Shown: positions 1 to 64,000 of the stretch, in pieces
Position numbering within the stretch: the first letter of the stretch is position 1
How the letters are laid out: each line of letters opens with the position of its first letter
DNA from: Clostridiales bacterium
GTDB taxonomy: Bacteria > Bacillota > Clostridia > Lachnospirales > Lachnospiraceae
Length of the DNA stretch: 64,000 nt
Assembly (NCBI GenBank): GCA_020859985.1
Contig: JAJBVD010000034.1
Location: 186,001 to 250,000 of the forward strand
Direction of reading: 5' to 3'
Notes under the pieces: model-generated
Told to the model about the DNA's origin: nothing
Database searches by the model: none
The model's input: the letters and a program-made list of their open reading frames with translations, nothing else
Made by a program: the position numbers and the translations under genes

Positions 1-191
1 TGCACGACCTGCATCTGGTCGGTCTCATAATACTGCACTTTGTGAATCCACGGGGTGATCACTGCAGCAGTAGCGGCCGCTTCTTCTGTTCCGGTGACTG
101 CAGCAGCCACGACCGTTCCTTTCGGCCCGGTGGCTGCCGCTTCAGCGCTGTTTTTATCTGTATGAGCATTCGTTTCCTTAATGATATCCAT
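1..191 (-). CDS. acyl-CoA thioesterase, hotdog fold (partial, C-terminus outside window)
   Basis: The visible N-terminal 63 residues end in VQYYETDQMQVV, the opening signature of the 4-hydroxybenzoyl-CoA/YbgC-type thioesterases, whose Asp is catalytic. These enzymes hydrolyse acyl-CoA thioesters in the cytosol. The ATG at 191 follows a GAAGGAC ribosome binding site. Family members normally begin a few residues before this motif; here about 45 Ala/Thr-rich residues (repeats such as EAAAT) precede it, an unusual extension in keeping with other low-complexity insertions in this window. The family call is good for the length seen; the substrate is unknown. Confidence 0.75.
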   Translation of the reverse strand, partial: MDIIKETNAHTDKNSAEAAATGPKGTVVAAAVTGTEEAAATAAVITPWIHKVQYYETDQMQVV

Positions 192-220
192 ATCTGCTGT
201 CCTTCATACGTAGCATGGTC

Positions 221-1609
221 TTACCATGCAAACTTATCCTCAAAGTACACTTTCAGATCTTCAATCTTAATACGCTCCTGCTCCATAGTGTCGCGGTCGC
301 GCACGGTCACGGCGCCATCCTCGGCAGATTCGAAATCGTAGGTCACGCAGAACGGCGTACCAATCTCGTCCTGTCTGCGGTAGCGCTTGCCAATGTTGCC
401 GCGGTCGTCAAACTCACAGTTATAATATTTCGAAAGCTCCATATAAATCTTCTCCGCGCCCTCATTCAGCTTCTTCGAGAGCGGCAGCACGCCAATCTTC
501 ACTGGTGCGATCGCCGGATGGAAATGCAGGACTGTACGCACATCCCCGCCTTCCAGCGTCTCTTCATCGTATGCGCTGCAGAGGAACGCCAGCACGACAC
601 GGTCCGCGCCGAGCGACGGCTCGATGACATACGGGATATATTTTTCTTTCTTTTCCTCATCAAAGTAGCTCATATCCTGGCCGGATGTATTCTGGTGCTG
701 AGTCAGGTCATAGTCGGTACGGTCTGCGATACCCCAGAGCTCGCCCCAGCCGAACGGGAACAGGAACTCGATGTCGGTCGTCCCCTTGCTGTAGAAGCAA
801 AGCTCCTCCGGATCATGGTCGCGCAGGCGCAGCTCATCTTCCTTCATGCCCAGCTTTTTCAGCCACTCGAAGCAGAAGCTTCTCCAGTACTGGAACCAGT
901 CGAGGTCCGTGCCCGGCACGCAGAAGAACTCCAGCTCCATCTGTTCGAACTCACGCGTGCGGAATGTGAAGTTGCCCGGTGTGATCTCGTTACGGAAGGA
1001 TTTTCCGATCTGTGCAATACCAAACGGCAGCTTTTTGCGGGAGGTCCGCTGTACATTTTTAAAGTTGACAAAAATACCCTGTGCGGTCTCCGGGCGCAGG
1101 TAAACGGTGTTCTTTGCGTCCTCGGTCACGCCCTGGAAGGTCTTGAACATCAGGTTAAACTGACGGATGTCAGTGAAATTGTGCTTACCGCAGGAGGGAC
1201 ACGGAATCTTGTGATCCTCGATGTAGTCTCGCATCTCTTCCTGTGAAAACGCGTCGATCGGTTTATCCAATGTCAGTCCCTGCTCCGCGCAATAATCTTC
1301 GATGACTTTGTCCGCGCGGAAACGCTCATGGCACTCCTTACAGTCCATCAGCGGATCCGCAAATCCGCCGAGATGCCCGGAAGCCACCCAGGTCTGCGGG
1401 TTCATCAGGATCGCGCAGTCCACGCCGACGTTGTACGGATTCTCACGCACGAACTTCTGCCACCAGGCCTGTTTCACGTTATTTTTCAGCTCCACGCCAA
1501 GGTTGCCGTAGTCCCAGGTATTCGCCAGCCCGCCATAGATCTCGCTGCCCGGATACACAAAGCCTCTGCCTTTCGCCAGCGCCACGATCTTGTCCATTGT
1601 CTTTTCCAT
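221..1609 (-). CDS. glyS: glycyl-tRNA synthetase, single-chain (alpha2) type
   Basis: The 462-residue protein charges tRNA-Gly with glycine. It has the class II features of the archaeal/Gram-positive GlyRS: an N-terminal [14 protein letters not shown], a zinc-type CxxC insert (CPSCGKHNF), motif 2 [20 protein letters not shown] and a C-terminal anticodon-binding domain containing VLPLSKK. The reading frame is open to 1732, but the ATG at 1609 (MEKTMDKI) has a strong GGAGAGGAG site 6 nt upstream, and the extra N-terminal residues would be translated 13-bp repeats, so I chose 1609. No T-box leader is evident in the 120 nt before it; instead a tandem repeat array lies there. The call is very secure. 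Confidence 0.97.
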
Positions 1610-1645
1610 AATGTTCTCCTCTCCATCCTGTTCTATTCTTATCTG

Positions 1646-1723
1646 TATTTGCTGTCTGTAAGTGCTGTCTGCATTTGCCGTCTGCATTTGCCGTCTGTAT
1701 TTGCCGTCTGTATTTGCTGTCTG
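1646..1723. repeat. six 13-bp tandem repeats in the glyS leader
   Basis: Six adjacent copies of a 13-bp unit (TATTTGCTGTCTG on the plus strand, with T/C and A/G variants; one copy reads TAAGTGCTGTCTG) lie 37 bp upstream of the glyS start codon. On the mRNA strand the unit reads CAGACRGCAAATR. It ends before the ribosome binding site, so a change in copy number would alter leader length or promoter spacing and not the protein. Confidence 0.9.
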
Positions 1724-1830
1724 TATTATCACAGTTCATTCCCATCACTGTCACGCGGCTTATTCCACGCTCTCTGCGGGATGTCCGCATCCCTCAGTCA
1801 AAGCTCGGGAACACTCCGCATTCTCAGAAC

Positions 1831-2556
1831 TCATTCCGTATCATACAGGATATATACGCGGTTCGCGAGCTTCTGCTCCTCGTAGGTCGCTTCCTCGCCC
1901 TCGTATACCTTGCTTGAAGGAAGCACCAGCGCTTCTTCTTCGTCGTCCTGCTCTCCGGTCGCGCTCACGGTGTCCGCGGAGATCATCTCCGCGTTGGTGC
2001 TGATATACAGCACTGAACCATCCTCCACGTGCACTTCCATCGGGGCCTGCACGATTACGACCTGCACCGACATATCCTGAAAGACCTTACTGCTGCTTAC
2101 CGCACTGTCACTGGCTGTCCCATCCTGCACCTGATAAAAGGTGGTGTCAAACAGGTAGCCCTCGATCTGTGCGCCGATGATCGATCCGCTGAAAAACTCG
2201 ACATTATTGAATTCCGCATAATCCTCCGCGGATGAATACCAAAGCTCCAGAGTCACGGACGTTCCTTCACTCTCAAAGCGTTCCGTCCGGATCGTGTCCT
2301 CACCATGCTCCGAATTGTACTCCGCAATCTCCGAAGTAATCATGCTCTCCAGCTCATCTACATCATAATACGACTCTTCGAGCGTGTCCTGCACGATCTC
2401 CGTCACACTTCCGTCCGCTGCTATGGATATTGCGTCTGCCTCCTGCGGCGTCCATGCCGTCTCCCCTTCGAGCAGCTGTTCCACCTCACTGCAGCCGCCA
2501 AGCAGCGTCACAGCCGCCAGAAGTGCTGCAGCCGCGGCTTTTCTTTTCGCTGTCAC
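1831..2556 (-). CDS. putative lipoprotein of unknown function
   Basis: This 241-residue protein has a GTG start behind a consensus AAGGAGG site, a basic N-terminus, a hydrophobic Ala/Leu stretch and the lipobox LLGGC, so it should be exported and lipid-anchored at Cys22. The mature part is acidic and Ser/Thr/Glu-rich, without a motif I recognise. It lies between recO and glyS, both minus strand and close enough for one transcript. I infer a membrane-anchored extracytoplasmic protein only; no function can be assigned. Confidence 0.8.
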   Translation of the reverse strand: MTAKRKAAAAALLAAVTLLGGCSEVEQLLEGETAWTPQEADAISIAADGSVTEIVQDTLEESYYDVDELESMITSEIAEYNSEHGEDTIRTERFESEGTSVTLELWYSSAEDYAEFNNVEFFSGSIIGAQIEGYLFDTTFYQVQDGTASDSAVSSSKVFQDMSVQVVIVQAPMEVHVEDGSVLYISTNAEMISADTVSATGEQDDEEEALVLPSSKVYEGEEATYEEQKLANRVYILYDTE

Positions 2557-2635
2557 CGCAATCCTCCTTAATGAATTACTCTCCCTTTTTTCGCATAACC
2601 TTAGATATTATAGCGTCAATCTGCCTTTGTTTCAA

Positions 2636-3295
2636 CTATTTATTTGTCATCTGCCGCAGGATTTCCAGGGATTTAAACTTCCGGTCTATGGATATGCTGT
2701 TATAGTAATCCTGCACGCGCCGGAATTCCTGAAAAATCTCCGGCCGGAGTGTAAACTGGTACAGCTTCTGGGTCGGTGCCTGAATGACATAGGAAAGCGC
2801 GTATCTTGTCGATTCCTGCAGACCTAAGTCATTCGCGGCCTCATAAGGATATTCGCCGTTGAGTACCATGGCCTTCATCTCGAAAATGCAGCGGATCAGC
2901 TCGTTATCCGGCTCCGGTCTGGGCAGTGCGCGAAGCGTCGCGTACAGAAGATTCAGCATCCGGGACGCCTCCAGATTCTCTCTGGAGTAATAATCCGCCA
3001 GCTCCATAAAATAGCAGGCGTAGCAGGCTGCCTCAACGTCCTCCCTGACTTCCCGGAAATAATCGGCAATCTCCGCCTGCACCAGCGTATACGCGTTCTT
3101 CCCCTCATAGACGGTAAAGCTGCCAAAAGCGAACGGCGTCGCCGCCGCAAGCAGCGCACTGTTCGTCCTGCGCGCACCGCGGGCAAACGCGGTAATCTTG
3201 CCTCGTTCTTTTGTCAGGAGAACGGTCCGCTTGTCGTATTCCCCGGCGGGTACGGCCATAAGGACCATACCTGTCAATTTCAGGGGCTCGCTCAT
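2636..3295 (-). CDS. recO: DNA repair protein RecO
   Basis: The 219-residue protein has an N-terminal OB fold (LKLTGMVLMAVPAGEYDK, LLTKERGKITAFARGARR) typical of RecO, which helps load RecA on single-stranded DNA with RecF and RecR. Length matches the family (about 240). The frame is open to 3412, but residues before the ATG at 3295 show no homology and AGGAAAGGA precedes it, so I use 3295. The family's usual four-cysteine zinc cluster is not obvious. It follows era immediately, a conserved Gram-positive arrangement. Confidence 0.92.
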   Translation of the reverse strand: MSEPLKLTGMVLMAVPAGEYDKRTVLLTKERGKITAFARGARRTNSALLAAATPFAFGSFTVYEGKNAYTLVQAEIADYFREVREDVEAACYACYFMELADYYSRENLEASRMLNLLYATLRALPRPEPDNELIRCIFEMKAMVLNGEYPYEAANDLGLQESTRYALSYVIQAPTQKLYQFTLRPEIFQEFRRVQDYYNSISIDRKFKSLEILRQMTNK

Positions 3296-3411
3296 CGCCG
3301 CCACCATCCTTTCCTGCGCAAATACTGTTTCCCGGCAAGCCATCTGCCATTTATTTTTTGCCTGATTTTTTCCCGTATAGCGGGAGCATGGCGCATGTTT
3401 GCCGGCAAGCA

Positions 3412-4551
3412 TTACTCCAGTTCTTTTTTATCATAACCAAAATTTTTTATCATGAAATCGCTGTCCCGCCAGTCCTTTTTCACCTTTACCCACAGCTGCA
3501 GGTTGACCGGCTCTTCCAGCATCTGCTCGATCTCCTGGCGCGCCTGCGAGCCGATTTTGCGCAGCATCGCTCCATGCTTGCCGATGATCATGCCTTTGTG
3601 CGAATCCTTCTCGCAGATGATCGTCGCCTCAATATCCATGATCCAGTCCGAGGTCTCACGGACATCTATCTCCGCCTGCTCGCGGCGGCCTGCCGGATCC
3701 CATTCCTTTTTTCCGCCCGCTGTATGCCTTGTTGAATCCCCTTCAGAATTCTTCTTATCCGACGTATGGCCGGAAAGCCTGTCATCCTCTGAATTTCCAC
3801 TATGATCATGACGGTGGCGATTCCTGCGGCGCACTGCCTCGGCACGGCTGTTCTTCTTTTTCTCACTGCCTGCCGGCCGCTCCTTCATCACATCGATCGC
3901 GACCGCGATGCCGTGCGGAATCTCTTCCTCCATGCAGCGCAGCGCCTTTTCGCGGATCAGCTCCGCCACAATCTGCCGCTGCGGCTGATCGGTCACGGTA
4001 TCATCATCGTAATACTTCGGTCCGTAAGGAAGATAGCGGAAAATCGCCTGAATCACCTCATCCATATGAAGCCCACGCAGCGCGCAGACCGGGATCATAT
4101 CCGCAAATTTATGCAGTTCCCGGTATGCCTCCATACAGCGCGGGATCTCCCGTTTATCCACAGTATCCATTTTATTCATGATCAGGATCACCGGCACGCC
4201 TGTTTTCTGAAGCAGCTGCGCGATGTGCTGCTCATTCCGGCCGATGTATTCAGTCGGCTCAACGAGCCACAGCACCACGTCCACCTCTCGTAGTGTCTGT
4301 TCAGCGGCTTCCACCATGTACTCGCCCAGCTTGTTCTTCGCCTTATGGATGCCCGGCGTATCCAGAAAAATAATCTGCCCCTGCTCTGACGTGTAGACTG
4401 TCTGTATCCGATTCCGCGTCGTCTGCGGCTTGCTTGACGTGATCGCGATCTTCTGCCCGATTAGGTGGTTCATCAGCGTGGATTTCCCCACATTCGGCCG
4501 TCCGATCAGAGTCACAAAGCCGGATTTAAATTTCGCGTTTTCTTTTTCCAT
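3412..4551 (-). CDS. era: GTPase Era with a 70-residue insertion in its KH domain
   Basis: Era binds the 3' end of 16S rRNA and is needed for 30S subunit maturation. All GTPase motifs are present: G1 GRPNVGKS (17-24), switch I PQTTRNRIQ, DTPG (64-67), NKMD (126-129) and CAL (156-158), plus the KH-domain loop IGKHG (323-327). At 379 residues it is about 75 longer than usual. The excess is a charged, Lys/Arg/Asp/Ser/His-rich segment at residues about 226-298, between two strands of the KH domain where normal Era has a short turn. The frame is intact on both sides. Identification is secure; the role of the insertion is unknown. Confidence 0.95.
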   Translation of the reverse strand: MEKENAKFKSGFVTLIGRPNVGKSTLMNHLIGQKIAITSSKPQTTRNRIQTVYTSEQGQIIFLDTPGIHKAKNKLGEYMVEAAEQTLREVDVVLWLVEPTEYIGRNEQHIAQLLQKTGVPVILIMNKMDTVDKREIPRCMEAYRELHKFADMIPVCALRGLHMDEVIQAIFRYLPYGPKYYDDDTVTDQPQRQIVAELIREKALRCMEEEIPHGIAVAIDVMKERPAGSEKKKNSRAEAVRRRNRHRHDHSGNSEDDRLSGHTSDKKNSEGDSTRHTAGGKKEWDPAGRREQAEIDVRETSDWIMDIEATIICEKDSHKGMIIGKHGAMLRKIGSQARQEIEQMLEEPVNLQLWVKVKKDWRDSDFMIKNFGYDKKELE

Positions 4552-4570
4552 ATCTCACGATTTCCTCTAT

Positions 4571-4596
4571 GCTCTCGTCTTCTGCTCTCGTCTTCT
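4571..4596. repeat. two 13-bp tandem repeats upstream of era
   Basis: GCTCTCGTCTTCT occurs twice in tandem, with a degenerate third copy following, in the short gap between the M16C peptidase gene and era. The unit length is the same as in the glyS leader array but the sequence is different. Confidence 0.6.
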
Positions 4597-4714
4597 GTTC
4601 CCGTTTTTATTCTCTCATGCCCATACATCCGTTCACATCCCTGTTCCTCTGCCTGCGCACTCACAGGTTACAGCGTTGGAATTTTGTCCACGCGTATCAG
4701 AGGAACGTTCTCTG

Positions 4715-7700
4715 TCATGCTTCGGTTCCGCAAAGCGGCCGGATGGAATCAAACAGCTCTCCCGCCTCTTTGATTTTCTCTTCGTTGCCGACCACACAGA
4801 TTGCGTCCGCATCCAGCACCGCCTGTACCAGCGGTGCAAGCGCACGGATATCTGCCGGCGTCGCGGACAGAACTTCATCCCGTTCTTTCTGAAGATCCGC
4901 TTCCGTAATTCCGCTAAAATACGCGTTTAGAGCGCGGGCTCCCTTCATCGACGGCGTCAACGGCACATCCAGATCGCCGATCGCGCCGATAATGTACTTT
5001 GTCATCTCCCGCTCATCGGCGTCAAATTCCCGCAGATATTCCGGAATTCCCTCATAAACCTGGTTGGTGCCCCGCAGATGCGGATCCCGGTAAGAAACGA
5101 AAAATGCATCGCCTCTCCGATAGAACGAACACATACAGCCATACGCGCCGCCTTTTACGCGGATATTCACCCACATATAATCATAGCTCATCAGCACCTT
5201 CAGGATATGCAGCGCCCCCGTATAGTCAAGGCCCGCGTCCCGGAAATTGCCCGCACGCGCCACATACTGTACCTGTCCCGGCGTGGTAAAGCCTTCATTT
5301 TTCTTTTCAAGAAGCAGCTTCTGTCTCTTACCTGTCGCCGACGGCTGCTGTACATATACGTCAGACTGACACGAATCCGTTCCACCCTCCAAATGCCCTT
5401 CCGATACAACATCAACCGGAGCCGCAGGCAATTCTTTTATATACGCCTCCAGCGGCGTGCGCAGTGCTGCCAGCCCGTCTGCATCACTCGTCACACTGAC
5501 AAAAAGATTTTCTCTGCAAAACAGAAGGTTCACCAGCTCCCGCAGCTTTGCTTTCAGCGTCTCTTTTTTCTCATCAAAATGCTTTTCCAGATCTGCCGCC
5601 AGATCATAGAACGCGATGCCGCTCACCGCGTCGTTAAATGCGCTGAACTCAGACAGATACGACAGAGCCCGCGCCGATGCGGCCTGATGTCCGGCCGAGC
5701 TAAGCTGCATCGAGAGCCGCGATTCCAGCTTTGCCAGAATCTCATGCAGCCGCTTGTCGTCATCAAATTTAGAAGTCAGTATCTCCTTCGACATAGTCAG
5801 CGCGTACGGCAGCTTCTCATAGAGCACGCGGGACCGGATCCCCATAAAGGCTTTGACGCCGCTGCGGTACTTACCCGCATCTGTTGCGACCGCATCCGTT
5901 GTCGCTGCATCCGTTGTCGCAACAGTTGCATAGTCAAAACCCTCCTTTGCGTTTTCAATACCTGCACCGGGTGTCTGAAATACACTGATACCCACGGAAA
6001 TGCCGCCCGTGTTTCCATTGATATCGTTATTGAGGTCGCTGTAGGAAAAATGCTCTGTGTCCACCATGCCGAGCACAGCCTTCAAAATTCCCAGATAGCC
6101 CAGATCCTCCGCCGGCACCGCATCCGCCGCAAACAACAGATCCAGATAAGAGATCCCGTTCGTAAATACGTCGTGATGCAGTACCGTAATGCCGCCCCAG
6201 TCATATTCCGTATTTTCCAGCGACCCCGCTTTCTTTCCGATATCCCCGCGCGTCAGCATCGGGATTTTTTTCAGATCCTCTGCCGGCGTCGGCGTCTCCT
6301 GAAATGCGCGCAGCCGCGCTGTAGCGGCAATCATCTCCTGAATCTCCGATTCACTGAGAGATTCCTTATACATACGCAGCTTGCTCCGCAGAGCCGCATC
6401 CGTCTTCGCAGTCAGACCGCGCTCAGGCACCAGCGTCACCAGTGACGCATGCGGATTGTCCAGCAGATACTTCCGGATCAGATCCTCAAAATACGAAGAT
6501 TCCACACGCTCTTTGAGCGCAGCATACACATCCAGCTGCTTCAGATAATCAAACACCGCATCATCGTCATACAGCCAGCTGTCAAACACATCCAGACCGT
6601 ACATCAGGCCTTTCGGAGCTGTGCCATAATCCGCTTCCCGGAACCGGAATTCCATGGAGTTGATACCGGCATAGAGAGCTTTTTTGTCCACGCCCTCTTC
6701 CACGATTTTTTCCAGCGTTTCCCGGATCACAGCAAGAAAACGTTCTGTATCCTTCTCATTCGCGTTTTTCGCGATAATCGCCAGATATGGCTGATAAACG
6801 CCGCCCTCGTAGTCGCCCATAATGTCATTGCCGATCCCGGCATCCAGAAGCGCCTGCTTCAGTCTGGCTCCCGGCGCAGACAAAAGTGCGTACTCCAGCA
6901 CTGCAAACGCATTAGAAAGCTCCACATCGGTGCTTGTCCCGATCACCGCGCTCCATGCCAGATACGTGCTGTCCTCAAGCGGGTCTGCCTCCGAAATGGA
7001 ATAGCTGCGGCTCACGCGGCGCATTGCCTCAAAGGATGGCTGCTCCATCGGAATGGTATTATCCGTATTATCCCGGCTGCATCCATTCGCTGATGCGTCA
7101 GAATCAGACTCAGCCAACACACTCAGGTATTCGGCATCCAGCCAGTTCAGCCGCTCCTCAATATCCATATTTCCATAAAAATAGATATAGCTGTTCGACG
7201 GATGATAATATTTCCTGTGGAAAGCCAGAAAATCCTCATATTTCAAGTCTGGAATGCACTGCGGATCGCCGCCGGACTCTACACCGTAGACTGTGTCCGG
7301 GAACAGGCTGTTCATGATCTCCCGCTCCAGCACATCCTCCGGGGAAGAAAAGACGCCTTTCATTTCATTGTACACCACGCCGTTAATCGTGATCTCATCC
7401 TCCGGATTTTCCAGCTGATAGCTCCAGCCTTCCTGCCGGAAAATCTGCTCATTCCGGTAAATATTCGGATAAAAGACAGCGTCCAGATAGACATCCATCA
7501 GATTGCAGAAATCCTTCTCATTACAGCTGGCGATCGGAAACATGGTCTTGTCCGGATACGTCATTGCGTTCAAAAATGTATTCAAAGAACCCTTCACCAG
7601 CTCAACAAACGGATCCTTCGCCGGATATTTGCGGCTGCCGCAGAGCACACTGTGTTCCAGAATGTGCGGCACACCGGTGCTGTCCGTCGGCAGTGTTTTA

Positions 7701-7867
7701 AACGCAATATTAAATACCTTGTTCTCATCATCATTTTGCAGCACCAGAACCCGTGCCCCACTCTTCCTGTGACGGAGCAGATATCCGTCTGAACGGATAT
7801 CCTCAATCCATTCATGCTGCTCCAATTCATATTGTGGAAGTGTTTCCATATTCATATTCTTTTCCAT
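4715..7867 (-). CDS. M16C-family zinc metallopeptidase (presequence-protease/insulinase type)
   Basis: The 1050-residue protein has the inverted zinc motif HILEH (residues 68-72) followed by SVLCGSRKYP and DPFVELVKGSLNTFLNAMTYPDK, typical of the PreP/Cym1 branch of M16. This branch is a single chain of two M16 halves joined by an M16C-associated hairpin, and it degrades peptides in a closed chamber. No signal peptide is seen, so it is probably cytosolic. Around residue 650 a TTDAATTDAVATDAG segment is encoded by three 15-nt tandem repeats (5877-5921). ATG codons at 7867, 7855 and 7849 all lie just after AGAAGGG; spacing favours 7855. The family is certain, the substrates unknown. Confidence 0.93.
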   Translation of the reverse strand: MEKNMNMETLPQYELEQHEWIEDIRSDGYLLRHRKSGARVLVLQNDDENKVFNIAFKTLPTDSTGVPHILEHSVLCGSRKYPAKDPFVELVKGSLNTFLNAMTYPDKTMFPIASCNEKDFCNLMDVYLDAVFYPNIYRNEQIFRQEGWSYQLENPEDEITINGVVYNEMKGVFSSPEDVLEREIMNSLFPDTVYGVESGGDPQCIPDLKYEDFLAFHRKYYHPSNSYIYFYGNMDIEERLNWLDAEYLSVLAESDSDASANGCSRDNTDNTIPMEQPSFEAMRRVSRSYSISEADPLEDSTYLAWSAVIGTSTDVELSNAFAVLEYALLSAPGARLKQALLDAGIGNDIMGDYEGGVYQPYLAIIAKNANEKDTERFLAVIRETLEKIVEEGVDKKALYAGINSMEFRFREADYGTAPKGLMYGLDVFDSWLYDDDAVFDYLKQLDVYAALKERVESSYFEDLIRKYLLDNPHASLVTLVPERGLTAKTDAALRSKLRMYKESLSESEIQEMIAATARLRAFQETPTPAEDLKKIPMLTRGDIGKKAGSLENTEYDWGGITVLHHDVFTNGISYLDLLFAADAVPAEDLGYLGILKAVLGMVDTEHFSYSDLNNDINGNTGGISVGISVFQTPGAGIENAKEGFDYATVATTDAATTDAVATDAGKYRSGVKAFMGIRSRVLYEKLPYALTMSKEILTSKFDDDKRLHEILAKLESRLSMQLSSAGHQAASARALSYLSEFSAFNDAVSGIAFYDLAADLEKHFDEKKETLKAKLRELVNLLFCRENLFVSVTSDADGLAALRTPLEAYIKELPAAPVDVVSEGHLEGGTDSCQSDVYVQQPSATGKRQKLLLEKKNEGFTTPGQVQYVARAGNFRDAGLDYTGALHILKVLMSYDYMWVNIRVKGGAYGCMCSFYRRGDAFFVSYRDPHLRGTNQVYEGIPEYLREFDADEREMTKYIIGAIGDLDVPLTPSMKGARALNAYFSGITEADLQKERDEVLSATPADIRALAPLVQAVLDADAICVVGNEEKIKEAGELFDSIRPLCGTEA

Positions 7868-7891
7868 CCCTTCTATAAAAACATTATATCG

Positions 7892-8620
7892 TTACTCCAG
7901 ATCATCTTCCGATTCATATCTTTGCATTTTTGCTGCCCTGCGCTCCCTGCGGTATTTCCGGGTCAGCAGCCAGTGCAGTCCCCCACATAGTATCCCGCCC
8001 AGAAACAAAAATATCAGAATCGCCGCGGCACAATGCGCAAAAAACTCATCGGGCAGAATCAAGATGACCGGATCTGTGATCGGGTTAAACAACCAGTAAT
8101 CGTTATCAAAAAACAATTCATGAAACTGTACAAAAAAAGTGTCCCAATTTAAAAACGCATAAGCGCCCAGTCCGATCGGTATCAGAAATGTCAGAACAGA
8201 AATCAGCTTCAGGCTCCCGTAATCTCTGCGCATCAGTTTTCTGATCAGAAAAATGAAAAGCAACACTCCCGTGACGACGCACAGAATCTGAACCGCCACA
8301 AAAATCCGCTTCACTTCTTTAAAATGTGTCTCCGCCTCGTCCGACATCGGAAAATCCGGAAACTCCAGTTCTTTTATCCCCTTCGTGAGCAGATTATAAT
8401 CAATCAGTGCGTCATAATTCTCTCGGATCAATTCTTCCGAATATCCGGTCTGTCCCTCCAGATCCAGATAGTCAATATCAAAATAATAAATGCATCGAAG
8501 ATTCAGCACCAGGGTTACGGAAAAACAGGCCAAAAAGAGAAAGCCGAGCAGAGACAACAGCAGATTACTCAGCGTCAGCGTTCGTTTCCTCATAGAAAAA
8601 TCTTCTTTTATTTCTGCCAT
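7892..8620 (-). CDS. DUF1461 (TIGR01906) integral membrane protein
   Basis: The 242-residue protein has a membrane segment near residues 17-37, an extracytoplasmic domain containing YFDIDYLDLEG and the YNLLTKG signature typical of TIGR01906/DUF1461, then three further hydrophobic segments and a basic C-terminal tail (RKYRRERRAAK). Family function is unknown. ATG at 8620 follows AAAGG with 7-nt spacing. The stop lies 25 nt before the M16C peptidase start, suggesting co-transcription. Confidence 0.8.
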   Translation of the reverse strand: MAEIKEDFSMRKRTLTLSNLLLSLLGFLFLACFSVTLVLNLRCIYYFDIDYLDLEGQTGYSEELIRENYDALIDYNLLTKGIKELEFPDFPMSDEAETHFKEVKRIFVAVQILCVVTGVLLFIFLIRKLMRRDYGSLKLISVLTFLIPIGLGAYAFLNWDTFFVQFHELFFDNDYWLFNPITDPVILILPDEFFAHCAAAILIFLFLGGILCGGLHWLLTRKYRRERRAAKMQRYESEDDLE

Positions 8621-8682
8621 AACATAACCTTTCTCTTATTCTTTCCATTTCTGCCATGATTTTCGTCGGTTCTTCTGACAAA

Positions 8683-8852
8683 TCATAGTATCGTATGTCC
8701 GTACTTGCAAAGCAAGTATGGACGCAGGCAATGTTCCGATTTTCGGAGAAAATCGAGAACGGTACCGCGCCCCTCGCCGGGGTGGCATCCCGCACTTCGT
8801 ACGGGATATACAATCGCGCAGCGATTCTTACATGCGCGGCTTTCATAGTATC
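8683..8852. mobile_element. 150-bp palindrome-mosaic element flanked by a 10-bp direct repeat
   Basis: Between two copies of TCATAGTATC (8683-8692 and 8843-8852) lies a 150-bp insert made of at least five back-to-back hairpins: 8697-8723 (GTCCGTACTTGC arm), one around GATTTTC/GAAAATC, one around CCCC/GGGG, one around ATCCCG/CGGGAT and one around ATCGC/GCGAT. The ends show a weak inverted repeat (CGTATGT/ACATGCG). There is no transposase gene. On the minus strand it ends in GCCTGCGTCC plus hairpin, which recurs at 12730-12758 and 62562-62596. The flanking repeat looks like a target-site duplication. An open frame of 93 codons that runs through it is not considered a gene. Confidence 0.65.
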
Positions 8853-8965
8853 ACAAAAGAGGTGCCTTGTAAATCAGACCATGTCAAAAAAGTTCATCCA
8901 AAAAAGTTACTCCCGAGGGTACTTTAAACTGCCTTCCGGCAGGTGCCTTAAAAAATTGGGCTTAC

Positions 8966-9004
8966 AAAAATCTCCGGGAAATCCTTTTTCGATTCCCCGG
9001 AGAT
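8966..9004 (-). terminator. intrinsic terminator of the repeat surface-protein gene
   Basis: A 14-bp imperfect stem (ATCTCCGGGGAATC with GATTTCCCGGAGAT) is followed on the minus strand by TTTTT. It lies downstream of the surface-protein stop codon at 9139 and after the 33-bp repeats, which are therefore within the transcript's 3' untranslated part. Confidence 0.8.
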
Positions 9005-9023
9005 CATTTTACAAGAACCCCTT

Positions 9024-9136
9024 ATTATTACATGCAGATTATTTTATAATCCTCTCATTATCACACGCGGATTATTTTATAATCCTCTCATTATCACATG
9101 CAGATTATTTTACAATCCCCTCATTAATACCCGCAG
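9024..9136. repeat. 33-bp tandem repeats in the 3' untranslated region of the surface protein
   Basis: Three full 33-bp copies (9024-9056, 9057-9089, 9090-9122) and a partial fourth follow the surface-protein stop. Each begins ATTATYACAYGC and holds a small palindrome GATTAT-TTT-ATAATC, so the RNA would carry a row of identical weak hairpins. There are no unique spacers, so this is not a CRISPR array. Confidence 0.9.
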
Positions 9137-9138
9137 TT

Positions 9139-12100
9139 TTAGTTCTCCTCATCTCTCCTTCTTCTGCGGATGAATACCACCAGCAGAACAATGAAGATCA
9201 GGCAGGCAACTACTGCTACTGCTACAACCTGCATGATCGGTGTGTCATCACCAGTCTGAACAGCGTCCAGAGATTCCACAATGTTGAATGTCACCGACGT
9301 CGTGGTCGTCGTGCCGTCAGCCACCCAAGAGCTGCCGTCATATACCTGTCGCTCAAATGTCACCGTCAACGTGTACTCGCCAGTCTTCTTGATGGACATG
9401 GACGTCTCATACGGAGCGGAACTCCAGGTGTTTGAAACATTTCCAATCGTGTAGCCGGTCGGTACATATCGGACATCGCCCGGATTCGGATCCGTGATAT
9501 CCATACCGGCGCCAACCGGTGTAAAGGTCAGCTTCTCATTTGCCACGTAGGAGCCGCCCTCCTCGATTCCGCTGATATAGTTGCTTGCCCCGGTCGGTGC
9601 GTCCTCATAGGTCGCGGAGATCGTCACATTGCTTGCCGGCATCGTAAAGGTCGTAGACGCTTTCGATGCATCTGTAAATGTCACATTGCCGCTCGTCGCC
9701 GTCCAGGCCGAGAACACTTTGCCGCTCGCCGGATAGTTGGAGGAGATCGTCACCGTATCGCCATAGTAGAAATACGTCGCATTCGCGTTGCCGTTCTCCA
9801 CGGTCACACTATACTGCACTTTCTTGTAGTTCGCTGTCACCGACACATCTGCCGACGGCATCGTGAACGTAGTCGTCGCTTTCGAAGCATTGGCCAGTGT
9901 CACATTCTGCGTACCTACCGTCCAGGAATCAAACTCATACCCCGTCGCAGGTGTATCAGCCGTAATCGTCACGGTCGTGCCTGCCGTAGTCTGTGTATAA
10001 TCTGCAGAGCCATTCGTCACCGTCACATTGTACTTCACGCCGGTATAATTCGCTACAAAGGTCAGATCCTGCGTCACTGTCACGGTAACAGTAGAGGAGG
10101 ATGCGCTGTCGCCCAGATCATAAGCGCCGTCATTGACCGTCCAACCGGAGAACTCTTCTCCGCTCGCGCTCGCATTTGCCGTCACCGTGATCTGCGTGCC
10201 TTCCTCATAGGTATTTTCCGTATAGGTCCCGTCAATCAGACCGTTGGACACCTTCACTGTATAGGTAGCCGCCTCGGCCACATATACCGCCGTCACTTCC
10301 ACATCCCCGGCCGGCATCGTAAAGGTCGTCGTCGCGGAAGAGCTATTCGTAAATGTCACCTCGGTTGAACCGGTGCTGGTCCAATGGTCAAACACATACC
10401 CGGACTCCGCCGTCGCCGCGGCAATGCTCACGGAATTACCATAGTAATACGTAGCTGATGTCGCTCCCGAAGTACCGGTCGTTCCGTTTACCACAGTTAC
10501 TGTATAAGGTGTCTGTACGTAATTCGTAGTCACCGTAACAGCTCCTTCCGGCATGGTAAAACTGTATGTGCCGTTTCCATTATCCGAATAACTCACCGTA
10601 CTGCCGTTGCTGTCTACAATCGTCAGTCTGTCATAGCTATAGCCCGTAGCCGCAGTCGTCGGCGTAACGGTGACAGTATCGCCTGCCGCAAAAGTGGAAT
10701 CCAAGGCGATTCCGTCCATCGTGACTGTATAAAGCTTCACATAATTCGCCTGAACAGTCACCGCCGTATCTGTCATGGACGTATCTGCCTGTGTAACCAC
10801 AACTGTAGCTGTCTGAGCAGCCGACTCTGAAGCACCGTCGACTGTCGCGGTTACTGTGCTGCTGTCCGGCGTGACTACGGACCAGGAGCTGAACCTGTAC
10901 GTTACATCAGAAACCGTAATCGTTTCCTGCGCAGTAACTGTATAGGTCGCTGTACCGGTAGGCACATCGATTCCGGACACAGTCTCTGTCTGCACCTCTG
11001 TCTCTGATGAAGCAATCTCCGTGTCGCCGCAAACTGATTTCTTCGTCAGTGTATACGTATATGTCGTCGTAGTAGGATTAGTCTCAGCAACCGCAGCTGT
11101 ACCGCCGTCATCCGTAACAATCATGATGCCGCTGTCTACTGGTTCTGTAGCAGTCGTCTCCGTCTCGGTCTCTGCTGCAGTCTCTGTCTGCACCTCCGTC
11201 GCGGCTTCAGTCTCTGATGCGGTATAAGTCGCCAGAATCACAACATCTGTCTCCGGCATGGTGAACGAAATCGTCTGTGCGGTCAGATCATTCAGAGTCA
11301 CATTCAGAGAAGATACGTACCATGCGCTGAACGTATAGCCTTCCAGTTCTTCCGCGGTGATCGTCACCGTATCTCCGGCTGCGTAAGTCTCGGTATTCGT
11401 CTTTGCATAAGACTCTGCGCCTGTATCATAGTTGACTGTCAGAGTCGCGTATACAAGTTCGGCCGTCATGGCAATGCCTGCGTCCGTATCAGCTGTCGTC
11501 TCTGCTGTCGTCTCTTCGGTAACGTCCACTACAACTACATTATTCGAAGCGGTCGCTTCGGTAGATTCTGTAGCCTCCGTTGCTTCCGTCACTGCAGCTT
11601 CCGTCGCCTCGGTAGCCTGAACAGCTTCCGTCACTGCCTCAGTCACCGCCTCGGTCTCCTGCGTATAGGTCGCGGTAACTGCCACTTTGCCCTTCGGCAT
11701 CACAAACGTCGTCTCTGCGCTGGACGCATCTGCCAGTGTGACTGTCACATCCTCATCCGTCTCCACAGTCCAGCCTGCAAATACATATCCCTCTTCCGGG
11801 GCGGCCGCTGTGATCTTTACCGACTCGCCTTCCGGATAGTATGCGAGGTCTTTGCTGATATTCTCCGCCTCCAGGGCAGCCTTTTCTTCATCTGTAAATT
11901 CATAATGGTTATCCGTTGTGCCGCTGTCGTCCGTCATTGCGGTCACGGATGTGCCATCCACTACCGTCAGCACATATCCTGCCAGGGTCAGCTGGACAGA
12001 TGCCGGTGTTGCTTCTGCTTCCACTACTTCCGTGCCATCCCCAGCTACAGATATCACTGCGTCGGTCCCGGCTGTATAGGATGCCGTAAAAGCTTTTCCC

Positions 12101-12336
12101 TCTGTCTCATTCTTCCATGCACCGCTGCCGTCAATCGTCGCCTGATCTCCGTTTGGCTTGATGAGCACGGTTCCCTCTGCCATCCCTGTCAGACTGTCGC
12201 CCGGGAACAGAACAGTGCTTCCCAGATCATCTGACGTCACATCATAGGAGGAAGCCGCCATTACCTGTGCCGCCGGTATACACATCATCATACAGGCAAG
12301 CAGCAGCGCCAGTAATCTTCTCTGCTTTCTCTTCAT
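9139..12336 (-). CDS. InlB B-repeat (Flg_new-type) surface protein, membrane/cell-wall anchored
   Basis: The 1065-residue protein has a signal peptide (MKRKQRRLL, a hydrophobic stretch, cut near MAASSYDV) and about ten degenerate repeats of some 70-75 residues ending in forms of TTFTMPAGDVEVTAVY with GYVFDHW in the middle, as in divergent InlB B-repeats of Listeria-Bacteroides type. A Thr/Glu/Ala-rich linker (AVTEAVTEAVQATEATEA) lies at about 230-270. The C-terminus has VQTGDDTP, a hydrophobic segment and RRRRRDEEN, which looks like a divergent sortase-type sorting signal. Such proteins are usually adhesins or wall components; the ligand is unknown. It has its own promoter region and terminator. 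Confidence 0.85.
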   Translation of the reverse strand: MKRKQRRLLALLLACMMMCIPAAQVMAASSYDVTSDDLGSTVLFPGDSLTGMAEGTVLIKPNGDQATIDGSGAWKNETEGKAFTASYTAGTDAVISVAGDGTEVVEAEATPASVQLTLAGYVLTVVDGTSVTAMTDDSGTTDNHYEFTDEEKAALEAENISKDLAYYPEGESVKITAAAPEEGYVFAGWTVETDEDVTVTLADASSAETTFVMPKGKVAVTATYTQETEAVTEAVTEAVQATEATEAAVTEATEATESTEATASNNVVVVDVTEETTAETTADTDAGIAMTAELVYATLTVNYDTGAESYAKTNTETYAAGDTVTITAEELEGYTFSAWYVSSLNVTLNDLTAQTISFTMPETDVVILATYTASETEAATEVQTETAAETETETTATEPVDSGIMIVTDDGGTAAVAETNPTTTTYTYTLTKKSVCGDTEIASSETEVQTETVSGIDVPTGTATYTVTAQETITVSDVTYRFSSWSVVTPDSSTVTATVDGASESAAQTATVVVTQADTSMTDTAVTVQANYVKLYTVTMDGIALDSTFAAGDTVTVTPTTAATGYSYDRLTIVDSNGSTVSYSDNGNGTYSFTMPEGAVTVTTNYVQTPYTVTVVNGTTGTSGATSATYYYGNSVSIAAATAESGYVFDHWTSTGSTEVTFTNSSSATTTFTMPAGDVEVTAVYVAEAATYTVKVSNGLIDGTYTENTYEEGTQITVTANASASGEEFSGWTVNDGAYDLGDSASSSTVTVTVTQDLTFVANYTGVKYNVTVTNGSADYTQTTAGTTVTITADTPATGYEFDSWTVGTQNVTLANASKATTTFTMPSADVSVTANYKKVQYSVTVENGNANATYFYYGDTVTISSNYPASGKVFSAWTATSGNVTFTDASKASTTFTMPASNVTISATYEDAPTGASNYISGIEEGGSYVANEKLTFTPVGAGMDITDPNPGDVRYVPTGYTIGNVSNTWSSAPYETSMSIKKTGEYTLTVTFERQVYDGSSWVADGTTTTTSVTFNIVESLDAVQTGDDTPIMQVVAVAVVACLIFIVLLVVFIRRRRRDEEN

Positions 12337-12416
12337 AATCCTTACCCCTTTCTTCTCCTTATCTGCAAATCGCCGTCACCAGTCTGAAAATCCGCAACGG
12401 CATTTGATTTACTGTG

Positions 12417-12422
12417 ATTATA
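12417..12422 (-). promoter_or_regulatory. candidate -10 box of the surface-protein gene
   Basis: A consensus TATAAT on the minus strand, inside the small palindrome GTGCTATAATCAC, lies about 80 nt before the start codon at 12336. A TTGTTT with a short 15-nt spacer is the best -35 I can find, so the assignment is tentative. Confidence 0.35.
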
Positions 12423-12484
12423 GCACAGTGCTTTTTGAAACAAATGATGGTTTCCCTGTGCTTTTCTTAAGACTTTTCTAAGAA

Positions 12485-12513
12485 AAAGCCCCGCAGGATT
12501 ATTTCCTGCGGGG
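12485..12513 (-). terminator. intrinsic terminator of rnpB
   Basis: The stem CCCCGCAGGA / TCCTGCGGGG with an AATAA-type loop is followed on the minus strand by CTTTTTCTT, directly after the RNase P RNA 3' end. Confidence 0.85.
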
Positions 12514-12518
12514 TGTTA

Positions 12519-12988
12519 CAAGCGGGACGATAAGCCGGGTTCTGTCGTGAGTGGTCATCTATCCAGGCCTGCCGTCGCCGGCAGGCTCAAGCGACCTACC
12601 TGAGGCTGACGGGCCGTCTGATGTTGCTCTTTTCGCCTCTTCGCGGTCTTGCTTCGGATGGGGTTTACATATGCCGCCTCTGTTGCCAGATCTTTTAAGC
12701 CATGCCATCGCGCTATGCGCGATGGCATGGCCTGCGTCATCACTCTGCGAGTAATGACATGTGGCGCGGTAGTCTCTTACACTGCCCTTCCACCCTTACC
12801 GCCCAGTATCCGCACTCCGAAAGAGTGATGACCTTAGGCGGCGGTTCATTTCTGTTGCACTGTCCCTGGAGTCGCCTCCGCCGGACGTTATCCGGCATCC
12901 CTGCCCTGTGAAGCCCGGACTTTCCTCGTCTATTGTACGGCATCGTTTTCTGATGCCGGACAGTAGACGCGACCACTTATCCCACTTG
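12519..12988 (-). ncRNA. rnpB: RNase P RNA, bacterial class A
   Basis: This is the catalytic RNA that matures tRNA 5' ends. The minus strand contains the universal blocks GAGGAAAGTCCGGGC near the 5' end, ACAGAAATGAACCGCCG, AAACCCCATCCGAAGCAAGA and the 3' block ACAGAACCCGGCTTATCG. The ends pair as P1 (CAAGTGGGA with TCCCGCTTG, then ATAAG/CTTAT). The region corresponding to P12, between ACCGCGCC and CTGGCAACAG, is enlarged by two extra perfect hairpins (12699-12731 and 12736-12758). Exact ends are approximate; identity is certain. Confidence 0.95.
12699..12758. mobile_element. palindromic module inserted in the P12 region of rnpB
   Basis: Two consecutive hairpins, GCCATGCCATCGCGC-TAT- and its complement (15-bp perfect arms), then GCCTGCGTC leading into GTCATCACT-CTGCG-AGTAATGAC. 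The junction GGCCTRCGTC followed by a hairpin closing on GAC is shared with 62561-62596 and, on the minus strand, with 8697-8729. Confidence 0.55.
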
Positions 12989-13069
12989 CTCTATGCTTTT
13001 ATCCGCGGATTCAAAATCCGCAGGAGCACCCGTAACGTATCTATGGCTGCTTCTTTCTCGCACGCGGGT

Positions 13070-13098
13070 ATTCTAGCATACCCTTTTTCGTTTGTAAA
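13070..13098 (-). promoter_or_regulatory. sigma-A promoter of rnpB
   Basis: Minus strand TTTACA (13093-13098), 17-nt spacer, TAGAAT (13070-13075). Transcription would begin near 13063, giving a roughly 75-nt 5' leader with a hairpin (GCGGATT-CAA-AATCCGC, near 13003-13020) before the predicted mature rnpB 5' end. Confidence 0.6.
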
Positions 13099-13140
13099 TC
13101 TGAAATCTTTGTAACTGTTCAGTGCTCTTTTTTTACCGCT

Positions 13141-14844
13141 TTATTTTTCATAGCAGCTCCCTCCGATGAATTCCCGGATCAGAGAATGATTCGGAATATC
13201 GTCTCCCGGAATAGGAAGAAAATAATCCAGAAACTTCAGCAGGCGCTTTGCTTCTTCGTGCTCCGGATCGTCAGGACCAATGGAAAAAAGCAGAGGTTCC
13301 GCATATTGCTTGAGAACCGCAAGCTCGTATATCAGCGTCGAATTAAAAATGTAGTCCGCCGACTCCTGATAGGGGAAAATATACTGTTCTTCCCCGCGCC
13401 GCACGGAAGGCCACATGGCGATTGTTCCTTTCGCATCCGTGCCGCGCATACGGGAATCGCGCACCATCCGGCGGAGCAACCGGCCGTCTGTCGTCGGAAT
13501 CCGGTTGTGCTCGTCTATATTCAGCTGCGTGAGAGCGCTGATGTATATTTTTACTTTCTGATCCGCATTCAGGCGGTATGTCAGCCGGTCATTAAGGCAG
13601 TGAATCCCTTCTATGATCAGGATGTCCTGTGGACCAAGCGTCCGCACGTCTCCTTTGTATTCCCGCTTCCCGGTCTTGAAATTGAAGCTCGGAAGCTCAA
13701 CCGTCTCCCCCGCCAGCAGAGCCAGCATATCTTCATTCAGTTTTTCCGTATCGATGGCTTCCAGGCATTCAAAATTCGGCTTTCCGTCCTCGTCCAGCGG
13801 CGTATGCTCCCGCTCCACAAAATAATTATCCGCCTCAATGGGATGCGGCTTCAAGCCGCACACGGACAGCTGCGTTGAAAGCCGGTGCGAAAAGGTTGTT
13901 TTTCCGGAAGAAGATGGACCCGCAATCAGAATGACCCGTTTTCGGGGCGCCGCGGCTATCTGTGCCGCAATCTCAGCAATCTTTTTCTCATGATATGCTT
14001 CCTGGATCATGATCAGATCTTTTGTCCGATGCTTTACAATGTAAGTATTAAGCGCGCCAACCGTCGGAATCCCCAGAGCTCTTCCCCATTCAAGCGCATC
14101 CTTCTGTGTCCGCCAGATTTTCATCTGCGGAACAGGGGACGTTTCCGCAGCAGCGCCGCTGTCTGCGAGCTTCCCCGGCTCCATCTGTGAAGGAAAGCAC
14201 AAAAGGAAGCCATCCTCAAAGAGCCGCAGGTCAAAACAGGTCAGATAAGAAGCATCCGGCAGCATATATCCGTAAAAATAGTCCTCAAAGTTCTCCAGAT
14301 CGTAAATATTTACTTTCGAAGAACGGCGGTAACGGAACAATTCTTCCTTATCGAACATCCGGTACTCACGGAATCTGGCACAGGCCTCCCAGGTCGGGAT
14401 CGCTGCTTTTCGGATTGGCGCAGCCTGATCCGCCAGTGTATGCATATATTGCTTTACCTCCTCCAGAAAGGCTTCTGTCAGAGGAATCCGTCCCTCCATA
14501 GTACAGTAATAGCTCTCGTCCACTGAAAAATGCACGCTGACCTTTTCTATATTCGTGTTGTCTCCCGCAACGTGATAAATTCCCTTGAGCATCAGCAGCA
14601 CCAGAGAACGCCGGTATGTATCGCAGCCCGCCTTGTCTTTGAGCGTCACGAAACGAATCCGGCTGCCGGATACCGCCTTTTTCGGCAGCTCGCGCAGCCT
14701 CCCGTCAGCATTGACCAGCACGATTGGGCAGGAAAAATCCTTCTGATGCGCCGCCGCAATTTCCCGATAGGTCGTGCCCGTCGGATATTGTTCAGGAAGT
14801 CCTTCTATATAAACAGTTACATTCTCCTCTTTCATGCCGCCCAT
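13141..14844 (-). CDS. TGS-domain uridine-kinase-like nucleoside kinase
   Basis: The 567-residue protein joins an N-terminal TGS domain (residues about 5-66) and a threonyl-tRNA-synthetase-like second-additional-domain region to a C-terminal P-loop kinase of the uridine/phosphoribulokinase family: Walker A GPSSSGKTTF, IEADNYFVEREHTP and the lid region. Clostridia commonly encode this architecture as a nucleoside kinase; true substrate and the function of the TGS part are not established here. ATG at 14844 is preceded by GAGGGAG with 8-nt spacing. It is followed by rnpB and is 25 nt downstream of trmK. Confidence 0.85.
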   Translation of the reverse strand: MGGMKEENVTVYIEGLPEQYPTGTTYREIAAAHQKDFSCPIVLVNADGRLRELPKKAVSGSRIRFVTLKDKAGCDTYRRSLVLLMLKGIYHVAGDNTNIEKVSVHFSVDESYYCTMEGRIPLTEAFLEEVKQYMHTLADQAAPIRKAAIPTWEACARFREYRMFDKEELFRYRRSSKVNIYDLENFEDYFYGYMLPDASYLTCFDLRLFEDGFLLCFPSQMEPGKLADSGAAAETSPVPQMKIWRTQKDALEWGRALGIPTVGALNTYIVKHRTKDLIMIQEAYHEKKIAEIAAQIAAAPRKRVILIAGPSSSGKTTFSHRLSTQLSVCGLKPHPIEADNYFVEREHTPLDEDGKPNFECLEAIDTEKLNEDMLALLAGETVELPSFNFKTGKREYKGDVRTLGPQDILIIEGIHCLNDRLTYRLNADQKVKIYISALTQLNIDEHNRIPTTDGRLLRRMVRDSRMRGTDAKGTIAMWPSVRRGEEQYIFPYQESADYIFNSTLIYELAVLKQYAEPLLFSIGPDDPEHEEAKRLLKFLDYFLPIPGDDIPNHSLIREFIGGSCYEK

Positions 14845-14869
14845 TCACATATCTCCCTCTTTCTGTCAT

Positions 14870-15847
14870 CTATATTATTTCGTTTTTTACCCGCCCCCTT
14901 GCATCCGTCAAACACGCGTCGTTTTCTCCATGACAGATGCGTTCTGCCCTCACTGGGGCGCAGCAAGAGGATGTTTCCACAGAAAAGAGTGCAAGCGCTT
15001 CCTCAATCAGCCGGAGATCATGCTGTACCTCTGCCGTTCTCTGTTTTACACGATCCAGGCTCGCTGCGGCTTCTGCATCTGCCGGTACAGAGCAAGGAGG
15101 AGCTTTTACAGGAGCGCCTGCATTCTGCTCCAGCGATTCCAGAATTCGTTCCTGCGTCGCCCGTTCGCGGAGAAGATACTGGTGAAGAACAGGATGCCGC
15201 ATCCTCAGAAGCTCCGGACCGAACATGACCTGCGCTTCGCGGGAAGCCTGTATGTGCGCCGTACAAGTATCAGCCGCAGCATCCGCAGAACGCACTGCTT
15301 TTATCATCGGATAATATTTGCCGTCCTCCAGGACCATATCTTCCCGCACAATAGAAAATCCCGCTTTCTCCAGATATGCGCGCACCTGCGGCACCTCTGA
15401 CTGCGGCTGCAAAATGATTTCCTGTATGCCAAAATGGCGCGATCCCACCTGTGTCCCGGTACCGTCTTTCTCTGCGCTAATGCTGTCTTTTTCTGCACTA
15501 ATACCATCTTCAGACTCCCGCAGCAAATTCTCTCCATCCTGCAGAATCCGAATGGTAAGCGCCCCTCCCATTCCGGCGATCACAACACTCTGCGCCTCGC
15601 CCGGCTGCAGCGCGGCAAGGCCGTCCGATAACCGGGTCTCGATCTGCTCCGTAAGCCCGTGCTCACGGATATGCTCCTCTGCACGCGCAAGCGGTCCCCG
15701 GTTGACATCCATCGCATATGCGCAGGGTATGATTTCCTGTTCTATAAGATATATCGGTATGTAAGCATGGTCCGTCCCGATGTCCGCAAGAACAGAGCCG
15801 GGTGTCACCATGTCCGCGACCGCAAGCAGTCTCTTTGAAAGCTTCAT
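14870..15847 (-). CDS. trmK: tRNA (adenine-22-N1)-methyltransferase
   Basis: The 325-residue protein begins MKLSKRLLAVADMV and has the SAM-binding VLADIGTDHAYIPIYL and the catalytic-region VVIAGMGG(A)LTIRIL typical of TrmK, which methylates A22 in the D-loop stem of tRNA. The family averages 230-240 residues. The extra length includes a 7-residue duplication, GISAEKD-SISAEKD, from two 21-nt tandem repeats (15462-15503), and a C-terminal extension. It lies directly downstream of rpoD, a conserved Gram-positive neighbourhood. Confidence 0.9.
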   Translation of the reverse strand: MKLSKRLLAVADMVTPGSVLADIGTDHAYIPIYLIEQEIIPCAYAMDVNRGPLARAEEHIREHGLTEQIETRLSDGLAALQPGEAQSVVIAGMGGALTIRILQDGENLLRESEDGISAEKDSISAEKDGTGTQVGSRHFGIQEIILQPQSEVPQVRAYLEKAGFSIVREDMVLEDGKYYPMIKAVRSADAAADTCTAHIQASREAQVMFGPELLRMRHPVLHQYLLRERATQERILESLEQNAGAPVKAPPCSVPADAEAAASLDRVKQRTAEVQHDLRLIEEALALFSVETSSCCAPVRAERICHGENDACLTDARGRVKNEII

Positions 15848-15968
15848 ATTTTATATTATCTTCCTGTCTTTCCGTCTTTTTCTGTATCAGCAAACCCTGT
15901 ATCCGGCCGTTTTGCAGCCGTATGAACCATTCATTGTCTAAAATCAATGAATTTGCGACCGATCTGTT

Positions 15969-17081
15969 TCAGTCCAGATAATCCTTCAGTTTCCTGCTCC
16001 GGCTGGGATGGCGAAGCTTGCGCAGGGCTTTCGCCTCAATCTGCCGGATGCGTTCTCTGGTTACACAGAATTCCTTTCCGACTTCCTCCAGTGTCCGCGC
16101 TCTGCCATCATCCAGACCAAACCGCAGGCGCAGTACCTTCTGCTCCCGTTCAGTCAGGGTGGAGAGCACCTCCATCAGCTGCTCCTGCAGCACAGTAAAG
16201 GTCGCCGCGTCAGCCGGCACCATTGCACGGTCGTCGCTGATAAAATCACCCAGATGTGTGTCGTCCTCTTCGCCGACCGGTGTTTCCAGCGATACGGGTT
16301 CCTGAGAAAACCTTAGGATCTCCGCAACACGCTCCGGCTCCATCTTAAGCTCTGCGGCAATCTCCTCCTCCGTCGGCTCCCGGCCAAGCTCCTGCAGCAG
16401 TCTGCGGGAGGTGCGGACGACACGGTTCATCGTCTCCACCATATGCACCGGAATCCGAATGGTGCGGGACTGATCCGCGATCGCCCGCGTAATCGCCTGA
16501 CGGATCCACCAGGTTGCGTAGGTACTGAATTTATAGCCTTTGCGATAATCAAACTTGTCCACCGCTTTCATCAGCCCCAGGTTGCCCTCCTGTACCAGAT
16601 CCAGAAGCTGCATTCCCCGCCCATTATATCGTTTCGCAATACTGACTACCAGACGTAAATTGGATTCGGCAAGTCTGGCTTTTGCGGCCTCGTCTCCCTC
16701 ACTCATTCTCCGTGCAAGCGATAGCTCTTCCTCAGTGCTCAAAAGGCCATACCTGCCAATCTCCTTTAAATACATGCGCACCGGATCATCCATGGCCATA
16801 CCGTCGGCATCTGTTTCCCGCAGTATAATGTCCTCAGCATCCGCCAGACGCAAACCGTTTTCCGGCACAAACTCTTCCAGGCCGTCATCCGCACCAAGGT
16901 TCTCAGGCACAATCTCTTCCAGACCGTCATCCACACCAAAGTTCTCCGGCATTATATCGCTTTCTTCAAAGCCGCCGGCCTCTATCTCATCTGCGGCAAA
17001 GCTTTTCGCGGAAAAAATCCGGATTCTTTCTTCGATAATAGGATGCTCCCTTTCCTGAATTTCCGTATTCCGCGTATCCAT
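15969..17081 (-). CDS. rpoD: RNA polymerase primary sigma factor (sigma-A)
   Basis: At 370 residues it carries region 1.2 ([17 protein letters not shown], about 99-115), region 2 with the -10 recognition helix [17 protein letters not shown] (about 185-202), region 3, and region 4.2 [20 protein letters not shown]. Its N-terminal region before 1.2 has a 14-residue tandem duplication ([14 protein letters not shown] / [14 protein letters not shown], then PENG) encoded by two 42-nt repeats at 16858-16941. It directs housekeeping transcription. rpoD follows dnaG by 40 nt as in the conserved macromolecular-synthesis operon. Confidence 0.97.
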
Positions 17082-17121
17082 CTGTTTTCCTGCCTTTCGC
17101 CATAGTAACCATCTTATGCTT

Positions 17122-18903
17122 CTATTCTTTCCTTTGCGGGAGAGAAATATGCAGGCCCGAGAGGCCTTCCAGCCGCTTTTTTGCCTGAATCAGATCCTGC
17201 AGACCCTTAAGATCGGTCGGGTCCAGTCTGGCGCTCTGCTGCTCGACAGCATTTGTCATCACCTTGCGGATGGTATCAGCAATCGCCTTTTCCTGTTCTT
17301 TTTCCGAACTCACCGGCACGTCCGTGTTAAAAATCTGCGCGACCGCTCTCTGCTGATCCGGCTCCGTGAAATGATTCATGATCCGCGCGGGATTCAGCTC
17401 CTTTTTCGACAGCTGCTCATATAACATGGAAGCCACCTCGCTGTACAGCCCGTCCGTAAAATCCTCCGGACGGATATACGCAGATACGGTAGGATACAAC
17501 TCCGGATATTCGGTCAGCCACGTCAGGATCAGCCGCTGCGAACGCAAAATGCCATCATCCTTCTCAGCGCGATTTTCTCCTTCGAGCCGACGCGGAGCCG
17601 TGCGCACCGGCGCCCCCTGCATCAAAACATTCAACACCATTTTCCGCATGCCCTCATAGGATGTCTGGTATCTTCCCGCGACCGCCTCGATATAATTCTC
17701 CCGCTCAATCTCCAACTCCAGCCCGGCAATTTTCCCTGCCACGGCCTGAAAAAACCGCGTCTTACCGTCTGGATCCTTCATATCATAAGACTTCTCCAGC
17801 ACTGACAGTTCGAAGAGGAAACTGTTCTCCGCCTGATCGATCCGCTCGCGAAACGCATCTGTCCCGAGCGCCTTAATAAATTCATCGGGATCCTTATAGG
17901 GCTCCATATGAAGCACACGCGTAGACACACCCGCCTCTTTCAAAAGCGGAATGGCCCGCAGCGCCGCCCGGATACCGGCTTCGTCACTGTCGTAGGTCAG
18001 AATCACCTCATCTGTGTAACGTTTTAGGATCGTGGCATGACGGCTTGTCAGCGCCGTGCCCAGAGACGCTACCGCGTTTGTAAACCCGGCCTGATGCATG
18101 GAGATCACATCCATGTAGCCCTCACAGACGATCATCGCCTTTTCCTTTGACGAGCGGGCAAAATTCAGTCCGTACAGATTGCGGCTTTTATCAAAGATCA
18201 CCGTCTCCGGAGAGTTCAGGTATTTCGGCTTACCGTCCCCCATCACGCGCCCGCCAAAGCCGATGACCTTATGGTTCACGTCCATAATCGGGAACATGAC
18301 GCGATTCCAGAATTTATCATACATGCCCTGCCGCTCGTTCACCTGCATCAGCCCGGAATCCTTCAGAAGCTGATCGGAAACATTCTGCTTTTTCAGATAA
18401 CGGTACAGCGCCGTCCCATCCTGCCCCGCGTAGCCAAGCCCGAAATGCTTCATCGTTTCATCAGACAGAGCGCGGTTCTTCAGATAGTCCATCCCCCGCT
18501 GTCCCTGTGCGCTTCGCAGCTGATAATAATAAAACTTCGCGGCAATCTTATTGAGCTCCAGCACGCTGCTTCTTAAGTCCCGCGCTTTCCGGGCTTCTTC
18601 GGTATACTCTTCCTCGGGCAGAGTCATCCCCACACGCTCCGCCAGATACCGTACCGCCTCCGGGAACGTATAGTTTTCGTACTCCATGATAAAATTGAAA
18701 ACACCGCCGCCTGCCCCGCAGCCGAAGCAATAATACATCTGCTTGGAAGGGCTGACAGAAAAAGACGGAGACTTTTCATTGTGAAACGGACAAAGTCCGA
18801 AGTAATTGCTCCCCCTTCGCTGCAGCTTCACATAACCGGAAACCACACTTACGATATCGTTCCGCTGCCGGACTTCTTCAATCACATCATCCGAATAGTA
18901 CAT
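17122..18903 (-). CDS. dnaG: DNA primase
   Basis: The 593-residue enzyme makes RNA primers for replication. It has the CHC2 zinc finger ([13 protein letters not shown] then YYCFGC), the TOPRIM core ([24 protein letters not shown]) and a C-terminal DnaB-binding region. The frame is open to 18939, but [11 protein letters not shown] at 18903 starts after GGAGAAGGAG, so the shorter start is taken. It lies between dgt and rpoD, all minus strand with small gaps. Confidence 0.96.
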
Positions 18904-18926
18904 TGTGTCTCCTTCTCCTTTTTCTC

Positions 18927-19934
18927 TCACACCTGCCACGACTGCGGCACAAAAAGCTCGGTGTATTTCCGGATAGAATACAGATCCGTCATCCCCGCGA
19001 TGTAGTCACAAACCACCTTTTCCTGCGGCTCACCGCGCTTTTCCATCAGATCCTGGTATTCCTCCGGCATCTGCTCCGGATATTCATTGTAATAGCGATA
19101 AAGCTCCTGGATCATGCGGATTGCTTTGCCTTCCTCGCTCTTCGCCTCCGGATTCAGGTAAACACTTCGGAACATAAATGCGCGCAGGTCATGCATGGCC
19201 GTCTCCATTGTCTCAGACATCGCAATATGATCCTGCCCCTCACTGTTCATCACCACATCATGAATCAGAGCATTCAGGCGCTTCCGCGTCGTATCGCCGA
19301 TGATCCGGCGGCTTTCCTCCGGAATATCCGACTCCTTCAGGATCCCGGCGCGCTCCGCATCGTCAATGTCATGATTTATGTACGCAATCTTGTCGCAATA
19401 GCGGACAACCTGCCCTTCCAGAGTCGAAGGATGCCCGGCCGTGCGATGATTGCGGATGCCATCCCGCACCTCCCAGGTCAGGTTCAGCCCTTTTCCTGTC
19501 TTTTCCAGCAGCTCCACGACACGAACGCTCTGTTCATAATGGGCAAATCCATACGGGCATACCTCATTCAGCGCACGCTCTCCGGCATGTCCAAACGGCG
19601 TATGTCCCAGATCGTGGCCAAGTGCGATCGCATCCACCAGATCCTCATTCAGCCGCAGTGCTTTCGCGATCGTGCGCGACAGCTGCGACACCTCCAGCGT
19701 ATGCGTCATCCGTGTACGGTAATGGTCGCCCTCCGGGATCAGAAACACCTGCGTTTTCTGCTTCAGCCGCCGAAAAGACTTGCTGTGAATGATCCGGTCC
19801 CGGTCTCTCTGATAGACCGTACGGATGTCGCACTGCGGCTCGTCCACATCCCGCCCTCTGCTTTCACTGCTGTATGAGGCGTACGGACTGAACGTCTGAT
19901 GTTCCAGTTCCTCTGTTTTTTCACGTATCGTCAT
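18927..19934 (-). CDS. dgt: deoxyguanosinetriphosphate triphosphohydrolase-like protein
   Basis: HD-domain phosphohydrolase (335 residues) with RDRIIHSKSFRRLKQKTQVF, the HD motif in RTRMTHTLEV and GHDLGHTPFGHAGE. Family members release tripolyphosphate from dNTPs; the short Gram-positive type often acts on several dNTPs. ATG at 19934 follows AAAGGGG with 6-nt spacing; a GTG three codons earlier overlaps the ribosome binding site. It leads into dnaG after 23 nt. Confidence 0.93.
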   Translation of the reverse strand: MTIREKTEELEHQTFSPYASYSSESRGRDVDEPQCDIRTVYQRDRDRIIHSKSFRRLKQKTQVFLIPEGDHYRTRMTHTLEVSQLSRTIAKALRLNEDLVDAIALGHDLGHTPFGHAGERALNEVCPYGFAHYEQSVRVVELLEKTGKGLNLTWEVRDGIRNHRTAGHPSTLEGQVVRYCDKIAYINHDIDDAERAGILKESDIPEESRRIIGDTTRKRLNALIHDVVMNSEGQDHIAMSETMETAMHDLRAFMFRSVYLNPEAKSEEGKAIRMIQELYRYYNEYPEQMPEEYQDLMEKRGEPQEKVVCDYIAGMTDLYSIRKYTELFVPQSWQV

Positions 19935-20009
19935 TTGTATCACCCCTTTGTATCATTATATGCCAAAGTACGTGAATATTTCCATATATTTTCACATTTT
20001 TTTGTGAAA

Positions 20010-20045
20010 ATTCAGAACAGCGGTCTGTGGCCTGCTGTTCTGAAC
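20010..20045 (-). terminator. terminator-like palindrome after comEC
   Basis: TTCAGAACAGCAGG...CTGTTCTGAA forms a 14-bp stem with few mismatches, followed on the minus strand by TTTTCAC and then a second small palindrome (TTTTCACA/TGTGAAAA, 19990-20011). Nearly the same palindrome follows the gene ending at 27797. Confidence 0.65.
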
Positions 20046-20063
20046 CAAACAGACCAACCAGCA

Positions 20064-22673
20064 TCAGCCCAGAAACCCCGAAATCCTGTATCTGCTGCCG
20101 TCGCTTCGCACGATCACCGCGCCGCAGTCCATAGTCGTATACAGCGTAATGTTTGCCGCCCGCAGCCTCTCTAAAGCAGCCTCAGCCGGGTGTCCGTAGC
20201 GGTTGTTCTTCCCACAGGAAATGATACCAAAAGCCGGCGAGACAGCCGCAAGGAATTCTTCGGAAGAAGCCCCTTTCGAACCGTGATGACCGACCTTCAG
20301 TACATCACAGGACAGATCCGCCCCGGATGCCGCAATCGCCGTTTCAGCATCTCCTTCCAGATCCCCGGTAAAAAGCATCCGGAATGAGCCGTACTGCAAA
20401 AGGAGAACCATAGAGTCCTCATTTTTGTCACCAGATAAAGTATCAGAAGATGGCGCCAGGCAGGTGAAAGACCAGCCGGCAGCTGACATCCCCATGGATG
20501 TATCTGGCCCGGCAGCCGGTGTCCCTGCGGATGTACCTGATCCGGCGGCCGATGTCCCCGTGGATATACCTGACCCAACGGCCGAGGATCCTGCGGGTGT
20601 ATCCTCCTCAACAGCCATCGTTCCGATAAAGCTTCCCGCCTCCATCCGCAGCACGGCCGCCCCGATGTTTTCTGCGTCTGAACTCAGCTCCTCAAAATCT
20701 GTCTCATCAGCCGTCGGCGGCAAAACCAGATTTTTCAAAGTGATCCCATGTATATTCCTGCCTGCAAAGCCCGGCAGGTACGCTTCCAGATATTCCTGTA
20801 CGCCGCTGATATGATCGCTGTCAGCATGCGACAGGAATATATAGTCCAGCCTGCTGATTCCGTAATATTTAAGGGTCTGGCTGATGCGGTATTCCCAAAG
20901 ACTGCTCACCGATGAGCTCCCTCCATCGATCAGACAGTTTGTCCCATCCGGCAGCATTAGTAGAGCACCATCTCCCTGCCCGACATCCAGGCTAACCGCA
21001 GTAAGCCCGCTGCGCGGGCGGCAGGCCATAAGGCAGAGCCCAAAAATAACAGTGATAAGCCAGATGCCGCACGCAGTCCTTTCAGCCATCCGTTTATACG
21101 AATTTCGTTTTCTTTTTCGCATCGGATTCCCGGGTGTCCCGTCCATCGGTTTTCCTGACAGCTTTTCCGGCTGCTTTTCCAGCTGCTTTTCCGGCAAGTT
21201 TTTGCCCGTCTTTCCGGTCAGTGCTGCCGCGCCAGTAAGCAGCGCATAATATACCGCGATCTTCCAGATGGCAGGACATCCTGCAACCCAGACTGCACAG
21301 GGCAATTGCTGTTCGATCCTGCACAGTCCCTCAAACAGACCGAGCAGATAGTAGACCGGCGCGGCAAGAAAGGTACCGAGCGGAACGCTGACCAGACCGA
21401 CCAGGCCTGAGATCAGTGCAGAGGCCATCAGCGCAGACATCAGTGGGATCACGAGCAGGTTTACAAAAATGCTCCATGGCGCTGTCTGATAGAAAAACCA
21501 GAGCGTGACCGGAAGCGTGCCAATCCAGACTCCCATACCTCCGCACAGAGCGGCCCATATCCCTGCAGCTGCCTGGCGCAGCATCTCCAACGGAGCTTTC
21601 TGCGGGAAATCTCCCTGTACAGCAGCTTCCCGTTTTGAAGCATTCTGCATCCCCTGCGCAGATGACAGCATTTCCCGTACGCCCGGTCTCAGCCGGAACG
21701 GATTTGCGGCTGTCAGGCGCGGCACAAGCAGAGCAATAGACAGAATCGCGCCAAAAGAAAGCAGGAAGGAAGACTGCGTCGCTGCCCGGCCGTCACCGGC
21801 AAGGAGCAGTGCCGCCGCAATGGCTGCTGCCGTCAGCATATCGTATTTTCGCCCCACAATCTGTGCGCCAAGCCAGATCACAAACATCAGGCAGGCGCGC
21901 ATGGCAGAAATCCCGAATCCTGACATCAGTGCATACAGTGCCACTACAGCGGCTGCCGGCAGCGCTGCGATGCAAAACGGCAGCCGCAATCGCCGCAGCA
22001 GTTTGTAGATGCACATACCGATCATGCTGATGTGCAGACCGCTGATGGAAATGATGTGCGCGATACCGCCTTCCTGATAGAGCTGCTTCCACTCCTGCTC
22101 CATGAAGCTTTTTTCACCAAGGCTGATAGCAGACACGGTACGAGCCGCTTTTTCTTCAAGGATATTCATATAAGAATATCGCAAGGCACGGCGAAAACGG
22201 GCCAGTATCCTGGAGAGGCTGCAATTCCCCGCTGAAATAAGCGTTACGTCCGGACCCGTGATCCGACCCACGGTATTGCGTGCGAAATAATAGCCCAGAG
22301 AATCAAACTGTCCCGGATTGCCAGCCTCCTCAAACGGCCAATAGGTACCCGTCACGCGAATACGATCGCCCGGCAGAAAATTTTCTGATTCAATTGTCAA
22401 TATAAGGTTTAATTCAGATGATAAAGAACCGATCTGTTCCTCATTGGTATATAGAATAATAGAATTTACAGAAAGGCGTATGCCTTCAGATACTGCATTG
22501 ATCTCTGTCACGGTGCCCTCCAACGTGAGCACCTCGTCTGTGCCGGCCGTCTCAGCCAGAAAATCCTGTACCTTAGCAAGCGCGCCATCTCTTCCGCCGC
22601 TGCGCGCTCCTCCGATCAGGGACAGGATGATCGCGGCCGCCAGGCACAGCAGCGCCAGCGGTCGTTTTCCCAT
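20064..22673 (-). CDS. comEC: ComEC/Rec2 DNA-uptake channel with metallo-beta-lactamase domain
   Basis: The 869-residue protein has an N-terminal membrane segment, a DUF4131-type extracytoplasmic OB-like part, the multi-spanning competence domain starting around IISISGLHISMIGM, and a C-terminal metallo-beta-lactamase-like domain with the ligand motif FLSHADSDHISG. ComEC conducts single-stranded DNA across the membrane in transformation, consistent with a comEA gene 4 kb away. Within the hydrolase domain lies an expanded Gly/Ser/Thr/Ala loop of 11-residue repeats encoded by four 33-nt units (20479-20610), and a Lys/Glu/Pro-rich linker (LPEKQLEKQPEKLSGKP). It appears intact; whether the strain is competent is unknown. 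Confidence 0.93.
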   Translation of the reverse strand: MGKRPLALLCLAAAIILSLIGGARSGGRDGALAKVQDFLAETAGTDEVLTLEGTVTEINAVSEGIRLSVNSIILYTNEEQIGSLSSELNLILTIESENFLPGDRIRVTGTYWPFEEAGNPGQFDSLGYYFARNTVGRITGPDVTLISAGNCSLSRILARFRRALRYSYMNILEEKAARTVSAISLGEKSFMEQEWKQLYQEGGIAHIISISGLHISMIGMCIYKLLRRLRLPFCIAALPAAAVVALYALMSGFGISAMRACLMFVIWLGAQIVGRKYDMLTAAAIAAALLLAGDGRAATQSSFLLSFGAILSIALLVPRLTAANPFRLRPGVREMLSSAQGMQNASKREAAVQGDFPQKAPLEMLRQAAAGIWAALCGGMGVWIGTLPVTLWFFYQTAPWSIFVNLLVIPLMSALMASALISGLVGLVSVPLGTFLAAPVYYLLGLFEGLCRIEQQLPCAVWVAGCPAIWKIAVYYALLTGAAALTGKTGKNLPEKQLEKQPEKLSGKPMDGTPGNPMRKRKRNSYKRMAERTACGIWLITVIFGLCLMACRPRSGLTAVSLDVGQGDGALLMLPDGTNCLIDGGSSSVSSLWEYRISQTLKYYGISRLDYIFLSHADSDHISGVQEYLEAYLPGFAGRNIHGITLKNLVLPPTADETDFEELSSDAENIGAAVLRMEAGSFIGTMAVEEDTPAGSSAVGSGISTGTSAAGSGTSAGTPAAGPDTSMGMSAAGWSFTCLAPSSDTLSGDKNEDSMVLLLQYGSFRMLFTGDLEGDAETAIAASGADLSCDVLKVGHHGSKGASSEEFLAAVSPAFGIISCGKNNRYGHPAEAALERLRAANITLYTTMDCGAVIVRSDGSRYRISGFLG
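20479..20610. repeat. four 33-bp in-frame tandem repeats in comEC
   Basis: Units at 20479, 20512, 20545 and 20578 follow the pattern GCRGCYGRYRTCCCYGYGGAT. Each encodes 11 residues such as GSGTSAGTPAA. Divergence between units shows that the array is not brand new. Confidence 0.85.
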
Positions 22674-22771
22674 CGCATCATCTCCATTTCTTATCCTTGA
22701 TTCCCGCAGGAGATCGAGGATACAAGCCGCGCCATTGCCGCAGGCAATTCTGCACGGCGCGGCTCTCCATT

Positions 22772-23980
22772 TTAATTTGCTCCGGCAAGCACCTGATCGT
22801 CAGTCATGTTTCCCGTGATCTCATCCGCGTCAGAATCCTCCCCCGCAGATATGCTGGTTGTCTCCTGTGCGGTATCCGGGCTTTCCGTGTCTGACACATC
22901 ACCACCGGCACCTGCCGTATCATTGCTGTCTGTGCTCACTGTATCATGATTCGTGCCGGAAGCTTCCGCTTCTTCAGCCTGCCCGGTCACCGTCTCCGAA
23001 GAATCAGCATCTCCGCTCTCTGTCTCCAGAGTTTCCGTCTCGATAATCGTTTCATTCATAATAAACACATTATTAAGGTCTATCTCATCCCAGAACAGGA
23101 CGTTGCCCGAACCTTCTACCGTAAACTTCACACCGTTTACATCATCGGCAGTCTCACAGATGGAATTGACGATCGCATAAAGTGCTGCTTCAGCCGAAGG
23201 CGCATTTTCTGTCGGTTTCTCGTTGAATGCCGCATTAAAATTAATCGTACAGATTCCGTTTTTCGTCGAAACATCCAGAATCTCCGCGGTCGAACTGAAC
23301 ACAGCCTTCCGATCCGAATACTCCGATCCGGCCATCAGCTGTTCCACCACCACACGTTCCAGCACCATGTTGCTGGAATAATCTACACTGCGCACTTCCT
23401 TTTCCAGAACTGTTCCTGCCTGATCCGGGAAATACAGGATCAGTGACGCTGTCTGGTAGGAATTAATCCCGCCGTCCTTCGTATCAATAAAGCTCTCGGC
23501 GTCCATCGCCGCAATCGCTTCTCCGTTTGCATCCGTCAGCTGCTGCGAATCTACCGTGATCATGACCTTGGTCACACCGGGAATCTGAATGATCGTCTTG
23601 ACCACCGCAGCCCGCAGCAGCACCTCCGTCGTGTTGTTCATGTCGTAGTATTCGCTGGAAAAATCGATCCGCAGTGCGTCGATACCACGCTCATAGCCCT
23701 GCCATGTCACCTCTGACGGCAGCGCACTGATATAGGATGCATCCGCCGGTATCGTTGCGAGCTGTTCCATCAGCTCTGTCACCATCTCGTCAAATGTCTC
23801 CGCTGCCGGTACATAAGCCACCTCATACAGGCTCGTCCCCGATGCGTTTTTATAATAGATGATATAGCTGCTGCTCTGCTCCTCATCGGTCCGGCCGCAG
23901 CCACCCGTCAGCAGCAGCGCGGCAGACAGCACGATCATCATGATTATAGGCATTGCAAAAAAATGCTTTCTTCCGCTCAC
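22772..23980 (-). CDS. GerMN-domain lipoprotein
   Basis: The 402-residue protein starts at a GTG behind GGAGG, has a signal peptide with lipobox LTGGC, two tandem GerMN-type domains (about 50-170, with WQGYERGIDALRIDFSSEY, and 190-305, with VSTKNGICTINFNAAF) and a Ser/Thr/Glu/Asp-rich tail of some 80 residues. GerM-type proteins act in sporulation and germination and at the cell envelope. It sits downstream of a two-component system, and upstream of comEC. Confidence 0.85.
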   Translation of the reverse strand: MSGRKHFFAMPIIMMIVLSAALLLTGGCGRTDEEQSSSYIIYYKNASGTSLYEVAYVPAAETFDEMVTELMEQLATIPADASYISALPSEVTWQGYERGIDALRIDFSSEYYDMNNTTEVLLRAAVVKTIIQIPGVTKVMITVDSQQLTDANGEAIAAMDAESFIDTKDGGINSYQTASLILYFPDQAGTVLEKEVRSVDYSSNMVLERVVVEQLMAGSEYSDRKAVFSSTAEILDVSTKNGICTINFNAAFNEKPTENAPSAEAALYAIVNSICETADDVNGVKFTVEGSGNVLFWDEIDLNNVFIMNETIIETETLETESGDADSSETVTGQAEEAEASGTNHDTVSTDSNDTAGAGGDVSDTESPDTAQETTSISAGEDSDADEITGNMTDDQVLAGAN

Positions 23981-24055
23981 CTGCTACCTCCACACATACC
24001 ATCCGCAACTGTTCAATGCCTGCACAATTACGGGAAAAGTCTCAATGATTCGCTC

Positions 24056-25516
24056 TTATGGTACAAATCTCAGCGGAACGCGCACAGTAAAGGTCGTACC
24101 CTCGCCCTCCTGACTGTACACCTTGATCGCCCCATGGTGCATCAGTACAGCACTCCGCGTGATCGCCAGTCCAAGGCCGGTGCCGCCAATCTCCCGGGAA
24201 TGTGATTTATCCGCACGGTAAAAGCGCTCAAAGATATGTTCCTGCGCTTCTTCCGGAATTCCGATCCCGGAATCTTCTACTTTCACATAAAAATATTTGC
24301 TGTCAACGTTCAGCGAGATGTGCACCCATCCGCCGTCCTTATTGTATTTGATGCCGTTCTCAATCAGATTCGAGATGGCAAGTGTCATCCTCGTCTCATC
24401 CACCTCGGCCAGAATCGGCTTGAAGCTTTCCAGCACAAGATCGATGTCCCGCGTATCCGCGATCGGGCGCAGCCGTTTCAGCACAAGCTCGATCAGCTGG
24501 TTGATGTTGGTCTCCTCAATATGAAGATCCGAAGACCGCTTGTCCATCTTTACCAGAGAGAGCAGGTCGGAAATGATCTTATTCTCGCGGTCAACCTCCT
24601 CCGCGATATCACTCATGAACTCTCTGTACAGCTCCACCGGCGCGTCCTCCTGCGCCAAAAGGGAATCCGCCAGCACCTTCATGGAAGTGATCGGTGTTTT
24701 CAGCTCATGAGAGACATTCGAGACAAATTCCTGCCGCGACTCTTCCTGCACCTTCATACGGTTCAGCATGCGGTTGTAAGCCTCCGCCAGAAGCTGTGTC
24801 TCCGTATAATCCGGAATAGAAATCTCTTCATCGTTCACGCCCACGACGTCTTCCAGAGATTGTGTGATCTTTCCAAACGGCCTTGTCAGGATCCGGGAAG
24901 CATAAAATGCCACGCCGAGGATCAGAATACAGAAAACTGCCTGCATCTGGAAAACAATTGTGCTAAGGCCGGATTTGCCGTTCGCAATGTCCAGTGTCGG
25001 AACGCTGATGATCATGATTCCTTCTGTCTCGCCGGTCTCACCGTCGGTAATCGGAATCGTCATCTCCAGAAACTGATTGTCCTCGTCGTAGTTCGTAGAA
25101 TTTGTTCCAAGAAAAGTAAGAAGTACCTCCTCCGAGATAATGACCTTGTCCACATCAATCTCGTAGGTATCCTTGATAATACAGAAGCTGCTGTTGACCA
25201 GAATCACGCGTCCGGAATACAGCGAAGCCATCTGATCGATCAGCTTATCTACCTGGTCTGACGCACTCCCATGCATATATTCAGACTCGGCGATCTGATT
25301 CAGGATCTGCTGGCACTGCCGCTCCAGAAGCTGAGCTTTCTGCTCCACAGCCTGAGATACGTAGCTTGTTACGACCACGTAGCGCATCAAAAGAACAGGC
25401 GTCACGCCAACCAGAATAAAAAGCAGGAAGATCCGTGCCTGCAGGCTTTTAAAGTATTTTTTAACGATTGGCTTAATGCTGGAAATAATAACCCACTCCC
25501 CACTTCGTATGCACAT
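24056..25516 (-). CDS. membrane sensor histidine kinase (WalK/PhoR-like)
   Basis: It has two membrane segments (about 28-48 and 186-207) around an extracytoplasmic sensor domain, a HAMP-like linker, the H box FVSNVSHELKTPITSMK (His270 in this frame), N box NLIENGIKYNKDGG and G boxes GIGIPEEAQEHIFERFYR and GGTGLGLAI. It should phosphorylate the regulator encoded just upstream. The annotated ATG at 25516 overlaps the regulator gene by 44 nt. No other ATG, GTG or TTG is well placed; an ATT at about 25489, just after GGGGAG, would give a more natural N-terminus (ISSIKPIVKKYF), so the start is uncertain. Confidence 0.9.
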   Translation of the reverse strand: MCIRSGEWVIISSIKPIVKKYFKSLQARIFLLFILVGVTPVLLMRYVVVTSYVSQAVEQKAQLLERQCQQILNQIAESEYMHGSASDQVDKLIDQMASLYSGRVILVNSSFCIIKDTYEIDVDKVIISEEVLLTFLGTNSTNYDEDNQFLEMTIPITDGETGETEGIMIISVPTLDIANGKSGLSTIVFQMQAVFCILILGVAFYASRILTRPFGKITQSLEDVVGVNDEEISIPDYTETQLLAEAYNRMLNRMKVQEESRQEFVSNVSHELKTPITSMKVLADSLLAQEDAPVELYREFMSDIAEEVDRENKIISDLLSLVKMDKRSSDLHIEETNINQLIELVLKRLRPIADTRDIDLVLESFKPILAEVDETRMTLAISNLIENGIKYNKDGGWVHISLNVDSKYFYVKVEDSGIGIPEEAQEHIFERFYRADKSHSREIGGTGLGLAITRSAVLMHHGAIKVYSQEGEGTTFTVRVPLRFVP

Positions 25517-26162
25517 ATTTCGGCTCGCTCGGGTTCGCCTCTATCTTCTCGCGCAGGCGGCGGATATGCACATCCACAGTCCTTACATCGCCCGGATACT
25601 CATATCCCCACACAGTATTCAGAAGGCTTTCCCTGCTATATACTTTATTCGGATTAAATACAAGCAGCTCCAGAAGGTCAAACTCTTTCGTCGTAAGGTT
25701 CACCTCTTTACCGGCAATGCTGACTCTTCTGCCATCGCAGTCGAGCACCAGATCACCCACCTCCACGGTCTTACCCTTCGGCTCCGGCTGGTTCTTCTGC
25801 GAAGTCCTCCGGATGATCGCTTTCAGTCTGGCCTTGACCTCCAGAATATTAAAAGGCTTCGTAATATAATCATCCGCACCGTACTCCAAACCCATGATCT
25901 TATCCATGTCGTCGCCCTTGGCGGTCAGCATGACGATGGGCACGTCTGAAAATTCACGTACCTGCTGGCACACCTCAAGACCGTCCAGCTTCGGCAGCAT
26001 CAGATCCAGAAGAATAATGTCATAATGGTTCTCCTTTGCCAGACGGACCGCTTCCTCACCATCATACGCACAGTCCACTTCCATGTCGTCCTGCTCCAGA
26101 CTGAAGCGGATACCTTTTACGATCAGTTTCTCATCATCTACTACCAGAACTCTCTTCGCCAT
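25473..26162 (-). CDS. OmpR/PhoB-family response regulator (WalR-like)
   Basis: The 229-residue protein has a receiver domain (DD at 9-10, phospho-acceptor Asp53 in ILLDLMLP, T in VMLTAKG, K in DDYITKPF) and a winged-helix DNA-binding domain ending in VHIRRLREKIE and WGVGYYFQ. Together with the overlapping kinase it forms a two-component system resembling WalRK/PhoPR, which often control cell-wall metabolism; the signal and regulon cannot be read from sequence. Confidence 0.93.
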   Translation of the reverse strand: MAKRVLVVDDEKLIVKGIRFSLEQDDMEVDCAYDGEEAVRLAKENHYDIILLDLMLPKLDGLEVCQQVREFSDVPIVMLTAKGDDMDKIMGLEYGADDYITKPFNILEVKARLKAIIRRTSQKNQPEPKGKTVEVGDLVLDCDGRRVSIAGKEVNLTTKEFDLLELLVFNPNKVYSRESLLNTVWGYEYPGDVRTVDVHIRRLREKIEANPSEPKYVHTKWGVGYYFQH

Positions 26163-26208
26163 GCTCTTCTCCTTACTGCTAAAAACCTGCGGCTGCCCGC
26201 TGCGCTAC

Positions 26209-26238
26209 ACTATAATTGTTATACCAGTATTTTTGTAA
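26209..26238 (-). promoter_or_regulatory. candidate promoter of the two-component operon
   Basis: Minus strand TTACAA (26233-26238), 18-nt spacer, TATAGT (26209-26214), about 45 nt before the response-regulator ATG. Confidence 0.5.
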
Positions 26239-26276
26239 TTTCTCCGGTCAGTGCCTGCCTGTTATCAGTCTGGCAG

Positions 26277-27230
26277 CTACACCGTTATGAAATCCTTTAT
26301 CTGAGAAAACACTCCGCTCTTGATCCCGGAAATGTTCTGAATCTCCTCAATCGAAGCAAACGCGCCGTGCTCACTGCGGTATGCGATGATCGCGTCCGCT
26401 TTCGACTCGCCAATCCCCGGAAGCGTCATCAGCTCATCGCGGGTGGCCGTATTCAGATTCACCCTGCCGTCCGCGCTGCCTGAACCGGACTCTCCATCAG
26501 CAGGCACTGTCGTACTGCCAGTGTCTGCCGCATCTGCGCCGTTTGCATTGTCAGCTCCCGTACTGCCCGTGCTCCCGGAGTCTGTCGTCTCCGATGAACC
26601 GTTCATCCCTTCCGCGGTCATCCCCGATGCCCGCATCAGGTCCGTTTCTTCTATTGTATAAATATAAAGCTTCTGTCCGTCGCTGACCACCGCGGCCTGA
26701 TTCAGCCACTCCTCATCAGCCTCCGAAGAAAATCCTCCGGCCAGCGCAACCGCATCACAGACGCGCATATCCGCCGTGACCGGATAAACCCCGGGGTCTT
26801 TTACTGCACCGCAGACATAGACATATCCTATAACTGCTTCCGTCTGCACCTCCGCCGGATATTGTATGGACTCCGTACCTGTGTCCAGACCTGCCAGAGT
26901 TCCGAGCGAACCAGTCGATGCCGCAGTGGAATCGGATGTCCCGACGCTGTCCGCCGTACCAACACCTTCTGACGCATCCAACTGACCAGTGCCATCGGCT
27001 GCTGTTTCCACGGACGTGCTTACACCATTTGCTTCATCAGCCGCAGCATCAACATCTTCCGCCGCTGCTGAATTCACTTCCGCCGCAGAATCCGCTTCCC
27101 CTGCAGTCTCTGACTTCGTCTGCGCCACAAGTCCTGCCGAATAAAGCGGCTCGTCCCTCGCACATCCCAAAAGCATCGTCAGGATAACGCACAACAGGGC
27201 TGTGACCAGCCCTCTCATATTCTTAAACAT
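26277..27230 (-). CDS. comEA: ComEA-type DNA-binding protein
   Basis: The 317-residue protein has an N-terminal membrane anchor with lipobox MLLGC, an Ala/Asp/Thr-rich linker, a SLBB domain (IGYVYVCGAVKDPGVYPV), a Gly/Ser/Thr-rich linker and a C-terminal helix-hairpin-helix domain (VNLNTATRDELMTLPGIGESKADAII). ComEA binds incoming double-stranded DNA at the cell surface and passes it to ComEC. The two linkers are much longer than usual and low in complexity. A candidate DnaA-box cluster lies about 280 bp upstream. Confidence 0.92.
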   Translation of the reverse strand: MFKNMRGLVTALLCVILTMLLGCARDEPLYSAGLVAQTKSETAGEADSAAEVNSAAAEDVDAAADEANGVSTSVETAADGTGQLDASEGVGTADSVGTSDSTAASTGSLGTLAGLDTGTESIQYPAEVQTEAVIGYVYVCGAVKDPGVYPVTADMRVCDAVALAGGFSSEADEEWLNQAAVVSDGQKLYIYTIEETDLMRASGMTAEGMNGSSETTDSGSTGSTGADNANGADAADTGSTTVPADGESGSGSADGRVNLNTATRDELMTLPGIGESKADAIIAYRSEHGAFASIEEIQNISGIKSGVFSQIKDFITV

Positions 27231-27509
27231 AAATTGTCTGCAGCTGCCGCTGCCGTTTCCCCATATGCGAATTTATTTTAACGAAAAAATTACAGATTTG
27301 CAACAGATTTTTAAAGCTTAGGAAAAAATTAAGGTTGCCATAATACACATACAATTCAGAATTTTCTGACTACTATATCAATTCACCAATTTTTCATCTG
27401 TCAACCTTTTTTCGACAAAAATTTGCTTTTTTCGTGTTTTTATCACAATCCACAAAACGGACGTTCTTGTAAAAAAACTATGTAAACCAAGTAAAAAAAG
27501 CGGCAAAAA

Positions 27510-27581
27510 TGTGGATAATGTGGATAACTTCGTGTATAAGTCCATTTTATCGGGCTTTTTTATCCACAGTGCTGTGAATAA
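27510..27581. promoter_or_regulatory. cluster of four DnaA boxes
   Basis: TGTGGATAA at 27510-27518 and again at 27519-27527 (immediately adjacent), TTATCCACA at 27560-27568, and TGTGAATAA (complement TTATTCACA) at 27573-27581. Three match the consensus TTATCCACA exactly and the fourth is a known strong variant. A weaker CAATCCACA lies near 27448. The orientation is two inward-facing pairs in an AT-rich gap. Confidence 0.7.
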
Positions 27582-27743
27582 ATCGGGGAAAACTTTCCGG
27601 TCTTCTCATTCTGCCTCCGGACAGGCGTTCATTTGTTTTGTGCAGGATTACTTTCCAAATTTTCGTATTTCGCGTTTCGCCGCAATTTTCAGATTATTTA
27701 TCGTCAGATTTTTAATTAAATTTTCTGACATCTTTGGTGATTA

Positions 27744-27780
27744 GTTCAAAACAGCAGACCTGTGGCCTGCTGTTCTGAAC
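27744..27780 (-). terminator. terminator-like palindrome after the gene ending at 27797
   Basis: GTTCAGAACAGCAGGCC-ACA-GGTCTGCTGTTTTGAAC: a 16-17 bp stem with one or two mismatches. There is no strong T run after it on the minus strand, so it may be a stability hairpin and not a terminator. The same palindrome lies after comEC. Confidence 0.5.
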
Positions 27781-27796
27781 GGTTGCATTTTCCTGA

Positions 27797-30277
27797 TCAC
27801 TCAATCTCCGTATTCAGATACGACACAAACCGGTTCCCGGCCGCCTCGAACAGCGCCAGACTGTCATTCGGTCCGTAGTAATAGGTCTCGGTCTCGCCCG
27901 GATTCAGAAGGATCAGGTTCCCATAATCGTCGTAGCCGGTGATGATCACACTGCCGGTCTCCGTGGCTGCGATCACCGCTTTGCCCTCGCTGACAAAATA
28001 GAGCACCTGATCCAGCGTACATCCGGTCAGATCCACGACATCCTGCCCAAGCGCTTCCTCCAGCACATCAACGTCCATCGTGCCGGTCTTTACAATGTCC
28101 GGAATCTTGTCAAGGCTGATGCTCGCTTCGTCCGCCTGATTACCGCGCTCCCAAACATATTCTTTCGCGTCATTGATCACCACGCCCACCATCTCGTCAG
28201 CGCGAAGGATCGCCTCTACCGCGGTCGTCCAGCAGCTCTCCAGACTTCCGCCTGCGTATACATAGTATAGCTTTTCTTTCTCCGTATTTGCCGGGATTTC
28301 CACGGATACGCTGCTGCTCTCCGAAGTGAATTTTCCGGTCACCACCTGCGGATTTTCATCCGTGATCGTGGTGCCGACACGCAGCAGAATCTCGGTCTGC
28401 TTTACATCGTCCGTCTCTGTCGCGATGCCGTACTCGACATTATCCTCTGTATTCGTACTGACGATCGTATCGGATGTCGTCTCGATGAATTCCCCGTCCG
28501 ATTTTGCCACACGGGTGAGCGTCAGCAGGCTGTCCGACTGCGTCACCTCCGTCACATACGCCCCGGTCGGTGTATAGTTCTTAATAGCTTCGCCTTCCTC
28601 ATCCAGAATAACGAGCGTGTACATCGGGAACACCTCCGTGCCCTCGCTGGTACTGTCAATATCAGAAAGAAGCGCTACACCGTAAACCAGGTTTTCTTCC
28701 ATATAACATACCTGCCGGATGCGCTCGTTCTCACTACAGGTGGCTTCCCGGATTTCCCCCGTCTCCAGATCAATCGTGCAAAGAGTCTGGGAATTATAGC
28801 GTTCTCCCTCAGACAGCCAGCTGAAATACCGGTTCGACTTTGAGCTCGTATAGCAATCATTATTGACGCCGGTGATAACGCTCTCATACTCACCGGTCGC
28901 AAGATCAACCTGATATACAACATTTTCCAGCAAAAGATAGAAATACTGTCCGTCATCAGTCAGATAAGCCAGAGAATCAATATCCAGCTTCAGACTGTCA
29001 TAGGCCTCCATCGTGCGCACAAACAACAGCTCCTGAGACGTCGCCGAGGAGTCTTCATAATAGTACAGCGCGATGCCGTTTTCCCCCTCATGATCCCCGC
29101 GGTTCATATAGCCGGAGACGACATACCATACATCTCCGGATTCATCCACCCGGAGAATTTTTATATTATTCTGATCATAAAAATCCCGATAATCAATATT
29201 TTCCTCCTGCGCGAAATCAAACACGCAGGTCATCTTTCCGCCGTTGATCTCGTAGGTCCAGAGCGCGTTTTCCTGTACAAACGCCACCACGCTTTTATCC
29301 TCGTCAAACGCGTATTCCACATCACTGTCCGTAATACCAAGGTTGATGCCGCCGGATTCCAGCACGGTGCTGTCCGTGTTAAACACCTCGTCTGTCGTCC
29401 TGGTAAAATCCAGAAGATACACGCGCGTATCCGTATAGCGCAGACGGTAAAACTCCTTGACATTGTAGGTGCAGGTCACCCCTTCCTCATCCACGGCGGA
29501 AATCCGGTAAGAAAGCACAAAAGAGGCTGTCGTCCCGTTGATGTCGACCAGACTTGGCGTCGGCTTGTAGGCAATCTGCGGGTTCAGATCGCCCCACATC
29601 AGCTGCGCTACCGTATCATGGATGTCCATCGTCGCAAGCGTCTGGCTCGTGCCCGTCGTATCGTCCGGCTCCACCACTACGCCCAGCGAATCCTGATCCG
29701 TCTTATTGACACACTTCGCATAAAATCCGGTCACAAAATCCAGATAAGAGTCCAGATGAAGCCCGTCCTCCAGAAGCAGTCTGGTATAAAAATAAATGTC
29801 CCGTCCTCCCGCGGATACCTGAATTTTCAGAATATATTCCTGATTCAAAAGCATCTGGTTCTGGATCGTCAGCGTCGCGGCGAGATATCCGTCGTCATCC
29901 TCCGTGAGGTTAATCACGCTCGTATTCTCCAGTGACTCCGTACCGTCGAGAGAGAGCACCTCATAGGAAACACTCTCCACATTGGAGTCAAACGTCTGAA
30001 TCCGGATATCCAGCTCATGGCTCGCGTCAAGGATCGTCACCGTATCACGGATATAGTTGACATCCATCTCATAGGCGTACCCGTGCAGACAGTTGTAACT
30101 GACGTCATCGTTTTGCATGTAAACAAGCGGAAACGTCGAAGAGGACATCGCGGAGGATGTGTTCGGTGTCGTCTGGTTCAGTATCCTCGCAAACACATAC
30201 ACCGCTATAACAAATACTGCCAGCAGAACCAGCACACGGATGAGTGTATTTCTTATCGTTTTCAATATCTTCTGCAT
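27797..30277 (-). CDS. membrane-anchored extracytoplasmic protein with a degenerate C39-like C-terminal domain
   Basis: The 826-residue protein has one N-terminal membrane helix (about 12-30) and a large outside domain that reads like a beta-propeller or beta-sandwich (repeated short segments such as YLTDDGQYFYLLLENVVYQVDLATGEY). The last 140 residues (LESCWTTAVEAILRAD... LDQVLYFVSEGKAVIA... GSVIITGYDDYGNLILLNPG) follow the layout of papain-like C39_2 peptidases, with Cys at the helix start, but the expected catalytic His (usually GH before the strand) is Gly-Ser. I suggest a non-catalytic or altered peptidase-like domain. Function unknown. Confidence 0.7.
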   Translation of the reverse strand: MQKILKTIRNTLIRVLVLLAVFVIAVYVFARILNQTTPNTSSAMSSSTFPLVYMQNDDVSYNCLHGYAYEMDVNYIRDTVTILDASHELDIRIQTFDSNVESVSYEVLSLDGTESLENTSVINLTEDDDGYLAATLTIQNQMLLNQEYILKIQVSAGGRDIYFYTRLLLEDGLHLDSYLDFVTGFYAKCVNKTDQDSLGVVVEPDDTTGTSQTLATMDIHDTVAQLMWGDLNPQIAYKPTPSLVDINGTTASFVLSYRISAVDEEGVTCTYNVKEFYRLRYTDTRVYLLDFTRTTDEVFNTDSTVLESGGINLGITDSDVEYAFDEDKSVVAFVQENALWTYEINGGKMTCVFDFAQEENIDYRDFYDQNNIKILRVDESGDVWYVVSGYMNRGDHEGENGIALYYYEDSSATSQELLFVRTMEAYDSLKLDIDSLAYLTDDGQYFYLLLENVVYQVDLATGEYESVITGVNNDCYTSSKSNRYFSWLSEGERYNSQTLCTIDLETGEIREATCSENERIRQVCYMEENLVYGVALLSDIDSTSEGTEVFPMYTLVILDEEGEAIKNYTPTGAYVTEVTQSDSLLTLTRVAKSDGEFIETTSDTIVSTNTEDNVEYGIATETDDVKQTEILLRVGTTITDENPQVVTGKFTSESSSVSVEIPANTEKEKLYYVYAGGSLESCWTTAVEAILRADEMVGVVINDAKEYVWERGNQADEASISLDKIPDIVKTGTMDVDVLEEALGQDVVDLTGCTLDQVLYFVSEGKAVIAATETGSVIITGYDDYGNLILLNPGETETYYYGPNDSLALFEAAGNRFVSYLNTEIE

Positions 30278-30450
30278 ATAAATTTCTCCTGGAAATATGG
30301 TATACTCCGGACAATTCTAAAAGTCCTCAAAAAACGTGTTCATACATTTTTCCAGTATACTATCTCACCGGAAAAAAAGCCACTGGTTTTTTAGAACGAT
30401 TTCCTTTCCCCGGCATATAATAATGCAATGGAATATCTGCAGGTGCGGTT

Positions 30451-30993
30451 ATGGGTTATTTTAATGATAAAAGAAAAAAGGAATCATTCACAAAAGATGC
30501 GGCGCGTGTGCCGGTAAATACTGCTGAGAAAACCGGTTTTCCGCAAGAAGACAGAACCGGGATGAAATCTGCCTGCGCTGCCTGTGCCAGTGGAAAACCT
30601 TCTGGTGACACAGGTTTCAGGAAACCTGCGGGCGGTTTCGGTTCCGGTGAAGAAATCTATGGCACTGCATGCATGGGCATGCTGCCCGCAGGCGAACTTT
30701 CGGAAGAGCGGGACTTCCGCATGCTGCAGGGAATGTACCCGAATGAGGCGAAAGAACTGCTGGAGCTGGTCGGGGAAGAATGCGACCGGCTGGAATATGA
30801 AGGGAGCCCCATGTTTGATGAATATCCGGACTATACGACCATCTATACATTGCAAAAAAGGATTGCCGACGCGGCACGAAAAAAAGCAGGCAGTGACAGC
30901 GCGCCGGAAGACCTCATCCGGGTGATGCTGCTGCAGGAAATGCACCGCCGAAGATCGCGCTACAGAGCCTGCAGGGGCGTAAACGCGCTGTGA
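30451..30993 (+). CDS. conserved hypothetical protein
   Basis: The 180-residue protein has a low-complexity N-terminal half and a better ordered C-terminal half (MYPNEAKELLELVGEECDRLEYEGSPMFDEYPD), which resembles a small helical protein commonly seen in Lachnospiraceae with no known function. TATAAT at about 30416-30421 lies upstream. Within the N-terminal half CAGGTTTC-AG-GAAACCTG (30619-30636) forms a perfect hairpin in coding sequence. Confidence 0.65.
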   Translation: MGYFNDKRKKESFTKDAARVPVNTAEKTGFPQEDRTGMKSACAACASGKPSGDTGFRKPAGGFGSGEEIYGTACMGMLPAGELSEERDFRMLQGMYPNEAKELLELVGEECDRLEYEGSPMFDEYPDYTTIYTLQKRIADAARKKAGSDSAPEDLIRVMLLQEMHRRRSRYRACRGVNAL

Positions 30994-31079
30994 TATAACA
31001 GCACTCCTTTACAGCCTGAATCATTCGATGCCTGAGCCGGAATTCTCTGTTGCAGATATACCTGCGAAGGCGGGAGAAT

Positions 31080-32414
31080 TCATGCAGAGACTTCTCCGCT
31101 CATACTTTTGCGGTAAAAAAGGACGGACAAAGCGGTTCCGATGGTCCATCCAATCGGCCATGCGCACCAGATTCCGGTCGAGCCGAGGACGGTTCCGGAC
31201 AAAAGGACGGCGAGCGAGACGCGGAGGATCAGGTCGGTAAACGTGGAGATCATAAACAGTTTCATCAGGCTGGCGCCCTTAAGGATTCCATCCGCGACGA
31301 GTTTGACTGAGACAATAAAGTAAAACGGCGAAAGGATCCGCAGGTAGGTTATGCCGGTCTGCAGCGCGACAGCCGTCGGCTCATCCAGGAAGAGATACAG
31401 CAGGTATTTGCCAAATACAAGGTACAGAAGAACAATAGGCACGCTCAGCATCCAGACCATTTTGACTCCGGCGCGGAAGCCGTCCTTAATGCGCGAATGT
31501 TTGCCCGCGCCGATGTTCTGGGCGGTGAAGTTGGAGATGCCGTTACCAAGTGTAGTGAATGAGGTAATCACCAGATTGTTCAGCTTTACAGAAGCGGAAT
31601 ATCCCGCCATAACGCCGGTGCCGAAGCTGTTAATGACGCCCTGGATGATTATGTTGCCCACGGAAATAAAGCTCTGCTGCAGAATGCTTGGAATCGCGAT
31701 CACGGCAAAGCGTTTCAGAAGACGGAACGAAAACAGAGGCGCTTTTTGCGTATGGGGGATCGCGTTTAAACGGCGCAGAACCACGAGGACGGACAGGATG
31801 CAGCTGACACCCTGGCAGAGAAAGGTCGCCCACGCGACGCCCGCGACCCCCATATGAAACGCCGTCACAAAAAGAATATCGACCGCGATGTTGGAGGTTG
31901 ACGACGCAGCCAGAAACCAAAAGGGTGTTTTCGAATCGCCCAGCGCAGAAAAAATACCGGTCGAGATATTATAGAAAAAGACAAACGGAAGCCCCCAGAT
32001 GTAGATGTTCAGATACAGCTTTGAGTCTGAGAAGACATCATCGGGCGTGTTGATCAGGCGCAGCAGCTGCCCGCAGCTTATAAGGCCAATCAGCATCAGC
32101 AGAACGCAGAGGATGGCGCTGGCGATCCATGCGGTGGAGACCGCGGTCTTTAAATTTCCGTAATCATGCGCGCCGAACAGCTGTGAGACGACGACGGAAC
32201 AGCCGATGTTGCAGCCGAACGCGAACGCCAGAAAGATCAGCGTCACCTCGTAACTGTTGCCGACGGCGGCCAGCGCAGCTTCTCCGATGAATTTGCCCGC
32301 GACGAGACTGTCAGCAATGTTGTAAAGCTGCTGAAAAATAATGCTGCCAAAAAGCGGCAGGCAGAATTGCCAGAGAACCTTTTCCGGGTTTCCTGTAGTC
32401 AGATCTTTGTTCAT
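31080..32414 (-). CDS. MATE-family multidrug/toxin efflux transporter
   Basis: At 444 residues with twelve predicted membrane helices, it has the NorM/DinF-type pattern (LFGSIIFQQLYNIADSLVAGKFIGEAALAAVG at the start, repeated in the second half). MATE proteins export cationic drugs or metabolites using Na+ or H+ gradients. ATG at 32414 follows AGAGGGAG. It converges on the hypothetical gene at 30451 and diverges from argG. Confidence 0.92.
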   Translation of the reverse strand: MNKDLTTGNPEKVLWQFCLPLFGSIIFQQLYNIADSLVAGKFIGEAALAAVGNSYEVTLIFLAFAFGCNIGCSVVVSQLFGAHDYGNLKTAVSTAWIASAILCVLLMLIGLISCGQLLRLINTPDDVFSDSKLYLNIYIWGLPFVFFYNISTGIFSALGDSKTPFWFLAASSTSNIAVDILFVTAFHMGVAGVAWATFLCQGVSCILSVLVVLRRLNAIPHTQKAPLFSFRLLKRFAVIAIPSILQQSFISVGNIIIQGVINSFGTGVMAGYSASVKLNNLVITSFTTLGNGISNFTAQNIGAGKHSRIKDGFRAGVKMVWMLSVPIVLLYLVFGKYLLYLFLDEPTAVALQTGITYLRILSPFYFIVSVKLVADGILKGASLMKLFMISTFTDLILRVSLAVLLSGTVLGSTGIWCAWPIGWTIGTALSVLFYRKSMSGEVSA

Positions 32415-32805
32415 GAACGTTTACTCCCTCTTCTGTTGAATTTGCATAGTCCGTAATTTCGGTTTGTAAGTGCTCAGGTTCTTTACAGTGATTCCGATTT
32501 TCTCCTGAAAATCACACCGTTCCTCATTATATGCAGTCCGATGCCAAATTGCAATATATCAAAAAAATATAAGCTTTCAGAATGTGCGGCGGTTTTGAAG
32601 CATTGCCGCGAGTGAACTGGAACGTATGCTGACTGGTTAATTCCCGCTTGCATAATCGAAGCGGTTGCGGTATATTGAACGAAGCATAAATGATTGCGTT
32701 TCCGATGCGGCAGGGGCGTTTTCTCATCTTCTGCCCTTCTGCGCCGGTGTTCCGGCCACATCCCGGCAGCGTAATCATGGAAGAAACGACAGGAGGAAGG
32801 ATATT
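32415..32805. other. 391-bp divergent intergenic region between MATE and argG
   Basis: The gap contains the argG promoter (listed separately) and a leader of about 120 nt. I see no ARG box, T-box or riboswitch that I can defend. Confidence 0.6.
32648..32676 (+). promoter_or_regulatory. sigma-A promoter of argG
   Basis: TTGCAT (32648-32653), 17-nt spacer, TATATT (32671-32676). Transcription would start near 32683, about 120 nt before the argG ATG. Confidence 0.6.
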
Positions 32806-34029
32806 ATGAAAGAAAAAGTAGTTCTGGCATACTCAGGCGGGCTGGACACAACCGCGATCATCCCGTGGCTGAAAGAGAATTTTGACTACGATGTCGTCTG
32901 CTGCTGCATCGACGTCGGACAGGGCAACGAGCTGGACGGCCTGGATGAGCGCGCAAAGCTTTCCGGCGCATCCAAGCTGTATATTGAAAATATTGTCGAT
33001 GAGTTCTGCGACGATTTCGTTATGCCGTGCGTCAAGGCCGGCGCGGTGTATGAGCACAAATATCTGCTCGGCACGTCGATGGCCCGTCCGGCTATCGCGA
33101 AAAAGCTGGTCGAGATCGCGCGCAAGGAGAATGCGGTGGCGATCTGCCACGGCGCAACCGGCAAGGGCAATGACCAGATTCGTTTTGAGCTTGGCATCAA
33201 GGCACTCGCTCCGGACATCAAGATCATCGCTCCGTGGCGTATGACCGATGTGTGGACCATGCAGTCCCGCGAGGATGAGATTGAATACTGTGAAAAGCAC
33301 GGCATCCATCTTCCGTTCGCACAGGATTCCAGCTACAGCCGCGACCGCAACCTCTGGCACATCAGCCACGAAGGACTGGAGCTTGAGGATCCGGCCAACG
33401 AGCCGAATTACGACCACATGCTGGTGCTCGGCGTGACGCCGGAAAAAGCGCCGGATCAGGGCGAATATGTGACCATGACCTTTGAGGCTGGTATTCCGAA
33501 GACGCTGAACGGCCGTGAGATGAAGGTATCCGAGATCATCACCGAGCTGAACGCCCTTGGCGGCAAGCACGGCATCGGTATTGTGGACATCGTCGAGAAC
33601 CGTGTAGTCGGAATGAAGTCCCGCGGCGTCTATGAGACTCCGGGCGGCACGATCCTGATGGCGGCTCACGAGCAGCTTGAAGAGCTGATTCTCGACCGCG
33701 AGACACTGGAATGGAAGAAAAAACTCGGCAGCCAGTTCGCACAGACCGTCTATGAGGGCAAATGGTTTACCCCGCTGCGCGAGGCAATTCAGGCGTTTGT
33801 CGACGTGACGCAGGAAAATGTGACCGGCGAGGTGAAGTTCAAGCTCTACAAGGGCAACATCATCAAGGCCGGAACGACCTCCCCGTACTCTCTGTACAAC
33901 GAGTCTCTGGCCTCCTTCACGACCGGCGACCTGTACGACCACCACGACGCGGACGGCTTCATCACTCTGTTCGGCCTGCCGCTGAAGGTGCGCGCGATGA
34001 AGAAAGCGGAGCTGGAAAATAAGAAGTAA
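32806..34029 (+). CDS. argG: argininosuccinate synthase
   Basis: The 407-residue enzyme joins citrulline and aspartate with ATP in arginine synthesis. It has the PP-loop [18 protein letters not shown] at the start, [15 protein letters not shown], and the citrulline/aspartate-binding [18 protein letters not shown] at 32806 is preceded by AGGAGGAAGG; the longer open frame from 32665 has no ribosome binding site. No other arginine gene lies next to it. Confidence 0.97.
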
Positions 34030-34060
34030 AAAGCAAAAACCTGTTCCAAAATAAATACTC

Positions 34061-34104
34061 TTCCCCGTGCTTCGTGCTTTTCTGCGCAGGCATGGGGAAA
34101 TTTT
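34061..34104 (+). terminator. candidate terminator after argG
   Basis: TTCCCCGTGC and GCATGGGGAA form a 10-bp stem with G-T wobble around a 20-nt loop, followed by ATTTTG. Confidence 0.45.
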
Positions 34105-34127
34105 GACAGGATATAAGGAAATTTTTT

Positions 34128-34973
34128 ATGCTCATATCGGGATTGCAAAAACTGACCTTACTGGATTACCCCGGCAGGGTCGCCTGCACTGTATTTTTAG
34201 GCGGCTGTGATTTTCGCTGCCCATTTTGTCATAACAGTGAACTGATCGGTAGCACGCCTGCGGCATTCCCTCCCGCAGCCCGGCGAGAGAATACTTTTTC
34301 TGCCCAAAAAAGAGAGGCTGCTGCTCCCGGCACGGAGACGATCTCCGAGGAGGAATTTTTTGCATTTCTTGAAAAGCGCCGCGGTCTGCTGGACGGCGTG
34401 GCGGTGACAGGTGGAGAACCCACGCTCTACCGTGACCTGCCGGAATTTCTTGCACGAATTCATGATATGGGATTTGCCGTCAAGCTGGATACCAACGGCA
34501 ACCATCCGCAGATGCTGAAGCAGCTTCTGGATGCCGGACTTGTCGATTATGTGGCAATGGATATTAAAAATTCTCCGCAACGCTATGGCAAGACGATTGG
34601 AATCCCGGGATTTGATCTTTCCAATATCAGCGCCAGCATTTCTCTCCTGATGAACGGAGCGAAGCGCCCGCGAAACGCGCAGCGTTTTCTGCATCGCAGG
34701 CGCGACCTGCCGCCGCAGCGCAGCGAGAGGGCATTTCCACCGGACTATGAATTCCGCACCACGGTCGTGAAGGAATTTCATGACGACAATGTCTTCCCGG
34801 AGATCGGGCAGTGGATTCAGGGCGCGAAGCGCTATTACCTGCAATGCTTTGTCGACCGCGATACCGTGCTGCAGGAAGGACTGCATGCGCCCTCCGGAAA
34901 GGATCTGCAGCGATATGTAGAGCTTGTCCGGCCTTATGTAGATAAAGTAGAGATTCGCGGAGTTTCCTTATAA
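34128..34973 (+). CDS. nrdG: anaerobic ribonucleotide reductase activating protein, with in-frame palindromic insert
   Basis: The radical SAM iron-sulfur enzyme (281 residues) generates the glycyl radical in NrdD. It has LTLLDYPGRVACTVFL, the cluster motif CDFRCPFC (27-34) and VTGGEPTL. Two segments exceed the family pattern: about residues 45-72 (PAARRENTFSAQKREAAAPG) and residues 179-205, encoded by the 75-bp palindromic element at 34664-34738 and inserted just before DYEFRTTVVKEFH. The frame is kept in both. nrdD follows, but a terminator and a new promoter lie between. Confidence 0.93.
   Translation: MLISGLQKLTLLDYPGRVACTVFLGGCDFRCPFCHNSELIGSTPAAFPPAARRENTFSAQKREAAAPGTETISEEEFFAFLEKRRGLLDGVAVTGGEPTLYRDLPEFLARIHDMGFAVKLDTNGNHPQMLKQLLDAGLVDYVAMDIKNSPQRYGKTIGIPGFDLSNISASISLLMNGAKRPRNAQRFLHRRRDLPPQRSERAFPPDYEFRTTVVKEFHDDNVFPEIGQWIQGAKRYYLQCFVDRDTVLQEGLHAPSGKDLQRYVELVRPYVDKVEIRGVSL
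34664..34738 (+). mobile_element. 75-bp palindromic element inside nrdG
   Basis: 71 of 75 positions match 38448-38522 inside rimO. Internal structure: the hairpin AAACGC-GCA-GCGTTT; an enclosing stem (GCGCCTGC/GCAGGCGC in the rimO copy, one mismatch here); then GCAGG/CCTGC and a GC-rich end. Length is 25 codons with no stop in the frame used. Translated here as RNAQRFLHRRRDLPPQRSE. Confidence 0.85.
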
Positions 34974-34988
34974 AAATCGTAACTATTC

Positions 34989-35018
34989 AGAGCGGCAGAC
35001 TATATGCCGCTCTTTTTC
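34989..35018 (+). terminator. intrinsic terminator after nrdG
   Basis: AGAGCGGCA-GACTATA-TGCCGCTCT followed by TTTTTC: a 9-bp perfect stem with T run. Confidence 0.85.
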
Positions 35019-35052
35019 GAACCACATCTTGTATACATTTGAAAACATTTCA

Positions 35053-35089
35053 ACAATATATTGATTTTCTTTTTCCCCCGTGATACAAT
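35053..35089 (+). promoter_or_regulatory. nrdD promoter with a possible NrdR box
   Basis: TTGATT (35061-35066), 17-nt spacer, TACAAT (35084-35089). The AT-rich palindrome ACAATATATTGA (35053-35064) overlaps the -35 region and partly resembles the NrdR box consensus, so repression by NrdR is possible. The promoter is well formed; the operator is a guess. Confidence 0.5.
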
Positions 35090-35177
35090 GATTCTGCTCG
35101 CGCCCAAAGCAGACCTTTTTGTGGGACAGCGGGCGGCAGCACAACTCAAAAGAGATATCTGTTCAGGGGAGGTTTTT

Positions 35178-37565
35178 ATGTACCAGGTCAAAAAACGAGA
35201 CGGCACAATCGCCGAATTTCATATTAACAAAATCAGCGTAGCGATCACGAAAGCCTTTGACGCCGAGGGCAAGCAGTACCATCCGAGCGTCATTGATATG
35301 CTGGCACTGCGCACGACAGCGGACTTTGACGGCAAGATCCGCGACGGCTTTATTTCCGTGGAGGACATTCAGGACAGCGTGGAGAAGGTGCTCTCTGAAG
35401 CCGGCTATGCGGATGTGGCGAAGTCTTATATTCTCTACCGCAAGCAGCGGGAGAAGCTTCGCAATATCAATTCCACCATGTTAAATTATAAGGATCTGGT
35501 CGATGATTATCTTCAGATCAACGACTGGCGTGTCAAGGAGAATTCCACGGTCACTTATTCTGTGGGCGGACTGATCCTGTCCAACTCCGGCGCGATCACG
35601 GCCAACTACTGGCTCTCCGAGGTCTATGATCCGGAGATTGCAGAAGCACATCGCTCAGCAGCGATTCATCTACACGATCTGTCGATGCTGACCGGCTACT
35701 GTGCGGGTTGGAGCTTAAAACAGCTCATTCAGGAAGGCCTGGGCGGCGTTCCCGGAAAGATCACCTCCTCACCGGCATCCCATCTGAGCACACTCTGCAA
35801 TCAGATGGTGAATTTTCTCGGCATCATGCAGAACGAGTGGGCCGGAGCACAGGCTTTTTCCTCTTTTGATACCTATCTGGCGCCGTTTGTACGCACGGAT
35901 CATCTGGATCAGAAGGAAGTCAAGCAGTGTGTGCAGTCCTTTATTTATGGTGTAAATACGCCTTCCCGCTGGGGTACACAGGCACCGTTCTCAAACATTA
36001 CGCTGGACTGGGTGGTTCCGAACGACCTGAAGAATCTTCCCGCGATCGTCGGCGGCAAGGAACAGGATTTCACCTACGGCGACTGCCAGAAGGAAATGGA
36101 TATGATCAACAAGGCCTTCATTGAGATCATGATTGAGGGCGACGCAAATGGCCGCGGATTCCAGTATCCGATCCCGACCTATTCAATCACGAAGGATTTT
36201 GACTGGAGTGACACGGAAAATAACCGCCTCCTTTTTGAGATGACCGCGAAATACGGCACCCCGTATTTTTCCAACTACATCAACTCCGACATGGAGCCGA
36301 GTGATGTGCGCTCCATGTGCTGCCGTCTGCGTCTGGATCTTCGCGAGCTGCGCAAAAAATCCGGCGGCTTTTTCGGCTCCGGAGAATCGACAGGTTCGGT
36401 CGGCGTCGTCACGATCAACCTGCCGCGTATCGCGTACCTGGCAGAAAATGAAGCGGATTTCTATGCGCGTCTGGACAAGCTGATGGACATCGCCGCGCGC
36501 AGCCTGAAGACAAAGCGCACCGTTATTACCAAGCTTCTGGACGCAGGGCTTTATCCGTATACAAAGCGCTATCTCGGCTCCTTTGACAACCATTTCTCCA
36601 CGATCGGTCTCATCGGCATGAACGAGGCCGGACTGAACGCAAAGTGGCTACGGGCGGATCTGACACACCCGGAGACGCAGAAATTCGCAAAAGATGTGCT
36701 GAACCACATGCGCGAACGCCTGTCCGATTATCAGGAGCAGTACGGCGACCTGTACAATCTGGAAGCGACCCCGGCAGAGTCCACGACTTACCGCTTCGCG
36801 AAACACGACAAGGCGGAGTTTCCGGACATCATCACGGCAAATGAGAACGGGACACCGTACTACACCAACTCCAGCCATCTGCCAGTGGGCTATACCGAGG
36901 ACATTTTCTCGGCGCTCGATGTGCAGGATGATCTGCAAACACTCTACACCTCCGGCACTGTGTTCCACGCATTCCTCGGTGAGAAGCTGCCCGGCTGGCA
37001 GTCCGCCGCGGCCCTTGTCCGGAAGATTGCAGAGAATTACAAGCTGCCCTATTACACGATCAGCCCCACCTACTCCGTGTGCAAAAATCACGGCTATCTC
37101 TCCGGCGAGGTCTACACCTGCCCGCACTGCGGTGAAAAGACAGAGGTCTACAGCCGCATCACAGGCTACTATCGTCCGGTGCAGAACTGGAATGACGGCA
37201 AATCGCAGGAATTTAAAGACCGCAAGACCTACGACATCGGTGCGTCTCGGTTGAAAAAGAAGACATCCGCAGCTGCTTCGGCTCCGGTCTCAGATTGTTC
37301 AGTTTCAGATGTTCCGGCCTCAAATGCTCTGCTCTTTGTCAGCTCTTCCTGCCCGAACTGCAAGGCAGCGATGGCTCTGCTCGACCAGAATGCGATTGCT
37401 TATGAGAAAGTGACTGCTGACGAGCATATAGATCTGGTGAACCGCTTCGGCATCCGTCAGGCACCTACGCTGGTGCTGGTACATGGGGATCAGTTCCAGG
37501 CGTTGAGAGGAGTGTCCGACATCAACGGATATCTGATGTCACAGAAGAGTAAACGCAGCGCGTGA
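35178..37565 (+). CDS. nrdD: anaerobic (class III) ribonucleoside-triphosphate reductase with C-terminal redoxin domain
   Basis: The 795-residue protein reduces ribonucleotides without oxygen. It begins MYQVKKRDGTIAEF (ATP-cone) and has the large barrel with HLHDL-type and FGSGESTGSVGVVTINLPRIAY segments, the zinc site CKNHGYLSGEVYTCPHCG and the glycyl-radical loop RITGYYRPVQNW. After a Ser/Ala-rich linker, the last 75 residues form a thioredoxin/glutaredoxin-like domain (FVSSSCPNCKAAM active site CPNC; RQAPTLVLV with the cis-Pro). ATG at 35178 follows GGGGAGG; the frame open to 35061 includes the promoter. A fused redoxin suggests a redoxin-using NrdD subtype instead of the formate-using one. 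Confidence 0.95.
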   Translation: MYQVKKRDGTIAEFHINKISVAITKAFDAEGKQYHPSVIDMLALRTTADFDGKIRDGFISVEDIQDSVEKVLSEAGYADVAKSYILYRKQREKLRNINSTMLNYKDLVDDYLQINDWRVKENSTVTYSVGGLILSNSGAITANYWLSEVYDPEIAEAHRSAAIHLHDLSMLTGYCAGWSLKQLIQEGLGGVPGKITSSPASHLSTLCNQMVNFLGIMQNEWAGAQAFSSFDTYLAPFVRTDHLDQKEVKQCVQSFIYGVNTPSRWGTQAPFSNITLDWVVPNDLKNLPAIVGGKEQDFTYGDCQKEMDMINKAFIEIMIEGDANGRGFQYPIPTYSITKDFDWSDTENNRLLFEMTAKYGTPYFSNYINSDMEPSDVRSMCCRLRLDLRELRKKSGGFFGSGESTGSVGVVTINLPRIAYLAENEADFYARLDKLMDIAARSLKTKRTVITKLLDAGLYPYTKRYLGSFDNHFSTIGLIGMNEAGLNAKWLRADLTHPETQKFAKDVLNHMRERLSDYQEQYGDLYNLEATPAESTTYRFAKHDKAEFPDIITANENGTPYYTNSSHLPVGYTEDIFSALDVQDDLQTLYTSGTVFHAFLGEKLPGWQSAAALVRKIAENYKLPYYTISPTYSVCKNHGYLSGEVYTCPHCGEKTEVYSRITGYYRPVQNWNDGKSQEFKDRKTYDIGASRLKKKTSAAASAPVSDCSVSDVPASNALLFVSSSCPNCKAAMALLDQNAIAYEKVTADEHIDLVNRFGIRQAPTLVLVHGDQFQALRGVSDINGYLMSQKSKRSA

Positions 37566-37593
37566 TCAATTGCAAATACATTCCCGTTAAACG

Positions 37594-37631
37594 AACAACA
37601 CCCGGCATTTTAAATGTCAGGTGTTGTTTTT
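37594..37631 (+). terminator. intrinsic terminator after nrdD
   Basis: AACAACACC...GGTGTTGTT stem with a short inner ATTT/AAAT stem, followed by TTT. Confidence 0.8.
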
Positions 37632-37761
37632 ATGTTGTTCCTATTTTCTGTTTTGTTTCCTGCTCAATCCTGCAAATATGTTCCTTGTTCTCCCTGTCTT
37701 GAGCCATTATCGTTTCCCGTAACTGTTTCTTACTGCAACAATTACTTTTTCAGCTGACGCC

Positions 37762-38298
37762 TCACATCTGCCCGTCCATGACGCTCCAGTTCTTTTTCAG
37801 ATAATCCACGAGCGAGATCACCGTCAGAATCACCGCAATCCAGGTCACGACCTGCGCGATCAGGTTCCACACACTGCCAAAATCGAAGATCAGCATGATC
37901 ACCATGATCATCTGGGAAACCGTTTTAAACTTGCCCCAATAGCTGGCCGCGATCACAGTGCCTTTTTCAACAGCCACAAGCCGGAAACCGCCGATCGCCA
38001 GCTCCCGCCCAATAATGATGATCACCATCCAGGCCGCAAGCTTGTCCTGTTCGACCAGACAGATCATCGCCGAGCAGACAAGCAGCTTGTCCGCGATCGG
38101 ATCCATAAACTTTCCGAAATCCGTGATCAGATTGTCCCTTCGGGCAATGTACCCGTCCAGCGTGTCGGTCAGGCTCGCCAGAATAAAAATGATTCCCGCC
38201 AGAATGTTCCCATAAGGAATCCCATCGACCAGCATCAGCACCACAAACACGGGTACCATGCATACGCGCAGCATTGTCAGCTTATTCGGTAAATTCAT
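37762..38298 (-). CDS. pgsA: CDP-diacylglycerol--glycerol-3-phosphate 3-phosphatidyltransferase
   Basis: The 178-residue membrane enzyme makes phosphatidylglycerol phosphate. It has the CDP-alcohol phosphotransferase motif D-G-x2-A-R-x8-G-x3-D-x3-D seen as DTLDGYIARRDNLITDFGKFMDPIADK, and four to five membrane helices. ATG at 38298 follows AGGAGTG; a TTG two codons earlier is less likely. It overlaps the rimO 3' end by 17 nt, so the pair is translationally coupled; rimO-pgsA is a common Gram-positive order. Confidence 0.95.
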   Translation of the reverse strand: MNLPNKLTMLRVCMVPVFVVLMLVDGIPYGNILAGIIFILASLTDTLDGYIARRDNLITDFGKFMDPIADKLLVCSAMICLVEQDKLAAWMVIIIIGRELAIGGFRLVAVEKGTVIAASYWGKFKTVSQMIMVIMLIFDFGSVWNLIAQVVTWIAVILTVISLVDYLKKNWSVMDGQM

Positions 38299-39829
38299 CT
38301 GCAATCACTCCTATCAGATCATATTCCTTCGCGCCGGTTATCTTCACCTGTGCGAAATCACCGGACATCAACGTCTCATCGGTATTGATAAACAGCAGAC
38401 CGTCCACATTCGGCGCATCGCCGTATGTACGCGCCACATAAGTGTGAGCGCCTGCGAAACGCGCAGCGTTTTCTACATCGCAGGCGCGACCTGCCGCCGC
38501 AGCGCAGCGAGGGGGCGTTTCCTCTTCGCCTGCGAAACGCGCAGCGTTTCCCTCGTCCTCTGACCATTCATTGCCTTCTTCACTGGCAAAGCTGTCGGGA
38601 AACGCATCCTCTTCCATCAACTCGCCCTCCACCATTGCAGTCACGGTACGTCCAACCATCTGCTCCGCATGCTCAAAGGCGATCTCCTGCTGCAGCGCCA
38701 TCAGTTCATCCCTCCAGCGCTGTTTTGTCTTCTCCTCAATCTGATCCGGCATGACTGCCGCCGGCGTATCTTCTTCCTGCGAATAAGTAAAAACACCCAG
38801 CCGGTCAAACTCCATCTCATCGATGAAATCCATCACTTCCTCATGCTGTTCCGGTGTCTCACCCGGAAATCCCGCAATCAGCGTCGTGCGAAGTACAATG
38901 TCCGGTATCCGCTCCCTCAGTGTCCTGATCATCGCGGTCAGATCCGCGCGAGTCGTCCTGCGCCCCATCCGTCTCAGGATCGCGTCAGAAGCATGCTGAA
39001 TCGGCAGATCCAGATAATGGCAGAGCTTCGGCTCACGGGCCATCACGTCAATCAGCTCGTCGTAAATTTCCTCCGGATAACAGTACAAAATACGGATCCA
39101 CCGCAGGCCCTCTATCCGGCAAAGCGCCTCCAGCAAAAGATGCAGGCTTTTACGGCCGTAAAGATCCACGCCGTAAACCGTCGTCTCCTGCGCGACCAGA
39201 ATCAGCTCTTTCACTCCCTGCGCCGCCAGACTCTCCGCCTGCGCGATCAGATCCTCCATAGGCACACTGCGGTACGGTCCGCGCAGCTTCGGGATAATGC
39301 AGTAGGTACAGTGCTTATCGCAGCCCTCCGCGATTTTCAGGTAGGCATAATAGCCGCCTGTCGTCAACACACGCTTTGCCGCTTCACCACACTCTTTTAC
39401 AACCGGCGCCTCATCGGCATGCTTCGCTGCCGGTTCACGCACCGTATCAAAAGAACATACCTCCACACTCCGCTCTCCATGCAGCGCTTTTTCCAACACA
39501 GGAACAATATCTCCCCACGCAGTCGTGCCGAGCACCGCATCCACTTCCGGCAGCTCGTCGAGAATCTCCTGCCGGTAACGCTGCGCCATACACCCCGTCA
39601 CCAGAAGCACCTTGCAGCTTCCTGCATTCTTATATTCCGCCATCTCCAGAATGGTCTGCACGCTCTCATCCTTTGCGTCGTTGATAAAACAGCAGGTGTT
39701 GATAATAATCACATCGGCCTCAGTCTCATCGTCCGTAAAGGAATACCCTTCCGCAGCCAGCAGGCCCAGCATTTCCTCCGAATCGACCAGATTCTTGTCG
39801 CAGCCGAGAGAAACAAAAAATATTTTCAT
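38282..39829 (-). CDS. rimO: ribosomal protein S12 methylthiotransferase, with in-frame palindromic insert
   Basis: The enzyme adds a methylthio group to an Asp of ribosomal protein S12. It has the N-terminal cluster cysteines (C10, C46, C80), the radical SAM motif CDKHCTYC (170-177) and a C-terminal TRAM domain (YVARTYGDAPNVDG onward). At 515 residues it is about 70 longer than usual. The excess lies between VEGELMEEDA and the TRAM part; residues about 428-461 are encoded by the palindromic element at 38448-38549, read on the strand opposite to the nrdG copy (CAAAAGRACDVENAARFAG). The gene start overlaps the DUF308 stop by 4 nt. Confidence 0.94.
   Translation of the reverse strand: MKIFFVSLGCDKNLVDSEEMLGLLAAEGYSFTDDETEADVIIINTCCFINDAKDESVQTILEMAEYKNAGSCKVLLVTGCMAQRYRQEILDELPEVDAVLGTTAWGDIVPVLEKALHGERSVEVCSFDTVREPAAKHADEAPVVKECGEAAKRVLTTGGYYAYLKIAEGCDKHCTYCIIPKLRGPYRSVPMEDLIAQAESLAAQGVKELILVAQETTVYGVDLYGRKSLHLLLEALCRIEGLRWIRILYCYPEEIYDELIDVMAREPKLCHYLDLPIQHASDAILRRMGRRTTRADLTAMIRTLRERIPDIVLRTTLIAGFPGETPEQHEEVMDFIDEMEFDRLGVFTYSQEEDTPAAVMPDQIEEKTKQRWRDELMALQQEIAFEHAEQMVGRTVTAMVEGELMEEDAFPDSFASEEGNEWSEDEGNAARFAGEEETPPRCAAAAGRACDVENAARFAGAHTYVARTYGDAPNVDGLLFINTDETLMSGDFAQVKITGAKEYDLIGVIADEFTE
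38448..38549. mobile_element. palindromic element inside rimO, one full and one partial copy
   Basis: 38448-38522 is 71/75 identical to the nrdG copy; 38527-38549 repeats its first 23 bp (CGCCTGCGAAACGCGCAGCG...). The full copy has a complete outer stem GCGCCTGC/GCAGGCGC around the AAACGC/GCGTTT hairpin. It is read in rimO from the minus strand without stops. Confidence 0.85.
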
Positions 39830-40734
39830 GACAAAGTGTCTTCCTTTTCTGGCATATCCAACTGAACTCCCTGTTCATCCACTGAATTGCTATTCGATCC
39901 GCAATCCGGTCTGTCCGGCACAAAAATCGCATCCTTCACACTGCTGTCCGCCTCTGAATCCGGTTCACAACCGTCAGACTCCCCGGCTGCTTCTGAGTCC
40001 GATTCATATCCGTCAGACTCCCCGGCTGCCTGCTCTTCTGCGTCCACCACAATCTCCTGTTCCTGACGCTTCTGCTCCTTCTTCCTGCGCTTTTGCTCTT
40101 TCTTCTCCGCTTTGGCGGCGTCTGATTTCGCCCACTCATCCTCGATCAGCGCTTTAACATCCACGCCGGGATACTTTTTCTGTATCTTTTCCAGCTTTCT
40201 GGTGCGCAGCCGGATGGCCAGAAGGCCAATCAGGTTTGTCAGACCATCAGCGATCAGGCAAACGCCGATATAGATCAGCATCTGATCGTCTTTCTCGAAA
40301 GGATATACCAGAAGGAAAATGCCAAGTGCAATGATAATCAGCGCCAGAATCAGCGCCAGATACCAGCGTCGAATCATAAGACGCTTCATGCTGACCGCAC
40401 TCTGAATCTTAACGATTGCACCGACCAGAAGCACCGTCGCCATCGCAAATGGTAATACCATACGCATAAAATCCGGCGTCAGTAAAACAAAAACACCAAA
40501 TGCAGCGCAGACGATCGCGATCACAAGCTCCAGCTGCAGGTAGCCCTCCTGTCTCTTATCGCTCGTAAAATAGATCACGCCGTATGTGGCTCCCACCACA
40601 AGCATGATCACTCCCACGCCTTTCCCAATCATCTGTATGGAAAGAGTCGGCCAGACCAACAGCACGATCCCAACCGCCACATAGAGGAAAGAAAGGAAAA
40701 TATAGCTTCTGCTGAATTCCCTGATTTTTTTCAA
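39826..40734 (-). CDS. DUF308 (HdeD-like) membrane protein with charged tail
   Basis: The 302-residue protein has six membrane segments in its first 190 residues arranged as in DUF308/HdeD proteins, then a Lys/Glu-rich stretch (AEKKEQKRRKKEQKRQEQE) and an acidic tail with a 13-residue tandem repeat (AAGESDGYESDSE, AAGESDGCEPDSE) encoded by two 39-nt repeats (39950-40027). The start is a TTG at 40734 with a strong AGGAGGGG upstream. Function unknown; it is translationally coupled to rimO. Confidence 0.8.
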   Translation of the reverse strand: MKKIREFSRSYIFLSFLYVAVGIVLLVWPTLSIQMIGKGVGVIMLVVGATYGVIYFTSDKRQEGYLQLELVIAIVCAAFGVFVLLTPDFMRMVLPFAMATVLLVGAIVKIQSAVSMKRLMIRRWYLALILALIIIALGIFLLVYPFEKDDQMLIYIGVCLIADGLTNLIGLLAIRLRTRKLEKIQKKYPGVDVKALIEDEWAKSDAAKAEKKEQKRRKKEQKRQEQEIVVDAEEQAAGESDGYESDSEAAGESDGCEPDSEADSSVKDAIFVPDRPDCGSNSNSVDEQGVQLDMPEKEDTLS

Positions 40735-40794
40735 AATAGGTGCCCCTCCTCTCCTAAATCAAGCCCTGTAACCTCGCCTGAAATCAGTCTGAGA

Positions 40795-41109
40795 TCATTC
40801 CGCTTCGGGAAGCGCTTCTTCAGCGGCTTCCGGAATTTCCGGAGCTGTTTCCGCATCCGTTTCCTCAGCAGCTGCCGGCTTTATCTTAAGCTGACCGGTA
40901 TACAATTCCTCCACTGCCTTTGAGAGCGGCTTGGAGACAGCAAATTCTCTCATGTCCTCCCCTGCTCCTGTCTGACGCGCAATGATCTGACGCGCGCGCT
41001 TGGACGTCGCCATCACGATGGAGTAACGGCTGTTGACTACCGGTGTCTCGCCCTCCTCAACCTCACTGTTTACTACCTTCATCAAATCAGAATACGACGG
41101 ATGCAACAT
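40795..41109 (-). CDS. rpoZ: RNA polymerase omega subunit
   Basis: The 104-residue protein has the omega signatures MLHPSYSDLMKVVN, SRYSIVMATSKRARQII and KPLSKAVEELYTGQL; it helps assemble RNA polymerase. It has an extra Glu/Ala/Pro-rich tail. It is downstream of gmk, the usual gmk-rpoZ arrangement, although 190 bp with an inverted repeat separate the two here. Confidence 0.93.
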   Translation of the reverse strand: MLHPSYSDLMKVVNSEVEEGETPVVNSRYSIVMATSKRARQIIARQTGAGEDMREFAVSKPLSKAVEELYTGQLKIKPAAAEETDAETAPEIPEAAEEALPEAE

Positions 41110-41231
41110 CATAATGTTATTCCCCTTTCATTGTTAAAAATCTGTTTATTTGCCTCTTGTTCAAACGGTTTTCGCAGAAAGTGCAAAAACCTGTCGTGAA
41201 TCGTTAACTTATGTGCCCTGTATTATGATAA

Positions 41232-41270
41232 TTCATAGTAACTGTGAAGGTACTGAACAGTTACTATTCA
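41232..41270. repeat. inverted repeat between gmk and rpoZ
   Basis: CATAGTAACTGT and ACAGTTACTAT pair over 10-11 bp around a loop GAAGGTACTGA. The right arm contains, on the minus strand, GTAACTGTTCAGTAC, a motif recurring at 13111 and in variant form at 34979. Confidence 0.6.
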
Positions 41271-41301
41271 TAAATGTTAAGCACCTTCTCAGTTGCAATA
41301 A

Positions 41302-41925
41302 TTATACCAGCGCCATCAACTCCTGCTGAATCTGTTTTGTAAAATCCAGATTTCTGCTAATCTTATTATGCTGGCTCCCGATCAGGCGGTGAAGCTCCTC
41401 CACAGCCCGATCCAGATCCTCATTTACAATCATATAATCATAGCGGTCGACGTATTTTGACTCCTCCACTGCCTGCGCAAGCCGCTCCCGGATCACCTCT
41501 TCCGACTCGGTCTCTCTGCCGCGCAGCCTCTGCACAAGCGTCTGCGCATCCGGCGGCATCACAAAGAGCAATAGAACATCCGGCATCTTTTCCCTGACTT
41601 TAAGCGCGCCCTGCTGTTCAATCTCCAGAATCACGTCACGCCCCTGCCCCAGCTGTTCCTCCACATAATCCCTTGGGGTACCGTAATAATTGCCGCAGTA
41701 ATTCGCGTACTCAACCAAACGATCCTTTGCGATCAGTTCTTCAAATTCTTCCTTCGTTTTGAAAAAATATTCCCGGCCGTCCAACTCACCCTCGCGCGGT
41801 TTCCTCGTTGTCGCTGAGATTGACAGCGCATAGTTGTCATACCGCGCAGTCAATGCCTTCATCAGAGTCCCTTTCCCCACTCCGGAATATCCGGATACTA
41901 CGATCAGGATTCCTTTTCTGTCCAT
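41302..41925 (-). CDS. gmk: guanylate kinase
   Basis: The 207-residue kinase converts GMP to GDP. It has the P-loop VVSGYSGVGKGTLMKAL, the GMP-binding SISATTRKPREGELDGREYFF and VILEIEQQGAL. ATG at 41925 follows AAGGGAG. It is the third gene of the yicC-remA-gmk-rpoZ group. Confidence 0.96.
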   Translation of the reverse strand: MDRKGILIVVSGYSGVGKGTLMKALTARYDNYALSISATTRKPREGELDGREYFFKTKEEFEELIAKDRLVEYANYCGNYYGTPRDYVEEQLGQGRDVILEIEQQGALKVREKMPDVLLLFVMPPDAQTLVQRLRGRETESEEVIRERLAQAVEESKYVDRYDYMIVNEDLDRAVEELHRLIGSQHNKISRNLDFTKQIQQELMALV

Positions 41926-42068
41926 ATAAATCTCCCTTCGGTGTCCCTTATCTCTGCTCTATTCCGTGCTTTTTCCGGAATAAGGTTTCCGCATCTGCTC
42001 AGGCGGTCGCCAGTTTCAGGCTGACAATCAATAATCCTGCCGCATCAATGGGCTGCCAGGCCGTATGT

Positions 42069-42377
42069 TCACACATTTTCTCCCGCCGCATCTTCCATAC
42101 CGGCTGCTCCGTCCATGCGTTTCCCGCGCGCAGACGCGGCTGACAGACTTAAGCGCCGCGCAATCGTGTCCGGCTGCACGGCAGATAAAACAATCTGCTC
42201 CGTCTCCATGACGATCACAGCCTTCGTCCTGCGCCCCTGCGTCGCGTCAACCACACGCTGCTGTTCCTTCGCATTCTGCACCATACGCTTGATCGGCGCC
42301 GCATCCGGATTCACCACCGCGATCACCTTTTCTGTATTCACAAGATTTCCAAATCCGATGTTGATGAAATCCGCCAT
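42069..42377 (-). CDS. remA: RemA-family regulator (DUF370)
   Basis: The 102-residue protein begins MADFINIGFGNLVN and has the RemA core (VIAVVNPDAAPIKRMVQNAKE, VDATQGRRTKAVIVMETEQIVLSAVQPDTIA). In Bacillus, RemA activates biofilm-matrix and osmoprotection genes. Its usual place between yicC and gmk is kept. A short Ala/Gly-rich tail is additional. The longer frame open to 42419 lacks homology. Confidence 0.92.
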   Translation of the reverse strand: MADFINIGFGNLVNTEKVIAVVNPDAAPIKRMVQNAKEQQRVVDATQGRRTKAVIVMETEQIVLSAVQPDTIARRLSLSAASARGKRMDGAAGMEDAAGENV

Positions 42378-42454
42378 AATATGCTTTCCTTTGCCACTCC
42401 ATTGCAGATAAATCTGCATGTACTGACTTCCTGTTTTGCTGCTGTTCGGAACTT

Positions 42455-43333
42455 TTATTCTATATTTTGTACCTGCTCGCGCACCTTCTCGATATCCGTC
42501 TTCAGATCAATCGCGATGTTCGACGTCTCCAGATCGTTCGCCTTGGAAAGGATCGTATTCGCCTCACGGTTCATCTCCTGCGCGATAAAATCCAGCTTAC
42601 GTCCGATTGCTCCGCCGTCGATCAGCGCCTGACGCATCGTCTGAATGTGGCTGCGCAGACGAACCGTCTCCTCATCCGTACAGATCTTATCCGCAAACAG
42701 CACCACTTCAGAAGCAATCCGCTGCTCCTCAATCTGCGTATCCGCCAGAAGCTCTTTTACCTTATCCTCCAGCTTTGTGCGATATTCCGTGACGATCTGC
42801 GGATAGCGCTGTTCCACGAGACTTACATTTTCATCCATAACGGCCAATTTGTCAAGAATATCTGTCTTTAAAGCTTCGCCTTCTTTTTCACGCGCTTTCG
42901 ACAGCTGCTCGCACGCTCCACGCACTGCCTCACGCAGCATGGATTCAATCTCTTCCTCATCAATATCCGGATCTTCCATCGAAAATACCTCCGGACAGCG
43001 TCCCAGACGGGACGCTGTCAGATCGTTCGCAATCCCGAACTGCTCCGACATCTGCCGAAAATAATCCATGTACTCCAACGCAAGCGCTTCATTATACTTC
43101 AGCGCGGCCGTCCGCTCTCCATAATCCTCATACGTCACAAACAGATCAATCTTGCCGCGCTGCAGAAACGTCTTCATCTCCGCGCGGATCTCAGATTCCA
43201 GAAAGCCAAACTTTTTCGGCATCTTAATATTGACGTCAAAATAGCGGTGATTCACCGCCCGTACCTCTACCGTAAATTTTTTGCTGCCCCGGAGATATTC
43301 ATATCTGCCAAAGCCTGTCATGCTCTTAACCAT
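42455..43333 (-). CDS. YicC-family endoribonuclease-like protein
   Basis: The 292-residue protein begins MVKSMTGFGRYEY and ends with the conserved DFIAQEMNREANTILSKAND and IDLKTDIEKVREQVQNIE, diagnostic of YicC. The E. coli member is an RNase that acts on a small RNA; the role in Gram-positives is not settled. It is first in the group leading to rpoZ. Confidence 0.94.
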   Translation of the reverse strand: MVKSMTGFGRYEYLRGSKKFTVEVRAVNHRYFDVNIKMPKKFGFLESEIRAEMKTFLQRGKIDLFVTYEDYGERTAALKYNEALALEYMDYFRQMSEQFGIANDLTASRLGRCPEVFSMEDPDIDEEEIESMLREAVRGACEQLSKAREKEGEALKTDILDKLAVMDENVSLVEQRYPQIVTEYRTKLEDKVKELLADTQIEEQRIASEVVLFADKICTDEETVRLRSHIQTMRQALIDGGAIGRKLDFIAQEMNREANTILSKANDLETSNIAIDLKTDIEKVREQVQNIE

Positions 43334-43448
43334 CGCCGCGCTCCCTTATATTTGCATCATCTGGATATCGGCACACGCACTTCATGCACCTGCTGTTTCG
43401 TTGCCACCATTTAAAAATGTGTCCCCGCTGCTTTTCGATTCAATCAAA

Positions 43449-43493
43449 AACCTGTCAGGAAAAGCCTGCGAGCGCGCTTTTCTTCTGACAGGT
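43449..43493 (-). terminator. intrinsic terminator of the SNF2 helicase gene
   Basis: ACCTGTCAGAAGAAAAGC...GCTTTTCCTGACAGGT, a long stem with a 3-nt bulge, followed on the minus strand by TTTTTG. Confidence 0.85.
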
Positions 43494-43561
43494 CTGATTA
43501 TACCCGATTCCAATTTTCCAGTCAACGTGTTATTCTCATAATTCTAAGGCTTTGCCGTCTC

Positions 43562-46500
43562 TCACGCTTTCCCATCCAGCAGCTCCAGCAGGTCATCCCT
43601 GCTCATGCTGCCGAGGGACGCGGTATCGCCGCTAATCACCTGGTCGGCGAGCGCCCGTTTGTCCTGCTGCAGCTTCAGGATCTTTTCTTCGATGGTATTC
43701 TTCGCGATCAGCTTGTACACGGTTACCTTTTTCGTCTGACCGATGCGGTGCGCGCGGTCGGTCGCCTGATTCTGTGCCGCGACGTTCCACCACGGATCGT
43801 AATGAATGACCACGTCGGCTCCGATCAGGTTCAGCCCGACGCCGCCCGCTTTCAGGGAGATCAAGAAGACCGGCGTGCTGCCCTGATTGAATTCCTTCAC
43901 AAGCTCCAGCCGCCTCTGCTTCGCGGTGGCGCCGGTGATGGTAAAATACGGGATCTGCTCCTCGTCCAGACGTCTTTGCAAAATCTCCAGCATGGAGGTA
44001 AACTGAGAGAACACGAGCATCCGATGGCCGCCGTCGATGGCGCTCATAATCAGCTGGATGCAGGCGTCCGCTTTCGCGGAATCGCCCCGGTAGGAATCGA
44101 AGCAGAGCGTCGGATCGCAGCAGATCTGGCGCAGGCGCATCAGCTCGGTGAGGACTTCCAGCTTGTTCTTATTGAACTCATCCGAATCCTGCGCAGCGAT
44201 GGTCTCGCGCATATGCACCACCTGGCCGTCGTAGAGCTGCTGCTGCTCTTTTTCCATCCGCACGTAACGCACTTCCTCCAGCTTGTCCGGCAGATCTTTC
44301 AGAACGTCCTCTTTCAGACGACGCAGGATAAACGGTCCGGTCATCTTCTGCAGGCGCTGCATCGCCGCCTCGTCCTGATGCTTCACGATCGGGAGCTCCA
44401 TCTCTTTCCGGAATACATCATAGGTGTATAAAAATCCGGGCATCAGATAGTCGAAAATGCTCCACAGCTCACTTAAGCGGTTCTCGATCGGCGTGCCGGT
44501 CAGCGCAAAGCAGTAACGGCTCTTCACCACCTTCACGGCTTTCGCTGCAGCGGTGGTGTGATTTTTGATATACTGTGCCTCGTCAATCACCTCATATTCG
44601 AACGTGATTTCCTCATACAGATCAATATCGCGTTTCAGCAGATCGTAGGATGTCACCACGACATCATACTCCTGACACGCGGCAATCTTTTCACGGCGTT
44701 CTTCCTGCGTGCCGGTGATCAGAAGGACCCGAAGCTCCGGCGCAAAGCGGGCAAACTCCTCGCCCCAGTTGAAGACAAGGGCGGCCGGAGAGACAACGAT
44801 GGAAGTGGCTGAACAGACTGCGCTGACCGCCGCATGATCCATGGTGCCCGTAGTGTTTCCCGCCGGAAGTCCGGCGCCTTGTGCTATATGCCGCTCCTTC
44901 GCCGAGAGCAGCACCGCGATCATCTGCAGCGTTTTTCCAAGCCCCATGTCGTCGGCCAGAATTCCGCCGAACTGCCAGGTCTCAAGGGTGCGCAGCCATT
45001 TGTAGCCATCCTTCTGATAAGGCCGCATGATCTTAGACAAACTTTTCGGCACGTCAAAATCCGCGTCGTTCACGGTTTTGAATTCCTTGACAAGCTCGCG
45101 GAAACGGCTGTCACGATCTGTATAAACACTCTCATTTTCCTCGAGCATTTTGTTCAGATAGAGGGTGCGGTACATTGGCAGATGCATTTTCCCCTGCACG
45201 AATTCCTTCGGTTTCAGATGCATGGAATCCATCAGCTCCGCAAGAAGCTCCATCGACTGCTCATCCACCTCCGCGTAGGAGCCGTCCTTCAGGCGGTAGT
45301 AGTCCTTCTTCTGACGGTAGCTGTTCAGGATGTCGAGCAGCTCCTCCTGCGACACATCATCCGTTGAGATATCCAGATTCAGAAGGCCGCTGGAGACCGA
45401 GACGCCGACCGCCACCTTCACCGGGCGGATCCTGCGGCGCGCGCGGAAACGCGTGGTGCACTGCACCTCTCCTAAGGAAAGCAGCTCCTCCACACCGTCC
45501 GTCATCATCCGATAGACCAACTCTTCCTCCCGCCCGCAGGTCAACTCCCTTCTTTTCCAGTCCGGATAGGGCAGCCATCGCTGCAGCCGGGTCAGCATCG
45601 CATCCTCTGTATTCAAATCCCGGTACTGTTCCAGATGCTCCTGCACTTCCGGATCCGCCAGATCCATAAGAGACAATTCTCTGTCCTCATAGCGGGCATA
45701 CGGGCTGCAGAACACATCCTGTTCGGAGGCGTCCAGATAAAAAACAAACGTCACCTGCGGCGGCACAAAGGAATGAATCCTGTCCGGATCCGTCTCAATG
45801 ATCTCCACCACATCCTGCACATCCGGCAGAAACTGATGATAAAATTCGGACATATTGTTGCGCCCGATCACAAAGGAAAAATCGCCGTCCTCATCGGCCA
45901 TTGAGGCCAGTCCCTCAATCTTTTCCTGAAAATTCTGATCCGAACGGCAAAGCCGGCATTCCCCGGCGCCTTTCCGGGCGGACTGCGCCGAATCAGCCGG
46001 TGCTTCTTCTATATAATATGCGCAGTTCATCCCGAAATAGAGCTCCGGCAGGCTGCCTTCCACCTGTATACCGTGAAATTCGCCTTTTTTCAGCCGTCCT
46101 GTCTGCGGATTGCGCTTAAGCAGCCGTCCGTCGGCTCCCTTAAGAGGCTTTTTCTCTGCCAGATCCGCCTCTGAAATACGCATCGTCACACGGGGATTCC
46201 CCTCTCCGCAGCGCAGCTGCAGTTTCTTCGTCTTCGGCTGATCCCGATCCTCATACTCAATCCCGCCGTCACCGATCTCATCATAAAATTCGTCCAGACG
46301 CCAGCCGAACAGATTGAGCGAGCCGCCCACTTTGGCGGTACGCTGGTAATAATACCGTGTGCGTGTCGCGTTCGCCAGCCGTTTCCCGAATTCTTCCTCC
46401 TCCTGCACAATCTGCTCGATAAAACGCAGCCACTTCCTGCTCTCATCCGTAAAATTGCTCCGGCGGTGGTTGAACTCCGTACTGGAGCCATAGGTGGCGG

Positions 46501-48229
46501 TGGCCGCGTTGCGCACGTTCTCACAAAATTCATCCAGCTGCTTAATCACAAAAAGCTTTTCATTTCCAATCTTGAACGAAACTGAAAGCGCGCCATCCTT
46601 CTTGACCAGACGTGGCTTCAGGATCAGGCTCTCCTCTTTTGTCCTGCCCGCAGCCGCGAGGTTCATCCGTTTTTGCTGGTACGCGTTCATCAGGAAGGCC
46701 GCCCTCCGGTCCGTCGCGTCTCCGATATTATGGTCTTTCAGAAAATCACGCAGCGCAAAGAGCAGCGCGGCGACATACCGGCAGTCAGATTTCTCATTTT
46801 CATAATAATACCAGGCGTATCGTCCTTGTTTTTTCTGGCAGGCCGGGCAGCCGCACGTTGCCCGCGTGACTTTCGTCCGCGAAAACGTCACAACAGTCTG
46901 AAATCCCTGCAGGCCTTCCTTTGCATCCCAGAGGATCTGACCGACCATTTCGCTGTTCAACCGGTAGGCATTGAAGCCCGAAGTCACATTGATATCCCCG
47001 ACCAACCCCTGATAATACAGCTTTTCTCCCATGCGCAGGGAATCCTTCGACAGATTCGCGTCTTTCATGATCGCTTCACCGTCAAAATACGTGTATTGCT
47101 CCAGTGCCTCAATGCTGCCGTTTCCGGCCGGTGACTCCTGATCGTCTGTCCACTTATCCCCGAGCAGCGTATAATCCCCATCCGCGCGCTGTTTTGCATC
47201 CTGCGCAGCTCTCTGAGCCGCTCTTCTCCTATCCTGCGTCTCCATAAAAATCCGCTCTGCTTCCTTCCGTTCTTTTATCAGTTCTTCAGCGTCGCGAGCC
47301 CGCCGCTCCTCAGCCGCTTTGCGTTCCTCTTCTTCTTTCGCACGGCGTGCCGCAGCAGCCTTTCGTTCCTCTTCTTCCTGTATTTTACGCCGCTCCACCG
47401 CCAAACGGCTGACTTCCTGATCCCGCAGCTGTTTCTCTCTGCGGCGCTCCTCTTCTGCCTTTTTCTGCTGCCGGATCTCCTCCCGGCGCTCCTCTTCCGC
47501 CTGAAGGCGTTCCAATTCTTTGCGCCTGGCCTCCTCCGCCTTCGCTTTCCGCTCGGCTTCTTTTCGCGCACGCTCGGCCTTTCGCTGCTCTCTCGCTGCA
47601 CGTTTTGCTTCGCGCTCCGCCATCTCCTGCGGAGTTCGTTTTAACTGTGTATTCTCCGATTTTGTATTCTTCGGTTGTATTTTCTCCGGCTGGGGCGGTT
47701 CCGCATTTTTCCGTGGTCTCTCAGGTCTCCTTTTCCGCGGCTCGGACTCTGTCGCGGCCTTTTCTGCTGCCGACTGAGGTTTCGCAGTATCTTTCCGCGG
47801 TCTCCCAGGTCTTCTCTTCGGCGGTTCGGCCGTTGTTTCGACCTCTTTTGCTGCAGGCTGGGTTTTCACCTCATTCTTTGTCTGTGCCGGATCCGCGCCT
47901 GTTGGATTATCCGACATCGTCCGTTCACTTTCTGCCGCAGTCTCCGTTTTGCTCCCATACAGCTTCCCCTCGATCGCATACAGCAGCGCCGCCATGTGCT
48001 CGCATGGATACCCGCCCCGCGCCATCGGGCAGCGGCAGCTCATCCGTATCGGATTCCCATTTTTCAAAATCAGAGAGACATCTCTCCGCTCCCGTCCGAG
48101 AACAGCTGCTGAGAATGCATCTCCATCCTCTTTCAGATCCGCCACACGTCCGTTCTCATAAGCCGTCTTCCCGCGTTCCAGCGCGGAAGTGCTGAATTTC
48201 TCTTTCCATTCTTTTATTAACCTGTCCAA
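43562..48229 (-). CDS. large SNF2-family helicase with SWIM zinc finger and AT-hook-like linker
   Basis: Domain order: a SWIM zinc finger near the N-terminus ([15 protein letters not shown]); AT-hook-like KRRPGRPRK and RRPERPRK within an 84-nt tandem duplication (47704-47871); some 150 residues of Glu/Lys/Arg/Ala coiled coil; a second cysteine pair ([10 protein letters not shown]); an SNF2-associated region; then the ATPase ([46 protein letters not shown]) and helicase C domain ([42 protein letters not shown]). It probably remodels protein-DNA complexes. The frame is open to 48388, but that TTG is the -35 box. A TTG at 48229 after AAAGGGAG is the likely start; ATG 48313 lacks a ribosome binding site. 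Confidence 0.92.
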   Translation of the reverse strand: [1555 protein letters not shown]

Positions 48230-48359
48230 AGTATACTGCTCCCTTTTTCTTTTGATCCGACTGGTCTTCCGGATAATCTGTCTTTGCTCCGACACTTTAT
48301 GTGGATTTTCCATTATCGAAAACCAATGGGATTGCGGCCGACCTATTTCAACTGAAAAA

Positions 48360-48388
48360 AGTATACTGTTATTTCTTTGAAATCTCAA
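48360..48388 (-). promoter_or_regulatory. sigma-A promoter of the SNF2 helicase gene
   Basis: Minus strand TTGAGA (48383-48388), 17-nt spacer, TATACT (48360-48365). Its position excludes the longest open-frame start. Confidence 0.7.
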
Positions 48389-48406
48389 TAGCTTCTTTTC
48401 CGATCA

Positions 48407-48435
48407 TTGTTTTTTTCTGAAAGATTTGATATGAT
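48407..48435 (+). promoter_or_regulatory. sigma-A promoter of rqcH
   Basis: TTGTTT (48407-48412), 17-nt spacer, TATGAT (48430-48435), about 37 nt before the rqcH ATG; back-to-back with the helicase promoter. Confidence 0.65.
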
Positions 48436-48472
48436 TTGAAAACATAAATATATCCATAAGGAGGTCCTACCC

Positions 48473-50410
48473 ATGGCCCTTGACGGCATTGTCATAGCAA
48501 ATATCGCAGCTGAGCTTTCCGAAAAGCTCACTGGCGCGCGCATCAGCAAGATCGCGCAGCCGGAGGCGGACGAGCTGCTGCTCACCATAAAGACGCAGAC
48601 CGGGCAGTACCGGTTGCTGCTCTCCGCAGGCGCGAGCCTGCCGCTGATCTATCTCACCAATACCAACAAACCCTCGCCAATGGTCGCGCCGAATTTCTGT
48701 ATGCTGCTGCGCAAGCACATTGCCAACGGCAAAATCCTGCGGATCTGGCAGCCGGGCCTGGAGCGTATCCTTCATTTCGAGATTGAACATTATAACGAAA
48801 TGGGCGATCTCTGCCGCAAAGATCTGATCCTGGAACTGATGGGAAAGCACAGCAATCTGATCTTCTGTGATGAAACCGGTATGATCATCGACAGCATCAA
48901 GCACGTCGGCGCAATGACCAGCTCGGTCCGCGAGGTACTGCCGGGACGGCCCTATTTCATCGCCGTGACACAGGAAAAATGCGACCCGCTCGCCACTTCG
49001 GAAGCGGAATTCCGTACTGCTGTATTTTCAAAACCAATGCCACTCGCAAAAGCCATCTACACCTCTTACACGGGCATCAGCCCGCTGATTGCAGAGGAAA
49101 TTTGCTTTCGCGCCGGACTCGAATCCGCGCAGAGCGCCAACTCGTTCGACGAGCTCTCGCAGATCCATCTTTATCATACATTCGACCTGCTGATGGAAGA
49201 TGTAAAAGAAAAGAAATTTATGCCGGCGATCATCTATGAAAGCACAGGAGATGCGGAGCTGATCCCGGTAGAATTCGCCTCCCTTCCCCTTACGATGTAC
49301 GGAGATACTTCCGGGAACGCATTTCCAAGCGTGCACTCCCAGACCGATAACCATTCATTTGTTGAAAACCTTCCCGGAGATTCGGTCGAATCCGGCAGTG
49401 CCCACTTCGCGAACAGCACCTCCGATGCACTGGCAGTGACCGGCGGACACAGTTCCGATTACGTTTCCATAGCATCGGCAGCTCCCCGCTACAGCATCCG
49501 CCATTTCGACTCTCCCTCCGAGATGCTGGAGCAGTATTACGCGATGAAGAACACCGTGACCCGCATCCGGCAGAAGTCCTCCGACCTGCGCCGCATCACC
49601 ACAACCGCGCTGGACCGCTGCCGCAAAAAATATGCCCTGCAGACGAAACAACTGGCGGACACGGACAAACGGGATAAATACCGCGTCTACGGTGAACTGA
49701 TCCATGCCTACGGCTACGGAGTAGAACCGGGCGCAAAAAGCTTTGAAGCGCTGAATTATTATACGAATGAAATGATGACCGTTCCCCTCGATCCGACGCT
49801 GACCGCACAGGAAAATGCGCAAAAATATTTTGACAAATATAACAAGCTGAAGCGCACTTATGAGGCACTAAGCGAGCTGGTACAGGAGACGAAAGCTGAA
49901 ATCGAACATCTGGAATCCATCTGCGCTTTCATGGACATGGCACTCTCCGAAGAGGATCTGGTGCAGGTGAAAGAAGAGCTGACCGATGCAGGCTACATCC
50001 GGCGGCGTTACACCGGCAAAAAGGTAAAGATCACTTCCCGCCCGTATCACTATGTCTCGGCAGACGGCTATGATATGTATGTCGGCAAAAACAATTATCA
50101 GAACGATGAACTGACCTTCCGCTTCGCTTCCGGCGGCGACTGGTGGTTTCATGCCAAGGGTGCGCCCGGCTCCCATGTCATCGTCAAAGCCAATGGCACG
50201 ATGCCGCCGGATACGACCTTCGAGGATGCCGCACGTCTCGCGGCTTATTATTCAAAAAACCGTGACGCCGGGAAAGTCGAAATCGACTATGTAGAAAAAA
50301 AGCAGGTCAAAAAACCGAATGGCGCAAAGCCGGGATTTGTCGTATATTACACCAACTATTCGATGACTATCGATACGGATATCTCCCGAATCCGGCTGGT
50401 ATCTGACTGA
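48473..50410 (+). CDS. rqcH: Rqc2-homologue RqcH (NFACT protein)
   Basis: The 645-residue protein recruits tRNA-Ala to stalled 50S subunits to add alanine tails to incomplete chains. It has the NFACT-N start MALDGIVIANIAAELSEKL, VLPGRPYFIA, a central coiled coil, and the NFACT-R domain (YVSADGYDMYVGKNNYQND, GGDWWFHAKGAPGSHVI). Family members are about 570-590 residues; the extra length is mostly a Ser/Asn/His-rich insert around residues 275-335 (HSQTDNHSFVENLPGDSVES). AAGGAGG precedes the ATG. Confidence 0.94.
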   Translation: MALDGIVIANIAAELSEKLTGARISKIAQPEADELLLTIKTQTGQYRLLLSAGASLPLIYLTNTNKPSPMVAPNFCMLLRKHIANGKILRIWQPGLERILHFEIEHYNEMGDLCRKDLILELMGKHSNLIFCDETGMIIDSIKHVGAMTSSVREVLPGRPYFIAVTQEKCDPLATSEAEFRTAVFSKPMPLAKAIYTSYTGISPLIAEEICFRAGLESAQSANSFDELSQIHLYHTFDLLMEDVKEKKFMPAIIYESTGDAELIPVEFASLPLTMYGDTSGNAFPSVHSQTDNHSFVENLPGDSVESGSAHFANSTSDALAVTGGHSSDYVSIASAAPRYSIRHFDSPSEMLEQYYAMKNTVTRIRQKSSDLRRITTTALDRCRKKYALQTKQLADTDKRDKYRVYGELIHAYGYGVEPGAKSFEALNYYTNEMMTVPLDPTLTAQENAQKYFDKYNKLKRTYEALSELVQETKAEIEHLESICAFMDMALSEEDLVQVKEELTDAGYIRRRYTGKKVKITSRPYHYVSADGYDMYVGKNNYQNDELTFRFASGGDWWFHAKGAPGSHVIVKANGTMPPDTTFEDAARLAAYYSKNRDAGKVEIDYVEKKQVKKPNGAKPGFVVYYTNYSMTIDTDISRIRLVSD

Positions 50411-50514
50411 CAGAACATGCTTGTCTTTTCGCTTGCCTCACAAGCTTTTTAGCCTGTTTTGCACTGCCCGGTGCCGCCGGTTTATACGCAGGCGCTGTGC
50501 TTTGCCCGGCGAAC

Positions 50515-50543
50515 TTGACAAAAACGGTCAGTTGCGTTACCCT
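50515..50543 (+). promoter_or_regulatory. promoter of the second MATE gene with a nearby palindrome
   Basis: Perfect -35 TTGACA (50515-50520), 17-nt spacer, weak -10 TACCCT. CTCAT...ATGAG (about 50542-50563) overlaps the predicted start of transcription and could be an operator. Confidence 0.45.
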
Positions 50544-50597
50544 CATGAATTGAACACTATGAGAATAACTATGCATTATAACCGGAGGCATTGAGCA

Positions 50598-52004
50598 ATG
50601 ACAGACAAGGATACGCATTTGCAAAAGAATTCACGTTCACAGAAAAATTCACGCTTGCAGAAGGATTCGCGTTCGCGCAATGAGCAGATGCTGAACGACC
50701 CGGTGGAACGGATCATCCCAAAGCTTGCCGGGCCGACGATCCTGTCGATGCTCATCACTTCAATCTATAATATGGCGGATACCTTTTTCGTGAGCCAGCT
50801 CGGCACCTCCGCATCCGGAGCCGTGGGCATTGTTTATTCGGCGATGGCGCTGATCCAGGCGTTTTCCTTTATGATCGGAATGGGCGCCGGCAATAATATC
50901 TCCCGGCTGCTCGGAACGGGCGAGGAAGAAGAGGCAAAGAAGTACGCATCTGTCGCCTGGTTTACCGGGTTTGCACTCGGGTGTGTAGTGTCGGTGCTCG
51001 GTATGACCTCGCTGAAGCCCATCGTCATGCTGCTTGGCTCCACAGAAACGATCGCCCCTTACGCGATGGCTTACGCCCGCTATATCTTTCTGGCGGCGCC
51101 TTTTATGATGTGCTCCTTTATCATGAATAACCTGCTCCGCTTTCAGGGGCTGGCCGTCTATTCTATGGTGGGCATTACGACCGGAGGCATTTTAAATATG
51201 GTGCTGGATCCGATCCTCATCTTCGGCTTAGGGATGGGGACGATGGGCGCCGGCGTCGCGACCGGGTTTTCCCAGTTTGTCAGCTTCTGCATTCTCCTGT
51301 TTATGTGCAATACACACAAGGACGCGATCCGCATTACTCCGCGCAACTACAGGCCGTCGCTGCAGATATACGGACGAATTCTCTATACGGGCGCGCCCTC
51401 CCTCGCCCGGCAGGGGATCGCCAGCATCTCTTCCGTGATGCTGAATTCGATCGCCGGCACCTACGGCGATGCGGCAGTCGCGGCGATGTCGATCGTCTCC
51501 CGTTTCACCATGTTCATCAATTCTGTCGTCATCGGCTTCGGGCAGGGCTTCCAGCCAGTCTGTGCGTTTAATTTCGGCGCAAAAAAATACGACCGTGTCA
51601 AACGGTCGTTCTGGTTCTGTGTGAAAATAGCAACAATCACTCTGCTTGTCCTGTGCGCCGTTTCCCTGCTGTTCTCCGGTCACATCGTTGCGCTTTTCCG
51701 CCGCGACGACGCGGAGGTCATCGCAATCGGCACGTTTGCGCTGCGCGCCCAGCTTATCACCATGCCGCTCTGGGGCTACTATATCATGTGCAACATGTTC
51801 TCCCAGTCCATCGGTTACGGTTTCCGCGCTTCTATCATATCCTGCGCCAGACAGGGACTCTTCCTGATTCCCGTGCTGGCCGTCCTTCCGCGCTTTTTCG
51901 GACTGCGCGGACTGCAGCTCGCTCAACCTGTCTCCGATGTGCTCGCCTTTCTTCTGGCGTTTGTGCTGGCAAGCGGGATACTCAGAGAGCTTGACCGGAA
52001 ATAG
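50598..52004 (+). CDS. MATE-family efflux transporter
   Basis: 468 residues, twelve membrane helices, with LAGPTILSMLITSIYNMADTFFVSQLG at the start and the second-half repeat. The first 27 residues are hydrophilic and come from three 18-nt tandem repeats (50619-50672) giving LQKNSR-SQKNSR-LQKDSR; normal members start near MLNDPVERII. It differs clearly from the MATE gene at 31080. GGAGG lies 8 nt before the ATG. Confidence 0.92.
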   Translation: MTDKDTHLQKNSRSQKNSRLQKDSRSRNEQMLNDPVERIIPKLAGPTILSMLITSIYNMADTFFVSQLGTSASGAVGIVYSAMALIQAFSFMIGMGAGNNISRLLGTGEEEEAKKYASVAWFTGFALGCVVSVLGMTSLKPIVMLLGSTETIAPYAMAYARYIFLAAPFMMCSFIMNNLLRFQGLAVYSMVGITTGGILNMVLDPILIFGLGMGTMGAGVATGFSQFVSFCILLFMCNTHKDAIRITPRNYRPSLQIYGRILYTGAPSLARQGIASISSVMLNSIAGTYGDAAVAAMSIVSRFTMFINSVVIGFGQGFQPVCAFNFGAKKYDRVKRSFWFCVKIATITLLVLCAVSLLFSGHIVALFRRDDAEVIAIGTFALRAQLITMPLWGYYIMCNMFSQSIGYGFRASIISCARQGLFLIPVLAVLPRFFGLRGLQLAQPVSDVLAFLLAFVLASGILRELDRK

Positions 52005-52029
52005 CCGCGGAATATGCGGCAGGAAGTTT

Positions 52030-52212
52030 TCAGTTTATTGCTGCATTTCCATATTTTTCTCCAAAGGCTTGACCACAATCCATCTCAAATCCAAGAGATG
52101 CACAATCGTCCGCCATGAAATGGTCTGCCAATTCCATATAATGGAGGTCCGGATTTTTAAATATATTAAGCCACTTCTTCGCAAAAATGTTGTAATCTTT
52201 CATCTTTGTCAT
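52030..52212 (-). pseudogene. fragment of a small conserved protein
   Basis: A 60-codon frame (MKDYNIFAKKWLNIFKNPDLHYMELADHF...) looks like the N-terminal part of a longer conserved protein that is cut off after FGEKYGNAA. AGGAGG lies farther upstream than ideal. I cannot name the family; this may be a decayed gene. Confidence 0.4.
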
Positions 52213-52311
52213 AAGCTATTTTAATTGATGACCTCCTGTGTTGGAATTAATCTCAGCAAAAAAGATAACTAAAGTCCTTCCGCTTCCGCAGCCATATAAA
52301 TGGCATAGTGC

Positions 52312-52587
52312 TCACCCTCTGCTGTTCAGATACTCGTTATAAACCGCATTGCTGTGTTCCAGCTGTTTCTTCTGCATGATCCGCTCCCGGTCACTAAGAA
52401 TCGCCAGCATCTCATCCACAACTTCCCCTTCCGGAAGTTCGCTGTAATGAGACAGATAGTAAATCATCCTCTGTGCGGTAAAATCCGTATTCAGACTCTG
52501 CGTGATCAGGTCACAGAATCTCTCCGAATATCCTTTATCCAGCATGATTTGATATAATTCCTGACTTACTGCTGATTTTTGTTTCAT
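52312..52587 (-). CDS. small helical protein of unknown function
   Basis: The 91-residue protein begins MKQKSAVSQELYQIMLDKGYSE and is predicted to be all helix. ATG at 52587 follows AAGGAG with 9-nt spacing, so the upstream 12 codons of the open frame are dropped. It lies between a UvrA-like gene and the fragment at 52030. No function is recognised. Confidence 0.65.
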   Translation of the reverse strand: MKQKSAVSQELYQIMLDKGYSERFCDLITQSLNTDFTAQRMIYYLSHYSELPEGEVVDEMLAILSDRERIMQKKQLEHSNAVYNEYLNSRG

Positions 52588-52638
52588 ATGGTGTATTCTC
52601 CTTATTCCGTCAGTGCCTTTCAAATGCTGTTTTCCTGT

Positions 52639-55113
52639 TTATATATATTTTCCTGTCACACTGTCCGGATTATCCCTTATATCTCCGGGTGTCCCATTCG
52701 AGACGATCCTGCCTCCGGATTCCCCGCCGCCAGGTCCCATATCAATGACATAATCCGCCGACCGGATGACATCCAGGTCATGCTCAATCACAACAACGGT
52801 TGCACCGTTCGCAATAAGACTGTCAAAAACCTTGAGCAAAGTCTGTATATCCAACGGATGCAGGCCGATTGTCGGCTCATCAAAAACAAAAACCGAATCC
52901 GACTGTCTCTTCCCAAGTTCGCTGGCCAGCTTCAGCCGCTGTGCTTCGCCGCCGGAAAGCCCAGGCGTTTCCTCGCCAAGAGTAAGGTAGCCCAGCCCGA
53001 GGTCCTGCAATGTTTTGAGCTTTTGAGCAACCGGTTTTATATCGCTGCATACTTCCAGTGCCGTGTTTATGTCCATATCCATCAGCTGAGGAAGGGAATA
53101 ACCGTTTCCGTCATGGCCTTTCCATTGTACCTGCTCTGCCTCCCTGCTGTAGCGGCTTCCCCGGCAGGCCGTACAGGTCACGGTCACATCAGGCAGGAAC
53201 TGGACATCCAGATTAATCTCGCCAGTACCATCACAGACCGGGCAGCGCAGCCTGCCAGTATTGTATGAAAAATCTCCCGCTTTGTATCCTTTTTCTTTTG
53301 CTTCCGGCTGCCGTGCAAACAGCTTTCTCAGATCGTCATGCACATCCGCATAGGTTGCAACAGTAGAACGGACATTAATGCCGATGGGCGTTGCGTCGAT
53401 CAGCTTGACATGGCTTATGCCGTCCGCTTTCAGAAAAGAAACACTTTTCGGATAGCTCCTGCCGTCAATGAGCGACTGCAGTCCCGGGACAAGGCTTTCC
53501 AGCACCATGGTCGTTTTACCGGAACCAGATACTCCAGTTACAGCAGTGAACCTGCCTTTGGGAATACGGACATTGAGCGGTCTGACCGTATGAATTGCAT
53601 TGGTAACCATATGGATTTCGCCGTTTGCAAACAGTTTCTCGCTGTCCTCAAATTTCCGGTTGAGTGTCTTTTTTCGTGAAAAAAACGGCGCAATCCGGGA
53701 ATTACCCGACCTTCTGACAGCATCCAGCGTTCCTTCGGCAATGACGGTCCCGCCTTTTACGCCCGCATCCGGACCCATTTCGATCAGCCAGTCTGCTTCT
53801 GACAGGATCTGCGTGTCATGGTCAACCAAAATAACAGAATTTCCGTCGGCGATCAGGTCATGCATAACAGAATTGAGGCCAATAATATTATGGGGATGCA
53901 GGCCGATGGATGGTTCATCCAGAATATACATGACTCCCGTTGTCCGGTTCCGTACTGCCCGGGCAAGCTGCATTCTCTGCCGTTCACCGGTAGAGAGCGT
54001 AGAAGATGCCCGGTCCAGAGTCAGGTATCCAAGACCAAGTTCCATCAGACGCTTCGCAATGACAAAATAAGACTCACAGATGCTTTCTGCCATCGGCCTC
54101 ATTTCTTCCGGCAGGGACTCCGGAACGCCTTTTACCCATTCGGTCAGGCTCTCCAGAGTCATTTTGCAGGCATCCGCCAGGGTAATCCCGCGAAGAAGCG
54201 GCGCTCTGGCCGCATCCGACAGACGAGTCCCGTGACATTTGGGGCATATATCCTGCCGAAGAAATTTTTCAACCCGTTTCATGCCTTTCTCATCCTTAAC
54301 CTTTGAAAGCGCATTTTCCACGGTATAGATTGCATTAAAGTACGTAAAATCCATCTCTCCAGCAGCACCGTTCGTTTTGTTCTGATAAATAAGATGATGT
54401 TTTTCAGCCGGTCCGTGGAATACAATATCCTTTTCTTTCTCAGTTAAATCCCGAAACGGCACGTCCGTGCGAACTCCCATTTCCCGTGCAACATCTTTCA
54501 TGATCGACCACATGAGGGTCTGCCACGGAAGTACAGCACCTTCATCTATGGAAAGCGTATCATCCGGGACAATGGTGGATTCATCCACAATCCGGACGGT
54601 ACCAGTACCGTCACAGCATTTGCAGGCACCCTGTGAATTAAATGCAAGTTCTTCTGCCGAAGGGGCAAAAAAATGCTCCCCGCATTTCGGGCAAATGAGC
54701 TCCTGCCCCGCTGCAACAGCCAGAGAAGGCGGAACGTAATGCCCATTCGGGCACCGATGGCTCGCCAGACGTGAATACATCAGCCGAAGGCTGTTCAAAA
54801 GTTCTGTGCCTGTACCGAATGTACTGCGTATTCCCGGAACGGCCGGTCTCTGTCTCAGTGCAAGAGCCGCCGGTGCATACAGCACCTCATCAACATCCGC
54901 TTTCGACGCAAATGTCATACGTCTGCGTGTATACGTTGACAGGGATTCCAGATATCTCCGCGAACCTTCCGCATACAACACACCCAGAGCAAGAGACGAT
55001 TTTCCTGATCCGGAAACGCCGCAGATTCCGACTATTTTCCCAAGCGGCACATCAACATCCACGTCCTTCAGATTGTGAACCCGTGCACCTCGTATTATAA
55101 TTTTATCCGGCAT
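52639..55113 (-). CDS. UvrA-like ABC ATPase (UvrA2/excinuclease subunit A type)
   Basis: The 824-residue protein has two ABC ATPase halves: Walker A GVSGSGKSSL and GVSGSGKTTM, ABC signatures LSTGERQRMQLARA and LSGGEAQRLKLA, and Walker B ILDEPSIGLHP and VFDEPTIGLHP. CxxC zinc pairs include CPKCGEHFF, CKCCDGTG and CPVCDGTG. At about 115 residues shorter than canonical UvrA and lacking much of the UvrB-binding region, it fits the UvrA2/drug-resistance-associated subclass. It probably binds damaged or drug-modified DNA. ATG at 55113 follows GGAAGGAG; the longer frame to 55161 adds no homology. Confidence 0.9.
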   Translation of the reverse strand: MPDKIIIRGARVHNLKDVDVDVPLGKIVGICGVSGSGKSSLALGVLYAEGSRRYLESLSTYTRRRMTFASKADVDEVLYAPAALALRQRPAVPGIRSTFGTGTELLNSLRLMYSRLASHRCPNGHYVPPSLAVAAGQELICPKCGEHFFAPSAEELAFNSQGACKCCDGTGTVRIVDESTIVPDDTLSIDEGAVLPWQTLMWSIMKDVAREMGVRTDVPFRDLTEKEKDIVFHGPAEKHHLIYQNKTNGAAGEMDFTYFNAIYTVENALSKVKDEKGMKRVEKFLRQDICPKCHGTRLSDAARAPLLRGITLADACKMTLESLTEWVKGVPESLPEEMRPMAESICESYFVIAKRLMELGLGYLTLDRASSTLSTGERQRMQLARAVRNRTTGVMYILDEPSIGLHPHNIIGLNSVMHDLIADGNSVILVDHDTQILSEADWLIEMGPDAGVKGGTVIAEGTLDAVRRSGNSRIAPFFSRKKTLNRKFEDSEKLFANGEIHMVTNAIHTVRPLNVRIPKGRFTAVTGVSGSGKTTMVLESLVPGLQSLIDGRSYPKSVSFLKADGISHVKLIDATPIGINVRSTVATYADVHDDLRKLFARQPEAKEKGYKAGDFSYNTGRLRCPVCDGTGEINLDVQFLPDVTVTCTACRGSRYSREAEQVQWKGHDGNGYSLPQLMDMDINTALEVCSDIKPVAQKLKTLQDLGLGYLTLGEETPGLSGGEAQRLKLASELGKRQSDSVFVFDEPTIGLHPLDIQTLLKVFDSLIANGATVVVIEHDLDVIRSADYVIDMGPGGGESGGRIVSNGTPGDIRDNPDSVTGKYI

Positions 55114-55360
55114 GAAAGAATGTTCTCCTTCCAAGTTTTTCTCTGAGTTACGTCTTTCCATTGTAAAAGAGTTTGAACAAAAATTCGGCTCTCTGCGCTG
55201 CCGCGAACTGCGTCCCGGAGGCTTTTCGAAAAACGATCGCCCACCTCTGCGAGTCTATTTCCTGTCAGGCGATCGAGTACGCTTATCTTTTTATCCGCGA
55301 AGCAGAATTATGATCTGGCAGGACACTCCGGCGCAGTGTTATTCCGAGTCAGGCGCCATT

Positions 55361-56275
55361 TTACAGATATTCCTGCCAGTAAAGCCCGTCCAGCCATTCA
55401 ACAATATCCCCAATGACATGTTCCTGACCTGCTTCATGCAGTATATCATGGCGTCCCGGATAGAAGTTTACGGAAACATCTTTGATCTGTGCTTCCTTAT
55501 ACGCATTCATCAACCGATCTACGCCTTTCCCCATCTCTCCGACCGGGTCGTCATTTCCGGAAAGTAAAAGCACAGGCAGATTCTTCGGGATTTTCTCAAT
55601 ACTCTCCTTACTGCCTGTCTCCAGCATCCCGCAAAGAAGCTCCCTGAATAATCCCGCAGGCATAAATTCTCCACAGGCATCATCCTGAATATAATCGTTT
55701 CTTCCATCCTCACTTTCACAGAGCCAGTCAAATTCTGTCTTATTCGGTTTAAAATAACGGTTATATGTGCCAAAAGACAAAGCCTGTATGAGTTTACTCC
55801 GGTTGCCATCTCCGACCCGCTTTGCTTCCAGACCGGCGATTGCTTTGGCAAACGAAAGCTGCGATGCACTCTGGAAACCAGTTCCGATCAGTATCGCTGC
55901 ATCTGTGCTGTCAGGGTAATGTGCGAGCAGATCCCGTACCACAAAGGAGCCAAGAGAAAAACCGATGCTGTAAAATGGCACCGTCGGATACTGCTGCTTT
56001 AAATACTCCTGCAGACGATGCGTATCTTTCACAATATGCTCCCACCTGTAATGGTCCGGCTTTTCGGATTCTCCATGTCCCACATGGTCATTCCCTGCCA
56101 CAGCATAGCCTTTCCCCACCAGAGCGGATGCCAGTTTACCATACCGGCCAATATGCTCCGTGATCCCATGTGATACCTGAACCACTGCTTTCGGATGGCC
56201 TTCCGGCAGCCATTCATGGAAATGTATCTTTGTCTTTCTGTCCAACGACAGATAGTGATAATCCTTTTCTATCAA
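55361..56275 (-). CDS. alpha/beta hydrolase (monoacylglycerol lipase-like)
   Basis: The 304-residue serine hydrolase has the oxyanion VSHGITEHIGRY, GNDHVGHGESEK, the nucleophile elbow GFSLGS, the acid in SGNDDPVGEM and the final His in GRHDILHE. It most resembles lysophospholipase/monoacylglycerol lipases acting on small esters. Its ATG overlaps the stop of the upstream pyridoxamine-phosphate-oxidase-like gene by 4 nt. Confidence 0.88.
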   Translation of the reverse strand: MIEKDYHYLSLDRKTKIHFHEWLPEGHPKAVVQVSHGITEHIGRYGKLASALVGKGYAVAGNDHVGHGESEKPDHYRWEHIVKDTHRLQEYLKQQYPTVPFYSIGFSLGSFVVRDLLAHYPDSTDAAILIGTGFQSASQLSFAKAIAGLEAKRVGDGNRSKLIQALSFGTYNRYFKPNKTEFDWLCESEDGRNDYIQDDACGEFMPAGLFRELLCGMLETGSKESIEKIPKNLPVLLLSGNDDPVGEMGKGVDRLMNAYKEAQIKDVSVNFYPGRHDILHEAGQEHVIGDIVEWLDGLYWQEYL

Positions 56276-56733
56276 AGAAATCCCTCCCTGCCGCAGTCAT
56301 AGTGCTGGCGGCTGTCATAGCCTGCTTCTTTGAAATCAGAGTTTAAAAATTCAATTTCTTTCGGACAGATTTTGATAAGATTCATGATAAAAGGCAGCTT
56401 TTTAAGCGCATCAACGGGAATTTTCTTCCACTCTGCCGCATAAATATATTCTTCAGAAAACGGCTCGATGATTTCTGCTCTGCCTGTAACCTGCAGCCCC
56501 TTTAATTTTCCAAAACCATCATATCGGTCATATATGGCAAAGCAGACATTTTTGTTATCCTCCAGCCCCACAAATTTCTGCCCGCCTTCCGAAAACATCC
56601 AGAATGCTCCGTCGTGCCAGGCATATTCGATAGGTGTGCATCGGATAAAGCTGCCGCTTCCAGTAGCAAGGGCACAGGTATTATTGGATCGAATATATTC
56701 ATCGATAACCGTCCATAGCTGGTCCACTGGCAT
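56272..56733 (-). CDS. pyridoxamine 5'-phosphate oxidase-like flavin protein, N-terminus lost
   Basis: The split-barrel core is clear (NNTCALATGSGSFIRCTPIEY, FSEGGQKFVGLEDNKNVCFAIYD, KGLQVTGRAEII, FLNSDFKEAGYDSRQ); such proteins bind FMN, F420 or heme. The natural N-terminus EEYQTAANHWLEKDADSKK is still encoded in this frame up to about 56790 but now follows a stop codon and lacks its ATG, because the sequence upstream is an ORF6N gene. The intact version of that start occurs at 60353. Translation may now begin at ATG 56733, which has only a weak ribosome binding site. Confidence 0.75.
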   Translation of the reverse strand: MPVDQLWTVIDEYIRSNNTCALATGSGSFIRCTPIEYAWHDGAFWMFSEGGQKFVGLEDNKNVCFAIYDRYDGFGKLKGLQVTGRAEIIEPFSEEYIYAAEWKKIPVDALKKLPFIMNLIKICPKEIEFLNSDFKEAGYDSRQHYDCGREGFL

Positions 56734-57230
56734 CTTTTTGGAATCGGCATCCTTTTCCAGCCAATGGTTTGCTGCAGTTTGGTATTCTTCATAGCTGCAT
56801 TATTTGTGGCAAACCGGCGCAGTTCTATAAAAGCATCCATAATATTAATACTGACTTGAATCGCAACGTCGCTTCTCAAAACAGCAGATAACATAGCTAT
56901 TCCCTGTTCCGTAAAAACATAAGGTAAATATTTACGATGTGCGCCTCTTCCTCCTTTTTCGTTTAAGGTCGCAAATTGGGACCTTAAAGAATCTGTTTCC
57001 TCCTCTGTCAACTGGAAACGAAAGCGTTCTGGGAAACGAGCGATGTTGCGCCTCACAGCTTCATTCAAACGTTTTGTTTCCACCTGATACAGCATTGCCA
57101 GATCACTGTCTAACATAACCTGCTGACCACGGGCAACATAAATCAAACTACGTATATCACTCTGCGTGGGTTCGGCAACAGCAATATCTGTTTTATCATT
57201 TGTAATAATTTCATTCTTTTCTGCTGCCAC
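56502..57230 (-). pseudogene. ORF6N-domain protein, truncated and fused at both ends
   Basis: Residues from SDIRSLIYVARGQQVMLDSDLAMLYQVETKRLN through FTEQGIAMLSAVLRSDVAIQVSINIMDAFIELRR are a typical ORF6N (phage antirepressor/KilA-N-associated) domain. After NNAAM the frame runs into the pyridoxamine-oxidase-like gene in the wrong frame, so its C-terminal domain is missing. The 5' end lies within the 3' end of the upstream hydrolase gene; a GTG at 57230 after GAGAGAGGAA could start it. ORF6N proteins are usually phage or mobile-element genes, so this is probably a remnant. Confidence 0.65.
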
Positions 57231-58339
57231 TGTTCCTCTCTCGAAATGGAAGCTGTACCATCTCCGGCCTGCTCTCCGTACAAACCAAACCATGCATGAC
57301 AGCCGCCTTCTATACACACCTCGGTATAATTTGTTGAATACTCTCTGCCAGCCTCCACCTTTTCCATATTCAGCACACCATCATCACTACCATAAACAGA
57401 AAGCACCGCAAGGTCCCCCAGATCTTTTGTCGCATAAGCGCCCAGCAGGATGACACCATCCAGCTTATCTGTGTTGCCAGCAGCATAGGATGCTGCCATT
57501 GCCCCTCCAAGGGAATGTCCGGAGATGTACCAGTGCTCGTAATCATATTCCTGCATCACTTCATCAGCTCTGTTGATACCAAAGATTGCCATGTTATACG
57601 GCATCTCAAGCAAAAAACAGTCCACACCATTCTCTGCCAGTTTCATCATCAGCGGAGCATACGCCGTATATTCAACCTTTGCCCCCGGATAGAAAACAAT
57701 CGCGCTGTCCTCTCCGGCTCCGTCAAAATACAAGCCGTCTTCTATCTCGACTACTTTCACAATGCCAGTATTTTCCAGATAATCAGCGACTTCCGCATCT
57801 GCTCTGTAGTAATCGCTTGCATACCAGATCAGCAATACCCCAAACAGAATACATAACTGCGCAGCAAGATTTACAATCTGCTCAATCCAGTTTGCCCTTT
57901 TATCCGATGCGCTCATCTTTGCACCAAGGATTCCCATCACGACAAATCCAGCGATGCCAAGCGCAAACAGGATATTGCAGGGAAATGATGAAACATTTTT
58001 CCAAAGATCCGCCAAAGACGGACGGCTGATAATCAGAGAAAGAAGAATCAGCACGAAACCAATCGGCATCAGATAATGAAACTGTCGATATAGCAGCTGA
58101 ATATCCTTGTGTACGGCTGCCAATATTAATTTCCATACGACCTTTCCCAGTCCGGCACAAATACACAACACCGCGCCGACCAAAAAGGCTGCCGAATGGT
58201 ACATGGAAGCAATCAGAGCAATCGTAATACTGAAACATATCACTGGCAGCGCATCTACGAGAGCCATCCCGAAAGATGCATCAAGCTGTGACTGGCTCGA
58301 TTGACTTCTTTTATTTTCAGGCTTTTTGTTTGTTCTCAT
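57143..58339 (-). CDS. membrane-anchored alpha/beta hydrolase, altered C-terminus
   Basis: The 398-residue protein has about five membrane segments in its first 200 residues, then an alpha/beta hydrolase domain (IVFYPGAKVEYTAYAPLMMKLAENGVDCFLLEMPYN, nucleophile elbow ISGHSLGGAMA, acid near YGSDDGV, His in GGCHAWFG). Similar proteins end with REEQW plus a short helix; here the last 25 residues overlap the ORF6N frame, so the natural C-terminus has probably been replaced. ATG at 58339 follows AGAGGGG. Confidence 0.8.
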   Translation of the reverse strand: MRTNKKPENKRSQSSQSQLDASFGMALVDALPVICFSITIALIASMYHSAAFLVGAVLCICAGLGKVVWKLILAAVHKDIQLLYRQFHYLMPIGFVLILLSLIISRPSLADLWKNVSSFPCNILFALGIAGFVVMGILGAKMSASDKRANWIEQIVNLAAQLCILFGVLLIWYASDYYRADAEVADYLENTGIVKVVEIEDGLYFDGAGEDSAIVFYPGAKVEYTAYAPLMMKLAENGVDCFLLEMPYNMAIFGINRADEVMQEYDYEHWYISGHSLGGAMAASYAAGNTDKLDGVILLGAYATKDLGDLAVLSVYGSDDGVLNMEKVEAGREYSTNYTEVCIEGGCHAWFGLYGEQAGDGTASISREEQWQQKRMKLLQMIKQILLLPNPRRVIYVV

Positions 58340-58382
58340 AAATACCCCTCTCTTTTCATTTCATAAGGCTTTTCCAATCGCT

Positions 58383-58661
58383 TCACAATCCGGCAAAGAA
58401 CAATTCGTAAAAATCATCCTCCGCTTCCAACATAGGTGAGTTCTCTCCGCCGCCGTTCGTGCTGCGCTTCATCTCTGCATAGGATTCTTCTCCAGCAGCG
58501 ATGACATCCATCTCATATACGGGATACCCCAGTTTCCGGCATTTTACGCAAAAAGCTGAAAGAGGATTTTTCTGTTCTCTTGTCTGAAGGAATTCTTCCC
58601 GAAGCCTTGCATCCTTTTGCGCTATTTTTTTGATCTCATCCAACATTTCAGCAATTTCCAT
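58383..58661 (-). CDS. Nif11-like small protein with conserved acidic/aromatic tail
   Basis: 92 residues. The first 60 (MEIAEMLDEIKKIAQKDARL onward, through FCVKCRKLGYPVYEMDV) resemble the Nif11/NHLP leader pattern of a helical region, Asp-rich start and LGY segment; the rest (STNGGGENSPMLEAEDDFYELFFAGL, written here in two parts: STNGGGENSP and MLEAEDDFYELFFAGL) is a conserved tail after a Gly-Gly-Gly. A Gly-Gly followed by a distinct tail recalls precursor peptides, but no modification enzyme or peptidase lies nearby, so this is only a resemblance. A disrupted copy lies at 62381-62747. Confidence 0.6.
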   Translation of the reverse strand: MEIAEMLDEIKKIAQKDARLREEFLQTREQKNPLSAFCVKCRKLGYPVYEMDVIAAGEESYAEMKRSTNGGGENSPMLEAEDDFYELFFAGL

Positions 58662-58667
58662 GGCGTG

Positions 58668-58868
58668 TCATCTGTCCTCTCTGTTTGTGCTTGGGGCGTC
58701 CGTTTTCATCTGTCTCTCAATCCAGGCCATTAAAACGTCAACTACATATTTCTGCTGCTCGTCCGTCAGTTCTGTTCCTTTTGGTATCCTGTGCCATTTT
58801 TCCAGACAGCCTCTGCAGCAACACCCGGTTGCGTGCTGCGCGATAAAAGTTTGCTTTGAGCCATCCAT
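58668..58868 (-). pseudogene. truncated DUF4186 protein
   Basis: The 66 codons give the C-terminal half of DUF4186 (FIAQHATGCCCRGCLEKWHR onward) and match the complete copy at 63191-63616 almost residue for residue, but the N-terminal half is missing. The frame runs on upstream without homology (VYAVERLSKRM). It directly precedes the Nif11-like gene with a 6-nt gap. Confidence 0.65.
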
Positions 58869-58966
58869 TCGTTTTGAAAGCCGTTCGACAGCGTAAACCC
58901 GCCATTTTGCTTCATAAATTTGGAATATATTAGCACAAAATAAGGGGGACTACAACAGAGATTTGC

Positions 58967-59824
58967 TCATTCGCTATTGTTGCTTGAGGCGCCTTTCCTG
59001 ACAGCGGACGGTGTGCACCCATAGATAGCCTTGAACGTGCGGTTAAACAGCTTTTGGTTGGTGAAACCGTTTTGCTCCATGATTTCCGCGACCGACAGGT
59101 CTGTGCTTTCCAGATCCTGGTAGATATGGGCTGCACGTACCTCATTCAGATACTGTAAAAAAGACATCCCCATTGTCTTTTTGAAAAAACGACAGAAATA
59201 TTCTTTGCTGAAACCGAGCTGGTCGGCTGCATCCTGCAGGCTGATCGGCTCTTTATAATGTGTGATCACAAAGCTGATGGCAGTGCGGATCCGTTCCGAA
59301 TTTAAACGGCTGGCGTTCTCCGGCAGAGTACTCTGCGGATGAGAAAAATACTGGATCAGCCGCGCAAAAATCTGCAGCACATATCCTTCGGTCTCCATGG
59401 GAAGCGTCACCGGATTCCGGATATAAGCTTTTGTCAGATCCTGAAGAAGCATGCAGATATCGAGATATTCCTGAAAATTATCATCCGTAATGTCCTCCGG
59501 TGTACACCGGAACTGATAGAGATCCAGCCCCGGAATATATTTCTCCATATAAGACTTGGAAATATGGATAGAGACAAACATGGAAGTCAGATCATGAGAA
59601 AAGGTACTGTGTACCTGACGCGCGTCTACCACGATCATATGCTTGGGATGAAGCTGATGTTTCTTCCCATCGATGGTGATGTCACTTTCCCCGTTTAAAT
59701 GAAAGAGAATCTCCAGCTCCTCGTGCCAGTGCGGCGGATGATAACCGCCCGGCGCTGTCACATAGGTGATACGAAAACCGGATGTTAACGGCGTTCGGAA
59801 GGATTCATAATAAGGTGTGGACAT
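58967..59824 (-). CDS. AraC-family transcriptional regulator with cupin sensor domain
   Basis: The 285-residue protein has an N-terminal cupin (PPHWHEELEILFHLNGE, HMIVVDARQVH) and C-terminal double helix-turn-helix (ISLQDAADQLGFSKEYFCRFFKKTMGMSFLQYLNEVR; VAEIMEQNGFTNQKLFNRTFKAIYGCTPSAVRK). It likely responds to a sugar or related small molecule. The only divergent neighbour is the 41-codon frame at 60076. Confidence 0.92.
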   Translation of the reverse strand: MSTPYYESFRTPLTSGFRITYVTAPGGYHPPHWHEELEILFHLNGESDITIDGKKHQLHPKHMIVVDARQVHSTFSHDLTSMFVSIHISKSYMEKYIPGLDLYQFRCTPEDITDDNFQEYLDICMLLQDLTKAYIRNPVTLPMETEGYVLQIFARLIQYFSHPQSTLPENASRLNSERIRTAISFVITHYKEPISLQDAADQLGFSKEYFCRFFKKTMGMSFLQYLNEVRAAHIYQDLESTDLSVAEIMEQNGFTNQKLFNRTFKAIYGCTPSAVRKGASSNNSE

Positions 59825-60075
59825 TTTTGTAGTCTCCTTTCAGTATCGCTCATTATAGGATTGAAACAGGAATGTGTCAATATCGCCTTAAAACAAATCA
59901 ATATTCTGCCTTTTGTCCGGGACAAAAGCGCGATATGCTCATAGACGTAGCGAAGCAAAACAAAACGAAACAAAAACAGACATACAGAATAGTAGACCCG
60001 GACAGAACGCAGGGCTGTATCTGAATCGGGGAATATTCTGTGAGATATTGAATTTACGAAAGTGAGGACAGGATT

Positions 60076-60201
60076 ATGAGAAAATTCGTAGAATATTTTA
60101 AAAAGAATCAGGTAGAAATCGCGCTGGCACTGTATGCGGTAAATATGAACGTAAACTCTTTTCAGGGATATGAACAGATCCGCGCCATGTCGGAAAGATA
60201 A
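60076..60201 (+). CDS. possible 41-residue small protein divergent from the AraC gene
   Basis: MRKFVEYFKKNQVEIALALY then AVNMNVNSFQGYEQIRAMSER, preceded by GAGGACAGGATT. It reads like real coding sequence (basic amphipathic start, hydrophobic middle) and lies where an AraC target gene would start. It may be the surviving N-terminus of a larger gene lost by the rearrangement at 60240. No family is recognised. Confidence 0.4.
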   Translation: MRKFVEYFKKNQVEIALALYAVNMNVNSFQGYEQIRAMSER

Positions 60202-60239
60202 CACAGAACTTTCCGGAAAAACGATTCCTACGATTGGAT

Positions 60240-60353
60240 TCAAAGAGTGTAAAAATCAAAGTAACAGTGAAATAAATCCGCTGGCATCTTTTTAGAATCG
60301 GCATCCTTTTCCAGCCAATGGTTTGCTGCAGATTGGTATTCTTCATGTGTCAT
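60240..60353 (-). pseudogene. 5' fragment of a pyridoxamine 5'-phosphate oxidase-like gene
   Basis: From ATG 60353 (good GGGAGGGG upstream) the frame reads MTHEEYQSAANHWLEKDADS, then KKMPADL, matching the N-terminal part of the gene at 56272, then diverges and stops at 60240. The rest of the gene is absent. This supplies the start codon that the other copy lacks. Confidence 0.75.
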
Positions 60354-60399
60354 AAACAACATCCCCTCCCATTTCGCTATATACGCCACAGCCGTCTGC

Positions 60400-61365
60400 C
60401 TACGCAGTTTCCTGCAGCAGGTTTCTGTATTTAGTCACAATTTCTTTAATCCTGCTGTTCATATCCGGATTTCTGTAGTTGTCAGCCGCCTTTTCCAGTC
60501 GAATCAGAAACTCGATTCCAGCTTTTGCATGACGGCTGTAGCGCTCCTTGCTCGCCTGCACATTACGAACTGTCAGCTTAATCTGAGCCAGATGCGCACT
60601 CATAAACGGATACAGACAGTAATACAGTTCATCCTCTGCAAAGGAAAGATGTCCAAGAGTCTCTCCGTTTTTATTTGCAATCATCAGGCGGGAGTTCCGC
60701 AAAGATGTCGGATAAACTGTTTCCCCAATCTGCAGGGATGCTATCCTTTTGATCATTTCCAGGTTCTGTTTTTCTCCGATATATGCCCGAAAACGATAGA
60801 TACTTCTTCCTTTGCTGTCAACTATGTCCGGCCGCGCTATTTTGCTAAGGCACTCCGCCGGTTCTACAAATTGCATTGCCAGACAATGAAACAGCTGTTC
60901 CTGAATGGAGAGCCTAAGAGAATCCGTGTTTGCCGGGACGCCGCACTCTGTTTCTATCGCGTCCAGTATATCACGCGCCACATGATAGATGCTTCGCAGG
61001 AACAGATGAAACTCCTCCTCATCCGGATTCCACATATATTTTCCCCGCGTCATAGTCTGGTACAGATCATCGGCGTCAATATCCATATGGTACGGTGCGT
61101 AAATATTCCGCTCCGCAAAAGCAGCTTCGTTTATCGTTGCTCTCCAAAGTGTTTCCGAAGCAGCCTTTTTCAGGAAGAATTCTTCGCTTTTAAGCAGTGA
61201 ATACGCGGCGTTTATCTTCTGTGCAAGCTCCTGCTGCTTTTCTGGGGCGGAGCCGGTTACGTCTGGATGATATCGCCCGATCAGTCTCCGATATTTAATT
61301 TTCGCGGTTCTCCCATCATCCAAATCCGTAATGCCAAGGATATGTTTTGCCTGTTCAACGTCCAT
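60400..61365 (-). CDS. J-domain (DnaJ-like) protein
   Basis: The 321-residue protein has an N-terminal J domain (MDVEQAKHILGITDLDD, then KIKYRRLIGRYHPDVTG with the HPD motif) followed by about 250 residues, mostly helical, with no zinc-finger or substrate domain of DnaJ that I recognise. It probably stimulates a DnaK partner on a specific client. ATG at 61365 follows AGGATAAG; the longer frame to 61527 is not supported. Confidence 0.75.
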   Translation of the reverse strand: MDVEQAKHILGITDLDDGRTAKIKYRRLIGRYHPDVTGSAPEKQQELAQKINAAYSLLKSEEFFLKKAASETLWRATINEAAFAERNIYAPYHMDIDADDLYQTMTRGKYMWNPDEEEFHLFLRSIYHVARDILDAIETECGVPANTDSLRLSIQEQLFHCLAMQFVEPAECLSKIARPDIVDSKGRSIYRFRAYIGEKQNLEMIKRIASLQIGETVYPTSLRNSRLMIANKNGETLGHLSFAEDELYYCLYPFMSAHLAQIKLTVRNVQASKERYSRHAKAGIEFLIRLEKAADNYRNPDMNSRIKEIVTKYRNLLQETA

Positions 61366-61571
61366 TCTCTTATCCTGTCTCTCCGGTATATTCGATTGTT
61401 CTGCCACATCATGCAGGAGAAATCGGTGTGGTATTGTGTCAAAACACAGAACATCCACAATCTGTTTACGATTTTTCCACAATGTAATCAATTTTTCTTC
61501 ACAGAGCCATAGTATTCTTCTTATCAAGAAGCAAACAGCAAGTGCTTATAAAATCTTTCTTTTTCATACTC

Positions 61572-61609
61572 GCCGAGGTCACAGGACATGACCTCGGCCC
61601 TCCTTTTTT
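61572..61609 (+). terminator. hairpin with T run on the plus strand
   Basis: GCCGAGGTCA-CAGGACA-TGACCTCGGC (10-bp perfect stem), then CCTCC and TTTTTT on the plus strand. No plus-strand gene precedes it; on the minus strand it would lie in the J-domain gene's leader with no T run. It could end an antisense transcript or be an intergenic hairpin. Confidence 0.4.
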
Positions 61610-61636
61610 CAGCACATTTTAAATGACCAACAGTCA

Positions 61637-62359
61637 TTATTTCAAAAGCTTACTCAACTGTTCCCCGGAAGCAAATGGATAGTTACGGTTTAAATGCTCA
61701 TAAATCTTTTGCCGGCTCTCTGCAGGTTCGTCCTTATAATTTGCACTCACCATGTCATAGCCCCATAAATCTTCCGGCTTCGAATAAACACACACCGGCA
61801 TTCCATATTCCCCGCCGCGCTTGTTTACCTTACGCCGAAAGTCTTTAATCACCAGGTAGGTCTGCATCTGCAAGTCGGTCAGGATACCGTTGAAATTCTT
61901 CTCTCCACCCTTGCCGAAACCGGCCTGTCTTTTCAGTTCCAGGCCAATATACTCGTCCTTTTCCTCAAAGCAGTCCATGATCTTCTTGCTGCGGATATTC
62001 GCCAGTTCATCGTCCCATCGGGCATCGAAATCATAACCGTCCCTGCGGTAATTTGCAAACACCGGGAACCATTCCAAACTGATAAAGGCTGACTTTTTCC
62101 CGAAAAACTTCCCATATGCCACTTCGTGGCTTCTGGCAATCAGTTCCCGCCATTCCCATGGGTCCTGCTCCGGATCTCCTGTCCACCAGAACAGATTTGA
62201 TGTATGCTCTTCCACTGAAAATCCTTCGATTTCGTTTTTGAACAGGGGAAGAAATCCAATCTCATTGATCCAGCTGATCAGATTCCGCCAGCTGCGGATA
62301 CGCATGGGGTCGTTCCAGTCCATTCCGTACATGATCCATTCTCCGTTTTCATTCGCCAT
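61637..62359 (-). CDS. AlkZ-related protein
   Basis: The 240-residue protein has the sequence pattern of a Gram-positive family named AlkZ-related (DPWEWRELIARSHEVAYGKFFG, FANYRRDGYDFDARWDDE, GYDMVSANY). AlkZ/YcaQ proteins are DNA glycosylases that open interstrand crosslinks, but the catalytic features of true AlkZ cannot be confirmed by eye, so function is open. ATG at 62359 follows AGCAGGA. It is downstream of the disrupted Nif11-like gene. Confidence 0.55.
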   Translation of the reverse strand: MANENGEWIMYGMDWNDPMRIRSWRNLISWINEIGFLPLFKNEIEGFSVEEHTSNLFWWTGDPEQDPWEWRELIARSHEVAYGKFFGKKSAFISLEWFPVFANYRRDGYDFDARWDDELANIRSKKIMDCFEEKDEYIGLELKRQAGFGKGGEKNFNGILTDLQMQTYLVIKDFRRKVNKRGGEYGMPVCVYSKPEDLWGYDMVSANYKDEPAESRQKIYEHLNRNYPFASGEQLSKLLK

Positions 62360-62380
62360 ACTATCCTGCTCTCTATCTCC

Positions 62381-62747
62381 CTATAATCCGGCAAAGAATA
62401 ACTCGTAAAAGTCATCCTCCGCTTCCAGCATAGGCGAATTTTCGCCACCGCCATTCGTGCTGCGTTTCATCGCCGCATAGGATTCTTCTCCAGCAGCGAT
62501 GACATCCATCTCGAACCAAGGTGAGCCTCGCCATGCAGAATTCGCCTATCGGCGATGGCTCGGCCTACGTCCATGATTTGCTTCGCAAATCACGGACAAT
62601 TCACACGGGATAACCAAGTTCCCGGCATTTTGCGCAGAAAGCCGAGAGAGGATTTTTTTGCTCTCTTGTCTGAAGGAATTCTTCACGAAGCCTTGCATCC
62701 TTTTGCGCGATTTTTTTGATCTCATCCAACATTTCAGCGATTTCCAT
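62381..62747 (-). pseudogene. Nif11-like gene disrupted by a palindromic module
   Basis: The start (MEIAEMLDEIKKIAQKDARL) and end (tail DDFYELFFAGL) match the intact protein at 58383-58661 nearly exactly. After ELGYPV the frame hits a TGA inside about 90 bp of extra sequence (62512-62602); after the extra DNA the homology resumes with EMDVIAAGEESY. The intact paralogue shows the junction directly, so this is an insertion, not simple divergence. Confidence 0.8.
62512..62602. mobile_element. palindromic module interrupting the Nif11-like gene
   Basis: About 90 bp absent from the paralogue. It holds GAGCC...GGCTC with the inner TTCGCC-TATC-GGCGA, then GGCCTACGTCC leading into the hairpin TCCATGATTTGC-TTC-GCAAATCACGGA (62569-62595). 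The second half matches the minus strand of 8697-8729 (GCCTGCGTCCAT...TTGCTTTGCAA...ACGGACA). Confidence 0.7.
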
Positions 62748-62783
62748 GCCCTACCTTCTTCCTTCCACTGTCAGTTTTTCACG

Positions 62784-63194
62784 TCAAATAATGATTCCAT
62801 GCAGATGATCTACCTCGTGCTGAATAATCTGCGCTGTCCATCCACTGAACTTCTGGCGCTGCTCCTTAAAGTTGACATCCTGATATCTGACCTCAATCTC
62901 CTTATAACGGACACATTTCCTGACACCAACAAGGGACAGACAGCCTTCTTCTGTCTGAAACGGCTTTACTTTCTTCGTTATTTCAGGATTGTACATCAAA
63001 AGATTCATGAAGCCTATATTCACAACAATAATCGCTTTGTTCACACCAATCATATTAGCAGCCATTCCAACGCAGCCGTTCTCATGTGCCTTTAGCGTGT
63101 CAAGTAAATCCATCGCTGTCTGACTGTCCTCCGGCGTGGCCGGTTCTGCTTTTTGTGAAAGGAAAAGCACATCCTTCATTATCGGCTTAATCAT
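62784..63194 (-). CDS. def: peptide deformylase, divergent type
   Basis: The 136-residue metallo-enzyme removes the formyl group from new proteins. Motif 2 EEGCLSL and motif 3 IIQHEVDHLHG (HEXXH-type metal site) are intact. Motif 1 reads GCVGMAANMIG: the usual catalytic Gln of GxGxAAxQ is Met here, as in a divergent clostridial branch, so activity or specificity may differ. ATG at 63194 overlaps the DUF4186 stop by 4 nt. Confidence 0.85.
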   Translation of the reverse strand: MIKPIMKDVLFLSQKAEPATPEDSQTAMDLLDTLKAHENGCVGMAANMIGVNKAIIVVNIGFMNLLMYNPEITKKVKPFQTEEGCLSLVGVRKCVRYKEIEVRYQDVNFKEQRQKFSGWTAQIIQHEVDHLHGIII

Positions 63195-63616
63195 ATCTGG
63201 TCTTCGCTCCTTATATCTGTGTCGGGTGTGTCTGTTTTCATCTGTTTCTCGATCCAGGCCATCAAAACATCGACTACATATTCCTGCTGCTCGTCCGTCA
63301 GTTCTGTTCCTTTTGGAATCCGATGCCATTTTTCCAGACAACCTCTGCAGCAGCACCCTGTTGCGTGCTGTGCGATAAAGACCGGATGGCCTCTCATTGG
63401 TGTCTGTTTCCCATCGTTAAGCGGCTCTGCAGGAGCCAGCCTCTTGCTGATAAAATCACAGGCATGGGAACGGATTTTGTCCATGCCCTTGTCCCGGACA
63501 TACGTTTTGTCTGCCGTTTTTAAAGAAAAGCTGCTGCGGAATTTCGATTGGGCAAGACGAGCAAAGAGATTCTCAAAAGGATCATCATCGTTTCTCTGCC
63601 TGTTCCCATAAATCAT
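63191..63616 (-). CDS. DUF4186 protein, complete
   Basis: The 141-residue protein has FENLFARLAQSKFRSSF at the start, CDFISKRLAP, and the cysteine/tryptophan-rich C-terminus (FIAQHATGCCCRGCLEKWHR, TDEQQEYVVDVLMAWI). The four or more cysteines suggest metal or iron-sulfur binding; function unknown. I chose ATG 63616 (after AAAGGTGG) over the GTG at 63649. Confidence 0.8.
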   Translation of the reverse strand: MIYGNRQRNDDDPFENLFARLAQSKFRSSFSLKTADKTYVRDKGMDKIRSHACDFISKRLAPAEPLNDGKQTPMRGHPVFIAQHATGCCCRGCLEKWHRIPKGTELTDEQQEYVVDVLMAWIEKQMKTDTPDTDIRSEDQI

Positions 63617-63652
63617 TTTCTTCTCTGCCACCTTTGGCATTTCGGCCACGTC

Positions 63653-64000
63653 CTACTCATACATATACGGAGTCTCTGCATTCTTTTGCGCATTCTTTAC
63701 TACATCTTTCCAACCGTTAGCAATCCGTTCGGCAAGCTTTGTATTCCGGGATGTCGTCGTTTCATTGTGTGTAGCATAAGCAATCGCCTTTTTCTCTCCG
63801 ATCAATACGAGGATCTTTTTCGCACGCGTCACACCAGTGTACAAAAGATTCCTCTGCAGCATGACACAATGGCTCATGGTAAATGGCATCACAACGATTG
63901 GGTATTCTGACCCCTGCGCTTTATGAATGGTCGTCGCATAGGCCAGCACCAGCTCATCCAGCTCCGTCACGTCATATGTAATATGCCGTCCGTCAAAATC
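63653..64000 (-). CDS. RecD2-type SF1B DNA helicase (C-terminal part; start outside window)
   Basis: The visible 115 C-terminal residues contain ATTIHKAQGSEYPIVVMPF (motif V region) and LLYTGVTRAKKILVLIG (motif VI), the UvrD_C_2 end of RecD-like 5'-3' helicases. The frame is open to the window edge. RecD2 acts in DNA repair outside RecBCD. It is directly upstream of DUF4186 (36 nt). Confidence 0.85.
   Translation of the reverse strand, partial: DFDGRHITYDVTELDELVLAYATTIHKAQGSEYPIVVMPFTMSHCVMLQRNLLYTGVTRAKKILVLIGEKKAIAYATHNETTTSRNTKLAERIANGWKDVVKNAQKNAETPYMYE

Follow-up and report, generated by a model that had tools for sequence, protein, structure and literature searches.

How does one short piece of DNA come to lie within two protein-coding genes, read from one strand in the first and from the other strand in the second? 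The question is raised by a 64,000-nt stretch of a Clostridiales bacterium genome of the Lachnospiraceae (the window; contig JAJBVD010000034.1), in which rimO and a second radical SAM gene each contain a copy of an element of about 76 nt that runs from AGC to TTCC and comprises two separate hairpins. The features concerned, in window coordinates, are as follows.

34128..34973, + strand: radical SAM ORF of 281 aa (Radical_SAM, Fer4_12), from the ORF list and Pfam
34663..34738, + strand: second element copy, in sense orientation in the radical SAM ORF
38282..39829, - strand: rimO (UPF0004, Radical SAM, TRAM_2), named by its domain set and resemblance
38447..38522, + strand: GA-cis-type element, rimO copy (hairpin 1 and hairpin 2), antisense to rimO
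38448..38456, + strand: outer 5' arm of hairpin 1, GCGCCTGCG, 9 nt, with 9/9 Watson-Crick pairs (row L019)
38458..38470, + strand: inner hairpin of hairpin 1, AACGC-GCA-GCGTT, from sequence, fold and loop counts
38479..38487, + strand: outer 3' arm of hairpin 1, CGCAGGCGC, from arm pairing
38492..38517, + strand: hairpin 2, conserved TGCCGCC...GGGGGCG, from comparison of copies
38527..38549, + strand: partial second copy, a 23-nt restart of hairpin 1, 78 nt downstream
38550..38584, + strand: further linker of about 35 nt, missing from the empty rimO site of locus L089; the linker varies between relatives

The window copies share 95% identity across 76 nt, and the peptides encoded by them, AKRPRNAQRFLHRRRDLPPQRSERAFPP and EEETPPRCAAAAGRACDVENAARFAGAH, are mutually unrelated. 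A sequence-only reading of the window had proposed that one DNA unit here gives unrelated peptides in two radical SAM genes through opposite orientations, and this holds. In rimO the element sits between the radical SAM and TRAM matches; the other gene presumably belongs to the anaerobic ribonucleotide reductase activase type, judged by resemblance. The folding energies of the window copies are not clearly distinct from those of shuffled sequences (z of -2.25, -1.11, 0.20 and -0.50). The direct repeat in rimO is exactly 23 nt long (38449-38471 and 38527-38549) at a spacing of exactly 78 nt, which equals the period of tandem arrays in G011 and G018 (in G007 the period is about 80 nt), and these arrays bear out the earlier suggestion that the element grows by duplication.

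The element is already registered under an RNA name. With the Rfam covariance model RF02987 (GA-cis; Rfam type 'Gene; sRNA'), the rimO copy scores 43.8 bits (38444-38526) against a cut-off of 34.7, and the second copy scores 31.8 bits, just under it. Weinberg et al. 2017 are reportedly the source of GA-cis as a cis-regulatory motif upstream of genes. Both this registration and the placement of the element upstream of Shine-Dalgarno sites in other genera, described below, had been missed by the sequence-only reading. In our literature search, the family was not described as mobile in anything found, and 'GA-cis' appeared as a whole word only in a table row of one paper.

The element occupies about forty places in the genome of this gut bacterium, mostly in open frames of genes. 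A blastn search of that genome returned 27 matches, the query itself included, and the covariance model 51 matches at E<=10, 36 of them above the RF02987 cut-off, so that a dispersed multi-copy family, as opposed to a single conversion event, is confirmed. Matches at E<=0.001 were obtained in 24 of the 47 genomes of the genus (own included), with a maximum of 62 in one genome; at E<=1e-5, 21 of the 299 genomes sampled from the family had matches (own included), and copy numbers in that survey are lower bounds because few candidates were scored per genome. Fourteen control genomes gave no match at E<=0.001; at E<=10, weak matches appeared in 11 of them, none above the cut-off. For a phage route, viral contigs gave no match to the exact conserved-half pattern, a weak result since the pattern is strict.

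Occupied and empty sites show what an insertion adds. When the flanks of each copy were joined and used as a query, a spanning match was found for 41 of 130 copies; 32 of these were compared (identity at least 79%), and nine within the array of one contig were left out, giving 23 comparisons between loci at 20 sites, three of which were encountered twice. The net lengths were 78 nt (13 comparisons), 75 (4), 72 (1), 81 (1), 90 (1), 76 (2) and 74 (1), and were thus divisible by three in 20 of the 23. Together with the open frames of 40 of the 43 own copies, this supports the earlier claim that insertions leave frames open. The rimO site is empty in L089 and carries a tandem array at the same position in L091, the site of the radical SAM gene is empty in L090 (net +78 nt), and window position 52604 is itself the empty site corresponding to a copy in the relative G009. 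By eye, the comparisons showed no target duplication of more than 2 bp and no fixed insertion word that was consistent across sites, and no terminal inverted repeats were seen at the element ends.

Copies that lie close together tend to be alike. Among 41 copies of the own genome, 14 pairs within 15 kb have a mean identity of 0.773, compared with 0.645 overall (0 of 10,000 permutations). With pairs closer than 300 nt excluded, neighbours are again more alike in G014 (8 pairs, 0 of 5000) and in G010 (10 pairs, 139 of 5000), and weakly so in G009 (7 pairs, 845 of 5000). Some alike neighbours lie on opposite strands (contig C31 of G009; L086), and alike copies also occur on different contigs (identity 0.91). 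We conclude that the element is probably a non-autonomous mobile DNA repeat of two hairpins that disperses locally and in frame.

The anatomy of the hairpins bears on how such a repeat might be copied. Hairpin 1 combines an outer stem of 9 bp with an asymmetric internal loop and an inner hairpin whose loop has three bases; hairpin 2 is conserved among copies (TGCCGCCGA...GAGGGGGCG). A loop and arm finder accepted 162 of 164 copies, in which the hairpin 1 loops, closed by three Watson-Crick pairs, are GAA (91), GCA (27), AAA (11) and GGA (8); because the finder requires a GC[GA]NAGC-like loop with at most two changes, these counts lean toward the motif. C-GNA-G loops are unusually stable in DNA. 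In 117 distinct arm pairs of the outer stem, 983 of 1053 positions are Watson-Crick pairs, 19 are of GT type, 11 of AC type and 40 of other types, and 68 of the stems are perfect, whereas re-dealing the 3' arms (200 rounds) gave on average 485 Watson-Crick pairs (highest 521), 97 GT and 94 AC. As a control on the finder, which could be rechecked for 100 of the 117 arm pairs, 100 chimeras yielded 609/900 Watson-Crick pairs versus 837/900 in the real copies. Between similar copies, the arm changes comprised 30 paired ones of transition type, 29 paired ones of transversion type and 24 with an unpaired side, counts that are not independent. Ten insertion sites are shared (of 14 pairs listed, four were one place fetched twice): three show paired arm changes, three one-sided or unpaired differences and four no difference. 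A first arm table had kept 73 rows and dropped four armless ones, at least one kept row being false (L061+618, score 3.0); loose regular-expression collections (93 of 160 kept; 614 rows) consisted largely of false matches, and the analysis does not use them. In both L050 and L052, an additional hairpin of one shared kind (CTCGCCGGGTGGCATCC...) interrupts the hairpin 2 region, forming an insert inside the element.

A stem selected as RNA is expected to contain many G-U pairs. We read the rarity of G-T pairs as pointing to pairing at the DNA rather than the RNA level, with the caveat that GT-type mispairs are not below AC-type ones (19 versus 11); moreover, the finder selects whichever arms pair best and ranks GT higher than AC, and pairing in RNA may therefore contribute to some degree. 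The copying intermediate would then be a DNA hairpin recognized by its shape, that is, by the internal loop and the small loop, and not by its arm sequence. Either one arm might be recopied from the other, or mobility could be limited to well-paired hairpins. A factor of the host, or one acting in trans, would move the element, mainly across short distances.

In REP/BIME with RAYT and at the ends of IS200/IS605, hairpins are recognized by a single-stranded logic and no target duplication is made. The element could be an end-derived relic of IS200/IS605 or REP/RAYT, moved by a Y1 HUH transposase on single-stranded hairpins, which we consider unlikely. Two hairpins on the same strand, the lack of a long target duplication and local moves fit Y1 biology, the own genome contains two Y1 matches, and the + strand of the element lies on the C-rich strand in 34 of 42 own copies, in 19 of 25 copies of G009 and, among own copies in lagging-strand genes, in 5 of 6. 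However, Y1_Tnp is missing from the copy-rich, near-complete genomes G007, G008, G009 (100% complete), G014, G016 and G020 and, outside the genus, from 11 of the 20 positive genomes, and REP are extragenic by name whereas the present element is mostly intragenic. The polarity set by replication is also inconsistent: the C-rich strand carries the + strand in 20 of 31 copies of G010 and 15 of 31 of G014, and in the lagging-strand genes of three relatives 9 of 12 copies are antisense to the gene, in the opposite direction.

Replication-strand polarity was therefore dropped as inconsistent, pooled copies in lagging-strand genes being split 8 versus 10. A Y1 transposase or a reverse transcriptase as required partner was likewise dropped, being missing from some copy-rich genomes, although a past or distant mover is possible; reverse transcriptase is present in 34 of 47 genus genomes (own included), and G009, with 29 copies, has no RVT_1 match. 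No transposase or other mover was found, and no move was observed.

Alternatively, copying might need no dedicated enzyme: displaced nascent DNA would fold and be pasted nearby by template switching, with arrays arising by slippage. Local dispersal, arrays of exact units, partial second copies and variable yet well-paired stems are all consistent with this scheme, as are the lack of Y1 and, in G009, of reverse transcriptase. Alike copies on separate contigs, a replication-strand bias that differs between genomes and the restriction of the family to some genera, which the scheme leaves unexplained, speak against it, and we give it as small a chance as the Y1 relic.

Somewhat less probable still is a true cis-regulatory RNA that controls the gene in which or before which it sits. 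Besides an Rfam match above threshold, it has support in other genera, where an ORF of 80 codons or more, preceded by a Shine-Dalgarno sequence, starts downstream in 10 of 12 loci (in nine within 30 nt of the element), and where a Shine-Dalgarno-like GGAGG falls within the first 16 nt of 10 of the 12 elements. In some of these loci, the downstream frame is open back through the element. The present element belongs to the same sequence and structure family as RF02987, but in contrast to a cis placement the own copies are nearly all intragenic, mostly antisense and in unrelated genes; few G-T pairs occur in the variable stem; and occupied and empty sites, together with the arrays, show that copies are gained and lost. 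The family thus occupies two niches, upstream of genes in those genera and within genes here. At L265-L276, the copies open with an AGGAGG-like word; in several, this word is found again between the element and the start codon, as if the insertion duplicated the ribosome-binding site.

Where the own copies sit was examined through their reading frames. Forty of the 43 own copies (42 full ones and one hairpin-1 fragment, L053) are traversed by a stop-free frame of 80 codons or more, the exceptions being L022, L033 and L050; because frames were measured from stop to stop, copies near an N-terminus may precede the true start codon. Thirty-five of the 40 element-bearing ORFs match a Pfam family at E<=1e-5 (L027 under Pfam's own cut-off), and L028, L029, L030, L045 and L046 do not. 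The families include MutL, MutS, PriA domains, RimO, the second radical SAM, a MurD-like ligase, polyprenyl synthase, thymidine kinase, RelA/SpoT, DnaB_2, GalT and ketopantoate reductase, among others. The insert often lies between domain matches or close to the N-terminus; by our reading of the matches, a domain is interrupted in roughly two in five of the 35, and in six (L017, L026, L034, L038, L041 and L047) a single domain match spans the insert. When ORFs are taken to begin at a start codon, 36 of the 42 copies fall in genes, about as predicted from the 85% of the sampled DNA covered by such ORFs (560,500 of 657,451 bases), so genes are not visibly avoided. Relative to the host gene, 26 own copies are antisense and 10 sense, or 27 and 9 after correction of L026, which had been given a wrong short ORF in place of a 475-codon antisense ORF (L021, with no region, was left out). 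In three relatives, 50 are antisense and 18 sense (68 genic copies among 87 with clear skew, out of 88).

These frames also bear on whether the encoded peptide is selected as a short mobile linker. One antisense frame, of the type ETPPR(S/C)ASAA.RA.D.ENASRFAGA, is used in 22 of the 40 ORF copies, but the remaining 18 are read in different frames and in either orientation, any given one of the six frames is open in 70-86% of copies, and the bias toward one frame agrees with tolerance no less than with function; we therefore regard a peptide linker as very improbable. The earlier view that selection acts on structure or mobility and not on the peptide keeps its first half, since strand pairing is common to all copies, and is weakened in its second by this recurrent frame. 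Open frames number 4.58 of 6 per copy compared with 4.17 in dinucleotide shuffles (sd 0.08; 50 shuffles, 125 copies), so the proposed excess of stop-free frames is real. It is confined to genic copies, however (4.72, n=104, versus 3.86 in intergenic ones, n=21), and selection after insertion can account for it without openness being a selected property of the element. Counting against the mobile-repeat reading, model lengths deviate from 3n+5 in 30 of 105 genic copies, although their ends are imprecise.

The window pair is the second most alike in the genome (identity 0.94), which might suggest that rimO and the radical SAM gene exchanged the sequence once by gene conversion and that no mobile family exists, but dozens more own copies, matches in 23 of 46 other genus genomes and empty sites for both genes in relatives leave this reading practically no room.

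The hairpin-1 module seems to be common to several repeat families. A related repeat of the same hairpin-1 design, with arms AAAAAGTCC/GGACTTTTT, the loop catcgcgcagcgattttaaat or one near it and a different tail (CCCGTAACTGTGAAGG or CCCTCGCCGGG), was seen at L181 19157, L200 12343, L203 17329, L249 11652, L251 13951 and L255 16258, and GAAAAGCCC forms of it at L204 and L214. At L069-L081 (G038 and G042), near-identical GA-cis copies lie inside a larger repeat of about 250 nt that ends near GGGCGTCCGGGT; several of these are at contig ends, and Rfam names the GA-cis part alone in L069 and L077. The window itself holds a lone hairpin-1-like palindrome at 12697 on the - strand (GGCCATGCC-atcgcgcatagcgcgat-GGCATGGCT, 8/9 pairs, without hairpin 2). 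Other repeats in the window are an AT-rich 33-nt tandem unit of about four copies (9018-9149), a 39-nt tandem pair at 39950-40027 that forms an acidic repeat in the C-terminal part of the ORF at 39826-40734 on the - strand, and three stretches of 128-162 nt, 88-90% identical and about 4 kb apart, at 58387-58847 and 62385-63379, which are perhaps paralogous genes.

Taken further than our preferred reading of a non-autonomous mobile repeat, GA-cis might be not an RNA at all but a DNA hairpin replicon, a conjecture that we hold only tentatively and think more likely wrong than right. Single-stranded hairpin DNA would be pasted nearby during replication without a dedicated transposase, and each copying would rewrite one arm from the other, so that arms drift yet are born perfectly paired; in one genus, the element would have left Shine-Dalgarno sites for coding sequence by adopting a length of 26 codons.

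We know of no mover for the Rickettsia palindromic elements (RPE), the closest counterpart of the present element, and double-hairpin elements of mitochondria are likewise dispersed hairpin repeats. RPE are short palindromic repeats of Rickettsia, about 105-150 bp long with terminal inverted repeats, that lie in frame in many unrelated conserved genes and are tolerated by the protein (PMC2229807, PMC10969869). Likened by description, the present element resembles RPE and their Wolbachia counterpart in being inserted in frame in many unrelated conserved genes, and it differs in being a double hairpin of 75-78 nt in Lachnospiraceae, without a long stem-loop with terminal inverted repeats, and in its freely varying paired arms, 26-codon arrays and local spread. 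By this analogy, the element would work like RPE; what is new is the host, the size, the behaviour of the arms and the local spread. Mitochondrial repetitive hairpin elements, some of them within genes (PMC2800124), are organellar, unlike this bacterial element, and are likened to it by description as well. MITEs with ORFs (ERIC, Correia and Yersinia repeats) are also small and non-autonomous, with some in-frame gene fusions, whereas the present element is, by eye, without inverted repeats at its ends and with a duplication of at most about 2 bp.

In-frame mobile palindromes are best known in Rickettsia, with some ERIC, Correia and Yersinia cases (PMC2229807, PMC10969869). The present family in the Lachnospiraceae is rich in copies and offers occupied next to empty sites, so that the origin of such palindromes can be tested; it is also an example of how insertions in mutS, mutL, priA and rimO can be accepted by a genome. 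Our results further suggest that a family listed in Rfam is a mobile DNA repeat and that DNA hairpins among presumed RNAs could be recognized by stems that covary without forming G-U pairs.
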